From Agromyces tardus (GTDB lineage: Bacteria; Actinomycetota; Actinomycetes; Actinomycetales; Microbacteriaceae): 64,000 nucleotides of DNA. The notes beneath the pieces were generated by a model. That model was not told where the DNA came from and ran no database searches. It saw only the letters and a program-made list of their open reading frames with translations. Position 1 is the stretch's first letter, and each line of letters starts with the position of its first letter. Made by a program: the position numbers and the translations under genes. Shown in pieces: positions 1-64,000 of this stretch. The stretch covers positions 1 to 64,000 of the forward strand of contig NZ_RHHB01000014.1 of assembly GCF_003710805.1 (NCBI RefSeq), read 5' to 3'.

Positions 1-1
1 G

Positions 2-742
2 CGCGCCCGCTGGCCCGGCGCCCGGGCCGCCCGCGCGCTCTGGGTGGCGGGCACCCGGCCGTGGCGCGCCGCGGAGGTCGTCGCCGGGCTCCCACGCGCC
101 GAACAGGTGCTCGTGGTCGGCGTGCCCGCGGTGCTGATCGCCGCGAGCCGCGGCATCCAGACCTGGTTCCTCGCGCCCTCGCACCTCGTGGTCACGCTCG
201 GCGCCTGGCTCGTGTTCGTGCTCGTGCTGCTGCTCGTGCTGCGGAGGCGATCCGCGTGGCCGGTGCTCGCCGCGCTCGGCGGAGCCGCGAGCCTCCGGGT
301 CGCCCTGCTGCTCGTCGTGCTCGCGCCCACCGGCCCGGGCGGATACTGGTTCGACTTCTGGACGAACCCGCTCGCGCGCTCGGCCTACATCACGATCGCG
401 TTCGCGGCGTTCGGCTGGGTGATCGTGGCGGGCGCCTGGGCCCTCGCGATCGAGCTCGGCGCGCGACGGGCGCTGGGCGGGGTCGTCGCAGCGGTCGGGG
501 CGGTGCTCGCGGTGTTCGGTGCGCTCATCGGTGCGATCGGAGTCGAGGCGGCACTCACGGCGTGGAACGACGAGATGGGCCTGCTGCCGTGGGGACTCTC
601 GCGGATCCTCGGCATCACCGTGTACCTCGACATCCCCGTCGACACGGCGTGGGTCGCCGCGGCCGCGGGCGCCGTGCTGGTCGTCGTCGGGATGCTGCTC
701 GCGCTGCCCGGGCGGCGCCGACGCGCGGTCGCGACGACCTGA
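2..742 (+). CDS. Multi-pass membrane protein, 5' end probably beyond the window
   Basis: The reading frame is open to the left edge. The first GTG in it (base 44) has no Shine-Dalgarno sequence, so the true start is probably outside the window. The product has about six hydrophobic segments, separated by short Arg-rich turns and a polar Trp-rich stretch (GGYWFDFWTNP), and it ends in an Arg-rich tail. I recognise no family motif. The loops carry no obvious catalytic residues, so a structural or transport-accessory membrane role is all that can be said. It is followed by a convergent gene on the other strand. Confidence 0.6.
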   Translation, partial: RARWPGARAARALWVAGTRPWRAAEVVAGLPRAEQVLVVGVPAVLIAASRGIQTWFLAPSHLVVTLGAWLVFVLVLLLVLRRRSAWPVLAALGGAASLRVALLLVVLAPTGPGGYWFDFWTNPLARSAYITIAFAAFGWVIVAGAWALAIELGARRALGGVVAAVGAVLAVFGALIGAIGVEAALTAWNDEMGLLPWGLSRILGITVYLDIPVDTAWVAAAAGAVLVVVGMLLALPGRRRRAVATT

Positions 743-845
743 GCGACCGCTGCGCTCGCCGGGGCAGCCGTCGGGCGCGCAGCGAGGCGGCATCCGTCCA
801 TCGTGGGGTGGGCGGATGCCGCGGTCTCGCGTGGCGACTCGGTCG

Positions 846-1253
846 TCAGACCCTGGCGGCCTTGAGTTCCCTGCCGTGCACCGTGAGGGCGTAGATCACG
901 AGGATGTCGAGCGTGATCACGATGATCGACCACCACGGCTGCAGCGGGAGCACCATGAGCTGGCTGAGGCCGTTGAAGGCCGCCAGCACGATCGCGACGA
1001 CCCGTGCCCACGTCGCGCCGCTGAACAGCGCGATGCCGACGAGGATCAGCACGGCGCCGAAGATGACGTGCCACCATCCCCAGCCCTGGACGTCGAAGAC
1101 GACCAGCTGGCTGTCGGTGACGACGAAGTAGGAGCTGCCGGGCTGGAAGATCGCGATGAACCCGTAGATGAGGTCGATCGCGCCGGCGATGATCAGCAGG
1201 ATGCCGGCGAACCAGCCCCACCCGACCCAACCGGTGACCTGCGTGTCACTCAT
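846..1253 (-). CDS. DUF7144-type small membrane protein
   Basis: A 135-residue protein with four predicted membrane helices. Trp-rich repeats (GWVGWGWF near the N-terminus and VQGWGWWHVIFG in the middle) are typical of the actinobacterial DUF7144 membrane family. The function of that family is unknown. The start ATG is chosen because AAAGAG lies just upstream on the minus strand. An upstream extension of the frame lacks membrane character and has no ribosome site. It faces the preceding membrane gene tail to tail. Confidence 0.75.
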   Translation of the reverse strand: MSDTQVTGWVGWGWFAGILLIIAGAIDLIYGFIAIFQPGSSYFVVTDSQLVVFDVQGWGWWHVIFGAVLILVGIALFSGATWARVVAIVLAAFNGLSQLMVLPLQPWWSIIVITLDILVIYALTVHGRELKAARV

Positions 1254-1395
1254 GTCAACACTCTTTCGCTCGATGCTGCGCCGGGCGCCCCTCGCGCCGG
1301 CGGTGGTGCTGTGCGTCAAGCTATCGCCGCCGCCGAGCGGGTGCGCGGGCCATTGGTCCCGCCCGGATGCCGCACCGGTCGGCGACACTGGCGTC

Positions 1396-1788
1396 ATGAC
1401 CGATCCCGTGCCGCCGTACTCGGGGATCGAGGGGCTGTGGAACGCGGACCCGATCGAGCTGGCAACGATGCTCTTCCGGCAGGTCTTCGCGCCCCGCTAC
1501 GCCGAGGTGCTGCCGCGTCGGGGAGTCGGCTCGCTCGAGGAGGACCTCGCGGCGCTCGCCGGCATCCAGCTGCCGTCGATGCGGATGTACGGCACGCCGC
1601 CCGGCTCGACGCTCCTGCAGCTCGGGCTGGAGTGCGTGCTCATCTGGGAGCGCGCGGGCATCGCGGCACGCGAGTCGCACGGCACGAACCTCAACGTCGA
1701 GCACCAGGTGATCATGCTGCGCATGGGCACGACGGTGCTGCAGTCGGCCGACCCCGAGGCGACGGTACGCCGGCTCCTCGGTCGCTGA
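1396..1788 (+). CDS. Small conserved hypothetical protein
   Basis: A 130-residue soluble protein with no signal peptide or membrane helix. It begins MTDPVPPYSGIEGLW and has a compact alpha/beta-like composition. No catalytic signature is recognised. The ATG is preferred over upstream in-frame starts because the upstream stretch is composed like intergenic DNA and overlaps the divergent DUF7144 promoter. A GGATGC-type palindrome follows the stop and may terminate it. It lies directly upstream of the tRNA-Trp/secE promoter but is not obviously linked to it. Confidence 0.55.
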   Translation: MTDPVPPYSGIEGLWNADPIELATMLFRQVFAPRYAEVLPRRGVGSLEEDLAALAGIQLPSMRMYGTPPGSTLLQLGLECVLIWERAGIAARESHGTNLNVEHQVIMLRMGTTVLQSADPEATVRRLLGR

Positions 1789-1795
1789 GACCGTC

Positions 1796-1816
1796 GGGCG
1801 GATGCCGCATCCGCCC
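1796..1816. terminator. GGATGC-type palindrome after the hypothetical gene
   Basis: Ten-base arms GGGCGGATGC and GCATCCGCCC are separated by one base and follow the stop codon by 8 bases. There is no T-run. It belongs to the GCGGATGCCGC motif family seen throughout the window and may act as a terminator. Confidence 0.45.
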
Positions 1817-1820
1817 GGGT

Positions 1821-1849
1821 TTGGCTCACCCTCCGGCGTCGCATACACT
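1821..1849 (+). promoter_or_regulatory. Sigma-70-type promoter for tRNA-Trp/secE/nusG
   Basis: TTGGCT (1821-1826) and TACACT (1844-1849) are separated by exactly 17 bases and match the -35/-10 consensus well. Transcription would start near 1856, about 110 bases before the tRNA. No gene lies between this promoter and the tRNA. Confidence 0.6.
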
Positions 1850-1967
1850 TGGTGAGGTTGTTGAAGTCAGCCAAGATTCCCTGCGCCTGTTTTCGGGTCT
1901 GAACGCCTGAACGGAGCGCGCAGGGGGCGGGCTTCGACCCCGTGGAACACGGTTCGCCGGGTTCCAT

Positions 1968-2040
1968 AGGGCGGTGGCTCAATTGGTAGAGCAGCGGTCT
2001 CCAAAACCGCAGGTTGCAGGTTCGAGTCCTGTCCGCCCTG
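1968..2040 (+). tRNA. tRNA-Trp (anticodon CCA)
   Basis: A 73-base cloverleaf. The acceptor stem AGGGCGG pairs with CCGCCCT. The anticodon stem GCGGT/ACCGC carries a CTCCAAA loop with anticodon CCA at 2001-2003, and the T-arm contains GGTTCGAGTCC. The 3' CCA is not encoded. A tRNA-Trp directly before secE-nusG is the usual arrangement in many Actinobacteria, and the two are probably cotranscribed. Confidence 0.95.
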
Positions 2041-2080
2041 CGAGCCGGCAGCGAATGCCGGCCCATGAAAGGTGTACGAG

Positions 2081-2356
2081 GTGGCTCGGAAAGTACTCGA
2101 CGAACCCAGCGAGGACGTCGTCGCCAACGCGAGGCGCGACAGCGCTGCGCGTCGGAACCCCTTCGCTCGGATCGCCCTGTTCATCCGGCAGGTCATCGCC
2201 GAGCTGAAGAAGGTCGTCACTCCGACGCGCAAGGAGCTGTTCAGCTTCACGGGCGTGGTGCTGGTCTTCGTGATCATCATGATGGCCATCGTCTGGACCC
2301 TCGACCAGTTGTTCGCAACGCTGGCGATCTGGGTGTTCGGACAGCCGGGGGTCTGA
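2081..2356 (+). CDS. secE: Preprotein translocase subunit SecE
   Basis: A 91-residue protein of the SecYEG channel in the cytoplasmic membrane. It has a basic N-terminal region, the conserved amphipathic segment (VIAELKKVVTPTRKEL) and one C-terminal membrane helix rich in Val, Ile and Met. This is the single-helix SecE form normal for Actinobacteria. The GTG at 2081 is chosen because GAAAGG lies 8 bases upstream. An in-frame GTG at 2072 overlaps that ribosome site. It sits between tRNA-Trp and nusG, the classic order. Confidence 0.93.
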   Translation: MARKVLDEPSEDVVANARRDSAARRNPFARIALFIRQVIAELKKVVTPTRKELFSFTGVVLVFVIIMMAIVWTLDQLFATLAIWVFGQPGV

Positions 2357-2418
2357 TCGGGCCATCGTCCCGATACCCGCCGCGACGAATCGGCGCGGCA
2401 GAAGAGAAGGATTGAGAA

Positions 2419-3348
2419 GTGTCGAAGATCGAACGTGACGACGCCGACTGGGCGACCGCTGCAGAGCTGTCGTCCGAGGAGGACGAGGCGCAGGAGGGCA
2501 ACGCGCTCGAGCACGACGAGCTGTCGTCGGCTCCCGCCGAGCACGGCGCCATGCACGTCGTCGACGACGAGGGCAACGACATCGACCTCGATGCCGTCCT
2601 CGACGCCATCGCCGAGGCGAGCGACCCCGAGGCCGACGCGATCGTCGACGACGCCCTCGAGATCGACTCCGTCGAGGAGGCCGACGCGGCCCTCGAGGCC
2701 GTGACCGAGGAGGAGGAGGAGGCGGAGCACGACCCCTACGAGTCGTTCCGCAGCGAGCTCCGGTTCCTCCCCGGCAAGTGGTACGTCATCCACTCCTATG
2801 CGGGCTTCGAGCGCCGCGTGAAGGCGAACATCGAGCAGCGCCGTGAGTCGATGGCCATGGCCGACTACATCTTCCAGGTCGAGGTTCCGATGGAAGACGT
2901 CGTCGAGATCAAGAACGGCCAGCGCAAGATGGTCACCCGCGTGCGCATCCCCGGCTACGTGCTCGTGCGCATGGACCTCAACGAGGAGAGCTGGTCGGTC
3001 ATCCGCCACACTCCGGGTGTCACCGGCTTCGTCGGCAACGCGCACAACCCGACCCCCCTCCGCTTCGAGGAGGCCTTCGGCATGCTGAAGAGCCTCGTCG
3101 AGATCAAGGACGTCGCTCCCGCCAAGGGCGCGAAGGCCGGCGCCGCCACCGGTGCCGCCCGCCAGATCCCCGCCGAGGTCGACTTCGAGATCGGCGAGAC
3201 CATCACGATCAAGGACGGCTCGTTCGCGGGCCTGCCCGGCACGATCAGCGAGATCAAGCCCGAGAGCGGCAAGCTCACCGTGCTCGTCTCGCTCTTCGAG
3301 CGCGAGACCCCGGTCGAGCTCAGCTTCGACCAGGTCACCAAGCTCTAG
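2419..3348 (+). CDS. nusG: Transcription termination/antitermination factor NusG
   Basis: A 309-residue NusG. Residues 1 to about 118 form a very acidic, low-complexity extension with runs of Asp and Glu. The NGN domain starts near residue 120 ([19 protein letters not shown]), and the C-terminal KOW domain contains [16 protein letters not shown]. NusG binds RNA polymerase and couples transcription to ribosomes and Rho. The acidic extension is usual in Actinobacteria but long compared with the roughly 180-residue NusG of other phyla. The start GTG follows AGAAGG. It is cotranscribed with secE and probably also feeds rplK/rplA. Confidence 0.95.
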
Positions 3349-3363
3349 ACCTCCCAGACAGGG

Positions 3364-3402
3364 CGCAGCAACCCTCCGGTACCATCGGAGGGTTGTGCTG
3401 CG
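3364..3402 (+). promoter_or_regulatory. Stable hairpin between nusG and rplK (terminator or L11-operon attenuator)
   Basis: The arms CGCAGCA+ACCCTCCG and CGGAGGGT+TGCTGCG form a 15-bp stem interrupted only by a two-base bulge, with a seven-base loop. It starts 15 bases after the nusG stop and about 85 bases before rplK. No T-run follows. It could be a partial terminator, an RNA processing site or part of the rplK leader. Confidence 0.5.
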
Positions 3403-3487
3403 TCAGCACAGACCACCGCCTCCCGGAACCGCCGGGTATGCGGGAGAGTGCCCCGGCACGGGGCGTTCGAACAGAAAGAGAGAAATC

Positions 3488-3916
3488 ATGGCACCGAAGA
3501 AGAAGGTCACGGGTCTGATCAAGCTTCAGATCAAGGCCGGCGCCGCCAACCCCGCACCGCCCATCGGTCCGGCGCTGGGTCAGCACGGCGTCAACATCAT
3601 GGAGTTCTGCAAGGCGTACAACGCGCAGACGGAGTCGCAGCGCGGCAACGTGATCCCCGTCGAGATCACCGTCTACGAGGACCGCTCGTTCACCTTCATC
3701 CTGAAGACCCCGCCCGCCGCGGAGCTCATCAAGAAGGCCGCCGGCGTCGCCAAGGGCTCGGGCGTCCCGCACACCACCAAGGTCGGCAAGCTGACCCAGG
3801 CGCAGGTGCGCGAGATCGCCGAGGCGAAGATGGTCGACCTCAACGCGAACGACCTCGACGCCGCCTCGAAGATCATCGCGGGCACCGCCCGTTCGATGGG
3901 CATCACGGTCGAGTAA
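3488..3916 (+). CDS. rplK: 50S ribosomal protein L11
   Basis: A 142-residue protein of normal L11 length. The N-terminal domain has the conserved Pro-rich linker ([20 protein letters not shown]). The C-terminal RNA-binding domain shows [18 protein letters not shown] and ends ARSMGITVE. It binds the GTPase-associated centre of 23S rRNA, helps factor binding and is needed for RelA activation. The ATG follows an AGAAAGAGAG ribosome site. It is the third protein gene of the secE-nusG-rplK-rplA cluster. Confidence 0.97.
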
Positions 3917-3937
3917 TCGCCTCGGGTCCACTTCCGT

Positions 3938-4010
3938 CGGTCGAGGAGCGCGAAGCGCGTATCGAGACCTGCCGGATCGAGGCTCCGAGCGGATGCCGCG
4001 GCATCCGCTC
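3938..4010. repeat. Single hairpin-element arm plus GGATGC palindrome between rplK and rplA
   Basis: Bases 3938-3969 are one left arm of the dispersed CGGTCGAG...TATCGAGACC element. Bases 3987-4010 are a perfect 24-bp palindrome centred on GGATGCCGCGGCATCC. Both lie in the 163-bp gap between two co-transcribed ribosomal genes, where they could fold in the mRNA and modulate rplA. Confidence 0.7.
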
Positions 4011-4079
4011 ACCACAGAACTCTCATTCGTGGCAGCGCCCGCCAGGCGCGATGACCACACTCTCGCAAGGAGAACCAAC

Positions 4080-4769
4080 ATGGCACAGAAGTCCAAGGCC
4101 TACCGGGCCGCGGCCGAGAAGATCGAGGCCGGCAAGTACTACACCCCGAGCGAGGCCGTCGCCCTCGCCAGGGAGACCGGATCGGCGAAGTTCGACTCGA
4201 CCGTCGAGGTCGCGCTGAAGCTCGGCGTCGACCCCCGCAAGGCGGACCAGATGGTGCGCGGCACCGTCATCCTCCCGCACGGCACCGGCAAGACCGCCCG
4301 CGTCATCGTGTTCGCGACCGGCCCCGCGGCCGAGGCCGCGATCGCAGCGGGCGCCGACGAGGTCGGCGGCGCCGAGCTCATCGAGAAGGTCGCCGGCGGC
4401 TACACCGCGTTCGACTCGGCGGTCTCGACCCCCGAGCTCATGGGCCAGGTCGGCCGCCTCGGCAAGGTGCTCGGCCCCCGCGGCCTCATGCCGAACCCGA
4501 AGACCGGCACCGTGACCCCCGACGTCGCGAAGGCCGTCTCGGAGATCAAGGGCGGCAAGATCGAGTTCCGCGTAGACAAGCACGCCAACGTGCACTTCGT
4601 CGTCGGCAAGGCCTCGTTCACGCAGGACCAGCTCGAGGAGAACGCCAAGGCCGCCCTCGAAGAGGTCGTGCGTCTCAAGCCGTCGAGCGCCAAGGGCCGC
4701 TACATCCAGAAGGGCGCCGTGTCGACCACGTTCGGCCCCGGCATCCCGCTGGACGTCAACGCCATCTAG
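4080..4769 (+). CDS. rplA: 50S ribosomal protein L1
   Basis: A 229-residue L1 of typical length. Signature stretches are [20 protein letters not shown], the conserved [19 protein letters not shown] loop and the C-terminal [17 protein letters not shown]. It forms the L1 stalk of the 50S subunit and in many bacteria represses its own operon by binding mRNA. The ATG follows AAGGAG 7 bases upstream. A strong terminator follows. Confidence 0.97.
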
Positions 4770-4811
4770 TACCGCTGGTCGAGGCGCGCCGACGGCGCGA
4801 CTCGAGACCAC

Positions 4812-4845
4812 GAAGGGGCCCGCCGGTTCGCCGGCGGGCCCCTTC
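4812..4845 (+). terminator. Strong terminator hairpin after rplA
   Basis: Fifteen-base perfect arms (GAAGGGGCCCGCCGG and its complement) close a TTCG tetraloop. The terminal stem partly replaces a U-run, as is common in high-GC actinobacteria. A degenerate hairpin-element arm (4775-4809) precedes it. Confidence 0.85.
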
Positions 4846-5000
4846 GTCATGCCCGCGGTGAAGTGCCGGCCACTCCCGCGCGCCGGGAGCGGGAGTTCAC
4901 GCCCACGTCACCGCCCGCACACCTGCGGGCAAGCAGACCACCTCCCGCCGCTCGTAGCGTTCGAGTCGACCACGCAACACGCGATTCGAAGGAGTTCTCC

Positions 5001-6236
5001 GTGCGTACGCAGATCATCGCCGGCGCCGTCGGCGCCACCGCGCTGCTGGGCCTCGGCACCGCGGCCCACGCCGCGACCGGCCCGATCGATTTCGAGCCGA
5101 TCGCGGGCTCGGCCTACGGCCAGGCATCCGCCGACTGGGACGAGCCCTACCTCGTGCCCGAGGGCTACACCCAGACCCTCGTGAAGGACGAGTCGGTGCT
5201 CGACGTCTACCCCGGCACCGCCGACCTCCACGACATGAACACGCAGAACGAGACCGGCTACCAGGCGGGCCGCTACCTCTACAACACGTACGAGGTCGGC
5301 TCGAACGGCGCCCTGGCCGTGACCGACCTGCAGACCGGCGAGGCCGAGGTCATCGCGCGCGACGCCGACTTCGGGTTCGAATGGAACCGTCTCGACGGCA
5401 TCCGCTGGACGCCGTGGGGCACCCTCCTCTTCGACGAGGAGACCGCCGGCGGCCACGTCTACGAGGCGTTCTTCGCGAAGAACGACCCGACGACGATCGT
5501 CGACGTCGAGGAGCGCTCGGAGATCGGCATCCTGCGCCACGAGGGCATCGACGTGGGCGCCGACGGCTCGGTCTACGTGATCGACGAGCTCAACGGCGGG
5601 TCGATCTACCGCTTCGTGCCGACGGTGCGCGGCGACCTCTCGGCCGGGCAGCTCTACGCCCTCAAGCTGACCGGGCTCGGCGACGCCGAGCAGCTGTGGA
5701 ACTCGTCGACCTTCGGCCAGAAGGTCGGCGCGTTCGAGTGGGTCGCGCTCGACCAGTCGGCGGTCTCGGTCGACGCGGATGCCGCGGCCAACGCCGTGCA
5801 CGCCACCGAGTTCGGCCGCCCGGAGGACGTCGAGATCATCGGCCGCACGCTCTACGTGGCGAACACCTCCGAGGACCGCGTCATCGCGATCGACCTCGCC
5901 AAGCAGACGGTCGCGACCTTCGTGCAAGCGGGCGTCAACGTTCCCGTCGAGGTGAAGAACGTGACGACGGGCTTCAACAACCCGGACAACCTCGCCGAGG
6001 GCCCCGACGGCGCGCTCTGGATCGTGGAGGACAACGATTTCTCCGACATCTACCGCGCGAGCAAGGACCTCGACAGGGACGGCGCCGCCGACTCCGTCGA
6101 GCTCTTCGGATCGCTGAAGGACGAGGGCGCCGAGACCACGGGCATCTATTTCGGCCAGGACCCGAAGGTGATGTTCGTCTCGGTGCAGCACCCCGACAAG
6201 CCGCTGGCCGACGGCATCTGGGCGATCAGCAAGTAG
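5001..6236 (+). CDS. PhoX-family (DUF839) secreted protein, copy 1
   Basis: A 411-residue exported protein. A Sec-type signal peptide (hydrophobic core then GTAAHA/AT) is followed by a PhoX/DUF839 beta-propeller-like domain. Recognisable stretches are RYLYNTYEVG, LDGIRWTPWGTLLFDEET, LRHEGIDVGADG, FGRPEDVEI and DNLAEGPDGALWIVEDN, rich in the Asp/Glu ligands expected of Ca-dependent phosphatases. PhoX enzymes are Ca/Fe-dependent alkaline phosphatases, but activity here is inferred from family only. The GTG at 5001 follows AAGGAG by 6 bases; the upstream in-frame ATG lacks a signal peptide. A close paralogue follows. Confidence 0.85.
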   Translation: MRTQIIAGAVGATALLGLGTAAHAATGPIDFEPIAGSAYGQASADWDEPYLVPEGYTQTLVKDESVLDVYPGTADLHDMNTQNETGYQAGRYLYNTYEVGSNGALAVTDLQTGEAEVIARDADFGFEWNRLDGIRWTPWGTLLFDEETAGGHVYEAFFAKNDPTTIVDVEERSEIGILRHEGIDVGADGSVYVIDELNGGSIYRFVPTVRGDLSAGQLYALKLTGLGDAEQLWNSSTFGQKVGAFEWVALDQSAVSVDADAAANAVHATEFGRPEDVEIIGRTLYVANTSEDRVIAIDLAKQTVATFVQAGVNVPVEVKNVTTGFNNPDNLAEGPDGALWIVEDNDFSDIYRASKDLDRDGAADSVELFGSLKDEGAETTGIYFGQDPKVMFVSVQHPDKPLADGIWAISK

Positions 6237-6275
6237 TACGGGTCGAGGAGCGCCGCGGGCGCGACTCGAGACCGA

Positions 6276-6307
6276 GAGGGGCCCGCCGGTTCGCCGGTGG
6301 GCCCCTC
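6276..6307 (+). terminator. Terminator hairpin after PhoX copy 1
   Basis: Fourteen-base arms GAGGGGCCCGCCGG / CCGGTGGGCCCCTC close a TTCG loop with one G-T pair. It is almost the same hairpin as the one after rplA. A degenerate hairpin-element arm (6240-6273) lies just before it. Confidence 0.8.
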
Positions 6308-6406
6308 GTCCCGAGGCAGCGACCTCACCGGGTGGAGACTGTGAGGGGGAGCCGACCGTCGACCGGCGGGTGGCCCACGCCGCGGCATCCGACGGGAGGC
6401 GTGCTC

Positions 6407-7711
6407 ATGCGCAGGCGCACCTTCGTCGCCCTCGTGGTCTCCGCGGCAGCGGTCGGCGTCATCACCGTCGTCGGCGCGGCCGGCGTCCGCGCGTTCATGG
6501 GGCGAGAGGACCCCACCGCCGCGACCACGGCTCCGCCGCGGGCCGTGTCGGCACCCGGCTTCGAGCCCCTTGCCGCGTCGGCCTACGAGCAGGAATCCCA
6601 GGACTGGGACGTGCCCTACCTCCTGCCCGACGGATACATCCAGACTCTGGTCTCCGACGAGACCACGCTCGACGTGTACCCGGGCGCGCCCGACCTCCAC
6701 GACATGAACGCGCTGAACGAGTCGGGAGTCGACGCGGGCCGCTACCTCTACAACACCTACGAGGTGGCCACCCACTCCGTGCTCGGTGCGACCGACCTGC
6801 GTACCGGGGCATCGAAGGTCATCGCCGACGGTGCCGACTGGGGCTTCGACTGGCGGCATCTCGACGGCATCCGCTGGACGCCGTGGGGCACCCTCCTGTT
6901 CGACGAGGAGACGCCCGGCGGCCACGTCTACGAGGCTGTCCTCGCCGACGGCGACCCCTCGACCATCGTCGACGTGCGCGAGCGTCCGCAGGTCGGCGCC
7001 CTGCGCCACGAGGGCATCGACGTGGGCGCCGACGGCGCCGTCTACGTGGTCGACGAGCGCGACGGCGGGTCCATCTTCCGCTTCGTGCCCGACGTGCCCG
7101 GTGACCTCTCCGCCGGCACCCTCTCCGCCCTCCGGCTCACCGCGCTGGACGACGCCGCGCAGGCCTGGGACCCGGACGCCATCGACCGGAAGGTCGGCGC
7201 GTTCGAGTGGGTGGCGCTCGACCGGGCCGCGGTCGCGTCCGACGCGGATGCCGCCGCGAACTCGGTCGCGGCCACCGAGTTCGGTCGCCCCGAGGACGTG
7301 GAGATCATCGGCGAGACGCTCTACGTCGCGAACACCTCCGAGGATCGCGTGATCGCGATCGACCTCGCCGAGCGCACCGTCTCGGGCTTCGTGGAGGCCG
7401 GCGTCAACGTGCCGGTGGAGGAGGAGGGGGTCGTGACGGGACTGCGGTTCCCCGACAACCTCGCGGAGGGACCCGACGGCGCACTCTGGATCGTCGAGGA
7501 CAACGCGTTCTCGGACATCTACCGAGCGGCCCCCGACCGCGACGGCGACGGGCGCGCCGACCGGGTCGATCTCTTCGGCTCGCTCGTCGACCAGGGCGCC
7601 GAGAGCACCGGCATCACCTTCGGTACGGACCCGATGGTCGTCTACGTGTCCGTGCAGCACCCCGACAAGCCGTTGGCCGACGGGATCTGGGCGATCACCC
7701 CTCGTCGGTGA
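6407..7711 (+). CDS. PhoX-family (DUF839) secreted protein, copy 2
   Basis: A 434-residue paralogue of the preceding gene, collinear over the whole mature domain (LDGIRWTPWGTLLFDEET, LRHEGIDVGADG, FGRPEDVEIIG and SVQHPDKPLADGIWAI occur in both). The leader differs. MRRRTFVAL resembles a twin-arginine signal and is followed by a hydrophobic core and a Thr/Pro linker, so this copy may leave the cell folded by the Tat route as classical PhoX does, or remain membrane anchored. ATG is chosen because GGGAGG lies 7 bases upstream. Its 3' end overlaps the convergent DUF2188 gene by 17 bases. Confidence 0.85.
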   Translation: MRRRTFVALVVSAAAVGVITVVGAAGVRAFMGREDPTAATTAPPRAVSAPGFEPLAASAYEQESQDWDVPYLLPDGYIQTLVSDETTLDVYPGAPDLHDMNALNESGVDAGRYLYNTYEVATHSVLGATDLRTGASKVIADGADWGFDWRHLDGIRWTPWGTLLFDEETPGGHVYEAVLADGDPSTIVDVRERPQVGALRHEGIDVGADGAVYVVDERDGGSIFRFVPDVPGDLSAGTLSALRLTALDDAAQAWDPDAIDRKVGAFEWVALDRAAVASDADAAANSVAATEFGRPEDVEIIGETLYVANTSEDRVIAIDLAERTVSGFVEAGVNVPVEEEGVVTGLRFPDNLAEGPDGALWIVEDNAFSDIYRAAPDRDGDGRADRVDLFGSLVDQGAESTGITFGTDPMVVYVSVQHPDKPLADGIWAITPRR

Positions 7712-7892
7712 TGACGCCGGTCTCCTCGCTCTCGACGATGAAGTGCTCGGAGCCGAGCACCGCCGCGAGCTCCCTGCCCGCGTCGATCGCCTCCTCCCTC
7801 GACCGGAAGCTCTGCGAGAGCTCCTCGCCGCCGATCACGCGGTTGACCCACTGGCCCCGCTTCGAGAGCGTCTCGACGTCTCCGTCGTGCAT
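7695..7892 (-). CDS. Small DUF2188-like protein
   Basis: A 65-residue soluble protein with the RSREEAIDAGRELA helix typical of short DUF2188-type proteins, which have an N-terminal strand pair and a central helix. The molecular function is unknown. The ATG at 7892 follows GGAGGACC, a good ribosome site; an upstream ATG would include that site in the coding region. The stop lies inside the end of the convergent PhoX gene. Confidence 0.65.
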   Translation of the reverse strand: MHDGDVETLSKRGQWVNRVIGGEELSQSFRSREEAIDAGRELAAVLGSEHFIVESEETGVITDEG

Positions 7893-8021
7893 GGCCGGTC
7901 CTCCCTCCACCGCGTGCGCGGGGACGCGCGCGCGGTGCCACGAGTCAACCAGTTCGCGCCGCCCGCGGGAAGGCGTCGGCGGACGCCGGCGATCGGGTGG
8001 ACGCCGCGTCGCGGCATCCGC

Positions 8022-8291
8022 TCAACCCGTGACGTGGAAGCCGCGCTCGCCCGTGGGCGGCACCTCGGTCGTGCTGATCGAGGTGACGTTCGCGCCCGGC
8101 GGCCCCTCGTCGAGCCAGCCGAGCATCGCGTCGACGGCGGCCTCGTCGCCCTCGATCTCGGCCTCCACCGCTCCGTCGACGCGGTTGCGGATCCAGCCCG
8201 AGACGCCGAGGCGCTGCGCCTCGGCCCGCGCGTAGTAGCGGAAGCCGACGGCCTGCACGAGGCCGTGCACCGTCACATGCGTCCGGATCAT
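8022..8291 (-). CDS. acyP: Acylphosphatase
   Basis: An 89-residue acylphosphatase, the standard length. It has the phosphate-binding VHGLVQAVGFRYYAR segment with the catalytic Arg and, 18 residues on, GWIRN with the catalytic Asn. The enzyme hydrolyses acyl phosphates such as acetyl phosphate and 1,3-bisphosphoglycerate. The usual VQGVGF is VQAVGF here, a minor variation. AGGTGAGGGGG upstream of the ATG supports the start. It is divergent from the DUF1801 gene. Confidence 0.9.
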   Translation of the reverse strand: MIRTHVTVHGLVQAVGFRYYARAEAQRLGVSGWIRNRVDGAVEAEIEGDEAAVDAMLGWLDEGPPGANVTSISTTEVPPTGERGFHVTG

Positions 8292-8376
8292 GAGACCCCC
8301 TCACCTCGAGGGTAGGACCTCGAGGGCCCCCGCGCACGGATGCCGCGGCGCGCCGCCCGCGCGTAGCATGGCGCCC

Positions 8377-8733
8377 ATGGGGGAGATGACGGACTACATC
8401 GCGGGTCTCGACGAGCCCGACCGCTCCGCGATGGCGGAGGTGCACCGCGCGGCGCTCACGCTCGTGCCCGACGCCGTCGAGGGCGTGAGCTACGGGATGC
8501 CGGCGCTGCGCTATCGCGAGCGGCCATTGCTCTCGGTCATGCAGGCGAAGGGGCACATCGGGCTCTACCCCTTCAGCCCCGCCGTGGTCGCTGCGGTGTC
8601 CGACGAGCTCGGGGGCTACTCGTTCTCGAAGGGCACGATCCGCTTCACGGCCGACCACCCGCTGCCCGACGGGCTCGTCGACCGCATCGTGGCGCTGCGC
8701 CGCGACGAGATCGACGCGGCATCCGACCGGTGA
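8377..8733 (+). CDS. DUF1801 / YdhG-like protein
   Basis: A 118-residue protein with the DUF1801 pattern: MTDYIAGLDEPDR at the N-terminus, then VSYGMPALRYRERPLLSV, GHIGLYPFS and KGTIRFTADHPLP. Members are small cytosolic proteins sometimes called iron-chaperone or frataxin-like, without firm biochemical proof. Three in-frame ATGs (8368, 8377, 8386) are possible and none has a well-spaced ribosome site. The stop overlaps the start of the glutaminase gene (GTGA), suggesting translational coupling. Confidence 0.7.
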   Translation: MGEMTDYIAGLDEPDRSAMAEVHRAALTLVPDAVEGVSYGMPALRYRERPLLSVMQAKGHIGLYPFSPAVVAAVSDELGGYSFSKGTIRFTADHPLPDGLVDRIVALRRDEIDAASDR

Positions 8734-9972
8734 GCGACGACCGGCGGTACGACACCGACACGCCCGGTCTCGGCCGTGTCGTCGACGACGCGCTCGCCGA
8801 GGCGCTGCACGAGGTCGCCGCGAGCGTGGGCGACGGCGCCGTCGCCGACTACATCCCGGAGCTCGCGCTCGCCGACCCCGGCGCCTTCGGAGTGTCGATG
8901 GCGAGCGTGCTCGGCCGGGTCTACGGCGCCGGCGACCGGGCGGCGCTCTTCACGATCCAGTCGATCTCGAAGCCGTTCGTCTACGCGCTCGCACTCACCG
9001 AGCTCGGCCCCGACGAGGTGCTGCGGCACGTCGGCGTGGAGCCGAGCGGCGAGCCGTTCAACGCGATCAGCCTCGACGATTCGGGGCGCCCGGCGAACCC
9101 GCTCATCGGGCGCCATCGTGACGACCTCGCTCATCCCCGCGGCCGACGCCGACGAGCGGTACGCGCGGGTGCGCGACGTGCTCTCGCGGTTCGCCGGCCG
9201 CGAGCTCGACCTCGACGACGACGTGTACCGGTCGGAGGCGACCACGGGGCACCGCAACCGGGCCCTGGCGGGGCTCACTCTCGCGGCGGGGGTGCTCGGC
9301 ACCGACGACGTCGACGACGCGACCGATCCGTACTTCCGGCAGTGCTCCCTGCTCGTGAGCGCGACCGACCTCGCGCTCATGGGCGCGACGCTCGCGAACA
9401 ACGGGGTGCATCCGCTCACGCGCGAACAGGTGGTCGACGCGCGGGTCGCGCGCGACACCCTGTCGCTCATGGCGACGTGCGGCATGTACGACCGGTCGGG
9501 CGCGTGGGTGTTCCGGGTCGGGATGCCGGCGAAGTCGGGCGTCGGCGGCGGCATCGTCGCGGTGAAGCCCGGCGAGTTCGGCGTCGGCGTGTTCAGCCCG
9601 CCCCTCGACGCCGCGGGCAACAGCAGCCGCGGCGTGGCGCTGCTCGAGCTCCTCTCGGAGCGGTCGGGCCTGCACATGTTCGACCACACCGCCGCGCCGC
9701 CGTCGCCGATGGGCGACATCACCGTCGGCGAGGCCGAGGCCGAGGTCACGATGGCCCTCCGAGGCGAGCTCGACTTCGTCGCGATGGAACAGGTCGTGCA
9801 CGACGCCCGCCGCCTGGTCGAGTTCACGGGCGCCACGACGCTGCGCCTCGACCTCGAGGCGGTGACGCGCGTCGCCCCGGTCGCCGAGCGGCTGCTGCGG
9901 GCGATGGTGCAGGTGGCGGATGCCGCGGGCCTGGCGGTGCTCGTCGTGAACCGCCCGGCGGGCGCGCCATGA
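8730..9972 (+). pseudogene. glsA: Glutaminase with C-terminal STAS domain, frameshifted
   Basis: The first part (from GTG 8730) encodes a class A glutaminase with the catalytic IQSISKPF serine/lysine motif and runs in frame to about base 9107 (GRPANPLI). Homology then continues one frame over at 9109 with GAIVTTSLIP, later FGVGVFSPPLD, and a STAS domain (LRLDLEAVTRVAPVAERLL) to 9972. Family members read NPLINAGAI here, so the data fit a 5-bp loss covering most of the Asn-Ala codons. The missing Asn is a conserved substrate-binding residue. It may be a real pseudogene or a sequencing error. The glutaminase-STAS fusion itself is a known actinobacterial form. Confidence 0.85.
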
Positions 9973-11591
9973 ACCCCTCCACCTCGCTCGACGCGGGGCG
10001 TGCGGCCGCGGCGGATCGGCGCTGGGCCGACGCCTACGAGCGACTCGCCGGGGTCGAGGCGACCGAGGGGCTCGCGGCATCCGACCTCGAACTGCTCGCG
10101 ACCGCGGCGCTCCTGCGCGGCGAGCCCCAAGCCGCGGTCGACGCGCTGTCGCGCGCATACGAGCGTCACCTCGCGGATGGGAACACCGCGGGCGCCGCGC
10201 GCTCGGCGGGCTGGCTCGCGCTCGACCTCATCGAACTCGGGGACTTCACGCGAAGCGTCGTCTGGGCGGCACGGGGAATGCGGCTCGTCAACGCGATGCC
10301 GGAGCCGGGCGCGCTGGCCGGATTCGTGCGGCTGGCGCCGGCGGTCGGGCAGATGGGCAGTGGGGATCCGGGCGAGGCGCGGCATCGGTTCGAGGAAGTC
10401 CTCGCGATCGCCGAGCGCCACGAGGACGGCGAACTCGTCGCCCTCGCGATGCTGGGCCTCGGGAAGTCGCTGATCGAGGTCGACGCGATTCCCCAGGGGT
10501 TCGCGTGCTTCGACCGCGCCATGGCCTCGGTCGCGGCCGGCGAGGTCGCGCCCGTCCCGACGGGCGTCATCTCGTGCGCGGTGATCTCCGATGCGATCAT
10601 GGCGTTCGACCTGGAACGTGCCACCGAATGGACGAGCGTGCTCGATCGGTGGTGCCGCGATCAGCCCGAGCTCATCACGTTCAGCGGCCAGCGCCACGCG
10701 CTCGAGGCCGGGCTGATGCTGCTGCGCGGCGCGTGGGCGGAGGCGTCGACCGCTGCGGAGCTCGCGCTGTCGCGCTTCCGCGCGGGCGACTACCGGGCCG
10801 TCTACGGCGCGCCCTACCAGCTCGCCGAGCTCGCGCGATTGCGCGGGGCCTTCCACTCCGCCGAGGAGTCGTACCGTCGGGCCGGTGAATCCGGGTGGGA
10901 GCCGGAACCGGGGCTGTCCCTGCTGCAGCTCGCCGTCGGGAGGACGCGACGCGCGCAGGACGAGATCCGACGCAGCGCCGCCGGCGCCGACCCGTTCACC
11001 CGTCGGTACCTGCTGCCCGCGATCGTGGAGATCGAGGTCGCCGCCGGTGATCTCGACGCCGCCCGCCGTGGCGTCGAGGAGCTCCGCGCGGCCGAGCTCG
11101 GTGCTCCCACTCCGATGCTCGCCGCGACGGTCGCTGCCGCCGAGGCACGGATGCTGCTCGCCTCCGGCGACGCCGCGGCGGCGCTCGACGCAGCGCGCAC
11201 CGCAGCGCACGCGTGGCAGGCGCTCGACGCTCCATACGAACGAGCTCGGAGCAGGGCCTCCGCAGGACGCGCACTGATGGAACTCGGTGATCGCGATGCC
11301 GCACTCGCCGAGTTCCGGGCCGCACGCGAGGTGTTCCTCGCGCTCGGCGCGGATCCCGCCCTGGCGGAGCTCGCAGAGGTGATGGGCGACCGTCGCGCCG
11401 GGGTGCTCACGGCTCGCGAGGTCGAGGTGCTGCGACTGGTGTCGACGGGGCTCACCAATCGGGCCATCGGCGAGCGGCTCTCGCTCAGCGAGAAGACCGT
11501 GGCCCGGCACCTCAGCAACATCTTCGGCAAGCTCGGGCTCTCGACGCGGGCTGCGGCGACCGCCTACGCGTACGAGAACGGTCTCGTCTGA
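9969..11591 (+). CDS. LuxR-family regulator with TPR-like sensor region
   Basis: A 540-residue protein. The C-terminal 60 residues are a LuxR/NarL helix-turn-helix (LTAREVEVLRLVSTGLTNRA, then LSEKTVARHLSNIFGKLG). The rest is helical and Ala/Glu-rich, like TPR repeats, and there is no Walker ATPase domain. The start ATG overlaps the glutaminase stop (ATGA), implying coupling. Because of the glutaminase frameshift the same frame is open from 8730, so an automatic annotation could wrongly give a single 953-residue protein. It may regulate the preceding genes; this is inference. Confidence 0.85.
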   Translation: MNPSTSLDAGRAAAADRRWADAYERLAGVEATEGLAASDLELLATAALLRGEPQAAVDALSRAYERHLADGNTAGAARSAGWLALDLIELGDFTRSVVWAARGMRLVNAMPEPGALAGFVRLAPAVGQMGSGDPGEARHRFEEVLAIAERHEDGELVALAMLGLGKSLIEVDAIPQGFACFDRAMASVAAGEVAPVPTGVISCAVISDAIMAFDLERATEWTSVLDRWCRDQPELITFSGQRHALEAGLMLLRGAWAEASTAAELALSRFRAGDYRAVYGAPYQLAELARLRGAFHSAEESYRRAGESGWEPEPGLSLLQLAVGRTRRAQDEIRRSAAGADPFTRRYLLPAIVEIEVAAGDLDAARRGVEELRAAELGAPTPMLAATVAAAEARMLLASGDAAAALDAARTAAHAWQALDAPYERARSRASAGRALMELGDRDAALAEFRAAREVFLALGADPALAELAEVMGDRRAGVLTAREVEVLRLVSTGLTNRAIGERLSLSEKTVARHLSNIFGKLGLSTRAAATAYAYENGLV

Positions 11592-11709
11592 ACGCGGTCG
11601 TCGACCCCGCTGCGTCCACGGACTGCACAGAATGACCCATACGCCTCGCACGGCGAAGATGGACGCTTCGGTCGACGCGGCGAGCGGATGCCGCGCCTAC
11701 CGTTTGGGC

Positions 11710-12051
11710 ATGGACATCCCACTGATCGCCGGCACGGTCTCGACCGTGGTGTTCGCGGTCAGCAACCTGCCGATGCTGCGCAAGGCGCTGCGCACGCGGG
11801 ACGTCTCGTCGTACAGCCTGTCGAGCGTCGTGATGATCAACGCCGCCAACGCGGTGTACTCGCTGTACGTCTTCAGCCTCCCGGTCGGCCCGATCTGGGT
11901 GCTGCACACGTTCTACCTCGTCTCGTGCGCGATCCTGCTCGTGCTGTGCCTTGCCCAGCGCCGCATGGCCGCATCGAGGACGACCGAACGCAGACGCCCA
12001 CCCGAGCACCGTGCGGTGCCGGATGGGCGTCTGCGCGTGCGCGACCGCTAG
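11710..12051 (+). CDS. PQ-loop / SemiSWEET-like three-helix membrane protein
   Basis: A 113-residue protein with three membrane helices in the order and size of one SemiSWEET/PQ-loop unit. Helix 1 ends SNLPMLRKALRTRDVSSYS, helix 2 has NAANAVYSLYVF, helix 3 is Leu/Val-rich, and a polar tail follows. SemiSWEETs are half-size sugar transporters that dimerise, but substrate cannot be assigned. The start is an ATG without a clear ribosome site; initiation further upstream is possible. Its stop overlaps the stop of the convergent permease (CTAG, 12048-12051). Confidence 0.7.
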   Translation: MDIPLIAGTVSTVVFAVSNLPMLRKALRTRDVSSYSLSSVVMINAANAVYSLYVFSLPVGPIWVLHTFYLVSCAILLVLCLAQRRMAASRTTERRRPPEHRAVPDGRLRVRDR

Positions 12052-13574
12052 TTGTTCTTGACCGGTTCGGCCGCCGCGGTGCGCGAGGGGTGCGAACGCA
12101 GGCGCTCGGCCACGTCGATCGCGTCGCCGGCAGGTGCGTCGGAGAGGCGGTCGGGTCGCGCCACGAAGAGGTACACGAGCCCGGTGCCGAGCACGATCCC
12201 GAGGCCGATCAGCACGATCCAGTCGGTGACGGGGTCGCCCGAGGTGCCGGGAGTCGCGAGGAGGATCATCGCGAACACGCCGTAGGCGAGTGCCGCGAGG
12301 TTCACGACCATGCCCCATCGGCCCAGCGAGAAGGGACCCGCCGGCTTCCAGCCGCGGAAGCGCTGGCGCAGCGACGCGAGCACCACCATCTGGAATGCGA
12401 CGTAGATGCCGAGCACCGCGAACGCCGTGACCGGGTAGAGCAGGTCGGCGTTGAGCCACACGAGCACCGCGATGAGCGCGGGAACGGTGCAGGCCACGAT
12501 GAGGGCGTTCGCCGGTACCTTGCTGCCCTCGGTCACCTTCGACAGCCAGCGGTGTCCGGGGAGCATGCCGTCGCGGGCGAAGGAGAACAGCAGGCGGCTC
12601 GCCGCAGCCTGCAGGCTGAGCACGCAGGAGAGGAACGCCGTGATCGCCACGATGAGGAAGAGCTTCGCGCCCACCGGCCCGAGCGTCGACTCGAGGATCG
12701 CGGGGATCGGGTCGGCGTCCTCGCCGGAGACGATGGCCTGCAGGTCGGGGGCCGCGAGCACGTAGCCGCCGAACGAGAACAGCGCCGAGACGCCGCCCAC
12801 GAGGATGGTGAGCACCATCGCCTTGGGGATGCGGCGGGCCGGGTTCTCGACCTCCTCGGCGACGTCGCCGCACGCCTCGAAGCCGTAGAACAGGAACAGG
12901 CCGGCGAGCGCCGCGCCCATGAACGCCGTGATGTAGCTGCCGTCGCCCTCGACGCCCATCGTGTCGAAGAAGATGCCGAAGTCCTGCTTGCGCTGGAAGA
13001 TCAGCAGGTAGAGGCCGAGGCCGATGACGCCGATGAGCTCGGCGGCGAGGCCGATGCGGGCCACGCGGCCCAGCCACTTGGTGCCCGACAGGTTGATCAG
13101 CAGGGCGATGAGCAGGAGCCCGAGCGTGATCCACAGCGTGGAGTCCGCCGTGTGCTCGATGCCGAAGAGGCTCGCGGCGAAGCCGGAGCCGTACTCGGCG
13201 ACGGCGGTGATCGTGACGATCATGGCCCAGATGTAGACCCAGGCGGCCATCCACGCGTAGCGGCGACCCCACAGGCGGCGGGCCCACGGGTAGATGCCGC
13301 CGTGGATCGGGTACTGCGACACGACCTCGCCGAACACGAGGGACACGAGCAGCTGCCCGGCGCCCACGATGACGATCCACCAGATCGAGGGCGGGCCGCC
13401 CACGGTCAGCGCGAGCGCGAAGAGGGAGTACACGCCGACGAGCGGGGAGAGGTAGGTGAAGCCGAGGGCGAAGTTCGCCCAGAGGCTCATGGAACGGTTG
13501 AAGGAATCCTCGTAACCGAGGACCTGGAGGTGCTCGCCGTCGCCGAGATCGGCGGGCTTGGCGGGTTCGGACAT
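12048..13574 (-). CDS. APC-superfamily amino-acid/amine permease
   Basis: A 508-residue permease with about 12 membrane helices. It has the APC helix-1 region (NFALGFTYLSPLVGVYSLF), an HGGIYPWARRLWG segment, and the FLFYGFEACGDVAEEVENPARRIPKA stretch typical of amino-acid/GABA/choline permeases. The ATG at 13574 has GAAAGG 6 bases upstream; an ATG 21 bases earlier has none. It faces the semialdehyde dehydrogenase gene across a hairpin-element region and has an upstream box like those of the neighbouring catabolic genes. It may import the amine or amino acid degraded by them. Confidence 0.85.
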   Translation of the reverse strand: MSEPAKPADLGDGEHLQVLGYEDSFNRSMSLWANFALGFTYLSPLVGVYSLFALALTVGGPPSIWWIVIVGAGQLLVSLVFGEVVSQYPIHGGIYPWARRLWGRRYAWMAAWVYIWAMIVTITAVAEYGSGFAASLFGIEHTADSTLWITLGLLLIALLINLSGTKWLGRVARIGLAAELIGVIGLGLYLLIFQRKQDFGIFFDTMGVEGDGSYITAFMGAALAGLFLFYGFEACGDVAEEVENPARRIPKAMVLTILVGGVSALFSFGGYVLAAPDLQAIVSGEDADPIPAILESTLGPVGAKLFLIVAITAFLSCVLSLQAAASRLLFSFARDGMLPGHRWLSKVTEGSKVPANALIVACTVPALIAVLVWLNADLLYPVTAFAVLGIYVAFQMVVLASLRQRFRGWKPAGPFSLGRWGMVVNLAALAYGVFAMILLATPGTSGDPVTDWIVLIGLGIVLGTGLVYLFVARPDRLSDAPAGDAIDVAERLRSHPSRTAAAEPVKNN

Positions 13575-13666
13575 CGTGACCTTTCGGATCGTCATTGATC
13601 GCGTCCGCCACCCCCGGACGCCAGTCGATTGCGTCAGCTTGCCATACCTTCGGGCGCTATAGCTAT

Positions 13667-13687
13667 AGCACCAGATGATTATTTTGC
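13667..13687. promoter_or_regulatory. Candidate operator box A, upstream of the permease
   Basis: On the permease coding strand this reads GCAAAATAATCATCTGGTGC. It shares the AT-rich block and ATCAT core with boxes upstream of the dehydrogenase (15333-15353) and the CoA-transferase (16883-16903), each in the same orientation relative to its gene. It is the most AT-rich spot in a very GC-rich gap, and TATAGC-type -10 elements overlap it. The FadR-type regulator at 16070-16840 is the likely partner. Confidence 0.45.
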
Positions 13688-13710
13688 GGGGGCGCCGCGC
13701 ACGAGAAACG

Positions 13711-13881
13711 CCGGTCGAGTAGCGCAGCGTATCGAGACCGTGGATGGGGGTCTCGATACGCGCTGCGCGCTACTCGACCGGCGACGGTGCGGTCGGGAAG
13801 ACGCCGGTCGAGTAGCGCAGCGTATCGAGACCGCGACGGCGGGTCTCGGGTCTCGATACGCGCTTCGTGCTACTCGACCGG
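13711..13881. repeat. Two complete hairpin elements between dehydrogenase and permease genes
   Basis: Copies at 13711-13781 and 13804-13881. Each has a left arm CCGGTCGAGTAGCGCAGCG..ATCGAGACC and a right arm that is its near-perfect complement, separated by 8 to 19 bases. They fill most of the 316-bp gap 13575-13890 and sit at the 3' end of the dehydrogenase gene, where they could terminate transcription. Confidence 0.85.
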
Positions 13882-13890
13882 CGGGGTGCG

Positions 13891-15255
13891 TCAGCCGATG
13901 CGGATCATCTTCTTGTTGACGAACTCGTCGGCGCCGAAGCGGCCGAGCTCGCGGCCCGAACCGGAGCGCTTGATGCCGCCGAAGGGCAGCTCCGCGCCAT
14001 CCGCCAGCACGACGTTCACGAACACCATGCCGGCCTCGATCGCGTTCGCGACGCGGTCGGCCTGCTCGGCGTCGGTCGTGTAGACGTACGAGCCGAGGCC
14101 GAACGGGATGTCGTTGGCGATGCGCACGGCGTCCGACTCGTCGGACGCGCGGTAGACCTGGGCCACCGGGCCGAAGAACTCCTCCTTCGACGCGGGGTTG
14201 TCTGACGCGACATCCGTCAGCACCGTGGTCTGGAAGAACGCGCCGTCACGGGTGCCGCCGTGCACGAGCTTGGCGCCGTGCTCGACCGCGCGCTTGACCT
14301 GCTCCTCGAGCCCTTCGGCCGCGCGGAGCGACGAGAGCGGGCCGAGCGCCGAGTCCGACGAGGTCGGGTCGGTGGCCTCGACCTCGGCGATCTTCGCGGT
14401 GAACTTCTCGAGGAAGGGCTCGTAGAGCTCGTCGATCACGATGAAGCGCTTGGCCGCGTTGCACGACTGGCCGCTGTTGTCGAGGCGTGCGTCGACCGCG
14501 TTCTGCACGGCCGTGTCGAGGTCGTCGGTCGAGAGCAGGATGAAGGGGTCGGAGCCGCCGAGCTCGAGCACGACCTTCTTGAGGTGGCGTCCCGCGATCT
14601 CGGCGACCGCGGCGCCGGCGCGCTCGGAGCCCGTGAGCGAGACGCCCTGCACGCGCGGGTCGGCGATGACGGTCTCGATCTGCTCGTGCGACGCGTAGAT
14701 GTTCACGTAGGCGCCCTCGGGGAAGCCGGCATCGTGGAAGATCTGCGCGATCGCCGCGGCCGACTCGGGGCACTGCTCGGCGTGCTTGAGCAGGATCGTG
14801 TTGCCGATGATCAGGTTCGGACCGGCGAAGCGGGCCACCTGGTAGTACGGGAAGTTCCACGGCATGACGCCGAGCAGCACGCCGAGCGAGCTGCGGCGGA
14901 TGACCGCCGAGCCCTCGCCCGCCAGCAGCTGCACCGGCTCGTCCTTGAGGAAGTCGGCCGAGTGGTCGGCGTAGTACGCGTAGATGTCGCCCGCGAAGTC
15001 GGCCTCGGCGAGCGCCTGCTCGATGGGCTTGCCCATCTCGCGCACGATGATCTCGGCGAGCTCCTGGCGGCGCTCGACGTGCAGCTCGCCCACGCGGCGG
15101 ATGAGCGCGGCGCGCTCCTCGACGGTGGTGGACTTCGACCACGTGCGGTGCGCCTCGGCGGCCGAGGCGATGGCCGCCTCGAGCTCGGCGTCGGAGATGG
15201 TCGGGTACGTCTTCAGGACCTCACCGGTCGCAGGGTTGGTGACGGCATAGCTCAT
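13891..15255 (-). CDS. NAD(P)-dependent succinate-semialdehyde-type dehydrogenase
   Basis: A 454-residue aldehyde dehydrogenase. It has the cofactor-binding PWNFPYYQV region, LELGGSDPFI with the general-base Glu, and GQSCNAAKR with the catalytic Cys. The N-terminus (MSYAVTNPATGEVLKTYPT) resembles GabD-type succinate-semialdehyde dehydrogenases, so succinate or glutarate semialdehyde is the likely substrate. The ATG follows AAGGAG 8 bases upstream. Together with the adjacent GntR, CoA-transferase and GcdH-like genes and a shared upstream box, a role in amine or glutarate catabolism is inferred. Confidence 0.85.
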   Translation of the reverse strand: MSYAVTNPATGEVLKTYPTISDAELEAAIASAAEAHRTWSKSTTVEERAALIRRVGELHVERRQELAEIIVREMGKPIEQALAEADFAGDIYAYYADHSADFLKDEPVQLLAGEGSAVIRRSSLGVLLGVMPWNFPYYQVARFAGPNLIIGNTILLKHAEQCPESAAAIAQIFHDAGFPEGAYVNIYASHEQIETVIADPRVQGVSLTGSERAGAAVAEIAGRHLKKVVLELGGSDPFILLSTDDLDTAVQNAVDARLDNSGQSCNAAKRFIVIDELYEPFLEKFTAKIAEVEATDPTSSDSALGPLSSLRAAEGLEEQVKRAVEHGAKLVHGGTRDGAFFQTTVLTDVASDNPASKEEFFGPVAQVYRASDESDAVRIANDIPFGLGSYVYTTDAEQADRVANAIEAGMVFVNVVLADGAELPFGGIKRSGSGRELGRFGADEFVNKKMIRIG

Positions 15256-15332
15256 GGGGTTTCTCCTTCTCGGGGTGCACACGCGCCAGAGCCTCGTCTG
15301 CCTCGGTGCATACGCTCGTCGTTCAAAGATAT

Positions 15333-15353
15333 AGCATCGGATGATTTATTTCG
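15333..15353. promoter_or_regulatory. Candidate operator box B, upstream of the semialdehyde dehydrogenase
   Basis: On the minus strand this reads CGAAATAAATCATCCGATGC followed by TATATC. It matches boxes A and C around ATCAT and the preceding A/T tract. CATC-C-GATG is also a short inverted repeat. It lies about 80 bases before the dehydrogenase start and touches the stop of the Cache-domain gene. Confidence 0.45.
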
Positions 15354-16089
15354 ACACGGATGCCGCAGGCTCCACGAGCACGCGGAACGGCGTGCCGGGG
15401 CACGGCTCGGCGTGGGCCCACCCGGCCGCGAGCTGCCCGACCTGCAGCGTCGGCTCGGTCGACAGCACGACGCGTCCGGCCTCGTTCACGAGCGCGAGCG
15501 GCTCGGGCACGTCGAGGAACGCGGCGAGGAGCTCGCGCTCGAGGCGGCGCACCGCGACATCCGCCCCGACGACCCCGACCATACGGGCGTCGCCGTCGTC
15601 GCCCGCGCCGCGCGCGTGCACCGGCATCGTGAGCGTCAGGATGTAGTCGCACGTGCAGAGGTGGTCGACGTAGGGCCCCGTGACGTGCGCGTGCCGGGTC
15701 GTCGCGGGGATGGCGTACCACTCGAGGGCGCGGAAGTCGCGCAGGTACTCGGTGTAGCCGCGCGTCGTGAGGTCGAGGCGCGTGGGCTCCGTCGTCGAGC
15801 CGAGCACGGGGTTCGCCTCGAGCGGGCCGAGCCACCACGCGAAGTGCACGTCGCGCCCCCGCACGATCTCGCCGTCGGCGATGAAGCCCGCGCCCACGAG
15901 CAGGGGGTCGGGCTCGACGATGCGCGGCAGCACGAGCTCGGCGACCGTTGCGTCGAGGTCGGCGGGGCGCACCTCCGCCGAGGACGCGATCACCTGCTCG
16001 ATGGGGGTGCGCCATGCGGCGAGCTGGTCGAACACGCTCGTGAACACCGCGCTCACGGCGGCGGCGACCTCAGGCACTGATCGGCTCAT
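15346..16089 (-). CDS. Cache-domain-like sensor protein
   Basis: A 247-residue protein without a clear signal peptide or membrane helices. The stretch LLVGAGFIADGEIVRGRDVHFAWWLGP and a later GVVGADVAVRRLERELLA resemble the PDC/dCache ligand-binding fold, here as a stand-alone soluble protein. Such proteins often lie beside FadR-type regulators in Actinobacteria. The ATG overlaps the end of the GntR gene by 20 bases and has GGGGAGG upstream, so the two are translationally linked. It may bind the catabolic substrate as co-sensor; this is inference. Confidence 0.65.
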   Translation of the reverse strand: MSRSVPEVAAAVSAVFTSVFDQLAAWRTPIEQVIASSAEVRPADLDATVAELVLPRIVEPDPLLVGAGFIADGEIVRGRDVHFAWWLGPLEANPVLGSTTEPTRLDLTTRGYTEYLRDFRALEWYAIPATTRHAHVTGPYVDHLCTCDYILTLTMPVHARGAGDDGDARMVGVVGADVAVRRLERELLAAFLDVPEPLALVNEAGRVVLSTEPTLQVGQLAAGWAHAEPCPGTPFRVLVEPAASVSK

Positions 16090-16840
16090 CGAGTGCACCT
16101 CCCCGCTCGACGCGCGACTTGGCGGCGAGGAGGTGCTCGGACAGACCGCGCACGAGCCCGCCCGCGGCATCCCGCGCCTTCGCCGGCCGGTGCGCCGTGA
16201 CGGCGCGCACGATCGCTCGGTCGCTGGCGATGATCGTGGTGCGCGCCCGCTCGTCATCGAGGCCGAGCAGCAGCAGCGGGCCGAACTCGGCCTGCAGCCG
16301 GATCTGCTCGCGCACGAGCCGCGCCGACTGGCTGAGCACGGCGAGCTCGAGGAAGAACCCGCCCTGGTTGGTGCGAGCGGATGCCGCGGTGCCGAAGTCG
16401 GCTGCGGCGAGCCACGCGCCGAGGCGCTCGCCGTCGCCCTCGGCGGCACGCTCCGCCGCGCGTTCGGCGACGGCCGCGAGGATCGCGCCGAAGTACACGG
16501 CCATGTCGCTGAGCTCGACCTGGGCGAGCGCGCGCAGGCGCGAGGTGATGAGCGAGCGGTGCTCCGCGTCATCCGCCACCACGAAGCTGCCGCCGTCTCG
16601 GCCACGGCGGGTCTCGACGAGGCCGGCCTCGCGCAGGATGCCGAGGCCCTCGCGCACGGTGATGAGCGCCACGCCGAATCGGCGGGCGAGCTCGGGCTCG
16701 CTGGGGAGCCGCTCGCCGGGGTGCAGCACGCCGAGCACGATGCCGTCGGTGAGGCGCTGCGCGACCTGCTCGGCCCGCCCGGTGTCGGCCAGCTGGGCGA
16801 ACACGGCCTCGCGCGCGCCCGGCCCCACCCTCGACTCCAT
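16070..16840 (-). CDS. GntR-family (FadR/FCD) transcriptional regulator
   Basis: A 256-residue repressor-type protein. The N-terminal winged helix contains the canonical GERLPSEPELARRFGV...TVREGLGILREAGLVETRRGRGG-like GntR signature (here RRGRDGG). The C-terminal helical FCD effector domain carries the polar residues that normally bind carboxylates through a metal. It is divergent from the CoA-transferase gene and upstream of the Cache gene. Similar AT-rich boxes precede the three nearby transcription units, so it probably controls the permease, dehydrogenase and CoA-transferase/GcdH operons in response to a carboxylic acid. Confidence 0.88.
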   Translation of the reverse strand: MESRVGPGAREAVFAQLADTGRAEQVAQRLTDGIVLGVLHPGERLPSEPELARRFGVALITVREGLGILREAGLVETRRGRDGGSFVVADDAEHRSLITSRLRALAQVELSDMAVYFGAILAAVAERAAERAAEGDGERLGAWLAAADFGTAASARTNQGGFFLELAVLSQSARLVREQIRLQAEFGPLLLLGLDDERARTTIIASDRAIVRAVTAHRPAKARDAAGGLVRGLSEHLLAAKSRVERGGALDEPISA

Positions 16841-16882
16841 GCGATCAGGCTAGCCCCTCGAATGGGGCCCGAGTGGCGGTTC

Positions 16883-16903
16883 GCGAAAAAATCATTCAGT
16901 ATG
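16883..16903. promoter_or_regulatory. Candidate operator box C between GntR and CoA-transferase genes
   Basis: Reads GCGAAAAAATCATTCAGTAT in the direction of the CoA-transferase gene. It shares the A-tract and ATCAT core with boxes A and B in the same orientation. Its position in the GntR/CoA-transferase divergent gap suits autoregulation. Confidence 0.45.
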
Positions 16904-16955
16904 GGAGGAATTCCACGCGACCGACGACGGTCGCTCCCATGCGAAGGCGGATGCG

Positions 16956-18269
16956 ATGCAGGAGCCACTCGGCGGACCGCTCTCGGGCGTGCGCGTCGCC
17001 GACTTCTCCCGCGTGCTCGCCGGGCCCTACGCCACCATGATGCTCGCCGATTTCGGCGCCGACGTGATCAAGGTCGAATCGCCCGCGGGCGACGACACGC
17101 GCCAGTGGCTCCCGCCTGTCGACGAGGCCGGCCGCTCCACGTACTTCGGCAGCGTCAACCGCAACAAGCGGTCGGTCGTGCTCGACCTCGCGGATGCCGC
17201 GGGGCTCGCCGAGGCGCGCCGGCTCGCGACATCCGCCGACGTCGTCATCGAGAACTTCCGCCCCGGCGTCATGGACCGCTTCGAGCTCGACTACGCCCAC
17301 GTGCGCGCCGGGAACCCCGGTGTCGTGTACTGCTCGATCACGGGGTTCGGCACGGGCGAGGGCGCCTCGCTCGCCGGGTACGACCTGCTCGTGCAGGCCG
17401 TCGGGGGGCTCATGAGCATCACGGGGGAGCCCGACGGCGAGCCGAGCAAGGTCGGGGTGGCACTCGTCGACGTGCTCACCGGCCAGAACGCCGTCGCCGG
17501 CATCCTGCTCGCGCTGCGCGAGCGCGAGCGCACGGGGCAGGGCCAGCTCGTCGAGGTCAACCTGCTGCAGAGCCTGCTCTCGGCGCTCACCAACCAGGCC
17601 TCGTCGACGCTCGCCACGGGCGTGCCGCCCCGCCGGCTCGGCAACGAGCATCCGAGCATCGCGCCGTACGCGGTGTTCCACGCCGCCGACCGCCCGCTCG
17701 TGATCGCCGTGGGCAACGACAAGCAGTTCCGGGCGCTCGCCGAGGTGCTGGGCGCCCCCCGTCGGTCGAGTAGTGCGCGGAGCGAGCGTATCGAGACCAC
17801 GGAGGGTCTCGATACGGCCCTGGCGGGCCTACTCGACCGGCGGGTCGGGCTCGCCGACGACCCGCGCTTCGCCTCCAACACCGACCGGGTCGCGCATCGC
17901 GCCGAGCTTCGGGCGGCCATCGAGGCGGCGCTCGCCGCGGCATCCGCGGCGCACTGGGTCGACGCCCTGGCGCGCGCCGGGGTGCCCGCGGGGCTCGTGA
18001 ACGACGTGGCCGAGGCGATCGCGTTCGCCGAGGGGCTCGGACTCGAGCCGGTGGCCGAGATCGCGGCGGGGGATGACGCGGGGGCGGGGGGTCTCGAGAC
18101 GCTCGCTGCGCTCGCTCCTCGACCCGCACAGGGCGCCGCTCCTCGACCCGCACACGTGCATCGCTCGATCGCGAACCCGATCGGGCTGTCCGCGTCCCGA
18201 CCCCGCTACCGCGCCGCGCCGCCCGCCCTGGGCGAGCACGACGGCGCCGACTGGCTCCCACGAGCATGA
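16956..18269 (+). CDS. Class III (CaiB/BaiF) CoA-transferase interrupted in frame by hairpin elements
   Basis: A 437-residue family III CoA-transferase. Features are SGVRVADFSRVLAGPYATMM, the KVESPAGDDTR segment, SVNRNKRSVVLDL, and GYDLLVQAVGGLMSITGEP, where the catalytic Asp lies in the family. Linked to a GcdH-like gene it is a candidate succinyl-CoA:glutarate CoA-transferase. Bases 17763-17840 are a complete hairpin element of 78 bp that adds 26 codons (about residues 270-295) where relatives continue straight into RVGLADDPRF. A degenerate arm also lies at 18090-18152. The start ATG follows GAAGGCGG. Confidence 0.85.
   Translation: MQEPLGGPLSGVRVADFSRVLAGPYATMMLADFGADVIKVESPAGDDTRQWLPPVDEAGRSTYFGSVNRNKRSVVLDLADAAGLAEARRLATSADVVIENFRPGVMDRFELDYAHVRAGNPGVVYCSITGFGTGEGASLAGYDLLVQAVGGLMSITGEPDGEPSKVGVALVDVLTGQNAVAGILLALRERERTGQGQLVEVNLLQSLLSALTNQASSTLATGVPPRRLGNEHPSIAPYAVFHAADRPLVIAVGNDKQFRALAEVLGAPRRSSSARSERIETTEGLDTALAGLLDRRVGLADDPRFASNTDRVAHRAELRAAIEAALAAASAAHWVDALARAGVPAGLVNDVAEAIAFAEGLGLEPVAEIAAGDDAGAGGLETLAALAPRPAQGAAPRPAHVHRSIANPIGLSASRPRYRAAPPALGEHDGADWLPRA
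17763..17840. repeat. Hairpin element inserted in frame in the CoA-transferase gene
   Basis: Left arm CGGTCGAGTAG...TATCGAGACC and right arm GGTCTCGATACGGCC...CTACTCGACCGG, the same element that elsewhere lies between genes. At 78 bp it keeps the frame and encodes a polar, Ser/Arg-rich stretch (RRSSSARSERIETTEGLDTA). No stop codon arises in this frame and phase. Confidence 0.85.
18090..18152. repeat. Degenerate hairpin-element arms in the CoA-transferase 3' region
   Basis: GGTCTCGAGACGCTCGCTGC...CTCCTCGACCCGCAC followed by a second shorter CGCCGCTCCTCGACCCGCAC. Both resemble right arms of the dispersed element. They encode the Ala/Pro-rich stretch LETLAALAPRPAQGAAPRPA, which is atypical for the family. 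Confidence 0.6.
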
Positions 18270-18283
18270 CCGAAAGGACCACC

Positions 18284-19492
18284 ATGACCGCACCGACCGT
18301 CACCGCACCCCGCATCGACGCGGTGTTCGACCTCGACGCCCTCCTCAGCGACGAGGAGCGCGAGTGGCGCGACCGCGCGCGCCGCTTCGCGCAGGAGCGC
18401 ATCCTCCCGGTGATCGAGCAGGACTTCGAGGACAAGCACTTCCGGAAGGAGCTCGTGCGCGAGGCCGGCGAGCTCGGCTTCCTCGGCATGCACCTCGCGG
18501 GCTACGGCTGCGCGGGCGCGAGCGCCGTGAGCTACGGCCTCGTGTGCCTCGAGCTCGAGGCCGCCGACTCGGGCTGGCGCACCTTCGTGTCGGTGCAGGG
18601 GTCGCTCGCGATGAGCTCGATCCACAAGTACGGCTCCGAGGAGCAGAAGCAGCGCTGGCTGCCGGGCATGGCGACGGGCGAGCTCATCGGATGCTTCGCC
18701 CTCACCGAGCCGCAGGGCGGCAGCGATCCCGCCGCCATGACCACGGTCGCGCGCCGCGACGGCGACGGCTGGGTGCTCGACGGCGCGAAGCGCTGGATCG
18801 GCCTCGCCTCGCTCGCCGACGTCGCCGTCGTGTGGGCGCGCGTCGAGGACCCGTCGGGCGCGTACGGGCAGGGCGCCCACGCGATCCGCGGCTTCCTCGT
18901 TCCCACCTCCACCCCGGGCTTCACCGCCACCCCCATCGACGGCAAGCTCGCGATGCGCGCGTCGGTGCAGTGCGACATCACGTTCGAGGGCGTGCGGCTC
19001 GACGCCGACGCGATCCTGCCCGGGGCATCCGGACTCTCTGGGCCCTTCGGCTGCCTCAACGAGGCGCGCTACGGCATCGTGTGGGGCGCGATGGGCGCCG
19101 CCCGCTCGTGCCTCGAGGCGGCGCTCGAGCGCTCGGTGACCCGCGAGGTCTTCGGCAAGCCGATCGGCGCGAACCAGCTCATCCAGGCGAAGCTCGCCGA
19201 CATGTTCCTCGAGGTCGAGAAGGGCGTGCTGCTCGCCCTGCACCTCGGCCGCCTCAAGGAGCGCGGCGCGCTCACGCCCGCGCAGATCTCGGTGGGCAAG
19301 CTCAACAGTGTGCGCGAGGCGCTGCAGATCGCGCACGAGGCGCGCGCGATCCTCGCGGGCGACGGCATCACCGACGCGTGGCCCGTCATGCGGCACGCCG
19401 CGAACCTCGAGGCGGTGCGCACCTACGAGGGCACCGACGAGATCCACCAGCTCATCCTCGGCCGGGCCCTCACCGGGCTCAACGCGTTCTGA
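18284..19492 (+). CDS. gcdH: Acyl-CoA dehydrogenase, glutaryl-CoA dehydrogenase type
   Basis: A 402-residue FAD acyl-CoA dehydrogenase. It has the FALTEPQGGSDPAAM flavin/substrate segment, GWVLDGAKRWIGLASLADVAVVWARV as in glutaryl-CoA dehydrogenases, and YEGTDEIHQLILGRALTGLNAF with the catalytic Glu of that subfamily. It would convert glutaryl-CoA to crotonyl-CoA and CO2. ATG 18284 has GAAAGG 6 bases upstream and is preferred to the ATG overlapping the CoA-transferase stop (18266). It is cotranscribed with the CoA-transferase, the usual pairing for glutarate breakdown. Substrate is inferred. Confidence 0.85.
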   Translation: MTAPTVTAPRIDAVFDLDALLSDEEREWRDRARRFAQERILPVIEQDFEDKHFRKELVREAGELGFLGMHLAGYGCAGASAVSYGLVCLELEAADSGWRTFVSVQGSLAMSSIHKYGSEEQKQRWLPGMATGELIGCFALTEPQGGSDPAAMTTVARRDGDGWVLDGAKRWIGLASLADVAVVWARVEDPSGAYGQGAHAIRGFLVPTSTPGFTATPIDGKLAMRASVQCDITFEGVRLDADAILPGASGLSGPFGCLNEARYGIVWGAMGAARSCLEAALERSVTREVFGKPIGANQLIQAKLADMFLEVEKGVLLALHLGRLKERGALTPAQISVGKLNSVREALQIAHEARAILAGDGITDAWPVMRHAANLEAVRTYEGTDEIHQLILGRALTGLNAF

Positions 19493-19503
19493 GGGGAACG
19501 GCC

Positions 19504-21003
19504 GTGAGCGAATCCAGGACGGGTCAGCGGGCGGATGCCGCCGCCGAGCCGACGGCCGCGTCGGTGACGGATGCCGCGACCGACGTCGACCGCGCCGTGC
19601 GGGACGCTGCGGCATCCGGACTCGACCGTGCGTCGCGCGACGACCGCGCCCGCTGGCTCACCGCGATCGCCGACGCCCTCGAGGCCGCCCGCGACGAGCT
19701 CATGGCGATCGCCCGCGAGGAGACCCATCTGTCGGAGGCGCGCCTGAACGGCGAGGTCGGCCGTACCGCGACCCAGCTGCGCTTCTTCGCCGGCGTGGTG
19801 CGCGAGGGCTCGTACCTCGAGGCGACGCTCGACTCGCCCGACCGCTCGCTCGTGCCGCCCCGGCCCGACCTGCGGCGCATGCTGCGGCCGCTCGGCGTCG
19901 TGGGCGTGTTCGGGGCCTCGAACTTCCCGTTCGCCTTCTCGGTGCTCGGCAACGACACCGCCTCCGCGCTCGCCGCGGGGTGCCCGGTGGTCGCGAAGGC
20001 GCACCCGGGGCATCCGCGGCTCTCGCGGCGCACGGTCGAGGTCGCGCGCGACGCACTCGCGGCGGCGGGCGGACCGGAGTCGGCCGTGACCCTCGTCGAA
20101 GGGCTCGACGCGGGCGTGGCGCTCGTGACGGATCCGCTCGTGACCGCGGTGGGCTTCACCGGGTCCACGCGCGGCGGACGTGCGCTGTTCGACCTCGCCG
20201 CGGCGCGCCCGGCACCCATCCCGTTCTACGGGGAGCTCGGCTCCATCAACCCCGTGGTGGTCACCCGGGCAGCCGCAACCGCCGACGTCGACGGCATCGC
20301 CGCGGGCCTCGCCGGCTCGTTCACGCGCGACGGCGGTCAGTACTGCACCAAGCCGGGGCTCGTGCTCGTGCCTGCCGGGGCCGGCTTCGAGGACGCGCTC
20401 GCCGGCTCGCTCGCCGGCGCGGCACCGCAGCGGCTGCTCACCGAGGGCATCGCGGCGGCCTTCGACCGAGGGGCCGGAGCCATCGCCGAGCGCGACGACG
20501 TCGAGGTGGTCTTCCGCGGCGAGGCGACGGATGCCGCGGCGCCCGTCGTGATCGCCACCTCGGCCGTCGCGTTCGCGCACGCACACGAGGCCTTCCTCGA
20601 GGAGCACTTCGGCCCGCTGACCGTGCTCGTGCGCTACGACGGCGACGACGAGCTCGCGGACGCGCTCCGCGTGCTCGAGGGCTCGCTCACCGCGTCGATC
20701 CAGCACGCGCCGGGCGAGGACGTCGGGCCGCTCGCAGAGGCGCTCGGCCGCATCTCGGGCCGCCTCGTCTTCAACGGCTGGCCCACGGGCGTCGCCATCG
20801 CGTGGGCGCAGCACCACGGCGGATCATGGCCCGCGACGACGGCCTCGGTGCACACGTCGGTCGGGGCGACCGCCATCCGCCGCTGGCTCACCCCGATCGC
20901 CTACCAGGACGCGCCCGCGGCCGTGCTGCCGCCCGAGCTCGCCGACGGCAACCCGCTCGGCGTGCCACGCCGTGAGGACGGCGTGCTCGTCGCCGCCCGC
21001 TGA
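19504..21003 (+). CDS. Aldehyde dehydrogenase (2,5-dioxovalerate/ketoglutarate-semialdehyde type)
   Basis: A 499-residue NADP-type aldehyde dehydrogenase. It has VFGASNFPFAFSVLGND, GFTGSTRGGRALFDLAA, ELGSINPVVV with the general-base Glu, and GGQYCTKPGLV with the catalytic Cys. This set is typical of alpha-ketoglutaric semialdehyde dehydrogenases, while the gene context suggests another semialdehyde acid is possible. The GTG start lies 11 bases after the gcdH stop behind GAGGGG, so it is in the same operon. The first 50 residues are an Ala-rich extension. Confidence 0.8.
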   Translation: MSESRTGQRADAAAEPTAASVTDAATDVDRAVRDAAASGLDRASRDDRARWLTAIADALEAARDELMAIAREETHLSEARLNGEVGRTATQLRFFAGVVREGSYLEATLDSPDRSLVPPRPDLRRMLRPLGVVGVFGASNFPFAFSVLGNDTASALAAGCPVVAKAHPGHPRLSRRTVEVARDALAAAGGPESAVTLVEGLDAGVALVTDPLVTAVGFTGSTRGGRALFDLAAARPAPIPFYGELGSINPVVVTRAAATADVDGIAAGLAGSFTRDGGQYCTKPGLVLVPAGAGFEDALAGSLAGAAPQRLLTEGIAAAFDRGAGAIAERDDVEVVFRGEATDAAAPVVIATSAVAFAHAHEAFLEEHFGPLTVLVRYDGDDELADALRVLEGSLTASIQHAPGEDVGPLAEALGRISGRLVFNGWPTGVAIAWAQHHGGSWPATTASVHTSVGATAIRRWLTPIAYQDAPAAVLPPELADGNPLGVPRREDGVLVAAR

Positions 21004-21022
21004 GTCGACCCGGGAACGTCGA

Positions 21023-21056
21023 AGGCCGGCGCCACGCGCGAGCGCGGCGCCGGCCT
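21023..21056. terminator. Bidirectional terminator
   Basis: Eleven-base perfect arms AGGCCGGCGCC/GGCGCCGGCCT with a 12-base loop, placed between two convergent genes (aldehyde dehydrogenase and small membrane protein). Confidence 0.75.
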
Positions 21057-21077
21057 CTCGCTCGACCGGAGCCCGGG

Positions 21078-21404
21078 TCAGTTGATGCCGGGGATGATCA
21101 CCCAGTGGTTCACGAGGACCAGCCAGATGGCGATCACCACGATCGCGGCGATCGTGAGCCCGCGACCGGTGCGACCGCCGGCGAACAGGGCGACGACCAG
21201 TGCGATGAGGGTGGCGACGCCGAGCACCACCGAGCCCCAGGGGACGGGCACGAAGAACGACAGGATGAACAGCGCGGCGACGATGATCTCGATGACGCCG
21301 ACGATCGTGCTGCCGCCGCGTGCGCGAAGGCGCCAGATTCCGTCGACGAGCGCGAGGACGCCGCCGATGATGCCGAAGATGACGAGCAGGCTGAAAGTGA
21401 TCAC
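21078..21404 (-). CDS. Small four-helix membrane protein
   Basis: A 108-residue protein with four hydrophobic helices, separated by short Arg-containing turns (WRLRARGGS and AGGRTGRG). It resembles small membrane proteins of unknown function common in Microbacteriaceae; no specific family motif is claimed. The GTG start at 21404 has GAAGGA 6 bases upstream, and the extended upstream frame has no membrane or domain character. Confidence 0.65.
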   Translation of the reverse strand: MITFSLLVIFGIIGGVLALVDGIWRLRARGGSTIVGVIEIIVAALFILSFFVPVPWGSVVLGVATLIALVVALFAGGRTGRGLTIAAIVVIAIWLVLVNHWVIIPGIN

Positions 21405-21720
21405 GTGGATTCCTTCGGTTGGTGTGGGGGGCACCGCGACGGGGGAGAGGACTCCCTCGACCGCGCTCAGCCTAGCGACGCGGTGGATTCCGCGTCGAGG
21501 GTTGCGCTCGCGCCATCCGAACGTGTATGCCGCGGAGGGAATGCTGGCGGAGCGGGTGCGAAATCCACGGATCGGGGAATGGAAACAGGGCGTCATCCGG
21601 TTTCACCCCGTGGCCGTCGGCGTGATGGACTCGTCCCCGCCGGGCGACGGACCGAAGCCACGGCACATCCGCCGACATCGCACGACCGATGTCACCGACA
21701 TCCGAAACGGAGCACCATCC
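21405..21720. other. 316-bp divergent intergenic region
   Basis: Lies between the small membrane protein gene and the ABC transporter operon and must hold both promoters. I find no convincing -35/-10 pair, RNA gene or riboswitch; only short weak inverted repeats (for example GAAAC near 21582 and GTTTC near 21600) are visible. Confidence 0.4.
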
Positions 21721-22536
21721 ATGCCTCGCACCCGCACCCTGCTCGGCCTCGCCGCCGCATCCGCCGCCGTCATCGCCCTCGCCGCCTGCTCGTCGGGCAC
21801 CTCCGGGTCGGCAGGCAGCACGGATGCCGCGGGCGACGAGTACGGGCTCGTGACCGCGGGCACCCTCACCGTCGCCACCGAGGGCACCTACCGTCCCTTC
21901 AGCTACCACGAGGACGGATCGGGCGACCTCGTCGGCTACGACGTGGAGATCGCCGAGGCGGTGGCCGACGAGCTCGGGCTCGACATCGAGTTCCAGGAGA
22001 CCCAGTGGGACGCGATCTTCGCGGGTCTCGACGCCGGCCGCTTCGACGTGATCGCGAACCAGGTGTCGATCAACCCGGAGCGCGAGAAGCAGTACCTCTT
22101 CAGCCAGCCCTACACCGTCTCGCCCGGCGTCATCGTCGTGAAGCAGGGCGACTCCTCGATCTCGTCGTTCGACGACCTCGCGGGCAAGACCACCGCGCAG
22201 TCGCTCACGAGCAACTGGTACGAGCTCGCCCAGGAGTCGGGCGCGAACGTCGAGGCCGTCGAGGGCTGGGCGCAGGCCGTCGCGCTGCTCGAGCAGGGCC
22301 GTGTCGACGCGACGATCAACGACAAGCTCACCTTCCTCGACTACGTGAACACCAACGGGGCCTCGGGCCTCGAGGTCGCGGCCGAGACCGACGACCCGTC
22401 GCTCAGCGCGCTCGCGTTCACGAAGGACAAGGAGTCGCTCGTCGCGGCGGTCGACGCGGCGCTCGCCGAGCTGCAGGCCGACGGCACGATCGCGAAGATC
22501 GGCGAGAAGTACTTCGGCGAGGACGTCTCGGAGTAG
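21721..22536 (+). CDS. Amino-acid ABC transporter substrate-binding lipoprotein
   Basis: A 271-residue family-3 solute-binding protein. A lipoprotein signal with lipobox ALAAC (Cys 23) is followed by the domain opening GTLTVATEGTYRPFSYHE, DLVGYDVEIAEAVADEL and WDAIFAGLDAGRFDVIANQVS, as in polar amino-acid/cystine binders. It captures the ligand outside the membrane for the permease and ATPase encoded next. First gene of a three-gene operon. Confidence 0.92.
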   Translation: MPRTRTLLGLAAASAAVIALAACSSGTSGSAGSTDAAGDEYGLVTAGTLTVATEGTYRPFSYHEDGSGDLVGYDVEIAEAVADELGLDIEFQETQWDAIFAGLDAGRFDVIANQVSINPEREKQYLFSQPYTVSPGVIVVKQGDSSISSFDDLAGKTTAQSLTSNWYELAQESGANVEAVEGWAQAVALLEQGRVDATINDKLTFLDYVNTNGASGLEVAAETDDPSLSALAFTKDKESLVAAVDAALAELQADGTIAKIGEKYFGEDVSE

Positions 22537-22538
22537 CC

Positions 22539-23204
22539 ATGTCCGAGGGCTGGCAGCTGTTCCTCGAGTCGTTCTGGCCCATCGTCTTGGGCGGACTCAC
22601 CGGCACGATCCCGCTCGCGCTCGCGTCGTTCGCGATCGGGCTCGTGATCGCCCTCGGCATCGCGCTCATGCGGCTGTCGGGCAATCGCGTCGTGTCGGGC
22701 ATCGCCCGGTTCTACGTGTCGGTGATCCGGGGAACGCCGCTGCTCGTGCAGCTCTTCGTGATCTTCTACGGACTGCCGTCGCTCGGCCTCGTGATCGACC
22801 CGTGGCCGAGCGCGATCATCGCGTTCTCGCTCAACGTCGGTGGCTACGGGGCCGAGATCATCCGCGCCGCGATCCTCTCGGTGCCCAAGGGCCAGTGGGA
22901 GGCCGGCTACACGATCGGGATGTCGCGGGGCACGACCCTGCGCCGCGTCATCCTGCCGCAGGCCGCGCGCGTCTCGGTGCCGCCGCTCTCGAACACCTTC
23001 ATCTCGCTCGTGAAGGACACCTCGCTCGCGTCGCTCATCCTCGTGACCGAGCTGTTCCGCGTCGCGCAGCAGATCGCCGCGTTCAGCCAGGAGTTCATGC
23101 TGCTCTACCTCGAGGCGGCGCTCATCTACTGGCTGTTCTGCCTCGTGCTCTCGAGCGGGCAGGGCATGATCGAGAAGAGGCTGGACCGCTATGTCGCACA
23201 CTGA
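22539..23204 (+). CDS. Amino-acid ABC transporter permease (HisM/TcyB type)
   Basis: A 221-residue membrane protein with about five helices. It has the family-specific [23 protein letters not shown] segment and the EAA-loop region [25 protein letters not shown] that contacts the ATPase. It starts 3 bases after the binding-protein stop and overlaps the ATPase gene by 14 bases, so all three are translated together. Confidence 0.93.
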
Positions 23205-23997
23205 CCCGCTGCAACCGCCGCACGCGAACGGCGACGAGACGACCGAGCTGCTCTCGGCACGCGGCATCCGCAAGTCGTTCGGCGACAACGTCGTGCTGCA
23301 GGGCATCGACTTCGGGGTGCGTCGCGGCGAGGTCGTCACCCTCATCGGGCCCAGCGGCTCGGGCAAGACCACCGTGCTGCGCTCGCTCAACGGCCTCGAG
23401 ACGCCGGATGCCGGCACGCTCGAGTTCGACGGCGGCCCCGCGATCGACTTCGCGCGGCCCGTCCCCCCGAAGCAGCGACTCGCGATGCGCGACCGCTCGG
23501 CGATGGTGTTCCAGCAGCACAACCTGTTCCCGCACCGGACGGTGCTCGAGAACGTCATCGAGGGCCCGGTGCGCGTGCAGCGGGTGCCGAAGGCGCGTGC
23601 GGTCGCCGAGGCCGAGGCGCTGCTCGAGCGGGTGGGGCTGGCCGAGAAGCGCGACGCGTACCCGCACGAGCTCTCGGGCGGGCAGCAGCAGCGCGTCGGC
23701 ATCGTGCGCGCCCTGGCCCTCAAGCCCGACCTGCTGCTCTTCGACGAGCCCACGAGCGCCCTCGACCCCGAGCTCGTGGGCGAGGTGCTGCACGTCATCA
23801 AGGAGCTCGCCGACGAGGGCTGGACGATGGTCGTGGTCACGCATGAGCTGAGCTTCGCGCGCCAGGCCGCCGACGAGGTGCTGTTCATGGACGGCGGCGT
23901 GATCGTGGAGCGCGGGGCTCCCGCCGACATCTTCACGAACCCGCGCGAGGAGCGCACCCGGCGATTCCTCGACCGCATCCTGCGGCCGCTCGACTAG
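23191..23997 (+). CDS. Amino-acid ABC transporter ATP-binding protein
   Basis: A 268-residue ATPase of the polar amino-acid uptake class. Walker A GPSGSGKT is at residues 53-60, the Q-loop is in [10 protein letters not shown], the signature is LSGGQQQRV and Walker [13 protein letters not shown], followed by the switch His in VVTHELSF. It powers import by the preceding permease and lipoprotein. The start ATG lies inside the permease gene. Confidence 0.95.
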
Positions 23998-24060
23998 CGG
24001 GAGCGGGCGCGCCGTCTCGCGACCAGCCGGCCGCCAGCCGCGACGGCGTACCGTGAGCAC

Positions 24061-24810
24061 ATGACCGCCAGCGCCCCCGGCTCCGCCGTCGGCGAGCGGG
24101 TGCGGGCGGAGGAGCGGGCGAGCGAGCTCGTGCCGGAGCCTGCCCGCGACCCACGGCGCGTGGCCCTCGGGGCGTTCCGGCTCGCGATCGCGGCGACCGA
24201 GGTGGTCGCCCTCATCGGCAACTTCACCTACGTGCTCGGCTTCCGCCTCTTCGCGACGGTGAACTTCTTCAGCTACTTCACCGTGCTGTCGGCCATGCTC
24301 GCCGTGGTCACGCTGCTCGTCGCCGCCTGGTACGCGATCCTGCGCCCACGGGACCCGGTGTTCCTCGGCGTCTTCCGCACGATGGTCACGGTCTACCTCG
24401 TGGTGTCGGGCATCGTGTTCGGCCTCATCGTGGCGCAGGCGTCGAGTGTCGACTACCGCGTCGACGTGCCGTGGTCGGACACGCTCCTGCACTTCGTCGT
24501 GCCGGCGCTCGCCCTCATCGCCTGGACGGTCGACGCCGTGATCGCCGTGAACCCGCCGGTGCCCTGGGCGACCGTCGGCTGGGTGCTCGTGATCCCGACG
24601 ATCTGGCTCGTCTACACGCTCCTGCGCGGCGCCGACGTGGGCTGGTACCCCTACTTCTTCCTCGATGAGACGCAGGTGGGCGGCTTCCCGGGCGTCATCG
24701 GCTACTGCGCCGTCGTGCTCGCGATCTTCGTGGCGGTCACCGCAGTGCTCGTGGCCGTGCACCGCGGGTTCGCCCGCAGGGCGGTGCGCCGAGCGGATGC
24801 CACGGCCTGA
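24061..24810 (+). CDS. Pr6Pr-family membrane protein, copy 1
   Basis: A 249-residue protein with six membrane helices and the Pr6Pr signatures NFFSYFTVLSAM, VPWSDTLLHFVVPALALIAW and a WYPYFFLDE segment near the last loop. Function is unknown; the family is distantly related to FAR-17a/AIG1-like proteins. A second member lies at 58308-59081. The ATG at 24061 starts after a short gap following the ABC operon; the first 35 residues are polar and cytoplasmic. Confidence 0.8.
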   Translation: MTASAPGSAVGERVRAEERASELVPEPARDPRRVALGAFRLAIAATEVVALIGNFTYVLGFRLFATVNFFSYFTVLSAMLAVVTLLVAAWYAILRPRDPVFLGVFRTMVTVYLVVSGIVFGLIVAQASSVDYRVDVPWSDTLLHFVVPALALIAWTVDAVIAVNPPVPWATVGWVLVIPTIWLVYTLLRGADVGWYPYFFLDETQVGGFPGVIGYCAVVLAIFVAVTAVLVAVHRGFARRAVRRADATA

Positions 24811-24868
24811 CGTCGTCGCGTTCGGTTCCGGCCGGGTCGCGGTGCTGCTCCCGCGTTCGCACCGGCGT

Positions 24869-26413
24869 CTACGGCGTCGGCGTCGGAGTGGCGGACGGCG
24901 TCGGGATCGCCGGGGCGGGCGGCGCGAACGGCGCGAGCGCCGCGAGCACCTCCGCCTCGAAGTCGGCGTCGTTGAGCGTTTCGAGCCGCAGCGCCTGGTC
25001 GGCGGCGATGACGCCGACGAGCACCGAATCGGCGCCGGCCGAGGCCGGGTCGAGGTCGAGCCAGGCGGCGACCGTCGGCGCCTCGCCGACGACGGTGAGG
25101 ACGTTCGGCGCGGATGCCGGCGCGGGCGCTGCGACCGCGGCATCCGTCGCACCGCGCCAGAACGGCTCGTCGAATCGCAGCCAGACGAGGTCGACCACGC
25201 CCATGCCGAGCAGCGAGATCGCGCGCTGCTGCCGCAGCGGCAGCGGCGGATCGAACGCGATCGTGTCGGTCTTGAGCACGCCGAGCGATGCGGTGACCAC
25301 GACGCGGTCGGCGCGCAGCGACTCGCCGGTGTCGAGGCGCAGGCTCACCCGGTCGTCGCTGAGCACGATGTCGGTCACGGCGCTCGCGCCCGCGATGTCG
25401 AGGCCGTCGGAGAGCAGCTGGATCAGCCCCTTCCAGCCGTCGACCACGCGGGCGGTCGGCGCCCAGGCTCGGTCGGGGTCGACCTCGAGCGCGGAGACGT
25501 GCGTCGGTGCCGCGCCCGTCGCCGGTTCGACGCCGGTGGCGAGGGCGTGCACCAGCCACTCCTCGGGGCTCGCGCCCGAGGCATCCGGTTCGCTGGAGAG
25601 CGGCGCGATGCCCGAGCGGGTGAGCGCGGCCGCGAGCGAGACGTCCGACGGCTGCTGCACGGCCCAGGCCTGCGCGTCGCGGATCGCGTCCCAGCCGGTG
25701 GGGGGCACGCCGGCGAGCGACTCGCCGCCGACGGTGCGCACGCCGACCACGGGGACGAACGACTCGGTCGTGACGGAGGCGTCGCCGAGCACGCCGCGCA
25801 TCGAAGCGCCGTCGGAGACGAACGGACTGCCGAGCTCCACGGGCACGGGGAAGTTGTTGTCGGCGACGGTGCGCAGGCGCCCGCCGAGCCGCTCGGACGC
25901 CTCGATCACGACCACCTCGAAGCCCGCGTCGGTGAGGCTGCGCGCCGCGGCGAGCCCGGCGATGCCGGCCCCGACCACGGCGATGCGCTCGCCGGGCTCG
26001 GCGAGGTCGGCGATCACGCGGGCGGCGCGCAGGCCCTCGCCGTAGGCGCCGTGCACCGTTCCGGGCGCGTCGTCGGAGGTGGCCTCGCCCGCGATCACGA
26101 GGCGGTCGCGCACCGGCTCGCCGAGGATCTGGCGTTGGGTGTGATCGCTCCCGACCCCGTCGTAGCTGACCGCGCCCCGCACGAACGGATCGGCGCCCCA
26201 CCGCGAGCGGCGCATCGCCGTGGGCTGGGGCACCCCGGGTGGCGGGGGAGTGGACGGCGGGGCCGACGTGGTCGCGGGAGCGCTCGAGGGCGTCACGGTG
26301 GGTCGCGGCTCGTTCCAGGTGCACCCGGCGAGCGTCGCCGCGACGCCCGAGAGCGTGGCGACGAGGAAGGTGCGCCGCGGCAGTCCGCCGCCGGACGCCG
26401 CCCGTGAGTCCAT
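24869..26413 (-). CDS. Tat-exported FAD amine oxidase with circularly permuted domain order
   Basis: A 514-residue protein. The N-terminus has a twin-arginine motif (PRRTFLVA) and a lipobox LAGC (Cys 31), then a Ser/Thr/Pro linker to about residue 66. Residues 71-132 (RWGADPF, AVSY, RLVIAGEATS, GTVHGAYGEGLRAA) match the C-terminal FAD-binding block of monoamine oxidases. The N-terminal dinucleotide fold (IAVVGAGIAGLAAARSL, residues 144-160) comes after it, followed by the substrate domain, ending at LAALAPFA where normal family members continue into the RW..DPF block. It should oxidise amines outside the membrane if the permuted protein folds normally. Confidence 0.85.
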   Translation of the reverse strand: MDSRAASGGGLPRRTFLVATLSGVAATLAGCTWNEPRPTVTPSSAPATTSAPPSTPPPPGVPQPTAMRRSRWGADPFVRGAVSYDGVGSDHTQRQILGEPVRDRLVIAGEATSDDAPGTVHGAYGEGLRAARVIADLAEPGERIAVVGAGIAGLAAARSLTDAGFEVVVIEASERLGGRLRTVADNNFPVPVELGSPFVSDGASMRGVLGDASVTTESFVPVVGVRTVGGESLAGVPPTGWDAIRDAQAWAVQQPSDVSLAAALTRSGIAPLSSEPDASGASPEEWLVHALATGVEPATGAAPTHVSALEVDPDRAWAPTARVVDGWKGLIQLLSDGLDIAGASAVTDIVLSDDRVSLRLDTGESLRADRVVVTASLGVLKTDTIAFDPPLPLRQQRAISLLGMGVVDLVWLRFDEPFWRGATDAAVAAPAPASAPNVLTVVGEAPTVAAWLDLDPASAGADSVLVGVIAADQALRLETLNDADFEAEVLAALAPFAPPAPAIPTPSATPTPTP

Positions 26414-26449
26414 GCTGCTCAGGCTATCCGTTCGTCCGGCTGCATCGCC

Positions 26450-27655
26450 TCAGCCGGCGGGCGACCCGGCCGCCGCGCGGAAGGCGGCGGCGAACCGGGG
26501 CAGGCCCGCCTCGATGGTCTCCATCGTGGCGGTGAGCGAGATGCGGAAGAAGCCCGGCGTCTCGAACATGCGCCCGGGCAGCACGAGCACGCCCTCGCGG
26601 TCCAGCGCTCGCGTGAACTCGACATCGTCGTCGAGCGGCGACTCGGGGAAGAGGTAGAACGTCCCTTCGGGCAGGGCGACGCGGTAGCCGATGTCCCGCA
26701 GGGCGGCCACCATCACGTCGCGCTTGCGCTGGAAGAGCGGGAGGTCGAACGCGAGCGTCTCGAGCCGCGGCAACGCGTACTGCATCGACACGTTGGGGAA
26801 GAGCCATCCGCCCGCGATCTGCACGGTCTCGATCGCATCCCGGAAGGCCTTCCGGTCGGGCATCGTGGGAGGCACGGCGAGGTACCCGACGCGCTCGCCG
26901 GGAGACAGCAGCGTCTTGCCGTAGCTGTAGGCGAGGAAGCTCCACGGGTAGAACTCAACCGGGCTGCGGAAGCGCCGGCCGTCGAAGACGATGCGGTTGT
27001 AGGCCTCGTCGGAGATGAGGAAGATGCGGCGCCCATTCCGTGCCGACGCCTCCTCGAGGATCGCGGCGAGGCGGTCGAGCGTCGCTGGCGGATAGATCCG
27101 CCCGGTGGGGTTGTTCGGGCTGTTCACGATCACGATGCGCGTGCGCGGCGTGATGGCGGCCGCGATGGCGTCGAGGTCGAGGTCGAGCGTCTCCCGGTCG
27201 ATCGACACCTTCACCGGCACGAGTCCGGCCTCCAGGATGAGCGGCTCGTAGAGGAACCACGGCGGGAGGCTGTAGACGACCTCGTCGCCCGCGTCGCCGA
27301 CGATCTTCAGCGCGGTCGAGATCGCCGCGAAGCCGCCCGTGGTCAGGTGCACGTCGCCGACCTCGAAGGGAATGCCGAGGTGCCGGCGCAGCGACTCCGT
27401 CGCGGCCTCGATGGCCTTCGCGTCGCCGAAGTTGTACGCGAACCACAGCTCGTGCTGCGGCACCAGGGCGTCGCGGAGAATGTCGACGTACGCCTGCGAC
27501 GGCGGGTCGTGCGGATCGCCGAACGTGAAGTCGAGCACGCCGGGCTCGTGCCGTCGATGCTCGTAGCCCGAGAGCCGGTAGAACTCGTACAGCAACTGGA
27601 ACGGCGTCGCAGCGGCGACGGATGCGACTCGGTCGGAGGTGGATCGGTCGGCCAT
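26450..27655 (-). CDS. Class I/II pyridoxal-phosphate aminotransferase
   Basis: A 401-residue fold-type I aminotransferase of aspartate-aminotransferase type. It shows VNSPNNPTGRIYPP, ISDEAYNRIVFD with the PLP-ring Asp and Tyr, SYGKTLLSPGERVGYLAV with the Schiff-base Lys, and FFRISLTA with the carboxylate-binding Arg. The exact amino donor is not clear. ATG 27655 is preceded by GGGGGAG. It is read in the same direction as the class III aminotransferase upstream and separated from it by a hairpin. Confidence 0.85.
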   Translation of the reverse strand: MADRSTSDRVASVAAATPFQLLYEFYRLSGYEHRRHEPGVLDFTFGDPHDPPSQAYVDILRDALVPQHELWFAYNFGDAKAIEAATESLRRHLGIPFEVGDVHLTTGGFAAISTALKIVGDAGDEVVYSLPPWFLYEPLILEAGLVPVKVSIDRETLDLDLDAIAAAITPRTRIVIVNSPNNPTGRIYPPATLDRLAAILEEASARNGRRIFLISDEAYNRIVFDGRRFRSPVEFYPWSFLAYSYGKTLLSPGERVGYLAVPPTMPDRKAFRDAIETVQIAGGWLFPNVSMQYALPRLETLAFDLPLFQRKRDVMVAALRDIGYRVALPEGTFYLFPESPLDDDVEFTRALDREGVLVLPGRMFETPGFFRISLTATMETIEAGLPRFAAAFRAAAGSPAG

Positions 27656-27704
27656 GAACTCGTCTCCCCCCGGAGATCTTGAGCGTCGTCGGCACGACGG
27701 CCCT

Positions 27705-27742
27705 GCGGATGCCGCCCATGGTACTCCCAGGGCGGCATCCGC
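27705..27742 (-). terminator. GGATGC-type hairpin between the two aminotransferase genes
   Basis: Thirteen-base perfect arms GCGGATGCCGCCC/GGGCGGCATCCGC with a 12-base loop, just after the stop of the class III aminotransferase. It probably ends or attenuates that transcript. Confidence 0.65.
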
Positions 27743-27749
27743 CTTCGCG

Positions 27750-29156
27750 TCAGGCCGCGAAGCCGTCGGCGACCGTGAGGGCCTCATCGATGATGTCGAG
27801 GCCGCGCACCAGTTCCTGCTCGGTGATGACGAGCGGCGGTGCCACGTGCATGCGGTTGAAGTGCACGAACGGCCAGAGGCCGGCCTGCTTGCAGGCGGCG
27901 GCGACGGCGGCCATCGGCGCGGCATCCGCCCCGCTCGCGTTGAACGGCACGAGGGGTTCGCGGGTCTCGCGGTCGCGTACGAGCTCGATCGCCCAGAAGA
28001 GGCCGAGCCCGCGCACGTCGCCGACCGACGGATGCGTCGCCGCGATCTCGCGCAGGCGCGGCTCGACGACGCGCTCGCCGAGGTCGCGCACGCGCTCGAG
28101 GATGCCGTCGCGCTCGAACACCTCGAACGTCGCGACGCCCGCGGCGCACGCGAGCGGGTGGCCCGAGTACGTGAGGCCGCCCATGAACGCGACGGTGTCG
28201 AAGTGCGACGCGATCCGCTGCGAGATCACCACGCCGCCGAGCGGCACGTACCCGGAGTTCACGCCCTTGGCGAAGGTGATGAGGTCGGGCACGACGCCGA
28301 AGTGGTTCACCGCGAACCACTCGCCGACGCGGCCGAAGCCCACCATGACCTCGTCGGCGATGTAGACGATGCCGTACTTGTCGGCGAGCGCTCGCACGCC
28401 CTGCAGGTAGCCGGGCGGGGGCACGAGCACGCCGTTCGTGCCCACGACGGTCTCGAGGATGATCGCCGCGACCGTGTTCGCGCCCTCGAGGGTGATGACC
28501 TGCTCGAGGTGGGCGAGCGCGCGCTCGGTCTCCTGCTCGGGGCTGTCGGAATGGAACGACGACCGGTAGGGGTACGGGCCGAGGAAGTGCGCGACGCTGC
28601 CGTCGCTCGGCTCGTTCGCCCAGCGGCGGGGATCGCCCGTGAGCGAGATCGCCGTGGCGGTGCCGCCGTGGTAGCTGCGGTACATCGACAGCACCTTGCG
28701 GCGGCCGGTGACGGCGCGGGCCATGCGCACGGCGTATTCGTTCGCGTCCGCCCCGCCGTTCGTGAAGAACACCTTGTCGAGGTCGCCGGGGGCCACCTCG
28801 GCGATGCGCCGGGCGAGCTCGCCGCGCACGTCGGAGGCCATCGACGGCTGGATCGTCGCGAGGCGGCCCGCCTGCTGCTGGATCGCCGCGACGAGGTCGG
28901 GGTGCTGGTGCCCGAGGTTGAGGTTCACGAGCTGGCTCGAGAAGTCGAGGAACGAGTTGCCCTGGTAGTCCCAGAACGTCGAGCCCTCGCCCGCGGCCAC
29001 GGGCAGCGGGTCGATGAGGGCCTGCGCGCTCCAGGAGTGGAAGACGTGGCTGCGGTCGTCGGCGCGCACCTGCGCCTCGGCGGCGGCATCGGGCAGCGGA
29101 TGCCGCGTGCCGTGCCGATCGGTGTACGTCGCCGTCTCGACGAGCGTGTCGGTCAT
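27750..29156 (-). CDS. Class III aminotransferase (omega-amino acid type)
   Basis: A 468-residue PLP enzyme. It has SRSYHGGT-like YRSYHGGTATAIS, the IADEVMVGFGRVGEWF segment with the PLP Asp, and LITFAKGVNSGYVPLGGV with the Schiff-base Lys. This group includes beta-alanine, GABA and taurine:pyruvate aminotransferases. Beside an MmsA-type semialdehyde dehydrogenase and PucR regulator, a beta-alanine or GABA-like substrate that yields a semialdehyde is likely. The ATG is preceded by GAAAGGA. Confidence 0.87.
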   Translation of the reverse strand: MTDTLVETATYTDRHGTRHPLPDAAAEAQVRADDRSHVFHSWSAQALIDPLPVAAGEGSTFWDYQGNSFLDFSSQLVNLNLGHQHPDLVAAIQQQAGRLATIQPSMASDVRGELARRIAEVAPGDLDKVFFTNGGADANEYAVRMARAVTGRRKVLSMYRSYHGGTATAISLTGDPRRWANEPSDGSVAHFLGPYPYRSSFHSDSPEQETERALAHLEQVITLEGANTVAAIILETVVGTNGVLVPPPGYLQGVRALADKYGIVYIADEVMVGFGRVGEWFAVNHFGVVPDLITFAKGVNSGYVPLGGVVISQRIASHFDTVAFMGGLTYSGHPLACAAGVATFEVFERDGILERVRDLGERVVEPRLREIAATHPSVGDVRGLGLFWAIELVRDRETREPLVPFNASGADAAPMAAVAAACKQAGLWPFVHFNRMHVAPPLVITEQELVRGLDIIDEALTVADGFAA

Positions 29157-29175
29157 GGAGGGTCCTTTCGGGTCG

Positions 29176-29297
29176 CCGGTCGAGTAGCGGCGGAGCCGCC
29201 TATCGAGACCCGGTCGTCGCTGGTCTCGATACGCGCTGCGCGCTTCTCGACCGGCGGGATGGTCTCGATACGCGCTGCGCGCTTCTCGACCGGCGGG
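29176..29297. repeat. Hairpin element with an extra right arm
   Basis: One left arm (29176-29210) and two tandem right arms (29222-29254 and 29260-29297), each reading GGTCTCGATACGCGCTGCGC..CTCGACCGGCGGG. It fills the gap between mmsA and the aminotransferase gene. Confidence 0.85.
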
Positions 29298-29301
29298 ATG
29301 A

Positions 29302-30804
29302 CTAGTGGTTCGAGGGGAAGCCGAGGTTGATCTGCGACTCGCTCGGCTCGGGCCAGCGCGAGGTCACGACCTTCGAGCGGGTGTAGAAGTGCACCGACTC
29401 GGGGCCGTAGATGTGCGAGTCGCCGAAGAGCGAGTTCTTCCAGCCGCCGAACGAGTACGCGCCGATCGGCACGGGGATCGGCACGTTCACGCCGACCATG
29501 CCGACCTCGATGTCGAACTCGAAGCGGCGCGCGGTGCCGCCGTCGCGCGTGAAGATCGCGACGCCGTTCGCGAAGCGGCTCGCGTTGATGAGCTCGACCG
29601 CCTCCTCGTACGACTCGACGCGCACGACCGAGAGCACCGGGCCGAAGATCTCGTCCTCGTACACCTTCATGCCGGGCTGCACGTGGTCGACGAGCGAGAC
29701 GCCCACGAAGAAGCCGTCGTTGTCGAACTGCTGCTGCGTGCCGTCGACGACGACCGTGGCGCCCTCGGCCGCGGCGTTCGTGACGTACGAGGCGACCTTG
29801 TCGCGGTGCTCGCGCGTGATGAGGGGGCCCATCTCGCTCGAGGGGTCGGTGCCGTCGCCGATCTTCAGCGCGCCCATGCGCGAGCGCACGGCCTCGACGA
29901 GGTCGTCGGCCACGTCGCCCACGGCGACGAGCACCGACACGGCCATGCAGCGCTCGCCGGCCGAGCCGTATGCGGCCGACACCGCGGCATCCGCTGCGCC
30001 CTCGAGGTCGGCGTCGGGCATGACGACCATGTGGTTCTTCGCGCCGCCGAGCGCCTGGACGCGCTTGCCGTTGGCTGAGGCGCGCTCGTAGATCGAGCGG
30101 GCGATCGGGGTGGAGCCGACGAACGAGATCGCGCGCACGTCGGGCGAGTCGAGGATCGCGTCGACCGCGACCTTGTCGCCGTTGACGACGTTGAGCACGC
30201 CGTCGGGGAGCCCGGCCTCCTGGAAGAGCTTCGCGAGGAAGAGCGAGGCGCTCGGGTCCTTCTCGGACGGCTTCAGCACGACCGTGTTGCCGCACGCGAT
30301 CGCCGAGGCGACCATCCACAGCGGCACCATGACGGGGAAGTTGAACGGCGTGATCGCCCCGACGACGCCCACGGGCTGCTTCACCGAGTGCACGTCGACG
30401 CCGCGCGCGACCTGCTCCGAGCGCTCGCCCTTCAGCAGGTGCACGAGGCCGGCGGCGAACTCGATGTTCTCGATGCCGCGCGAGATCTCGCCCTTGGCGT
30501 CGGAGATGACCTTGCCGTGCTCGTTCGTGAGGATCTCGGCGAGCTCGTCCTGGCGCTCGACGAGCAGGTGACGCAGCTTGAAGAACACGTCGGCGCGCTT
30601 CACGAGCCCGGTCGCGCGCCAGCCCGGCAGCGCGGCCTTGGCCGTGGCGATCGCGGCGTCGACCTCCTCGGTCGAGGCGAAGGCGACCTCGCGGGCGACC
30701 TCGCCCGTGGCGGGGTTGTACACGGGACCGGTGCGGTCGGCGCTGCCGACCTCCTGTCCGCCGACGAAGTGTCGGACGAGGGTGCGGGTGAGGGTGTCGC
30801 TCAT
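29302..30804 (-). CDS. mmsA: CoA-acylating methylmalonate-semialdehyde dehydrogenase type
   Basis: A 500-residue dehydrogenase. It has PFNFPVMVPLWM, the ALGGAKNHMVVMPDADLEGA segment and GSAGERCMAVSV with the catalytic Cys, all hallmarks of MmsA/IolA, which oxidise methylmalonate or malonate semialdehyde to propionyl- or acetyl-CoA. It follows the class III aminotransferase on the same strand downstream, so a transaminase/dehydrogenase pathway for beta-alanine or a related omega-amino acid is likely. It is divergent from pucR. Confidence 0.9.
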   Translation of the reverse strand: MSDTLTRTLVRHFVGGQEVGSADRTGPVYNPATGEVAREVAFASTEEVDAAIATAKAALPGWRATGLVKRADVFFKLRHLLVERQDELAEILTNEHGKVISDAKGEISRGIENIEFAAGLVHLLKGERSEQVARGVDVHSVKQPVGVVGAITPFNFPVMVPLWMVASAIACGNTVVLKPSEKDPSASLFLAKLFQEAGLPDGVLNVVNGDKVAVDAILDSPDVRAISFVGSTPIARSIYERASANGKRVQALGGAKNHMVVMPDADLEGAADAAVSAAYGSAGERCMAVSVLVAVGDVADDLVEAVRSRMGALKIGDGTDPSSEMGPLITREHRDKVASYVTNAAAEGATVVVDGTQQQFDNDGFFVGVSLVDHVQPGMKVYEDEIFGPVLSVVRVESYEEAVELINASRFANGVAIFTRDGGTARRFEFDIEVGMVGVNVPIPVPIGAYSFGGWKNSLFGDSHIYGPESVHFYTRSKVVTSRWPEPSESQINLGFPSNH

Positions 30805-30828
30805 GGCGCTCCTTGGTGCGTTCGGGTG

Positions 30829-30848
30829 GCGGATGCCGCGGCATCCGC
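30829..30848. repeat. GGATGC palindrome in the mmsA leader
   Basis: A perfect 20-bp palindrome, GCGGATGCCGCGGCATCCGC, lies 24 bases before the mmsA start. It is the core form of the motif found throughout the window. In the mRNA it would fold near the ribosome site. Confidence 0.6.
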
Positions 30849-30946
30849 AGCTGCAGTGCAGCCGGCTCGCAATCATCGGACAGATCGACCGACGTCGTCT
30901 AAGCTGGCGTTTCCCCCAGTGTGACAGAGGCAGAGAGGCGGCTCGG

Positions 30947-32638
30947 ATGGCACTCCGTCGCGAAGACGAGTCGATTCGAACGGATCGTCCGGACGGTGCT
31001 CCTGCGTCGGTGCCCAGTGATGACGGGCTCCCGACGGTTCGTGAGATCCTCGAGCTCGACGCGTTCGCGGGCGGGGTCGCCGAGGTGCTCGTGGGCGACG
31101 CGGCCCTCGAGGCGAGGGTGCGGTGGGTGCACGTCTCCGACAGTCCGGGGGTGGCGCGGCTGCTCGACGGCGGCGAGCTGCTGCTGTCGACGGGCGCGGG
31201 CTGGCCGGCCGAGCCCGACGAGTTGCGGGCGCTCATCGCCGGGCTCGTCGAGACGGGGCTCTCGGGGCTCGTGCTCGAGCTCGGCGCCCACTACCGCTAC
31301 GTGCCCGCGGTCGTCGTCGACACCGCAGCAGAACACGGTCTCGCGCTCGTCGCCCTGCACCGCGAGGTGAAGTTCGTCGCCCTCACCGAGGCCGTGCACC
31401 GGCGCATCATCTCGGAGCAGACCGCGGCGCTGCACGCCCGCGACGAGGTGCGCGAGCGCTTCACGGCGCTCGCCCTGCGCGGCGCGCCCGCCGACTTCAT
31501 CGTGCAGCAGCTCGCGCAGACGCTCGGCTCGCCCGTGGTGCTCGAGAACCTCGCGCACGAGGTCGTCGCCGCGGAGGTGGCGCCGTCGGCCGAGCACGAG
31601 CTGCTGGCCGACTGGCAACGGCGCTCGCGCGACGCGCATCGTCGCGACGCCGACCGCCGCCGAGCCCATGCGGCGGCGCCCGCCGACGGCTGGCTCGTCG
31701 TGCCCGTCGAGGCGCGCGGCATCCGCTGGGGCCACCTGATCGCGTTGCCGGGGCCGGCGCACCCTGCGGGCCGAACGAGCGTGCTCGAGCAGGGCGCGAT
31801 CGCCCTCGCCCTCGGCCGCCTCGCCGACGGCGACGACGACTCGTGGGCGCGCATCGGCCGGCAGCGACTCGTCGAGGGGCTCCTCGCGGGGCGCTTCGCA
31901 GGCGTCGCCGGCGCGACCGCCCGGGTCGAGGCGGCGGGGCTCCCGCTCATGGGGGCGAGCCTGTTCGGCCTCGTGGTGACCGGTGGCCGGGTTGCCACCG
32001 GCGTAGCGGATGCCGCGGCCAGGGCCCTCGGCGGCCGCGCCCTCGACGGCACGGCACCGGGCGGTGCGGCGCCTGCGTCGGCGCGGGTGGTGCTGCTGTC
32101 GCTGCCCGGCGGAACGCGGTTCGATGACGCCGCAGCGCGGCGGTTCGCGGCGTCGCTCGTGGGTGCTGCCGGTCCGGCGGATGCCGCTGCGGCCGGCGTC
32201 GTGCTCTCGATCGGCACGCCCGCGCGCGACCTCGAGGGCATGCTCGTGGCGGTGCAGGAGTCGCTCGACCTCGCCGCGACGCCCCTGCCGCGCGCGGCGC
32301 GCGGTCCCGTCATCCGCCGTGCCGACGATCGGCCGCTCGTTCGGCTCGTGACGTCGCTGCGCGACGACCACCGGCTGCAGGAGCACGGCGAGCGCATGCT
32401 CGCGCCGCTCATCGAGTACGACCTCGCGCGCGGCGGCGACCTGCTCGACGTGCTCGGCGCGATGCTCGCGCACCCCGGCAACCGCACCGCAGCGGCGGCG
32501 GCGAGCCACCTCTCGCGATCGGTGTTCTACCAGCGGCTCGCGCTCATCGGAGACCTGCTCGACGCCGACCTCGACGACGGCGAGACGCTCACGGCGTTGC
32601 ACCTGGCGCTGCTCGTGCGGCGCACCGCGGCGCGCTGA
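30947..32638 (+). CDS. PucR-family transcriptional regulator
   Basis: A 563-residue PucR protein. An N-terminal PucR sensor domain (VREILELDAFAGGVAEVLVG through VVDTAAEHGLALVALHREVKF) precedes a middle region with an Arg/Asp-rich patch. A C-terminal helix-turn-helix of PucR type follows (NRTAAAAASHLSRSVFYQRLALIGDLL). PucR proteins usually activate catabolic genes for purines, GABA or amines. It is divergent from mmsA and the aminotransferase, its likely targets. The ATG is chosen after GGCAGAGAGGCGG. Confidence 0.85.
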   Translation: MALRREDESIRTDRPDGAPASVPSDDGLPTVREILELDAFAGGVAEVLVGDAALEARVRWVHVSDSPGVARLLDGGELLLSTGAGWPAEPDELRALIAGLVETGLSGLVLELGAHYRYVPAVVVDTAAEHGLALVALHREVKFVALTEAVHRRIISEQTAALHARDEVRERFTALALRGAPADFIVQQLAQTLGSPVVLENLAHEVVAAEVAPSAEHELLADWQRRSRDAHRRDADRRRAHAAAPADGWLVVPVEARGIRWGHLIALPGPAHPAGRTSVLEQGAIALALGRLADGDDDSWARIGRQRLVEGLLAGRFAGVAGATARVEAAGLPLMGASLFGLVVTGGRVATGVADAAARALGGRALDGTAPGGAAPASARVVLLSLPGGTRFDDAAARRFAASLVGAAGPADAAAAGVVLSIGTPARDLEGMLVAVQESLDLAATPLPRAARGPVIRRADDRPLVRLVTSLRDDHRLQEHGERMLAPLIEYDLARGGDLLDVLGAMLAHPGNRTAAAAASHLSRSVFYQRLALIGDLLDADLDDGETLTALHLALLVRRTAAR

Positions 32639-32650
32639 CCCCTCTCCCCG

Positions 32651-32767
32651 CCGGTCGAGTAGCGAAGCGTATCGAGACCCGAGCCGCAGATGGTCTCGAT
32701 ACGCGCTCCGCGCTACTAGACCGGCGGGTGCGCGGTCGCCGGTCGAGGAGCGAAGCGTCCCGAGACC
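32651..32767. repeat. Hairpin element plus an extra degenerate left arm
   Basis: A complete element at 32651-32724, whose right arm has CTACTAGACC instead of CTACTCGACC, and a separate left-type arm at 32739-32767 (CCGGTCGAGGAGCGAAGCGT). It lies after pucR. Confidence 0.8.
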
Positions 32768-32787
32768 CTCGCCGTCGACGCCCTTCA

Positions 32788-32821
32788 CTTGCTATTGACA
32801 AGTGCACTTGCAAAGAGCAAG
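32788..32821. promoter_or_regulatory. Palindromic operator over a TTGACA element before the VOC/HxlR genes
   Basis: A 34-bp dyad centred at 32804.5, with CTTGCT and AGCAAG at the ends and the perfect core AAGTGCACTT. Fourteen of 17 positions pair. TTGACA (32795-32800), a consensus -35, lies inside. It stands 50 bases before the VOC start and is markedly AT-richer than its surroundings. The downstream HxlR regulator is the likely binder. Confidence 0.6.
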
Positions 32822-32871
32822 CTGGTGCACATCAACCCGGACCGACACCGATCACGCAACTGGAGGACACC

Positions 32872-33330
32872 ATGAGCACCAGCATCTTCGTCAACCTGCC
32901 CACGACCGACCTCGAGCGCTCGAAGGCGTTCTACGAGGCGCTCGGCTTCACCATCAACCCGATGTTCACCGACGAGAACGCGGCCTGCGTCGTGCTCGCC
33001 GACAACATCTACTTCATGGTGCTCACCCGCGAGTACCTCGGCACCTTCACCGACAAGCAGATCGTCGACCCGAAGACCCAGGCTCAGACGAGCATCGCGT
33101 TCACCCGCGACTCCCGCGACGAGGTCGACGAGGTGCTCGCAAAGGGACTCGCCGCCGGCGGCACCGAGCCGCGCGAGGCGCAGGACCTCGGCTTCATGTA
33201 CTCGCGCGACCTCGAGGACCCCGACGGCAACATCCTCGGGTTCCTCTACATGGAGCCCGCGGCGGCGCAGATGGGGCCCGACGCCTACCTCGCCGAGCAG
33301 GCCGGCGCGACGCCGTCGACGACGGCCTGA
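32872..33330 (+). CDS. VOC-superfamily (glyoxalase-like) protein
   Basis: A 152-residue protein with the VOC opening (IFVNLPTTDLERSKAFYEALGF), MFTDENAACVVLADNIYFMVL, and the C-terminal strand LEDPDGNILGFLYM. This is the lactoylglutathione-lyase-like subgroup related to YaeR/PhnB. The substrate is unknown. The ATG follows TGGAGG. An HxlR regulator gene follows by 13 bases, suggesting a detoxification pair controlled through the palindrome upstream. Confidence 0.85.
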   Translation: MSTSIFVNLPTTDLERSKAFYEALGFTINPMFTDENAACVVLADNIYFMVLTREYLGTFTDKQIVDPKTQAQTSIAFTRDSRDEVDEVLAKGLAAGGTEPREAQDLGFMYSRDLEDPDGNILGFLYMEPAAAQMGPDAYLAEQAGATPSTTA

Positions 33331-33343
33331 CCCGGCCCGCAAC

Positions 33344-34078
33344 ATGGCTGCACGCGGGGCGCGCGGCTTCGGCCAGTACAGCGGCGCAGCCCGGGCGCTC
33401 GAGCGGGTCGGGGATCGATGGGCACTCCTCATCGTCCGCGACCTGCTCGTCGGACCGCGCCGATACGGAGACCTGAAGGCGGGCCTCCCGCGCATCCCCA
33501 CGAACATCCTCAGCGACCGGTTGCGCGAGCTGCAGGAGACGGGCGTCATCCGCCGCGTGCCGACCGTGCGCGGCGGCTATGAGCTCACCGAACTCGGTCG
33601 CGGGCTCGAACCCGTCGTCGTCGCCCTCGAACGCTGGGGCTGGTCGGTGCCCGGCGAGCCCGCCGAGGGCGACCTCGTGTCGAGCGACGCACTCGCGATG
33701 GCGCTGCGCGCCGCGTTCCGGTCGGATGCCGCGGCCGGGATGCCGTCCACGGAGTACGTGCTCCACGTGGGCGGCGTCTCGGTCGCGGCGGTCGTCGTGC
33801 ACGGCACGCTCGACGTCGTGCCGATCGGACCGGGCGCGCTCCCGCAGCCGCGACGAGCGGAGCCCGAGCCGGCGTTCGAGGCGTGGGTCGAGCTCGCACT
33901 CGCCCCGGTCGAGTTCCGCGACCTGCTCGTGGGCGCGCTCGACCTCGCGTCCGTGTCGCTCCTCGCCGGCGACGCCGAGACGCTCGTGCGCTTCACGCGC
34001 ACGTTCCGCATCGACCCGGTGGTGCCGCCGACGGATGCCGCGACCGCATCGGATGCCGCCGCGGCATCCGTCGCCTGA
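33344..34078 (+). CDS. HxlR-family regulator with C-terminal SCP2-like domain
   Basis: A 244-residue protein. An N-terminal HxlR winged helix occupies about residues 10-105 (ALERVGDRWALLIVRDLLVG, RYGDLKAGLPRIPTNILSDR, YELTELGRGL). An alpha/beta C-terminal domain resembling SCP2 sterol-carrier-type domains follows, and the tail is Ala-rich because of three GGATGCC motifs. This two-domain form is common in Actinobacteria and may sense a hydrophobic ligand. It is co-transcribed with the VOC gene. Confidence 0.82.
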   Translation: MAARGARGFGQYSGAARALERVGDRWALLIVRDLLVGPRRYGDLKAGLPRIPTNILSDRLRELQETGVIRRVPTVRGGYELTELGRGLEPVVVALERWGWSVPGEPAEGDLVSSDALAMALRAAFRSDAAAGMPSTEYVLHVGGVSVAAVVVHGTLDVVPIGPGALPQPRRAEPEPAFEAWVELALAPVEFRDLLVGALDLASVSLLAGDAETLVRFTRTFRIDPVVPPTDAATASDAAAASVA

Positions 34079-34089
34079 TTGCGCCCCCG

Positions 34090-34166
34090 CCGGTCGAGTA
34101 GCGCGGAGCGCGTATCGAGACCCGGGGCCGCGGTCTCGAGTCGGCCCTGGCGGGCATCCTCGACCC
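34090..34166. repeat. Hairpin element after the HxlR gene
   Basis: Left arm CCGGTCGAGTAGCGCGGAGC..TATCGAGACC and a diverged right arm (GGTCTCGAGTCGGCCCTGGC..CTCGACCCGC). It lies between convergent HxlR and MOSC genes and may terminate both. Confidence 0.75.
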
Positions 34167-34177
34167 GCACACCACGC

Positions 34178-34744
34178 CTAGACGACGTCGAGCGGCTCCC
34201 GCGGCCCGTCGGGCAGCGTGACGGTGAGCGCGTCGCCCGCCCGCACGGTACCGCCGTCGACGACGACGGCCATGACGCCGGCCCGTCGATGGGTCGCACC
34301 GGATCCGTCGCGGCGGATGAGCCGCTTCATGAGACCGGACTGGAACCGGTCGATCTGCACGCACGGATTGCGCAGGCCGGTGAGCTCGACCTCGGCCGAG
34401 TCGCCCAGCCGGATCCGGGTGCCACGCGGGAGCGCGAGCAGGTCGACGCCCGCGGTCGTCACGTTCTCGCCGAGCTCGCCGGGCGCGACCTCGTGGCCCT
34501 CGACGGCCAGCTCGTCGAAGAGCTCGCGCTGGATGAGGTGCACCTGCCGCAGGTTCGGCGGCGTGTCGGCGCCCTTCACGCGCGACCGATGGCGCATCTT
34601 CGGGCCCGCGTGCGCGTCGCCCTCGACGCCGTGCCCGGCGATGAGCACGATCTCGTCGCGCACGGGCTTCGAGAAGCGGTGCGCGTCGTCGCGGGCGACG
34701 GCGACGACCGTCGGCGTGTCGGAGGTGTCGGATGCGGAGTCCAC
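34178..34744 (-). CDS. MOSC-domain protein
   Basis: A 188-residue MOSC protein with the opening FSKPVRDEIVLIAGHGVEGDAHAG, RQVHLIQRELFDEL, LGENVTTAGVDL and LTGLRNPCVQIDRFQSGLM. The Cys of LRNPC is the likely sulfur or molybdenum-cofactor handling residue of this family. Such stand-alone MOSC proteins may carry sulfur or reduce N-hydroxylated compounds, but the substrate is unknown. The start is a GTG with only a weak ribosome site. Confidence 0.85.
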   Translation of the reverse strand: MDSASDTSDTPTVVAVARDDAHRFSKPVRDEIVLIAGHGVEGDAHAGPKMRHRSRVKGADTPPNLRQVHLIQRELFDELAVEGHEVAPGELGENVTTAGVDLLALPRGTRIRLGDSAEVELTGLRNPCVQIDRFQSGLMKRLIRRDGSGATHRRAGVMAVVVDGGTVRAGDALTVTLPDGPREPLDVV

Positions 34745-34761
34745 CGTTCCAGTATCGTCCC

Positions 34762-34980
34762 GCCGGTCGAATGGGCCAGCGCCCCGCCGGTCGAGTAGGC
34801 CCGCCAGGGCCGTATCGAGACCCCGGTCGAGTAGGCCCGCAGGGCCGTATCGAGACCCCGGTCGCGAGGGGTCTCGATACGCGCTTCGCGCTACTCGACC
34901 GGCCAGGGGTCTCGATACGCGCTTCGCGCTACTCGACCGGCGAGGGGTCTCGATACGCGCTTCGCGCTACTCGACCGGCG
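34762..34980. repeat. Stacked hairpin-element arms, three left and three right
   Basis: Left arms begin at 34762 (truncated, reads into GGGCCAGC), 34786 and 34823. Right arms lie at about 34870-34902, 34909-34940 and 34946-34979. All left arms precede all right arms, so a nested multi-branch structure could form. The set separates the MOSC and cupin genes. Confidence 0.85.
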
Positions 34981-34987
34981 ACCGGCG

Positions 34988-35350
34988 CTACGGCGCCACG
35001 TACACCTTGCGCAGCGTCTGCCGCACCGTCCAGATCGTGCGCGTGCCCGCCGTGAGGCGCACGACCGAGCCCGGCCCCAGGATGATCGGGTCGGCGACCG
35101 GATGCTGGAACTCCACGGTCGCGGCGCCTGCGAGCACCACGAACACCTCGTCGGCCTCGGTGTCGTGCATCGCGCCCGGCGTCATCTCCCACACGCCCAC
35201 CACTCGGCCGCCGTCGTCGTCGAGCACGAGGTGCCCGGTGGTCGGCGCGCCGGAGACGACCTGGTCGGCCGGCACGGGTTCGTGCTCGAGGGCGACGGAT
35301 GCGGCATCCGCGATCGTGCTGGCAACGAGCCTGCCCACTTCGATGGTCAT
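34988..35350 (-). CDS. Cupin-domain protein
   Basis: A 120-residue single-domain cupin with the metal-site motif region GAMHDTEADEVFVVLAGAAT and the second motif PGSVVRLTAGTRTIWTV. It resembles small cupins found beside amine-oxidase genes. Its ATG overlaps the stop of the upstream FAD oxidoreductase gene (35347-35350), so both are made together. Function is unknown; a substrate-stabilising or sensing role is possible. Confidence 0.8.
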   Translation of the reverse strand: MTIEVGRLVASTIADAASVALEHEPVPADQVVSGAPTTGHLVLDDDGGRVVGVWEMTPGAMHDTEADEVFVVLAGAATVEFQHPVADPIILGPGSVVRLTAGTRTIWTVRQTLRKVYVAP

Positions 35351-36795
35351 GAGTCGAACCCCAATCCGAGTGCGTCGAGGGTCTTCAGCAGCAGGTTGCG
35401 CCGGCCGCCCTCGTGGTCGGCGCGGTCGAGCGACCAGCGCGTGGCGTTGATGCCGAGGGATGCCGCGGGCTCCGGCGGGAACGGCAGCGGGCGCTTCCGC
35501 ACCATCTCGAGCGAGGTGCGCTCGTTCTCGCGCTGCTCGAGCAGGTCGAGCATGACCTCGGCGGCGAAGCGCGTGCTCGCTACGCCGAGCCCCGTGAACC
35601 CGGCCGCATACGCGACCCGATGGTCGCGCGCGGTGCCGTAGAAGGCGGCGAACTGCGTCGACGTGTCGATCGCGCCCGCCCACCGGTGCGAGAAGCGCAG
35701 CCCCTCGAGCTGCGGGTAGGTCGTGAAGAAGTGGCTCGCGAGCTTGCGGAAGCTCTCGGGGCGCTCCTCGTACCGTTCGCGCACACGGCCGCCGTAGTGG
35801 TAGATCGCGTCGTAGCCGCCGTACAGGATGCGGTTGTCGCGCGTGAGCCGCGAGTAGTGGAACTGGTTCGCCATGTCGCCGATGCCCTGCCGGTTGGCCC
35901 AGCCGATCGACGCGAGCTGCTCGTTCGTGAGCGGCTCGGTCATGAGCACGTAGTCGTACACCGGCACGGTCATGAGTGCGTTGCGCTTGAGGAGCGAGGG
36001 GAACACATTCGTCGCGAGCACGGCGTGGCGCGCGACCACGCGGCCCTGGTCGCCGATGAGCGTCACCGCGCCGGTCGAGCCGGGCGTCGACAACCGGCGG
36101 ATGGGCGACTGCTCGTAGATCTCGACACCGAGCTCCTCGGCCGCGCGTGCGAGCTCGGCCGCGAGCTTGCCGGGGTGGAGGATCGCCGAGGTGCGGGTGT
36201 TCCAGACCGCCCCGAGGTACGTAGGCGAGGCGACCTCGGCGCGGATCGCGGCCTCGTCGAGGAACCGCACGGTGTCGTCGCCGCGCGCCGCGGCATCCGC
36301 CATCGACTCGTGCAGCCACTCGAGCTGGTGCGGCTCCACGGCGACGTCGAGGGCGCCGTTGCGCTCGAACTCGAAGTCGATGCCGAGCTCGGCGCCGGCG
36401 GCCTCGATCGCGTCGAGGTTCTCGAGTCCGAGCCGGTCGAGGGTCTCGAGCTCGTCGGGCCAGCGGGCCAGGCCGTTCTCGCGGCCGTGCGTGAGGCTCG
36501 CCTCGCAGAAGCCGCCGTTGCGCCCGGATGCCGCCCAGCCGATCGTCTTCGCCTCGACGAGCACGACGTGCAGCGCCGGGTTGCGTCGCTTCGCGAGCAC
36601 CGCCGTCCACAGGCCCGTGTAGCCGCCCCCGACGATGGCGAGCTCGGCGACCCGCTCGCCGGTGAGCTTCGGCCGCGGGCGCTTCGCCTCGGCCGAGAGG
36701 TCGTCGAGCCAGAACACCGACTGTCGGGTCTCGGCGAGGGCATGGTCGATGACGGATGCCGCTGGCCGGCGCCGTTCGAATACGGTCGTTCCCAT
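35347..36795 (-). CDS. DAO-family FAD-dependent oxidoreductase (PuuB-like)
   Basis: A 482-residue flavoenzyme. It has the dinucleotide fold LAIVGGGYTGLWTAVLA followed by VEAKTIGWAASGRNGGFCEA and a C-terminal GFTGLGVASTRFAAEVML FAD contact. This layout fits gamma-glutamylputrescine/glycine-type oxidases. In a window with aminotransferases, MmsA and an amine oxidase, an amine substrate is likely. ATG 36795 follows GGAGTGAG. It heads a two-gene operon with the cupin. Confidence 0.85.
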   Translation of the reverse strand: MGTTVFERRRPAASVIDHALAETRQSVFWLDDLSAEAKRPRPKLTGERVAELAIVGGGYTGLWTAVLAKRRNPALHVVLVEAKTIGWAASGRNGGFCEASLTHGRENGLARWPDELETLDRLGLENLDAIEAAGAELGIDFEFERNGALDVAVEPHQLEWLHESMADAAARGDDTVRFLDEAAIRAEVASPTYLGAVWNTRTSAILHPGKLAAELARAAEELGVEIYEQSPIRRLSTPGSTGAVTLIGDQGRVVARHAVLATNVFPSLLKRNALMTVPVYDYVLMTEPLTNEQLASIGWANRQGIGDMANQFHYSRLTRDNRILYGGYDAIYHYGGRVRERYEERPESFRKLASHFFTTYPQLEGLRFSHRWAGAIDTSTQFAAFYGTARDHRVAYAAGFTGLGVASTRFAAEVMLDLLEQRENERTSLEMVRKRPLPFPPEPAASLGINATRWSLDRADHEGGRRNLLLKTLDALGLGFDS

Positions 36796-37015
36796 CCGGG
36801 GCTCACTCCGATGCGTCGTGGTGCCCCAATCCTCCCGCGCGGGGGGGCGAGCCGCCAGTGGCGCGGTGTCGCGACATCCGCGCCGCGCCGGACGAATTGG
36901 CCGGATGGACAACTTCGGGCTGGCGCCTCATCCTTCAGGGCGACGCGGATGTCGGTGGCCCCGGGCAACATGGGATCAGCGCGATCCGCGCGACCGACCC
37001 CGCGAAGGACTGCCT

Positions 37016-37822
37016 GTGAGCGAACAGCCTGTCACCGACCTGCCTGCGACCCTCGACTACGCGCGCTACGAACTCGAGTTCGACGCGGACTTCTCGGGGC
37101 CCGACCTCGATCCGGCCCAGTGGGTGCCGCACTACCTTCCCCAGTGGTCGAGCCGCGAGCAGACTCGCGCGCGCTACGACGTCGGCGACGGGCTGCTCAC
37201 GCTGCGGGTCGACGCCGACCAGCCGCCGTGGTCGATCGAGTACGACGGCAGCGTGCGCGTGTCGAACCTGCAGACCGGGGTGCGGTCGGGTCCGGTCGGC
37301 AGCGCTTCGGGGCAGCACCCGTTCCGCGACGGCCTCGTGGTGCGCGAGCAGCAGGCCGAGCAGCGGCTGTACGCGCCGCAGTACGGCATCGTCGAGGTCC
37401 GCGCCGCCGCTACCGACGACCCGCACAGCATGGTCGCCCTGTGGCTCATCGGCGTGGAAGACGAGCCCGAGCGCTCGGCCGAGATCTGCGTCATGGAGAT
37501 CTTCGGTCGCGAGCTCACCGATGCCGCGGGCCTCGTCGGCATGGGCGTGCACCCGTTCAACGACCCCGCGGTCGCCGACGACTTCGACCGTGTGCGCGTC
37601 GAGGGCGACCTGCGCGAGTTCCACGACTACGCCATCGAGTGGCTGCCGAGCGGCATCCGCTTCTTCGTCGACGGGCGGCTCGTGCGCGAGACCGACCAGT
37701 CACCGGGCTACCCCCTGCAGCTCATGCTCGACGTCTTCCACTTCCCGCCAGAGGAGGGCGACGCCGGCCGGTATCCGAAGGAGTTCCAGGTGCAGCGGGT
37801 GCGCGGGTTCCGGCCGCGCTGA
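37016..37822 (+). CDS. GH16-like concanavalin-fold protein with altered active-site motif
   Basis: A 268-residue soluble protein without a signal peptide. It has GH16 features: an N-terminal ELEFDADFSGPDLDPAQWVPHYLP, the beta-strand GIVEVRAAATDDPHSMVALWLIG, and the would-be catalytic strand AEICVMEIFGREL. Normal GH16 enzymes read ExDxxE there; this protein reads ExCxxE, so the helper Asp is replaced by Cys while both Glu remain. FHDYAIEWLPSGIRFFVDG is conserved in the family. It may be an unusual hydrolase or a binding protein. The GTG start follows GAAGGA. Confidence 0.75.
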   Translation: MSEQPVTDLPATLDYARYELEFDADFSGPDLDPAQWVPHYLPQWSSREQTRARYDVGDGLLTLRVDADQPPWSIEYDGSVRVSNLQTGVRSGPVGSASGQHPFRDGLVVREQQAEQRLYAPQYGIVEVRAAATDDPHSMVALWLIGVEDEPERSAEICVMEIFGRELTDAAGLVGMGVHPFNDPAVADDFDRVRVEGDLREFHDYAIEWLPSGIRFFVDGRLVRETDQSPGYPLQLMLDVFHFPPEEGDAGRYPKEFQVQRVRGFRPR

Positions 37823-37834
37823 TCCCGGGGCGCC

Positions 37835-38094
37835 CGTCGATCGAGTAGTGCGAAGCGCGACCCCGTCGATCGAGTAGCGCGAAGCGCGACCCCGTCGATC
37901 GAGTAGCGCGAAGCGCGACCCCGTCGATCGAGTAGCGCGAAGCGCGACCCCGTCGATCGAGTAGCGCGAAGCGCGTATCGAGATCCGGAACGCAGGGTCT
38001 CGATACGGCGCTGCGCGCCTACTCGACCGGCGAGGCGGCGCTGCGCGCCTACTCGACCGGCGGGGGTCGCGCTGCGTGCCTACTCGACCGGCGG
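37835..38094. repeat. Tandem 29-bp left arms (5 copies) and three right arms of the hairpin element
   Basis: Five direct repeats of CGTCGATCGAGTAGCGCGAA+GCGCGACCC start at 37835, 37864, 37893, 37922 and 37951. The first has one variant base, and the last runs into GCGTATCGAGATCC. Three right arms (CTGCGCGCCTACTCGACCGG type) follow to 38094. The last abuts the stop codon of the regulator gene. Copies have no unique spacers. Confidence 0.9.
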
Positions 38095-38095
38095 G

Positions 38096-39619
38096 TCAGC
38101 GGGGCGCGTGCGCCTCGAGGAACTGGTACACCTCGGTCTGGTCCACGCCCGGGAACGTCCCCGTGGGCAGCGCCGCGAGCAGCGAGGTCGGGGTGCGCGC
38201 GGCCGGCCACGAGGCATCCGCCCACTTGTCGCTGAGATCGCCGGGCGCGCGGCGGCAGCACGACTCGTCGGGACAGCGTGACACCGCCCGGTGCGGTGTC
38301 TCGCGCCCTCGGAACCACTTGACGTGCTCGAAGGGCACGCCCACCGACACGGAGTACTCGCCCTCCTTGGCCTTCTCGATGCGCGAGGTGCACCAGAACG
38401 TGCCCGAGGGCGTGTCGGTGTACTGGTACCACGGGCTGAATCGGTCCTCGACGTCGAACACGGTGCGCGCCGTCCAGTTGCGGCACACGATCGTGCCCTC
38501 GACGGCGCCGAGCGCGTCGGACGGGAACTTCACCGAGTCGTTCTCGTAGGCCTTGATGATCGTGCCCGACTCGTGCACCTTCATGAAGTGCACGGGGATG
38601 TCGAGGCGCGCCGTCGCGAGGTTCGTGAAGCGGTGGGCGGCGGTCTCGTACGAGACGGCGAAGTGGTCGCGCAGCTCCTCCATCGAGATGCGGCGCAGGT
38701 TCTTCGCCTCGCTGAGGTAGCGCACCGCGGCCTGCTCGGGCAGCAGGATCGCGGCGGTGAGGTAGTTCGTCTGCACCCGCTGGCGCAGGAAGTCGCCGTA
38801 GTTGCGCGGTTCCTCATGCCCGAGCAGGTGGCTCGAGAGCGCCTGCAGGATGGGCGAGCGCGAGTCGCGCGACGGCGACTGCTGCGTGGGCAGGTAGATG
38901 CGGCCGTTGCGCTTGTCGGTCACCGACCGCGTGGAGTGCGGCAGGTCGCCCACGTAGTGCAGCGAGTAGCCCAGGTGCGAGGCCATGTCGGCGACGAGCT
39001 GGTGCGACACGGGTCCGCCGGCGTGGCCGACGGCCTCGAGCAGCTCGGCCGCGCGCGCCTCGAGCTCGGGGAAGAAGTTGTCGCGGGCGCGCATCTCGGC
39101 GCGCAGCTCGGCGTTGGCTCGCCGAGCCTCCTCCGGCGTGGCCGCGCGCTCGCGGTGCAGCCGGTCGATCTCGTTGTGCAGCGCGAGGATCGTCTGCAAC
39201 GTCTGGTCGGTCATGCCCTTCGCGACGCGGAACGAGGGGAGGCCCAGCGCCGAGAACACCGGGCCGCGCTGGGCTCGCTCGACGGCGATCTCGAGGGCCG
39301 CGCGCTCCGACGGGGCGTCGGGCTTGAGCAGCTCGTCGGCCGTGGTGCCGAGGGCGAGGGCGATCGTGCGCAGCATCGAGAGGCGCGGCTCGCGCTTGCC
39401 GTTCTCGATCGCCGAGACCTGCGACGGCGCCCGGTCGATCGCGGCGGCGAGCTCGCCGAGGGTCATGCCGCGGGCGGTGCGGCGATCGCGGATGCGGCGG
39501 CCGAGCGTCAGCGCGTCGACCTCGTCGCCGTCGGCCTCGACGGCACCGAGCACGACGGGTGCGGTGGCGACGGAGGCGGCGAGGACCGTGGGGCGACGTG
39601 TGCGATCGGCGGTGACCAT
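38096..39619 (-). CDS. XRE-family regulator of RamB/ScfR type
   Basis: A 507-residue protein. An N-terminal helix-turn-helix lies at about residues 38-92 (LGRRIRDRRTARGMTLGELA, then PSQVSAIENGKREPRLSML). A central IrrE/ImmA-like region (LSSHLLGHEEPRNYGDFLRQ) and a C-terminal DUF2083-like domain with a Cys-rich patch (RCPDESCCRRAPGD) follow. This is the layout of RamB, which regulates acetate and glyoxylate-shunt genes in Corynebacterium. aceA and aceB lie 7-10 kb away. Upstream, ACGGAA (39654) and TTCCGT (39672) form a dyad that may be its own operator. Confidence 0.82.
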   Translation of the reverse strand: MVTADRTRRPTVLAASVATAPVVLGAVEADGDEVDALTLGRRIRDRRTARGMTLGELAAAIDRAPSQVSAIENGKREPRLSMLRTIALALGTTADELLKPDAPSERAALEIAVERAQRGPVFSALGLPSFRVAKGMTDQTLQTILALHNEIDRLHRERAATPEEARRANAELRAEMRARDNFFPELEARAAELLEAVGHAGGPVSHQLVADMASHLGYSLHYVGDLPHSTRSVTDKRNGRIYLPTQQSPSRDSRSPILQALSSHLLGHEEPRNYGDFLRQRVQTNYLTAAILLPEQAAVRYLSEAKNLRRISMEELRDHFAVSYETAAHRFTNLATARLDIPVHFMKVHESGTIIKAYENDSVKFPSDALGAVEGTIVCRNWTARTVFDVEDRFSPWYQYTDTPSGTFWCTSRIEKAKEGEYSVSVGVPFEHVKWFRGRETPHRAVSRCPDESCCRRAPGDLSDKWADASWPAARTPTSLLAALPTGTFPGVDQTEVYQFLEAHAPR

Positions 39620-39787
39620 GCCTCATGCTCACATGAGCGAGCGGATGTCGCAAACGGAAGAACTGCGATCGTTCCGTCTTCGTGGCGGATTCCGAGCCGG
39701 AATCGGCTCAGGCTGCAGCATCCGCTCGTGAAATCAGCACGAATTTTTGCACCGGGGCGCACGCAGCCGCAGCCGCCGCCGCTGCGG

Positions 39788-41559
39788 CTACCAGCGACGA
39801 CGTGCCACGACGGCGTCGAGCGCCGCCCACGCGAGCAGCGCGCCGGCGCCGATGGCGAGCGCGAACCCCGCCGACGCCGTCGTGACGACCCCGGAGACCG
39901 AGGGCGGCGACATGGTCAGGAACACGAGTGCCGCGACGGCCGCGCCCGCGCCAGCGAGCAGGAGCGCCGACCGGCGCACGAGCCCGGTGAGCAGGCGGCG
40001 GTCGCGGTGGTCGGCGAGGAGCCGCACGTTGACGTTGAGCGACCCGTTCTCGAGCGCGAACCCGATGCGATCGATGCGGCGGGGCAGTCTGCGCACGCTC
40101 GGCAGCAGCGCGAGCGCCTCGGTCGTGACGAGCTGGCGCACGTGTGCGGGCGTCATCTGGTCGCGGATCTGCTCGGCGGCGATCGCCCGCGACTCCTCGA
40201 TGAGGTCGAAGTCGGGCACGGTGGAGCGCAGCGTGCCGTCGAGCACCGCGAAGCCGCGCGCGGCGGCGACGAACTCGGCGGGAACGGTCTGCCCGTACCG
40301 GGTCAGCAGGTCCACGAGCGCGTCGACCGTGGCGACGGTGACCACCGCGCCCGGTCCGAGCTCGAACGTGATGAAGGTGCTGAGGTCGCGCCGGAACACC
40401 GCCTCGTCGGCGCCGGGGCGCAGCGGCGCGAGCGCGAGCAACCCGTCGGCGATGAGCTGCGTGTCGCCCTGCAGGTACGCGATGACGAGCTCCTGGATCG
40501 CCTCCCGCAGCTGCAGGTCGAGCCGGCCCACCGAACCGAAGTCGACGAGGCCGGGCCGCCCGTCGGCGAGCACCAGGATGTTCCCGGGGTGGAGGTCGGC
40601 GTGGTAGACCCCGTCGAACGCGATCTGCCGCACGAACGCGCGCAGCACGGTGCGCATGGTTTCGGTGAGCTGCGCGAGCTCGGCCGACCCTGCGCGCGGC
40701 GCGGGCCGCCGACCGCGCCGTTCGACGCGGCGCGCGCGCGCCGGGTCGCCAGCGTCTCGCCCTCGAGGAACTCCATCACGAGCACGCGGTCGCTCGACAG
40801 CGACGGATGCGGCCGCGGCAGGCGCAGCTCGTCGGCACGCGGGGAGCGCGACTGCATGGCGTGCATGGCCGCGAGGTTCACCGCCTCGAGCCGGAAGTCC
40901 AGCTGGCGCAGCAGGTCGGCGGCGTACTGCTCGGCGACCGCCTGCACGCCGAGCGCGCGGGCCTGCGGCGACGTGCGGACGAGTGCGTTGGCGACGCGCA
41001 GCGCGATGTCGACGTCGCGGCGCACCTCGGGCACGATGCCGGGCCGGCGCACCTTGACCGCCACCACGTCGCCGGAGTGGAGCGTCGCGCGGTGCACCTG
41101 GGCGATCGATGCCGCGGCGAGCGGGGTCGGGTCGAACCGTGCGAAGACGCTCGTGAGCGGTCCGCCGAACTCCTCCTCGAGCTCGGCCTCGACCGCGTTC
41201 CACTCGGCGGGTTCCACGGACTGCTGCAGGCCGGACAGCGCCGCGACGTACTCGTCGGGCAGGATGTCGGCCCGCGTCGACATGAGCTGGCCCATCTTCA
41301 CGAACGCCCCGCCGGCCTCCTCGAGTGCGAGCCGCAACCCCTGCGCCTGCGCGGCGCGCAGCGAGGCACGACTCGGATCGCTCGAGAGGTCGAGCTTCCG
41401 GAAGGGCAGGAGCCCGTGTCGGCGGGCGATGCGGTTGAGCTCGGCGAAGCGACGGCCCCGGCTGAGCACCGAGCCGTTCGCCGCCTTGGCGTCGGCGCCC
41501 GACACCCGGGCCAGCACGTCCCCGATCTTCGGGATCGTGACCCCTCGTGCGCCTTCCAC
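39788..41559 (-). pseudogene. ABC1/UbiB-family kinase-like gene, frameshifted
   Basis: The N-terminal half reads in one frame (EEAGGAFVKMGQLMSTRADI, AAASIAQVHRATLHSGDVVAVKV, VLVMEFLEGETLA). From about 40750-40690 homology switches frame to AELAQLTETMRTVLRAFVRQ and VYHADLHPGNILVLADGRPGLVDFG, ending with two C-terminal membrane helices. The switch fits loss of 2 bases or gain of 1, and a GC-dinucleotide run lies at 40733-40744. UbiB proteins are atypical kinases or ATPases linked to isoprenoid lipid metabolism. Both the KxGQ and HADxHPGN/DFG motifs are intact, so a repaired reading would give a normal protein. GTG 41559 is the likeliest start. Confidence 0.8.
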
Positions 41560-41703
41560 CGTTCCGCCCTTCGCCGTGCCCTGTCGTGGTCTCCTCCAAG
41601 GCGACGGCGCGGCGATGCGCATCGGCGCGGTGCGGATACTCGGCAGATCGGCAGGCGGGCGGATGCGGCATCCGCTCGCCTGCCGCGAGCCTGGATCGTG
41701 GAC

Positions 41704-42657
41704 TCAGCCGGCGAGCTGCGGTTTCAGCTCACGCGCGAAGAAGTCGAGGAATCCGTCGGGGTCGGATCCGTTGTTCATGAGCACGACGTGATCGTAGCCC
41801 GCCTGCTCGTACTGCCGGATCGCGGCCAGGTGCTTCGCGGCATCGGGTCCGCACGGCATCTGCCCCGCGACGTCCTCCTCGCGCACGTATCGCGCCGATG
41901 CCTCGAAGTTCGCCGGGTTGGGCAACTCGCTCATGACCTTCCAGCCCGTCAGCGACCACCGGGCCGACTCGAAGGCGGCTCGAACCGCGGAGGCCTCGTC
42001 CTCCGCCCAGGCGAGACCGACCTCGCCGTACGCGGGACCGGCCCCACCCGCGGACCGGTAGGCCTCGAACAGCTCGGCCTTCGGCTCGGTGCCGAACATC
42101 CCGTCGCCGAGCTCGGCGGCGAGCTCCGCGGCATCCGGCCCACCCGCCGCGACGACGATCTGCGGAAGCCGCTCGGGCAGGTCGAAGACGCGCGCGTCCT
42201 CGAGATCGAGGTACTCGCCGCGATACGAGTGGTAGCCGCCCGACCAGAGCAGCCGGATGATCTCGATGGCCTCGCGCAGCATCGCCTGGCGTTCGGCGAC
42301 GGCGGGGAAGCCGCGGCCGACGACGTGTTCATTGAGCCGCTCGCCCGACCCCAGGCCGAGCGTGAAGCGTCCGTCGGAGAGCAGCGACATCGTCGCGGCC
42401 GCCTGTGCGATGACCGCCGGGTGGTACCGCACCGTGGGGCAGGTCACGCCGGTCGCGAGGCCGAGGGAGTCCGTGCCCGCCGCGATCGCACCGAGCACCG
42501 ACCAGGCGAAAGGGGAGTGGCCCTGCGAGTCGAGCCACGGGTGGAAATGGTCGCTGATCTCGACGAAGTCGAATCCGGATGCCTCGGCGAGCTGCGCCTG
42601 GCGCACGAGTTCCTTCGGACCGAATCCCTCGGCGGCGAGCTTGTATCCGTACTGCAT
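41704..42657 (-). CDS. F420-dependent LLM-class oxidoreductase
   Basis: A 317-residue TIM-barrel oxidoreductase of the luciferase-like family, close to the F420-dependent glucose-6-phosphate dehydrogenase-like group. Signature stretches are FDFVEISDHFHPW, GLATGVTCPTVRYHPAVIAQ, GRFTLGLGSGERLNEHVVG and LPQIVVAAGGPDAAEL. It implies that the host makes coenzyme F420. The substrate is unknown. The ATG follows GGGGGA. Confidence 0.85.
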   Translation of the reverse strand: MQYGYKLAAEGFGPKELVRQAQLAEASGFDFVEISDHFHPWLDSQGHSPFAWSVLGAIAAGTDSLGLATGVTCPTVRYHPAVIAQAAATMSLLSDGRFTLGLGSGERLNEHVVGRGFPAVAERQAMLREAIEIIRLLWSGGYHSYRGEYLDLEDARVFDLPERLPQIVVAAGGPDAAELAAELGDGMFGTEPKAELFEAYRSAGGAGPAYGEVGLAWAEDEASAVRAAFESARWSLTGWKVMSELPNPANFEASARYVREEDVAGQMPCGPDAAKHLAAIRQYEQAGYDHVVLMNNGSDPDGFLDFFARELKPQLAG

Positions 42658-42738
42658 GGTGTGTCCCCCTTCGACCCGGGCGACGCTACGCGGGCGCGGC
42701 AGCGACGGGGACCGGGTTGACCCGGGCGGCCGCTGCCG

Positions 42739-43431
42739 TTACGGGTCGGCGCGGTCGGAGCGGCTCGGGGCGCCCTGCGTCGCGGAGGCGCCGGCCGCTG
42801 CGGCGGCGAGGATGCCGGCCGCGGTGAGCGTGCAGACGGCGAGGCCGGGCTGCACCAGCGTCGCGGCGAGCACGAGGACCGCGGCCGTCCGGAGTCCGAT
42901 CACCCGGATGCGGCCCGAGCCGAACACCGACCCGAGCGCGGTCGCCGACGCGGCGGCGAGGATCAGCGCGGCAGGCAGGAGCGCCCCGCTCCAGTACGCG
43001 GCGGTGTCGGCGAGCCCGTGACTTCGGTGCACCAGGAACCACGTCGCGAGGAACGCCCAGGCGATGCCCGCGATCGCGACGACGACCAGCAGCCGGGTCC
43101 GCGTGGTCCGTGAGGGGTTGACGAAGATGAGCAGCCCGGAGAGGAACGCGGGCACGACGGCGGCGCACAGCAGTACCGCAAGGGACTCGAGGTAGCCGAT
43201 TCCGTCGGCGCAGATGAAGCTGTCGCCGCCGAGCGGATCCGCTTCGCAGCGGACGTGCAACTGGTCGCGCGCCAACCCGACCGCGAGGGGCGCGGTGAGG
43301 ACCGAGAGCACCGCTCCCGCGATCACCCAGACCACGATCCATCCCTGTCGCGCCCACACCGGGTCATCGTGTCGCACGGTGCGGTCGGATGACGCCACGA
43401 ACCGCGGCGCGTCGCCGGCCGGCGTCGGCAC
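42739..43431 (-). CDS. Six-helix membrane protein next to HxlR regulator
   Basis: A 230-residue membrane protein of about six helices, with a periplasmic loop containing two Cys (VRCEADPLGGDSFICADG). The protein has no internal Met, so the start must be a GTG. The one at 43431, 8 bases after the HxlR stop, is chosen; another at VRHDD is possible. It probably forms an operon with the HxlR gene. No known family is recognised. Confidence 0.55.
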   Translation of the reverse strand: MPTPAGDAPRFVASSDRTVRHDDPVWARQGWIVVWVIAGAVLSVLTAPLAVGLARDQLHVRCEADPLGGDSFICADGIGYLESLAVLLCAAVVPAFLSGLLIFVNPSRTTRTRLLVVVAIAGIAWAFLATWFLVHRSHGLADTAAYWSGALLPAALILAAASATALGSVFGSGRIRVIGLRTAAVLVLAATLVQPGLAVCTLTAAGILAAAAAGASATQGAPSRSDRADP

Positions 43432-43438
43432 GCACGCG

Positions 43439-43891
43439 TCAGCCGTGGACCGCGTCGAGCGCGTCGAGGTGCCGCTCGCGGGAGGCGAGCACCTCGGGCA
43501 CGTGCGCCTCGGCCCAGGCGCGCATCGCGGCCATGGGCTCGAGCAGTGAGACGCCGAGCGGGGTGAGTTCGTACTCGACGCGCGGCGGCGACTCGTCGTA
43601 GGCACGTCGGGAGACGAGCCCGTCGGCCTCCAGGGCGCGGAGCGTCTCGGTGAGCACCTTCGACGTCACGACGCCGACGCGCGCCTTGAGGGCGGTGAAT
43701 CGCAGCGGTCCGTGGGCGAGGGCGAGGATGACGAACATCGACCAGCGTTCGCCGATGCGCTGCATCACGACGCGGCTCGGGCAGTCGGGGCGCAGCACGT
43801 CCATGGGGACGGAAGGCAGTGGGGTCGCCGCGGCATCCGTCGTCGTCTTCGGCTGGGAGGCACCGCGGGTGGGGGTCGTCGTGGCGGGCAT
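43439..43891 (-). CDS. HxlR-family transcriptional regulator
   Basis: A 150-residue winged-helix regulator. It has the single N-terminal Cys of redox-type HxlR proteins (LRPDCPSRVVMQRIGERWS), FTALKARVGVVTSKVLTETL and VEYELTPLGVSLLEPM. It resembles QorR/YodB, which sense quinones or electrophiles via that Cys and repress a divergent reductase gene. That is the arrangement here with the NmrA-like gene. The ATG follows GAGGAG. Confidence 0.88.
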   Translation of the reverse strand: MPATTTPTRGASQPKTTTDAAATPLPSVPMDVLRPDCPSRVVMQRIGERWSMFVILALAHGPLRFTALKARVGVVTSKVLTETLRALEADGLVSRRAYDESPPRVEYELTPLGVSLLEPMAAMRAWAEAHVPEVLASRERHLDALDAVHG

Positions 43892-43969
43892 GATGGGCTC
43901 CTCGTCGCCTCGCGGCGCCGGTTCGTGACCCCGTGTTGCGGAGGCCCGGTCCGGTTCCGTTGAAGTAAC

Positions 43970-43988
43970 CGGTATCCGATGGATACCG
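43970..43988. promoter_or_regulatory. Inverted repeat operator in the HxlR/NmrA divergent gap
   Basis: CGGTATCC-GAT-GGATACCG, eight-base perfect arms with 3-base spacing, ends 8 bases before the NmrA-like ATG. It would overlap the -10 region of that gene. Size and position match known HxlR operators. Confidence 0.6.
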
Positions 43989-43995
43989 TCAGTGC

Positions 43996-44865
43996 ATGAG
44001 GATTCTACTGACCGGGGGAACCGGATACATCGGATCGGCCGTGCTCGACGCGCTCACGGGCGCGGGACACGAGGTCGTCGCGGTCGTGCGCAACGCGCGT
44101 GCGGCGGAGCGGGTCGCCGCGCGCGGCGCCACTGCGCTCGAGGGCGACCTGACGGATGCCGCGTGGTTCGCGCAGGCGCTCGACGGCGTCGACGGGGCGA
44201 TCCACACCGCGGTGCCCGACGAGGGGGCGCCCGAGTTCAACGAGACCGTCGTCGACGCGGCGATCCGCGCCTTCGGCCACGGCGGACGCCGATTCGTGCT
44301 CACGAGCGGCGTCTGGGAGTACGGCTCGGGCGCCGACCTCGACGACGACGGGCCGCTCGACCCGCCGTCGCTCGTCGCGTGGCGCGTGCCGCAGGAGGAG
44401 CGACTGCTCGCCTCGGGGGTCGATGCGGCGATCGTGGCGCCCGGCATCGTCTACGGGCACGGGCACGGCCGCGGACTCGTGGGCCTCGTGACCGACGCGC
44501 CCCGCACCGAGTCGGGCGCGCTCCGGCTCGTCGGCGACGGCACCCAGCACTGGACCTTCGTGCACGTCGACGACCTCGCCCGGCTCTACCTGGCCGTGCT
44601 CGAGCACGACGGCACGCTCGGGCGGGTCATCGGCTCCGACGGCTCGCCCACCACGGTGCGTGAGCTCGCCGAGTCCGTAGCGGATGCCGCGGGCGTCGCG
44701 CCCGAGCCGGCGGACGCCACGCGCGAGCGCCTCGGCGCCGCCTTCGCCGACGCGCTGCTGCTCGACCAGGACGCGCGCGGCGCGAAGGCCCGCTCCCTCG
44801 GCTGGATCCCCGAGCACACGGGCGTCCTCGACGAGGTGCGCGCCACCCGGGCCGAAGCGGCCTGA
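43996..44865 (+). CDS. NAD(P)-binding SDR/NmrA-like protein
   Basis: A 289-residue atypical short-chain dehydrogenase with the Rossmann start LLTGGTGYIGSAVLDAL, LEGDLTD, and WTFVHVDDLARLYLAVLEH. No classical YxxxK catalytic pair is evident, as in NmrA/NAD-epimerase-like proteins. Divergent from the HxlR gene, it may be a quinone- or aldehyde-stress enzyme. No ribosome site precedes the ATG and the operator lies almost on it, so the mRNA may be leaderless. Confidence 0.82.
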   Translation: MRILLTGGTGYIGSAVLDALTGAGHEVVAVVRNARAAERVAARGATALEGDLTDAAWFAQALDGVDGAIHTAVPDEGAPEFNETVVDAAIRAFGHGGRRFVLTSGVWEYGSGADLDDDGPLDPPSLVAWRVPQEERLLASGVDAAIVAPGIVYGHGHGRGLVGLVTDAPRTESGALRLVGDGTQHWTFVHVDDLARLYLAVLEHDGTLGRVIGSDGSPTTVRELAESVADAAGVAPEPADATRERLGAAFADALLLDQDARGAKARSLGWIPEHTGVLDEVRATRAEAA

Positions 44866-44881
44866 GGCCGTGAGACGGTGA

Positions 44882-44912
44882 CGGATGCCGCGGCCCCGCG
44901 CCGCGGCATCCG
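44882..44912 (+). terminator. GGATGC-type hairpin after the NmrA-like gene
   Basis: Twelve-base perfect arms CGGATGCCGCGG/CCGCGGCATCCG with a 7-base loop, 17 bases after the stop codon. No T-run. Confidence 0.6.
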
Positions 44913-44967
44913 CCACCGCTGTGGACGCGCTGTGCCCACGGCCCGCGGTGCTCGCTAGGGTCGGATG

Positions 44968-45612
44968 ATGGATCTCGTCGACGTGTGGCCTGTCTTCGGC
45001 ACGCGCCTGTTCACCCCTCGGCTCGAGCTGCGCGTCGCCCGCGACGAGGACATCCCGGGTCTCGCCGACGCTGGGATCCGCGGCATCCACGACGCCGAGC
45101 GCATGCCGTTCGCCCACCCCTGGACCGACGAGCCGCCCGAGACCCTGCGCCGCGAGATGGCGCGATATCTCTGGCGGGAGCGGGCCGCCGTCGCACCCGG
45201 CACGTGGATGCTCAACTTCGCCGTGCTCGACGACGGCGTGCCCATCGGCATCCAGGACCTGCGCGCCGTGGACTTCACGCCGCTGCGCACCGTGTCGACG
45301 GGCTCGTGGCTCACGCGATCGCGGCAGGGCGCCGGACTCGGCACCGAGATGCGCGCCGCGGTGCTCGCGTTCGCGTTCGACCACCTGGGCGCCGAGGTCG
45401 CCGAGTCGGCTGCCATCGACTGGAACGAGGCATCGCTGAGCGTCTCGCGCAAGCTCGGCTACTGCGAGAACGGCGTGAAGCGCGTCACGGCGCGGCCCGG
45501 CACGGTCGAACGCGAGGTGCTGCTCCGGCTCGAGCCCGGCGACTTCATGCGGCCCGACTGGGAGCTGCGCGTCGAGGGCGTCGAGGCCGCGCGGGCGGCG
45601 CTCGTCGCCTAG
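44968..45612 (+). CDS. GNAT-family N-acetyltransferase (RimJ/RimL-like)
   Basis: A 214-residue acetyltransferase with the RimJ/RimL-type opening FTPRLELRVARDEDIPGLAD, PIGIQDLRAVDF, RQGAGLGTEMRAAVLAFAF (the acetyl-CoA pyrophosphate loop) and ASLSVSRKLGYCENG. The acceptor is unknown. Of two ATGs, 44968 has AGGG at a better distance. Confidence 0.82.
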   Translation: MDLVDVWPVFGTRLFTPRLELRVARDEDIPGLADAGIRGIHDAERMPFAHPWTDEPPETLRREMARYLWRERAAVAPGTWMLNFAVLDDGVPIGIQDLRAVDFTPLRTVSTGSWLTRSRQGAGLGTEMRAAVLAFAFDHLGAEVAESAAIDWNEASLSVSRKLGYCENGVKRVTARPGTVEREVLLRLEPGDFMRPDWELRVEGVEAARAALVA

Positions 45613-45623
45613 CGCCGGGCCCG

Positions 45624-45654
45624 GTTCGGGTTCGCGTTCGCGTTCGCGTTCGAA
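45624..45654. repeat. GTTCGC hexamer repeat
   Basis: About four tandem TTCGCG/TTCGGG hexamers downstream of the GNAT gene and directly before the palindrome at 45656. Confidence 0.6.
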
Positions 45655-45655
45655 C

Positions 45656-45702
45656 TGACGCTTCTTGTCGGAATGTTGCACCGATACCGACAAGAAGCGT
45701 CA
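45656..45702. repeat. Perfect 16-bp inverted repeat, left flank of the AbiEi/DUF559 gene
   Basis: TGACGCTTCTTGTCGG (45656-45671) and its exact complement (45687-45702) are separated by 15 bases. A closely similar palindrome starts at the stop codon of the next gene (46733). It could be a terminator for the GNAT gene or a repeat tied to the nuclease-like protein. Confidence 0.85.
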
Positions 45703-45817
45703 ACTCGGCAGCGGGCAGCGGGTTGACTTGTCCCCGACAGGGGGTCGACGCACCGCAGAGCGCACCGACCGGCGCCGGCGAGCGCCGTCTCGCCCTGCCA
45801 CGTCGAATGCTCGACGG

Positions 45818-46735
45818 ATGCGACGTCCCACGCACCTGCCGCCGCGCTTCGAGGGCGCACCGTTCAGCACCGCCGAGGCCCTCCACGCCGGCGTGACGCC
45901 TCGGCGGCTTCGATCGGACTCCCTCGCAGCCCCGCACCGCGGTGTCCGCGTCGACCCGGAGCGACTCATCACCACCCTCGAGCGGTGCCGCGCCTACGCC
46001 GTGATCATGTCACCCGGGCACGTCTTCTCCGGGCCGACGGCAGCCGCGCTGTACGGCATGCCGTTGCCGCTCGCGCTCGAGCGTGACCTGCGGCTCCACG
46101 TCACCTCCGTCGATGGCTCGCGTGCGCCTCGCGGCCGGGGCGTCGTCGGCAGTTCGACGACCGTCGCGCCGCTGCTCATTCGAGTGCCGGGGCTCGGTGG
46201 TGCCCGCATGACCTCGCCGGCCGACACCTGGTGCGCGCTCGCGGCGGCATTGACGCTTGACGATCTGGTCGCCGCGGGCGATCGCCTGCTCGGACTGCCG
46301 AAGCCGCTGTGCGCCGCACGGCAGATCGACGACGCGATCGCACGTCACGGATCGCGACGGGGTGCCCGCGCGCTCCACGATGCGCGCGGGTGGCTGCGCG
46401 CCGACGTGTTCTCGCGAAGGGAGACCTTCGCCCGCCTGATCCTCGTTCGGGCGGGAATGCCGGAGCCCGAGCCCAACGGCCTGATCGTCCTGCGATCGGG
46501 GCGCCGTACGCGGGGCGACCTCGTCTTCCGACGGCATCGCGTTCTCGTCGAGTACGAGGGCGAGCACCACCTGTTCGACGTCGATCAGTGGGCCACGGAT
46601 GTCGCGCGGCTGAACGACCTCATCGACGACGGTTGGTGGGTGATCCGGGTCACCAAGCGGATGCCGCCGTCGGAGCTCATCGCGCGCACGAGCCGCGCTT
46701 TGGCCGATCGAGGTTGGGTGCCTGCTACGAAGTGA
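45818..46735 (+). CDS. AbiEi-like / DUF559 (Vsr-like nuclease fold) protein
   Basis: A 305-residue protein. The N-terminal region resembles the winged-helix domain of AbiEi-type antitoxins ([21 protein letters not shown], then [27 protein letters not shown]). The C-terminal ~110 residues resemble DUF559/Vsr-like nucleases: [24 protein letters not shown] contains a D..xE.G-type acidic pair, and [14 protein letters not shown] follows. No toxin partner gene is adjacent, so it is not a standard toxin-antitoxin pair. Related palindromes flank it, and its stop lies within one of them. Confidence 0.75.
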
Positions 46736-46779
46736 CGCCTCTTGTCGGAATCCCGCCGCCATTCCGACAACTGGCGTCA
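46733..46779. repeat. 19-bp inverted repeat, right flank of the AbiEi/DUF559 gene
   Basis: Arms TGACGCCTCTTGTCGGAAT (46733-46751) and 46761-46779 match at 17 of 19 positions, with a 9-base loop. The first three bases are the gene's TGA stop. The motif TGACGC..CTTGTCGG is shared with the palindrome at 45656. Confidence 0.8.
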
Positions 46780-46979
46780 TCCGGAGTCGTCACCACGACG
46801 CGCGCGAGAGCGGGGTTGTTCCGCGGCGCAGAAGAACCGTGAAAGTTCACCCCCCGGATCGAGGGTCGGCGGGGTTGCGCGGCCCGCAGAGTGGAGGCAC
46901 AGACCCCCGGACGGCACCGAAGCAGACGCCCGACGGACACACCGAAGCATCCGCACCGCAGCACCGAAGGAGCACGACG

Positions 46980-48302
<1,323 letters not shown>

Positions 48303-48305
48303 CCC

Positions 48306-48453
48306 CGTCGGTCGAGTAGCGCGCAGCGCGTCTCGAGACCACCACCGCCGGTCGAGGAGCGCGGACCGTATCGAAACCAGCACTGGTCTCGATACGGCCT
48401 CCGGCCCACTCGACCGGCGGGAGGTCTCGAACGGCCTCCGGCCTACTCGACCG
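48306..48453. repeat. Hairpin elements between aceA and aceB
   Basis: Left arms at about 48307 (CGGTCGAGTAGCGCGCAGCG) and 48342, and right arms at about 48384-48420 and 48423-48453 with a CGGCCTCCGGCC centre. It may end the aceA transcript or reduce aceB read-through. Confidence 0.8.
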
Positions 48454-48475
48454 ACGCACCGAAGGAGACACGACC

Positions 48476-50209
<1,734 letters not shown>

Positions 50210-50226
50210 TCGGGGCGAATGCGACG

Positions 50227-50262
50227 AGCGGATGCCGCGGGCGGGACCCCGCGGCATCCGCT
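50227..50262 (+). terminator. GGATGC-type terminator after aceB
   Basis: Fourteen-base perfect arms AGCGGATGCCGCGG/CCGCGGCATCCGCT with an 8-base loop, 18 bases after the aceB stop. Confidence 0.75.
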
Positions 50263-50293
50263 TCGTCGTGTCATCGCCACGTGGGCATGCCCG

Positions 50294-50336
50294 CGGGCGT
50301 CGGAGCCGCGCCACGCGGCGACCCCGCCGACGCCCG
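50294..50336 (-). terminator. Hairpin directly after the HerA-like gene
   Basis: Ten-base perfect arms CGGGCGTCGG/CCGACGCCCG abut the stop codon of the convergent HerA-like gene. No T-run. Confidence 0.5.
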
Positions 50337-51710
50337 TCAGCGCATCGGCACGCTCACGTCGGTGCCGCCCTCGGGCGTGAGCCGTGCGTTCATCTTCACG
50401 AGCGTCGGCGCGGGCACGAAGCCGCCCGCGAAGAGCGCCTCGCCCTGCCGGAACCACGGCGACCGCGCGATGAGCGCCGTGGGGGCGTAGCCGAAGTAGG
50501 TGGCGAGCCCCTCGAGGTCGACGGGCGAACTCATCTTCATGAGCGCGAGGTTGTCGCACTGGGAGATGATCCCGGGGTGCACCTTCGAGGGCCGCTGCGT
50601 CGAGAGCAGGAGCCAGAGCCCGAACTTGCGTCCCTCGGCGGCGATCTGGATCAGGCGTTCGCGCACCGCGACGGCAGTGGGCGAGTCGAGTTGCGGCGAG
50701 CACAGGTTGTGCGCCTCGTCGATCACGAGCAGCAGCGGGCGGCGCTCCTCGCGCCGGTTCCAGAGCTCGTCGAGCACCGAGAGGGCGACGACGAGCTGCT
50801 GCTCGGGCGTCGAGAAGCCGCCGAGGTCGAGCACCGTGGCATCCGGCCGCTCGTCGATCACCTCGGTCGCGGCTCGGTTCAGGCCGGCCCAGACCTCCCA
50901 GCCGAGGAGGCCGAGGTTCTCGAGCCGCAGCGCGAGGCGCTGATGCGCAGGCTCGTCGGAGTTGTGCAGCGTCGGGAGGATGTTGGCGATGTCGGTCACC
51001 TCGAACAGCTCGCGCAGGTGCAGCAGCGCGTTGAATTCTTCGCGGTCGGCGACGGGGTCGAGTTCGAGCACCGCGGCCTTCGACATGATCGGCATGTCGA
51101 GGAACCGCGCGCGCAACGGCTCCGCGCCGGCCGTGTTCGGTCGCAGCACCCGGATGTCGCGCTCGCGCAGCGCATCGGCCGACGGGCCCGTGGCGCCCGG
51201 GTTCAGCTCGCCGAGCCGCACGAAGTCGGAGTTCGGGTCGAAGATCACGACCGGCAGCGCCGTGTGCGCGATGACCTGCTCGAGCACGACGCCGAGTGCG
51301 TAGGTCTTCCCCGAGCCGCTCTGTCCGCACCAGAAGGTGTGCCGATTGAAGCGGTGCGGAAGCAGGCGTGCCGGCCCGCCGGGCGGCGTGAGGTCGCCGC
51401 CGACCTCGAGTGCGGCGCCCGTCGCGGCGTGCAGCAGGTCGAGTGCGTCGAGGTCGACGGGCGACACCGCGGCCTCGCCGAACGCATGGCTCGTGCGGGT
51501 GTCGAGCACGCCGTCGGCGATCGCGCCGATGAGGCGGCCGCGCACCGTGCCCGTCGTCTCGTCGCGGCTCTCGAGGAGGGCGACCTGGCGATGCACGCCG
51601 TCGTCGACGATCACGAGCGAGCCGACTACGAACGCGTTTCCCTCGGTGGGCATGGTGAGCGAGCGTCCGTCGTCGGAGTGGGCGGTCAGGGCAGCGGCGG
51701 TGGCATCCAT
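50337..51710 (-). CDS. HerA-like ATPase (DUF87)
   Basis: A 457-residue ATPase. An N-terminal beta-barrel-like region precedes Walker A (WCGQSGSGKTYALGVV) near residue 150, Walker B LLLVIDEAHNLCS and the arginine/sensor segment LLLSTQRPSKVHPGI, as in HerA/FtsK-like motors. HerA normally works with the NurA nuclease in DNA-end processing or within defence systems. No NurA gene or other partner is adjacent, so its role here is open. ATG 51710 follows GAGGATC. Confidence 0.82.
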   Translation of the reverse strand: MDATAAALTAHSDDGRSLTMPTEGNAFVVGSLVIVDDGVHRQVALLESRDETTGTVRGRLIGAIADGVLDTRTSHAFGEAAVSPVDLDALDLLHAATGAALEVGGDLTPPGGPARLLPHRFNRHTFWCGQSGSGKTYALGVVLEQVIAHTALPVVIFDPNSDFVRLGELNPGATGPSADALRERDIRVLRPNTAGAEPLRARFLDMPIMSKAAVLELDPVADREEFNALLHLRELFEVTDIANILPTLHNSDEPAHQRLALRLENLGLLGWEVWAGLNRAATEVIDERPDATVLDLGGFSTPEQQLVVALSVLDELWNRREERRPLLLVIDEAHNLCSPQLDSPTAVAVRERLIQIAAEGRKFGLWLLLSTQRPSKVHPGIISQCDNLALMKMSSPVDLEGLATYFGYAPTALIARSPWFRQGEALFAGGFVPAPTLVKMNARLTPEGGTDVSVPMR

Positions 51711-51844
51711 GCGCCGATCCTCGCACTCGGGCCGCCCGGCGGCGAGCCCGGGTCGGCCGGTGTCGCCGAATCGGCCGGCCCGCGGGGAGTGCGAGCGCGC
51801 GGTGACCACGCGGACATCGCGGAGACCGCCGGTAGGGTGCACTC

Positions 51845-52441
51845 GTGACCGTGCAGATCAGACCGGCAGGCGAAGCGGATGCGGCGGCGCTCGCCGCGCT
51901 CGCCGCCGTGACTTTCCCCCTCGCCTGCCCGCCGTCGACGGCGCCCGAGTCGATCGCGGACTTCATCGCCAGGAATCTCACCGGGGAACGCTTCGCCGAG
52001 TACCTCGCCGACCCGTCGCGTCGGCTGTTCGTCGCAGTGCCGGATGCCGCGACCGAGCCGGGTGCGTCACTCGCCGCCTCGCCCGAGATCGCCGCCACGG
52101 GCGGGCTCGTGGGCTGGTCGATGCTCGTTGCCACAGAAGGAGGCGAGCCGGCCGACGCGGATGCCGCTGCAGCCGTGTCGGCGCGTCCGGCGATCGAGCT
52201 GAGCAAGATGTACGCGCATCCCGCGGCACACGGCTCGGGGATCGCGGGCGAGCTCATGCGGGTGACGCTCGACGCCGCCGCCCGCGGCGGGGCATCCGTC
52301 GTCTGGCTCGGGGTGAACCAGGAGAACGCCCGCGCGATCCGCTTCTACGAGAAGCACGGGTTCCGCATCGTGGGCACGAAGCGCTTCCTCGTCGGCCCAC
52401 GCTGGGAGCACGACTACGTGCTCGAGCGCCCTGCGCGCTGA
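51845..52441 (+). CDS. GNAT-family N-acetyltransferase
   Basis: A 198-residue acetyltransferase with an N-terminal IRPAGEADAAALAALAAVTF and the acetyl-CoA site IELSKMYAHPAAHGSGIAGELM, followed by VWLGVNQENARAIRFYEKHGF. It is a typical single-domain GNAT with unknown acceptor. GTG start, no strong ribosome site. It carries an extra loop (residues about 65-95) rich in Ala and Asp that coincides with GGATGCC motifs. Confidence 0.82.
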   Translation: MTVQIRPAGEADAAALAALAAVTFPLACPPSTAPESIADFIARNLTGERFAEYLADPSRRLFVAVPDAATEPGASLAASPEIAATGGLVGWSMLVATEGGEPADADAAAAVSARPAIELSKMYAHPAAHGSGIAGELMRVTLDAAARGGASVVWLGVNQENARAIRFYEKHGFRIVGTKRFLVGPRWEHDYVLERPAR

Positions 52442-52475
52442 TCAGCATAAGAGGCGATTGCCGCCTCCAGAATCT

Positions 52476-52489
52476 CTGACTAAAGTCAG
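52476..52489. promoter_or_regulatory. Palindromic operator before the MarR-GNAT gene
   Basis: CTGACT-AA-AGTCAG, six-base perfect arms with a two-base centre, ends 4 bases before the ATG. It is AT-richer than its surroundings and well placed for autorepression by the MarR domain encoded next. Confidence 0.55.
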
Positions 52490-52493
52490 CGAT

Positions 52494-53390
52494 ATGACGG
52501 ACACGCTCGACGCCGACGAGATCGCGCGGGTGCGCGCGTTCAACCGCGCCGTGACCACGCGCATCGGCGCCCTCGAAGACCATTACCTCGGCAGTGCGCG
52601 ATCGCTCGGCAGCTCACGGGTGCTCTGGGAGGTCGCCGGCGATGGCCGCGACGTGCGGGAGATCCGCGAGCGGCTCGAGCTCGACTCGGGCTACCTCAGC
52701 CGGCTGCTCCGTTCCCTCGAGCGCGAGGGCCTCGTGACCCTCGCGAGCTCGGCGTCGGACTCACGCGTGCGCACCGTGCTCCCGACGGAGGCGGGGCGTG
52801 CCGAGCGCGCCGAGCTCGACCGGCGCAGCGACGCGCTCGCGGCCGCGCTGCTCGAGCCCCTGAGCCCGGGTCAGCGCACCCGTCTCGCCGACGCGATGGA
52901 CACCGTCGTGCGGCTGCTCGACGCCTCGCTCGTGCAGGTCGAGGCCGCCGACCCCGGCTCCGACGACGCCCGCCGCTGCCTCGCGGCCTACTACGACGAG
53001 CTCGCGCGCCGGTTCCCCGGCGGGTTCGACCCGGGCCGCAGCCTGCATCCCGACACGCGCGAGTTCACCGAGCCGACCGGGCGTTTCGTGCTCGCGCGGC
53101 TGCGCGGCCGGGCGATCGGATGCGGCGCGGTGCTGTTCCACGACGGCGCGCCCGCGTACGTCAAGCGCATGTGGGTCGATGACGCGGTGCGAGGGATGGG
53201 CGTCGGCCGGCGCATCCTCGCGGCGCTCGAGGATGCCGCGCGCGAGCACGGCGCGGCATCCGTCACCCTCGAGACGAATGCGAGCCTCACCGAGGCCATC
53301 GCGATGTACCGGGCCTCGGGGTACGTCGAGGTCGAGCCGTTCAACGACGAGGTGTACGCCGACCACTGGTTCGAGAAGGCGCTCGGGTGA
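52494..53390 (+). CDS. MarR-type regulator fused to a GNAT acetyltransferase
   Basis: A 298-residue two-domain protein. Residues 1-145 are a MarR winged helix (SSRVLWEVAGDGRDVREIRERL, SGYLSRLLRSLEREGLV, RVRTVLPTEAGRAE). Residues 150-298 are a GNAT domain (KRMWVDDAVRGMGVGRRILA, LETNASLTEAIAMYRASGY). Such MarR-GNAT fusions are known in Actinobacteria and Proteobacteria. The ligand and acetyl acceptor are unknown. The operator almost touches the ATG, implying autoregulation and perhaps a leaderless mRNA. Confidence 0.87.
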   Translation: MTDTLDADEIARVRAFNRAVTTRIGALEDHYLGSARSLGSSRVLWEVAGDGRDVREIRERLELDSGYLSRLLRSLEREGLVTLASSASDSRVRTVLPTEAGRAERAELDRRSDALAAALLEPLSPGQRTRLADAMDTVVRLLDASLVQVEAADPGSDDARRCLAAYYDELARRFPGGFDPGRSLHPDTREFTEPTGRFVLARLRGRAIGCGAVLFHDGAPAYVKRMWVDDAVRGMGVGRRILAALEDAAREHGAASVTLETNASLTEAIAMYRASGYVEVEPFNDEVYADHWFEKALG

Positions 53391-53457
53391 GGGGCGTCGA
53401 GTCGCTCGTGCGGGTCGACGAGCCGACGGAGGCTGCGTCTCGAGGCCCTGGGCGACC

Positions 53458-54816
53458 TCAGCGGGCGGCCTTCACCCGCTCGTAGGCCGCGAGGGCCGCG
53501 TCGCGCGTGGCCTTGAGGTCGACGATCGGCGCGGGATAGACGTCGGTGCCGAACTCGGGCACCCACCGACGCACGTACGCGTCGTCGGGGTCGAACTTCG
53601 CGCGCTGCAGCTCGGGGTTGAAGACGCGGAAGTACGGTGCGGCGTCCGCTCCCGACCCCGCGACCCACTGCCAGCTGAACGGGTTCGAGGCGCTGTCGGC
53701 GTCGACGAGGGTGTCCCAGAACCACTCCTCGCCGCGGCGCCAGTCGATGAGCAGGTTCTTCGTGAGGAACGAGGCGACCACCATCCGCACGCGGTTGTGC
53801 ATCGTTCCCGTCGCCCACAGCTCGCGCATGCCCGCGTCCACGAGCGGCACGCCCGTGCGTCCGCGCTGCCAGGCGCGCAGCGCCGCCGGGTGCAGCCGCG
53901 GCCACGGGAACGCGTCGAACTCGCTGCGCCAGTTGCGCGTCGCGAGGTCGGGCGCATGGAACAGCACGTGCCACGCGAACTCGCGCCAGCCCACCTCCGA
54001 GAGGAACTTCGCGGCAGCCGTCGATCGCCGGTCGTGCTCGCGCACGGCGTGCCACACCTCGAACGGGCTGAGCTCGCCCCAGCGCAGGTGGGGCGACAGG
54101 CGGCTGGTGACCTGCCGGTCGGTGCGGTCGCGGTCGGTCGCGTAGGTCGGCAGGTCGTCGTCGAGGAACTCGCGCAGGCGGCGACGTGCCGATGCCGACC
54201 CGGGGGTCCACGCGTCGCGCAGGCCGGCGGCCCAGTCGGGGTCGGTCGGCAGCAGCCGCCAGTCGTCGAGGCGGTCGCCCGCGGCATCCGCTCGTTCGAT
54301 GCGGTCGGGCGCGGGCAGCGGGTGCCGCGGCTCGGGCGCCGCGAGGCACGCGCGCCAGAACGGGGTGAACACCGAGAAGGGCGTGCCCTGCCCGGTGCGG
54401 ATCGTCCACGGCTCGAAGAGCAGCGACGCCTGGAAGCTGCGCACCTCGAGCCCGGCGTCGGTGAGCTCGGCCTTGAGACGGGTGTCGAGTTCGCGCTCGG
54501 GGCCGCCGTAGCGTCGGTTCCAGAACACGGCACCGGCACCGGTCTCGTCGACGAGCGAGCGGATGACTCGGTCCGCCGGCCCGCGACGCAGCACGAGCCG
54601 CCCGCCGAGGCGATCGAGGTCGGCCGCGAGCGCCTCGAGCGAGCCGTGCAGCCACCACTTGGCCGCGCCGCCCAGCGGGCGGATGCCGGGAGACTCCTCG
54701 TCGAGCACGTACACGCACACGAGGGGTTCACCGCGCTCGAGTGCCGCGTGCAGTGCGGGATGGTCGGCCACCCTCAGGTCGTCGCGGAACCAGACGATCG
54801 ACGGCGTGGCAGTCAT
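53458..54816 (-). CDS. phrB: Deoxyribodipyrimidine photolyase (CPD class I)
   Basis: A 452-residue photolyase. The N-terminal antenna domain starts IVWFRDDLRVADHPALH. The C-terminal FAD domain has LSPHLRWGELSPFEVWHAV, SEVGWREFAWHVLFHAP, MHNRVRMVVASFLTKNLLIDW and FNPELQRAKFDPDDAYVRRW. It repairs UV cyclobutane pyrimidine dimers using blue light. Its ATG overlaps the MFS transporter stop (54813-54816), so they share an mRNA. Confidence 0.93.
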   Translation of the reverse strand: MTATPSIVWFRDDLRVADHPALHAALERGEPLVCVYVLDEESPGIRPLGGAAKWWLHGSLEALAADLDRLGGRLVLRRGPADRVIRSLVDETGAGAVFWNRRYGGPERELDTRLKAELTDAGLEVRSFQASLLFEPWTIRTGQGTPFSVFTPFWRACLAAPEPRHPLPAPDRIERADAAGDRLDDWRLLPTDPDWAAGLRDAWTPGSASARRRLREFLDDDLPTYATDRDRTDRQVTSRLSPHLRWGELSPFEVWHAVREHDRRSTAAAKFLSEVGWREFAWHVLFHAPDLATRNWRSEFDAFPWPRLHPAALRAWQRGRTGVPLVDAGMRELWATGTMHNRVRMVVASFLTKNLLIDWRRGEEWFWDTLVDADSASNPFSWQWVAGSGADAAPYFRVFNPELQRAKFDPDDAYVRRWVPEFGTDVYPAPIVDLKATRDAALAAYERVKAAR

Positions 54817-56156
54817 GCTGCGACCGTAGCCGAGCCCTCCGTCACGCGGGCTGGGAGTCCGGTGCGCGCCGCCGACCGCGCGACCGCCCACGTGCCGAGC
54901 CCTGCCGAGAGGAACACCGCCGCGAGGACCGCCCATCCCGCGAGTCCGAGCTCGAGCGCCGTCGAGGTCACGACGAGCGGCGACGCCATCGCGCCGAGCG
55001 AGTACCCCATGGCGAAGACGCCCTGGTAGGTGCCCGCCCGAACCGGGTCGGCGAGCTCGAAGCTGAGCCCCCAGCCGCCCGCCTGCGAGAGCACCTCGGC
55101 GAACGCGTGGGCCGTCGCGGCCGCCACGATCACGACCACCGCGAACCACGCGGGCAGGCCGGAGGCCGCGGCGTACACGAGACACGCCGCCGCCATGAGC
55201 CATGCGGCGATCGCCGACACCCGCCCGGCGCGGCGCACGTCGTGGGTGCCCCGCGAGAGCGGCACCTGGAAGAGCACGACGATCGCGGTGTTGAGGATGA
55301 GCACCACCGCCACGAGCACCTCGGGCGCCGCGGTCTCGTTCGCGATCCAGAGCGGCACGCCCACCTCGCCCACGCCGAACTGCATGCCGAAGACGGCGCT
55401 CAGTGCCGTGAGCAGCAGGTAGCGCGGGTCGCGCCAGGGCGAGTGGGAGCGCAGGGCGCGACGGTGGGCCCGGGCGGATGCCGCGACATCCGTCGACCCG
55501 GTGGCCGTCGTCACGGGCGACCCGAGCGGTGCCGTCGGCGCGTCGACGGAGCGCGGCAGCCGCACGAGCCGGGTGACGCCGAGCAGGTACATGACGCCGG
55601 CGGCGACGATGAGCGCGCGGTACGCCTCGGCGGTGCCGACGACGAGTGCGAGCGCACCGATGCCCGAGCCCACGGCGATCGCGACGTTCGTGACCGTGCG
55701 CAGCACCGCCCGGGCATGCACTCGTCGCTCGCCCGTGAAGCCCCGGGCGATGATGGCACCGCGTGTCGCGTTGGCCGCCTGCTCGAACGCCACGACGATC
55801 ACGGCGATGACGAGTGCGCTCGCGAAGTCCTGCGCGAAGACGTAGGCGATGAGGCCGAGGCCGTCGACCACGCTGAGCGCGACGAGGAGCCGCCTGGCGC
55901 TCAGGCGATCGGCGAGCCAGCCTCCCGCGAGCGACGACACCACGCCCGCGGCACTCGCCGCGGCCAGCACGATCGCGACCTCGTGCGCCTCGAGCCCGAC
56001 GATGAACGTGAAGTAGAGCACGGTGACCGTGAGGAAGATCCCCCGGCCGACGCGGCTGATGAGCGTCGCGATGACGAGGATGCGCAGCACCGGGTCGGCG
56101 ACGGACGCCGCGATGCGGGAGCGGAGGGACGAGGGGGCGGGGGTGTTCGTCGTCAC
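54813..56156 (-). CDS. MFS transporter
   Basis: A 447-residue 12-helix major facilitator protein with the cytoplasmic-loop motif GGWLADRLSARRLL between helices 2 and 3 and a long central loop (about residues 195-240). It is probably a drug or metabolite exporter regulated by the divergent ArsR-type gene, a common arrangement. The GTG at 56156 is preferred: the longer frame to an ATG at 56213 would run through the presumed operator and overlap the ArsR start. GGAGG is unusually close to this GTG. Confidence 0.82.
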   Translation of the reverse strand: MTTNTPAPSSLRSRIAASVADPVLRILVIATLISRVGRGIFLTVTVLYFTFIVGLEAHEVAIVLAAASAAGVVSSLAGGWLADRLSARRLLVALSVVDGLGLIAYVFAQDFASALVIAVIVVAFEQAANATRGAIIARGFTGERRVHARAVLRTVTNVAIAVGSGIGALALVVGTAEAYRALIVAAGVMYLLGVTRLVRLPRSVDAPTAPLGSPVTTATGSTDVAASARAHRRALRSHSPWRDPRYLLLTALSAVFGMQFGVGEVGVPLWIANETAAPEVLVAVVLILNTAIVVLFQVPLSRGTHDVRRAGRVSAIAAWLMAAACLVYAAASGLPAWFAVVVIVAAATAHAFAEVLSQAGGWGLSFELADPVRAGTYQGVFAMGYSLGAMASPLVVTSTALELGLAGWAVLAAVFLSAGLGTWAVARSAARTGLPARVTEGSATVAA

Positions 56157-56194
56157 CCCTCCGTTCTGCCAGAGGCATCCGCGGCGCGAAATTG

Positions 56195-56213
56195 ATGTAG
56201 CGTTTTGCTTCAT
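56195..56213. promoter_or_regulatory. Imperfect palindrome at the MFS/ArsR divergent promoter
   Basis: ATGTAGCGTTTTGCTTCAT: ATG.AGC pairs with GCT.CAT around a five-base centre. ATGTAGCG is also repeated directly as ATGTTGCG (56212-56219). It overlaps the ArsR ATG and lies before the MFS gene, fitting control of both genes. Confidence 0.45.
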
Positions 56214-57174
56214 GTTGCGCTACGTCGTGAACGACCAGGACGTCGCCGCCGTGCGCTTCGGCATCTCGCCGCTCAGCGAGCTCGGCCTCTCGCTCCGGGC
56301 GATCCGCGAGCCGTCGTGGTTCCCGCTGCAGCTGCCCTGGCTCGCCCGCACCGAGCAGGCGCGCGCCGACCTCGACCACGAGGCGCTCATGGCGCTCATC
56401 GACGAGCGGTCGTGGACGCCCGACTTCCTGAACCCGCGGCCCGAGTCGCCGCTCACGCGACTCGACGACGAGCTCGCCGCCCTCGCGGAGACGCCCGCCG
56501 AGGTCTTCCGGCGCGACCTCGAGGGGGTGCACGGATTCGTGCCGCCGGTGTTCGCGGGGTCGAGCCGGGCGGCGCTCCGGCGGATCGTACGGGCGCTCAC
56601 CGAGCTCTGGGACGCGTGCTTCGCGCCGTACTGGCCGCGCATGCGCGCCGTGCTCGAGGCCGACGTCGTCTACCGCGGGCGCCAGATCGCGCAGGGCGGC
56701 CTGCACGCGATGCTCAACGGGCTCTCGGCGACGATCGACTACTCCGACGGCGTCGTCGCCGTGCGGCTGCGCGACCCGCGCGACCGGCTCCAGCGGATCG
56801 ACGGCAACGGACTCACGCTCGTGCCCACCATGTTCACGCGTCGCGCGTCGGCGCCCGTCGGCACGGGCCTCCCGATGATCATGTACCCGGCCCGCGGCCA
56901 GGGCGCCCTCTGGGAGGCGGAGCGCGTCGCCAACCCCGCCGCCGTCGCGGCGATCCTCGGCGAGACCCGCGCGAGCCTGCTCGCCGCCCTCGGCGACCCC
57001 GCGTCGTCGACCGAGCTCGGCGTGCGGTTCGGCGTCACCGCGTCCGCGGTGAACCAGCACCTGCGGGCGCTCCGCGACGCCGGCCTGCTCGTGAGCACCC
57101 GCTACGGGCACAGCGTGCTGTACCTGCGCAGCGAGCTCGGCACGGCGCTGCTCGAGGGGTCGCGGGCGGCCTGA
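56212..57174 (+). CDS. ArsR-type winged-helix regulator with N-terminal DUF5937-like domain
   Basis: A 320-residue protein. Residues 1 to about 235 resemble the DUF5937 region (YVVNDQDVAAVRFGISPLSELGLSLRAI, SWTPDFLNP). The C-terminal winged helix is of ArsR type (SSTELGVRFGVTASAVNQHLRALRDAGLL, YGHSVLYLRSELG). Proteins of this form are usually divergent from an MFS exporter, as here. The ATG lies within the palindrome and lacks a ribosome site, so a leaderless mRNA is likely. Confidence 0.85.
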   Translation: MLRYVVNDQDVAAVRFGISPLSELGLSLRAIREPSWFPLQLPWLARTEQARADLDHEALMALIDERSWTPDFLNPRPESPLTRLDDELAALAETPAEVFRRDLEGVHGFVPPVFAGSSRAALRRIVRALTELWDACFAPYWPRMRAVLEADVVYRGRQIAQGGLHAMLNGLSATIDYSDGVVAVRLRDPRDRLQRIDGNGLTLVPTMFTRRASAPVGTGLPMIMYPARGQGALWEAERVANPAAVAAILGETRASLLAALGDPASSTELGVRFGVTASAVNQHLRALRDAGLLVSTRYGHSVLYLRSELGTALLEGSRAA

Positions 57175-57204
57175 GTCGAGCGGATGCCGCGGCATCCGCT
57201 CGAC
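57175..57204. terminator. Perfect 30-bp palindrome between convergent genes
   Basis: GTCGAGCGGATGCCG plus its exact reverse complement, with no loop, right after the ArsR stop and 30 bases from the convergent quinone reductase stop. It extends the GGATGC core and may terminate both genes. Confidence 0.65.
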
Positions 57205-57234
57205 CGGCTCTGGGCGCGCGACGCGGCGCGGGCG

Positions 57235-58209
57235 CTAAGCCGGGTCGGGGATGACGCGCAGCACGAGCTTGCCGCGCACGTGCCCGTCGGCGAGCAGCTC
57301 GTGCGCCGATGCGCCCTCGGCGAGCGGGAACTCGCGCTCGACGTGCACGCGGATCGCCCCGTCGTCGACGAGCCGGTTGATGACGGAGAGGGTGCGCGCG
57401 TCGGGCGCGACCGAGTAGCCGGTGGCGCGCACCCCGCGGGCGGCGGCCTCCTCGGCCATCGTCGGCCACGAGCCCGTCGGCACGGTCACGATGAGTCCGC
57501 CCGCGCGCAGCACCTCGAGCGAACGCGACCCCGTGTCGTCGGCGACGTTGCCGATGAGGTCGATCACCACGTCCTGCTCGCCCGCGACCCGCTCGAAGCG
57601 CTCGTTCGTGTAGTCGATCACCTCGTGGGCGCCGAGCGAGCGCAGGAACTCGGCATTGCGCGCCGAGCCCGTGACGGTGACGGTCGCGCCGAAGTAGCTC
57701 GCGAACTGCACCGCGAAGTGGCCGACGCCGCCCGCCCCGGCGTGGATGAGCATGCGCTGGCCGTCGTGCGCCCGCGCCACGTCGACGACGGCACCCCAGG
57801 CGGTGAGCGCCGCGCACGGGATGGCCGCGGCCGCCGCGAAGCCGAGGGTCTTGGGCATGGGCGCGACGCTCAGCGACGACACGCTCACGAGCTCGGCATA
57901 GCTGCCCGAGAGGCGGGGCACGCGGCCCATCCCGTACACGCGGTCGCCGACGTGCAGCGGATGCGCGGCGTAGGGCACCTGCTCGACGATGCCGGCGAAG
58001 TCCTGCCCGAGCACCGCCGGGAAGGAGGGGATCGCAGCGGCGACGCCCCGGCCCATGCGCGTCTTGAGGTCGATCGGGTTCACGCCCGCGGCCACGACGC
58101 GCACGAGCACCTCGTCGCTCACGCGCAGCGGCGCGGGCACCTCCGTCATGCGCAGGGCGCTGCCCTCGCCCGTCTGGTCGATCACCAGCGCCCGCATCGT
58201 CTGCGACAT
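57235..58209 (-). CDS. Zinc-independent MDR quinone reductase-like protein
   Basis: A 324-residue medium-chain dehydrogenase/reductase. It has the GVNPIDLKTRMGRG and PAVLGQDFAGIVEQV motifs, the NADPH-binding HAGAGGVGHFAVQFAS fold and DVVIDLIGNVADDTGSRSL. No zinc-ligand set is visible, as in quinone oxidoreductases. It probably reduces quinones or enones with NADPH. ATG follows GGAAGGGC. Confidence 0.87.
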   Translation of the reverse strand: MSQTMRALVIDQTGEGSALRMTEVPAPLRVSDEVLVRVVAAGVNPIDLKTRMGRGVAAAIPSFPAVLGQDFAGIVEQVPYAAHPLHVGDRVYGMGRVPRLSGSYAELVSVSSLSVAPMPKTLGFAAAAAIPCAALTAWGAVVDVARAHDGQRMLIHAGAGGVGHFAVQFASYFGATVTVTGSARNAEFLRSLGAHEVIDYTNERFERVAGEQDVVIDLIGNVADDTGSRSLEVLRAGGLIVTVPTGSWPTMAEEAAARGVRATGYSVAPDARTLSVINRLVDDGAIRVHVEREFPLAEGASAHELLADGHVRGKLVLRVIPDPA

Positions 58210-58307
58210 ACGCTCGCCCTTCCGCCGTGGTCCCCTCATTCTGTTACACGGAGGTAGTCTGCGTTCACGTGCGTCGCACGGGCGCGCCGACCGGTCTGGG
58301 GGAATCG

Positions 58308-59081
58308 ATGCGGGTGTTGTTCGGGATACTGCGGCTGCTCGCGGCAGCGGCGATCATCACGGCCATCGCCGGGCAGTTCGCGGTGAGCTGGTCGATGGTG
58401 CCGGACCGCGCCTTCTTCTTCGTGAACTTCTTCAGCTACTTCACGATCCTCTCGAATGCGCTCTCGGCGCTGCTGATGCTCGTCGGAGCCTGGATCGCCT
58501 TCTCGCGGCCGACCGACCCCTCGTGGTTCAACCTGCTGCGCGCCTGCACCGTCACCTACATGGCCACGACCTTCGTCGTGTACAACATGCTGCTGCGCGA
58601 GATCTCGCTCGACCAGGCCACGACCGTGCCGTGGTCGAACGAGATCCTGCACGTGTGGGCGCCGCTGTACCTCGTCGCCGACTGGGTGCTCGCGCCGGGG
58701 CGCCACCCGATCGCGTGGCGGCGCCTCTGGACGATCGCAGTGTTCCCGATCGCCTGGGTCGTGTACTCGCTCATCCGGGGCGTGCTCGTCGACTGGTACC
58801 CCTATCCGTTCCTCAATCCGGCGCAGGAGGCCGGCTACGGCGGCGTCGCCGTGTACGTCATCGCGATCGCGGCGTTCATCCTGCTCGTCGGCGCCGGCAT
58901 CATCGCGCTGAGCCGCACGCCGTGGCCCCACGAGATCCCCGAACCGACGAGGGCCGGGCGCGCCGCGGCGACGGCGGGTTCACCGTCGCAGCCGGTCGGG
59001 GCCGTCGGGCCGGCCGAGACCGCCGGGCCGGTCGAGACCGCCGGGCCGGTCGGGGCCGTCGGGACGCAGCCCGCCGACTGA
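58308..59081 (+). CDS. Pr6Pr-family membrane protein, copy 2
   Basis: A 257-residue six-helix protein, paralogous to the one at 24061-24810. Both have NFFSYFTILSNALSAL-like, VPWSNEILHVWAPLYLV-like and DWYPYPFLNP-like stretches. Function is unknown. The C-terminal tail has an imperfect repeat of GPAETAGPVETAGPVGAVG type. GGGGGAA precedes the ATG. Confidence 0.8.
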   Translation: MRVLFGILRLLAAAAIITAIAGQFAVSWSMVPDRAFFFVNFFSYFTILSNALSALLMLVGAWIAFSRPTDPSWFNLLRACTVTYMATTFVVYNMLLREISLDQATTVPWSNEILHVWAPLYLVADWVLAPGRHPIAWRRLWTIAVFPIAWVVYSLIRGVLVDWYPYPFLNPAQEAGYGGVAVYVIAIAAFILLVGAGIIALSRTPWPHEIPEPTRAGRAAATAGSPSQPVGAVGPAETAGPVETAGPVGAVGTQPAD

Positions 59082-59090
59082 CGGGCGTCG

Positions 59091-59951
59091 TCACTCCGCG
59101 GCGAGCCACCGCGCGACGCGGTCGCGCAGCAGCGCCGTCTGCGCGGCGAGCCCGTCGTCGCGAGGCGGCACGACCTCGAGCGGCGCGCCGAGGGCGCCCG
59201 CCCAGCGCTCGGCGAGCTCGAGCGGGTGCACCGGGTCACGGCGTGCGCCGACCACGAGCGAGCGGATGCCGCGGGCTCCGAGCCCGGCGAGTTCGGCGTC
59301 GCCGGTGAAGGCGCGGTTGCGCGGGATCTCGACGAGCCGCCTGGCCCGCCGCGCGGCATCCGGCGCACTGAACTGGGTGAGCAGCCCACGGCCGCCCGCG
59401 AGCGACGCGTCGGCCACGCGATGGTAGGGCCCGGTCGCGCGGAAGCGCTCGGCGCCCGCCTCGGGCCCGAGGTCGGCGAGCAGCTGGCCGATCACCGGGA
59501 ACGGCCGCAGGTTGTCGGGCAGCGACGCGTCGTCGAACGCGGGCCGTACGAACACCGCGCGCTCGACGGGCAGCAGCCCACGCAGTGCGATGCGCAGGGC
59601 GATCGCGGCGCCCATCGAGATGCCCAGGATCGTGAGCGCGGCGGTGCCCGGAGCCGCTTCGCCCGTCGGGTCGTCGACCGGTGCGACGGATGCCGCGGAG
59701 CCGCCGCCTCGGCCGGAGAGCGCGTCGCGCACCTCGGCCGCGACCTCCTCGGCGAGGCGGTCGAGCGCGAAGTCCGCCGGTTCGCCGACGATCGTGGAGG
59801 CGCCGTGCGCCCGCACGTCGGGCGCGATCACGCGCACCGCACCCGGGCGGCCCCTCGTCTCCGGGCTGCCGGCCCCCTCGAGCACCGGACCGAACAGCTC
59901 GAGCGGCTGCCTGCGGTCGGAACCGAGGCCGTGCAGGAGCACGAAGGTCAC
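59091..59951 (-). CDS. Alpha/beta-fold hydrolase
   Basis: A 286-residue hydrolase. It has the oxyanion-hole motif LLHGLGSDR, the nucleophile elbow GISMGAAIALRIA (Ser), and a late Asp/His region (GARRDPVHPLELAERW). The substrate is unknown. The GTG start overlaps the stop of the YqaJ nuclease gene (59948-59951), so they are coupled, though no shared function is obvious. Confidence 0.8.
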   Translation of the reverse strand: MTFVLLHGLGSDRRQPLELFGPVLEGAGSPETRGRPGAVRVIAPDVRAHGASTIVGEPADFALDRLAEEVAAEVRDALSGRGGGSAASVAPVDDPTGEAAPGTAALTILGISMGAAIALRIALRGLLPVERAVFVRPAFDDASLPDNLRPFPVIGQLLADLGPEAGAERFRATGPYHRVADASLAGGRGLLTQFSAPDAARRARRLVEIPRNRAFTGDAELAGLGARGIRSLVVGARRDPVHPLELAERWAGALGAPLEVVPPRDDGLAAQTALLRDRVARWLAAE

Positions 59952-60724
59952 GCGAGCGGCCCCGGGCGGTAGAAGGAGCGGTCGGGCGGGAGCTCGGGTT
60001 CGAAGTGCGGGAACTCGTCGTCGACCCCGCCGCGGCCCGTGCCCCAGCCCGCACCCGACCCGGCGCCCGCCTTCGGCCGGATCGCCTCGAGCAGCTGGTT
60101 CGCGTAGCCCACGAGCACCGCGATCTGGTCGTCGTCGCGGTCGACCCACCGGCACTGCGGTTCGGGCGCGACGGGCACGAAGTCGTCGTGCTGCTCCCAC
60201 ACGACGAGCGTGCGCTCGGCGCCGAGCACGTACTGCTGCCACCACACCTGGCGCAGGTAGCCGCGGGGGATGCCGCGCCAGGGCTTCGACGTGGTCTTGA
60301 TCTCGCAGAGCTCGAGCGTCCCGCCCGCGGCGACCCGCAGGCCGTCGGGCGTGGCGAGGTGACGACGGTCGCCCTCGGCGTGGAAGAGCAGCGTCGACGG
60401 GGTGATGCCGTGCTCCCGGTTCGCCCAGGCGGCGATCACGGGCTCGCGCTCGCGTCCGTGGTCGGTGTACCGGCTGCCGCCGAAGCCGCGGCGGGTATGG
60501 CCGTGCACCTTCTCCCACGCGGCGGCGCGGACGGATGCGGCGGACGCGAGCTTCGCGGCATCCGTGGCCGTGATGCCCTGCGCGCGTGCCCGCAGCCACG
60601 CGACCCGATCGCCCGAGTCGGCCACGACCCGGGTCTCGTGGGGGAGCGGCGCCTGTCGGAGCGCCTCCTCGACGCGCGGTGCGACCGATGCGAGGTCGAA
60701 CAGCGCGAAGGGGGTGTCGGTCAC
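59948..60724 (-). CDS. YqaJ-family exonuclease-like protein
   Basis: A 258-residue protein with the YqaJ/lambda-exonuclease-fold pattern: GITATDAAKLASAA, GREREPVIAAW (Glu of the metal site), RRHLATPDGLRV, and ELCEIKTTSKPW with the catalytic ExK. These occur in phage recombinase modules (with RecT or Beta), but no phage gene is visible nearby. It may serve chromosomal DNA repair or be a relic. The GTG start has AAGGGG close upstream. Confidence 0.82.
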   Translation of the reverse strand: MTDTPFALFDLASVAPRVEEALRQAPLPHETRVVADSGDRVAWLRARAQGITATDAAKLASAASVRAAAWEKVHGHTRRGFGGSRYTDHGREREPVIAAWANREHGITPSTLLFHAEGDRRHLATPDGLRVAAGGTLELCEIKTTSKPWRGIPRGYLRQVWWQQYVLGAERTLVVWEQHDDFVPVAPEPQCRWVDRDDDQIAVLVGYANQLLEAIRPKAGAGSGAGWGTGRGGVDDEFPHFEPELPPDRSFYRPGPLA

Positions 60725-60776
60725 CCCCTTACGGTACCCCCGCCCGCCGTCGCGCGCCGGGTGGCGCCCCGCCCGT

Positions 60777-62864
60777 TCAGAACCACTTCGCGAACGACTC
60801 GTACTGCGAGAAACCCGCGTACGCGTCGACCTGGCCGGGAGGCCAGTACCCGTCGCCGAGCCAGCCGTACGAGTACTGGAAATGGCCCATGCCGCCGTGG
60901 AACGGTGCCGGTGCCGCCGGATGGCACATGTAGCCGCAGTAGTCCACGACCGTGGCGCCGAACGTGCGAGCCGACTGGTAGTGGCCGACCGTCTGGTACT
61001 GGCTGCCCGGCAACCCGAGGTCGACGTTGCCCAGGAGTTCGTAGACCGCGAGGTGGTCCTCGTGGAGGTCGGCGTAGCCGATCGAGGAGTCGTTGTAGTA
61101 GCCCGCTCCGATGAGGTCGCCCTCGACCTGCGTCGGGAAGCGATCGGCCAGGCCGCGGGTCGTCTGCACCGCCCAGAGCACCTCGTCGGTCGTCAGCGCC
61201 CCCATGTCGAACGAGACCACCGCCGCGTCGGCGCCGACGGCCAGATCGAAGGTGTCGGCGGTGACGACCGTGCCGGCCTCGTCGCGGGACAGGGGAACCG
61301 GGATCTCCCGGCCGTCGAAGGTCACCGGTCCGCCCGTCAGCTGCTCGTACGGCCCGACATCGCCGATTCCGGCGCCGTGCACGAACACGTTCCAGCTGTC
61401 CATCCGGTGCTTCTTGCAGCGCTCGGAGTACTGCACGCCGGTCGGCTGCGGCTGGGGGAGGTACTCCAGCGACATCCACGGATTGCTGACGGGGAGCCCG
61501 GTGCAGAAGCGGGTCGATTCGCCGGTGGTCAGCACGATCAGCACGTCGTAGCGTCGGGGGTCGAAGTCGCCGGAGACCGACCAGGCGGCGAACTCGTCGT
61601 CGGGATGCGTGATCACGGTGTAGCGCAGCACCCTCCCGGAGGCGGGCAACCACCACGACACCCGGCGTGCCGCGTCGATCGTCACGCGGGGCGGAACGTC
61701 GTGGGCGTCGACCAGGAGCAGCGGGCTGTCGAGCGCGCCGGCGACGGCTCCCGCGGAGAGGCCGTCGGGGAAGTTCAGCCCGGTTGCGAGCACCACGGAC
61801 GCCGTGGTCGCGTCGAAGAAGCGGTCGGCGACGGCCGCGGCCGTGGCGTAGCGGTCGGAGCCCGAGACCCGCACGACCTGCCCGCCGGTGATGGTGCGGA
61901 TGCGGCCGGCGACGCCGTCGCTCACGACGTCGGAGCCGCCGACGACGTACACGACGGGCGGGTGGAGGCGACGCAACTGCGCCTCCGTGGCCGGCGGCAC
62001 CGTGGTCGCCGTCACGAGCAGCGCCGGGGCGTCCTCCCCGGCCGCGGCGGGGCCCGCGCCCAGCGCGTCGGGGAAGTTGAGGCCGGTCGCGACGAACGCC
62101 GCCGGCGCGGTGTCGAAGAAGGCGCCGGCGACTGCGGCCGCGGTCGCGTAGCGATCGGCGCCCGCGACGCGCGACACCGTTGCGGCGGGTACCGCCGCCT
62201 GCACCGTCCGGAGGATTCCGTCGGACACGACGCCCGTGCCGCCCACGATCCAGATTCGCTCGGGATCGAGACGCGCGAGCTCGGCCGCCACCCCCGGGGG
62301 AAGGGAGTTGGGTCGGGTGAGCAGCACGGGACCGCCTCGCGCCCCGGCGACCGCCGACGCGGACAGGCCGTCGGGGAAGTTCTCGCCCGTCGCCAGCCAC
62401 ACTTCGGCGGTGTTCGCGGCGTAGTGCTGCGTCGAGAGGACGACGGCGGTGTCGTAGCGATCGGGCCCGCCGCCCCGCTCCGTCGAGCGGTCCGACACGG
62501 ACGCGGCCGCGGTCAACGCGGCCTCCGTCACGACGTCGGCGCCTCCGGCCGCGATGACCGACCCGACGATCCGGTTGTCGGCGGGCGCTGCCTGCAGTCC
62601 CGCGGCGAGCGAACGGTCGAGCGAGGTGTGCGCGAACCGTTCCTCGAGCACGGCGCTCGGCCTCGCGGGTGGTTCCCGTCGGCGCGGCGGATCGTCCGGA
62701 CGACCGGGCGGCTCGGGATCGCGGGCAGTCGGGGCGGACGTCGGCGCCGACGTCGGGCCCGACGTCGTCGCCCCGGCCGCCGGCGCCGTCGATCCGAGCG
62801 CTGCCAGCACCACCATCAGGCCGACGGCCATCCGCCAGCGCATCATCCTCCGGTGACCGGTCAT
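60777..62864 (-). CDS. Cell-wall-binding repeat protein fused to a PIG-L-type deacetylase
   Basis: A 695-residue exported protein. A signal peptide (to about residue 31) and a Pro/Arg-rich linker precede three cell-wall-binding-2 repeats, each with a DRY motif (residues about 136, 238 and 338), a NFPDGLSA-like segment and an IVGG..VVSDG turn. A PIG-L/LmbE-like domain follows with the metal motif THPDDEFAAWS (residues 419-429) and later DLHEDHLAVYE. It may be a secreted Zn-dependent N-deacetylase anchored to wall polymers. It is encoded downstream of a lipoprotein gene with ATGA overlap (62861-62864). Confidence 0.87.
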   Translation of the reverse strand: MTGHRRMMRWRMAVGLMVVLAALGSTAPAAGATTSGPTSAPTSAPTARDPEPPGRPDDPPRRREPPARPSAVLEERFAHTSLDRSLAAGLQAAPADNRIVGSVIAAGGADVVTEAALTAAASVSDRSTERGGGPDRYDTAVVLSTQHYAANTAEVWLATGENFPDGLSASAVAGARGGPVLLTRPNSLPPGVAAELARLDPERIWIVGGTGVVSDGILRTVQAAVPAATVSRVAGADRYATAAAVAGAFFDTAPAAFVATGLNFPDALGAGPAAAGEDAPALLVTATTVPPATEAQLRRLHPPVVYVVGGSDVVSDGVAGRIRTITGGQVVRVSGSDRYATAAAVADRFFDATTASVVLATGLNFPDGLSAGAVAGALDSPLLLVDAHDVPPRVTIDAARRVSWWLPASGRVLRYTVITHPDDEFAAWSVSGDFDPRRYDVLIVLTTGESTRFCTGLPVSNPWMSLEYLPQPQPTGVQYSERCKKHRMDSWNVFVHGAGIGDVGPYEQLTGGPVTFDGREIPVPLSRDEAGTVVTADTFDLAVGADAAVVSFDMGALTTDEVLWAVQTTRGLADRFPTQVEGDLIGAGYYNDSSIGYADLHEDHLAVYELLGNVDLGLPGSQYQTVGHYQSARTFGATVVDYCGYMCHPAAPAPFHGGMGHFQYSYGWLGDGYWPPGQVDAYAGFSQYESFAKWF

Positions 62865-63415
62865 CGCAGGCTCAGCACGTCCTCGATCAGCTCGCCGTCG
62901 ACGAGGACCACGGCCGCTGTGGCACCGGTCGCGGCCATCGCCGTGCGCTTCAGCTGGGCCTCGATGCGGGGGTTGTCGCACTCGCCCGCGGGTGCGGGAG
63001 CGCCGGTGAGCTGGACCGTCACGGTTCCGCCGTCGACCTCGCCCGAGACGTACGCGAGCGTGCCGCCGGGGATCGCCGAGTAGCGCGGCGGTGTCCCGCC
63101 GAGCTCACGCTCCGGGTCGGCCAGCAGCCGCTCGATGGAGGCGCGCAGCACGTCGTCGGTCACCACGCTGTCGGTCTCGAACGCGACGAGGCTGTCGCCG
63201 CATCCGATCGGCTCGCCGGATGCCCCGTCGTCGCCGAGCACGACGTAGTACAGCGTGAGCGGCGCGGCCCGTGGTGCCGGCGAAGGGGCCGGGCTTCCAG
63301 TCGGCGACGCCGTCGGCGAGGCGCTGGGCTCGTTGCCGGCAGGAGCGCATCCCGTCAGTCCGAGGATCACCAGCATCGCGCCGGCCGCGGCTGCTCGACT
63401 CCATCGCATGCGCAT
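62861..63415 (-). CDS. GerMN-like lipoprotein
   Basis: A 184-residue lipoprotein. A signal with lipobox LTGC (LGLTGCAPAG) and a Ser/Pro-rich linker are followed by a domain like GerMN: LTLYYVVLGDDG, a bipartite SIERLLADPERE segment and TLAYVSGEVDGGTVTVQLTG. GerMN domains occur in spore-germination and cell-surface proteins; the function here is unknown. It precedes and overlaps the wall-binding deacetylase gene, so both act at the envelope. The ATG follows AGGGGG. Confidence 0.75.
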   Translation of the reverse strand: MRMRWSRAAAAGAMLVILGLTGCAPAGNEPSASPTASPTGSPAPSPAPRAAPLTLYYVVLGDDGASGEPIGCGDSLVAFETDSVVTDDVLRASIERLLADPERELGGTPPRYSAIPGGTLAYVSGEVDGGTVTVQLTGAPAPAGECDNPRIEAQLKRTAMAATGATAAVVLVDGELIEDVLSLR

Positions 63416-63545
63416 GCCACACCCCCTGCGTCGGCGCGAGCCTATGCCGGCGCCCCGTCGTCCGGGGGGCCTTCGGTCCTCCGGGTCGGTCGGCGGGTCG
63501 GGCATGATGACGCCGACGGCATCGAGCAGGGGAGCAGGTGGCGGC

Positions 63546-64000
63546 GTGACGGATCCCGTTCTCGACTGGCTGCTCGCGGGCGACGTCGCGGTCCGGTACC
63601 AGGCGCGTCGCGACCTCCTCGACCACGAGGACGAGGAGTTGCGGCAGCGCATCGTGCTCGAGGGCGACGGTGCGGCATTGCTCGCCGCCCGCAGCGAGGG
63701 CGGGCACTGGGGACGCGGCTTCTACCAGCCCAAGTGGACATCGAGCCACTACACGCTCCTCGAGCTGCGGAACATCGGGCTGCCGCCGCAGACCGCAGCG
63801 CCGCGGGAGACGGCGGCACTGATCCTCGCCGAGGAGAAGGGGCGCGACGGCGGGCTGAACCCGAGCCGCACCATCGCGGTGAGCGACGTGTGCGTCAACG
63901 GGATGGCGTTGAACTACCTCGGCTACTTCGGCATGCCCACCGACGAGCTGGCGAGCGTCGTCGACTTCATCCTGTCGCAGCGCATGCCCGACGGGGGGTT
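63546..64000 (+). CDS. Prenyltransferase/squalene-cyclase-repeat-like protein, truncated by the window edge
   Basis: The GTG at 63546 opens a frame that runs to the right edge for 151 codons without a stop. It starts VTDPVLDWLLAGDVAVRYQA and contains HWGRGFYQPKWTSSHYTLLE, DVCVNGMALNYLGYF and QRMPDGG. These resemble the short repeats of prenyltransferase/squalene-cyclase-like proteins of unknown function in Actinobacteria. AGGTGG lies about 5 bases before the start. The C-terminus is unknown. Confidence 0.7.
   Translation, partial: MTDPVLDWLLAGDVAVRYQARRDLLDHEDEELRQRIVLEGDGAALLAARSEGGHWGRGFYQPKWTSSHYTLLELRNIGLPPQTAAPRETAALILAEEKGRDGGLNPSRTIAVSDVCVNGMALNYLGYFGMPTDELASVVDFILSQRMPDGG

Follow-up and report, generated by a model that had tools for sequence, protein, structure and literature searches.

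The gene, its export signal and the order of its blocks

In the window, by which we mean the whole stretch of 64,000 nucleotides of Agromyces tardus that was analysed, the minus strand carries an open reading frame of 514 codons with an ATG start. It is intact, in agreement with the preliminary description of this gene. The features of the encoded protein and the genes around it are the following:

24869-26413, minus strand: circularly permuted PF01593 flavoenzyme, 514 aa, a lipoprotein by motif (open reading frame and Pfam)
26321-26413, minus strand: Tat-type signal with lipobox, residues 1-31, with RR at 13-14 and Cys31 (motif read by eye; invariant in the 41-row alignment)
26237-26320, minus strand: linker rich in Pro, Thr and Ser, residues 32-59 (from the sequence; similar in relatives)
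26012-26236, minus strand: C-terminal FAD block of PF01593 (profile positions 368-442) in first position, residues 60-134 (E 2.3e-16)
25991-26011, minus strand: new junction from old C-terminus to old N-terminus, residues 135-141 (profiles A1 and A6)
24893-25990, minus strand: old N-terminal part with GxGxxG fold, substrate region and middle FAD block, residues 142-507 (Pfam)
25187-25189, minus strand: Leu409, where PF01593 oxidases have their flavin-N5 lysine (aligned with spermine oxidase and LSD2)
24061-24810, plus strand: Pr6Pr-family membrane protein, convergent, with 58 bp between the stop codons (NF038065, E 2e-31)
26450-27655, minus strand: PLP aminotransferase (PRK06836-like), directly upstream on the same strand (NCBIfam)
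27750-29156, minus strand: class III aminotransferase (PRK06062 type), same strand (NCBIfam)
29302-30804, minus strand: aldehyde dehydrogenase (MMSDH type), same strand (NCBIfam)

Against Pfam-A the whole protein matched Amino_oxidase (PF01593) with 190.8 bits, the gathering score being 19.8, and the whole profile was covered; a plain family name obtained in this way from domain searches hides the rearrangement. When the protein was cut at the junction, residues 151-507 corresponded to positions 1-373 of PF01593 (E 2.1e-40) and residues 60-134, searched as a separate piece, to positions 368-442 of 443 (E 2.3e-16). A second, normal C-terminal FAD block, named beforehand as evidence to the contrary, was looked for with Pfam on the separate pieces and is absent from the 514 residues. 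The motifs of the FAD block are RWGADPF at 71-77, AGEAT at 108-112 and GTVHGAY at 118-124, and the GxGxxG glycines are residues 148, 150 and 153, inside the intervals first proposed for them (71-132 for the block and 147-153 for GxGxxG).

By sequence, the best solved relatives are spermine oxidase, polyamine oxidase and LSD2 (PDB 7oxl, 1b37 and 4gu0), with which the protein shares the GxGxxG, the middle FAD block and the RW..DPF/AGE.T/GA..G block, all of them present. It differs from these enzymes in its swapped blocks, in being a lipoprotein by motif and in the Leu at the place of the N5 lysine. Alignment with human spermine oxidase gave three stretches in permuted order, in which residues 140-199 of the query fell on chain residues 3-61, residues 360-488 on 261-390 and residues 58-134 on 402-480; the same permuted pattern was obtained with LSD2. 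Since the pieces match PF01593, spermine oxidase and LSD2 in permuted order, the order of the blocks is swapped and the domain is complete. The standard order of PF01593, with the GxGxxG fold N-terminal and the FAD block C-terminal, is reversed in the window protein, which, judged by these alignments, is a homologous but permuted variant of the family.

The break point was controlled by restoring the standard block order of 58 permuted proteins with a script, which gave a profile of 425 positions, and by matching to it the standard proteins of 33 loci (35 candidates, with the fragments L124 and L135 left out). Thirty-two of the 33 matched the swapped-back profile in a single stretch, from position 1-4 to position 423-424 of 425, and the remaining one, L126, matched in two stretches, in order. 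No residues are missing or duplicated at the break point. Standard-order PF01593 paralogues in related genomes (e.g., L078-L089) are alike in their end-to-end match to the block-swapped profile, and they differ in their standard order and in the lysine found in 31 of the 33 standard rows. The Pfam pieces, the spermine oxidase alignment and this profile all bear out the permuted order that had been claimed. An AlphaFold model of the window protein, made from an 11-row alignment (A5), was poor, with a mean pLDDT of 44.1 and a pTM of 0.41, and gave no information on the fold.

The N-terminus has an RR motif followed by a lipobox cysteine (R13, R14 and C31), which by motif is that of a Tat-exported lipoprotein; both the arginine pair and the cysteine are invariant in the 41 aligned members, and the Tat lipoprotein signal first described is upheld at the level of the motif.

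Spread and origin of the permuted order

A junction-spanning match was found in 34 of the 36 genus-mates searched (in one of them, G011, the match begins only at residue 85). The others are G027, whose matches are fragments on two contigs, none of them crossing the junction, and G014, an assembly of about 840 contigs with short, weak matches only. At the level of the family, 39 of 120 genomes, the window's own included, matched at E 1e-20 or better, and 36 of these matches span the junction; in G116, G163 and G090 the match starts only at residue 129-144. From 58 family loci, 56 orthologues of 56 genomes were aligned, leaving out L048, which fell below the 37% identity cut, and L012, in which part of the first block is missing. 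All 56 align through the junction as single open frames. In the 41-row alignment R13, R14, C31, W72, G109, E110, G148, G150, G153, E171, G177, G178 and R179 are invariant and the substrate region is variable; 55 of the 56 orthologues have W419, and as many have W451.

For the search beyond the family we used a junction profile, A1, covering residues 61-205, and took an end-to-end match to the model as the mark of a permuted protein; A1 and the broader profile A6 both run through the region of residues 135-141 in permuted proteins. At the level of the order (A1, 297 genomes) end-to-end matches were present in 18 genomes among the matches listed, 14 of them belonging to the window's family and the remaining 4 to two others. 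At the level of the class (A1, 345 genomes) there were 24, 12 of them outside the window's family, and in addition a junction match in G477 that is cut short in an open frame of 127 aa. At the level of the phylum (A6, 346 genomes) there were 10 among the matches listed, 5 of them outside the class. Partial matches reading through stop codons were excluded from these counts (G505 and G712 in the class; G572, G777, G1018 and G1026 in the phylum). The other matches listed cover one half or part of the junction model, as standard proteins do. Among the best 60 of 340 matched PDB chains the best stretch was confined to one half of the junction profile. On plasmids, the whole-protein query retrieved 8 records and the junction piece 6, none of them covered to 80%, and the matches listed for the junction piece all lay in its first half. 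A scan of genome contigs gave one relative, in Microbacterium luticocti, in standard order. The breakpoint was compared in 56 family members and in 20 proteins from outside the family, and is alike in them.

Permuted homologues, which the preliminary description had proposed to search for, thus occur in the genus and the family and, within the phylum, also in families, orders and classes other than those of the window. The rearrangement is real, because it is common to many related species. An assembly error, a frame slip or a fusion of two gene fragments could imitate a permutation in one genome, and it had been pointed out that a standard order in close homologues would indicate such a misassembly; the close homologues keep the permuted order, which recurs as single open frames in many genera and several families, in genomes independent of one another, and nothing in favour of an artefact was seen. 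The junction-spanning matches in the genus, the family and beyond exclude misassembly, and we consider an artefact of this kind hardly conceivable. The protein at 24869-26413 is almost certainly a natural circular permutation within the flavin amine oxidase superfamily. Among the matches listed in a literature search that covered subscription journals thinly, none reports that a protein of this family is naturally permuted, so the observation is new as far as the literature was searched. A natural permutation of such a large and well-studied flavoenzyme fold bears on which breaks are tolerated and on why evolution would choose this one.

A tree was calculated with 58 permuted proteins (38 members of the family and 20 from outside it) and the 33 standard proteins. 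The 38 family members formed one clade together with L112, L115 and L117, which belong to other classes, with an SH-aLRT value of 100. The quick tree requires 4 changes of order. A tree holding all the permuted proteins together had a log-likelihood 3.18 higher and was not rejected (p-AU 0.537), so a single origin of the permutation is allowed and is probable. In the alignments meant for structure prediction, MAFFT misplaced the start of the N-terminal pieces each time that 1 or 3 distant proteins from viral contigs were included.

Taking into account the N-termini of the permuted proteins from outside the family, read by eye, apparent Tat lipoprotein starts are seen in L091, L100, L113, L115, L116 and L117, and the lipobox end alone within the stretch read in L112; Tat-like starts without Cys are seen in L090 and L093-L099, and no clear signal in L074-L077 and L092. 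A tandem-gene precursor of the permutation was considered in G505 and rejected: its junction match consists of the start of one standard-order gene plus read-through of the preceding stop, and the next upstream amine oxidase gene ends about 1 kb away. The standard-order PF01593 protein of this genome (L121), about 1 kb downstream of the other amine oxidase gene, has a Tat-like start, and from it exported relatives in standard order seem to exist too.

Neighbouring genes

The Pr6Pr gene lies downstream of the flavoenzyme gene and on the opposite strand in 57 of the 58 family loci (1.5 kb flanks). The exception, L040, is a shortened stretch of 2939 bases, and the best Pr6Pr of that genome is at the start of another contig. 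The 56 pairs that were measured are all convergent and 43 of them overlap at the 3' ends, with a median overlap of about 98 bp and a commonest one of 104 bp; the other 13 have no overlap, three of them being 793-1093 bp apart. In wider stretches Pr6Pr was near the permuted gene in 15/15 family loci and in 0/5 outside the family. Pr6Pr relatives are common in the family, being present in 101 of its 120 genomes, and the special feature is therefore their placement.

It is quite possible, if on the whole doubtful, that this linkage is mechanical and not functional, because genes that often overlap at their 3' ends are hard to part by rearrangement. The 43 overlapping pairs, with their commonest overlap of 104 bp, fit such an explanation. 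Against it, the two genes stay together also in the 13 pairs without overlap, even where 793-1093 bp separate them, and high-identity matches to the other neighbours tested from the window were confined to the genus. Part of the linkage may be due to nothing more than the overlap. A search between the two convergent genes for a terminator-like site gave none.

By NF038065 the convergent neighbour is a clear member of the Pr6Pr family, and the window protein (24061-24810) had no Pfam match. The near-invariant Pr6Pr residues include T74, H144, R189 and the stretch WYPYFFLD; a role as a cytochrome b is unlikely, since only one His is near-invariant. With PF04750 (FAR-17a/AIG1) a weak match was obtained in 1 of 29 members (E 0.018) and none in the window protein, and in one member PF04143 outscored PF04750 (E 0.003). 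We take the resemblance to the FAR-17a/AIG1 hydrolases as a possible lead. The name Pr6Pr was not found in the literature searched, and the conserved, often overlapping gene beside the flavoenzyme gives a first handle on this membrane family. The window holds a second Pr6Pr copy (58227-59081, plus strand), 35% identical to the first and about 32 kb from the flavoenzyme, and L033, L034 and L052 have a further Pr6Pr gene next to the permuted flavoenzyme, upstream of it.

On the other side of the flavoenzyme gene, the PRK06836-like aminotransferase adjoins it in few genus-mates (L011 and L015), 26 of 30 genus loci have the class III aminotransferase at most 1.5 kb away, and 6 of 7 genus stretches have the aldehyde dehydrogenase nearby. 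Within the genus these metabolic genes of the same strand fit amine catabolism; they are not kept in the other genera looked at. Between the class III aminotransferase and the aldehyde dehydrogenase, at 29222-29299, there are two direct, adjacent copies of the 39-base unit GGTCTCGATACGCGCTGCGCGCTTCTCGACCGGCGGGAT, which may be a dispersed repeat.

The flavin-N5 lysine position and the proposed function

In the alignments Leu409 falls on the K of DKIFLEF in spermine oxidase and on the K of EKIALQF in LSD2, which we take to be the lysine near flavin N5. The 56 orthologues have at this position T (15), V (13), L (10), K (5), R (5), S (4), Q (3) and A (1). Of the rows on the tree, 31 of the 33 standard ones carry K (the others have R and H), as do 19 of the 20 permuted ones from outside the family (the other has R); in the family K stands in 5 of the 38 rows, Gln in 3 and Thr, Val, Leu, Ser, Arg or Ala in the other 30. 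The tree needs 8 changes between these states. Since the lysine is found in the standard rows and in the permuted rows outside the family and is rare within it, its loss came after the permutation, and this loss is mainly the trait of one lineage. That an O2-promoting lysine is lost in one lineage and kept in the neighbouring ones makes a natural experiment on the switch between oxidase and dehydrogenase. Its absence from 33 of the 38 family members and its presence in 19 of the 20 permuted proteins elsewhere suggest that the family proteins may be dehydrogenases.

In MAO A, according to the part of PMC8009472 that was available, the K305M variant is normally reduced by substrate, is slowly reoxidised by O2 and can be reoxidised by quinones, and its activity in aerobic assays is not raised by quinones; K305M and K305S lower kcat about 200- and 100-fold, K305R is inactive and K305Q is as active as the wild type. 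NicA2 and Pnao are exported family members that work as dehydrogenases using cytochrome c although their lysine is kept, and the basis of the oxidase/dehydrogenase switch is termed a mystery (PMC9396064, available in part). Relatives of NctX are predicted lipoproteins (PMC12272882, likewise in part). The residue alone is thus not decisive for O2 reactivity, since NicA2 and Pnao are dehydrogenases with the lysine and K305Q is fully active. Moreover, as quinones do not raise the aerobic activity of K305M and K305R is inactive, loss of the lysine can also mean loss of function. NicA2, Pnao and NctX are exported, as the motifs predict for the window protein, and they use, or are thought to use, cytochrome c and not O2. 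They differ in that the available parts of these sources describe the usual family fold and mention no permutation; NicA2 and Pnao, moreover, have the lysine, and a cytochrome c gene lies in their operon. Among the seven neighbours of the permuted gene NCBIfam called no cytochrome gene, one of these neighbours being without any match.

The explanation that we favour overall, and hold to be reasonably probable, is that of a permuted flavoenzyme, exported by Tat and lipid-anchored, acting as a dehydrogenase and delivering its electrons to an acceptor in the membrane. After Tat export, the lipid anchor and the flexible linker would hold the enzyme on the outer face of the cytoplasmic membrane. 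The fold would be as in the standard relatives, with the old C-terminal block, now first, and the GxGxxG fold behind it making up the complete FAD site; the FAD-binding fold is very probably preserved, because the FAD motifs (G109, E110, G148, G150, G153, E171 and G177-R179) are invariant in the 41 rows. The substrate, presumably an amine or an amine-like compound, would be oxidised by the flavin. In an enzyme without the lysine the reduced flavin would be slow with O2 and for this reason the protein would work as a dehydrogenase, its electrons going to a membrane acceptor such as menaquinone or a cytochrome. For the window protein itself we would give this role of membrane-tethered dehydrogenase, which is argued from the precedents of MAO A K305M, NicA2/Pnao and NctX, an even chance.

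It is unlikely, in our opinion, that the permuted protein is an ordinary oxidase, acting on an amine outside the cell with production of H2O2, another residue or water taking the role of the lysine. Its PF01593 membership and the spermine/polyamine oxidases and LSD2 as best solved relatives agree with such an activity, as do the 5 family rows with Lys and the 3 with Gln, the residue of the fully active K305Q. However, the window protein has Leu here, the remaining 30 of the 38 rows carry neither Lys nor Gln (Thr, Val, Leu, Ser, Arg or Ala), and the MAO A variants K305M, K305S and K305R are severely impaired or inactive, as cited above. From the initial label of FAD amine oxidase we therefore retain the family membership and not the word oxidase, since the window protein and most of its nearest relatives are without the O2 lysine. 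The replacement of that lysine by many different residues, the variable substrate region and the conserved membrane-protein neighbour could be read as signs of a degenerate, non-catalytic FAD-binding lipoprotein, serving the adjoining membrane protein as a scaffold or a redox sensor. We give this little credence, considering that the FAD motifs are invariant in 41 rows, that W419 and W451 are each almost always kept and that the frames are open in many genera.

A broader extension of the dehydrogenase proposal is improbable as a whole: that the permuted flavoproteins are a so far undescribed, phylum-wide clade with the anchor at a new point of the fold, of which one family is an O2-inert dehydrogenase paired with Pr6Pr. 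If it were true, the permutation would shift the lipid anchor and linker on the fold and change how the active site faces the membrane, and the enzyme and its overlapping convergent Pr6Pr would together make up an extracytoplasmic module of a new type, for redox chemistry or lipid modification.

IMG/VR contigs of 41-75 kb classed as viral (L103-L106) also carry amine oxidases that are in standard order and have the lysine.
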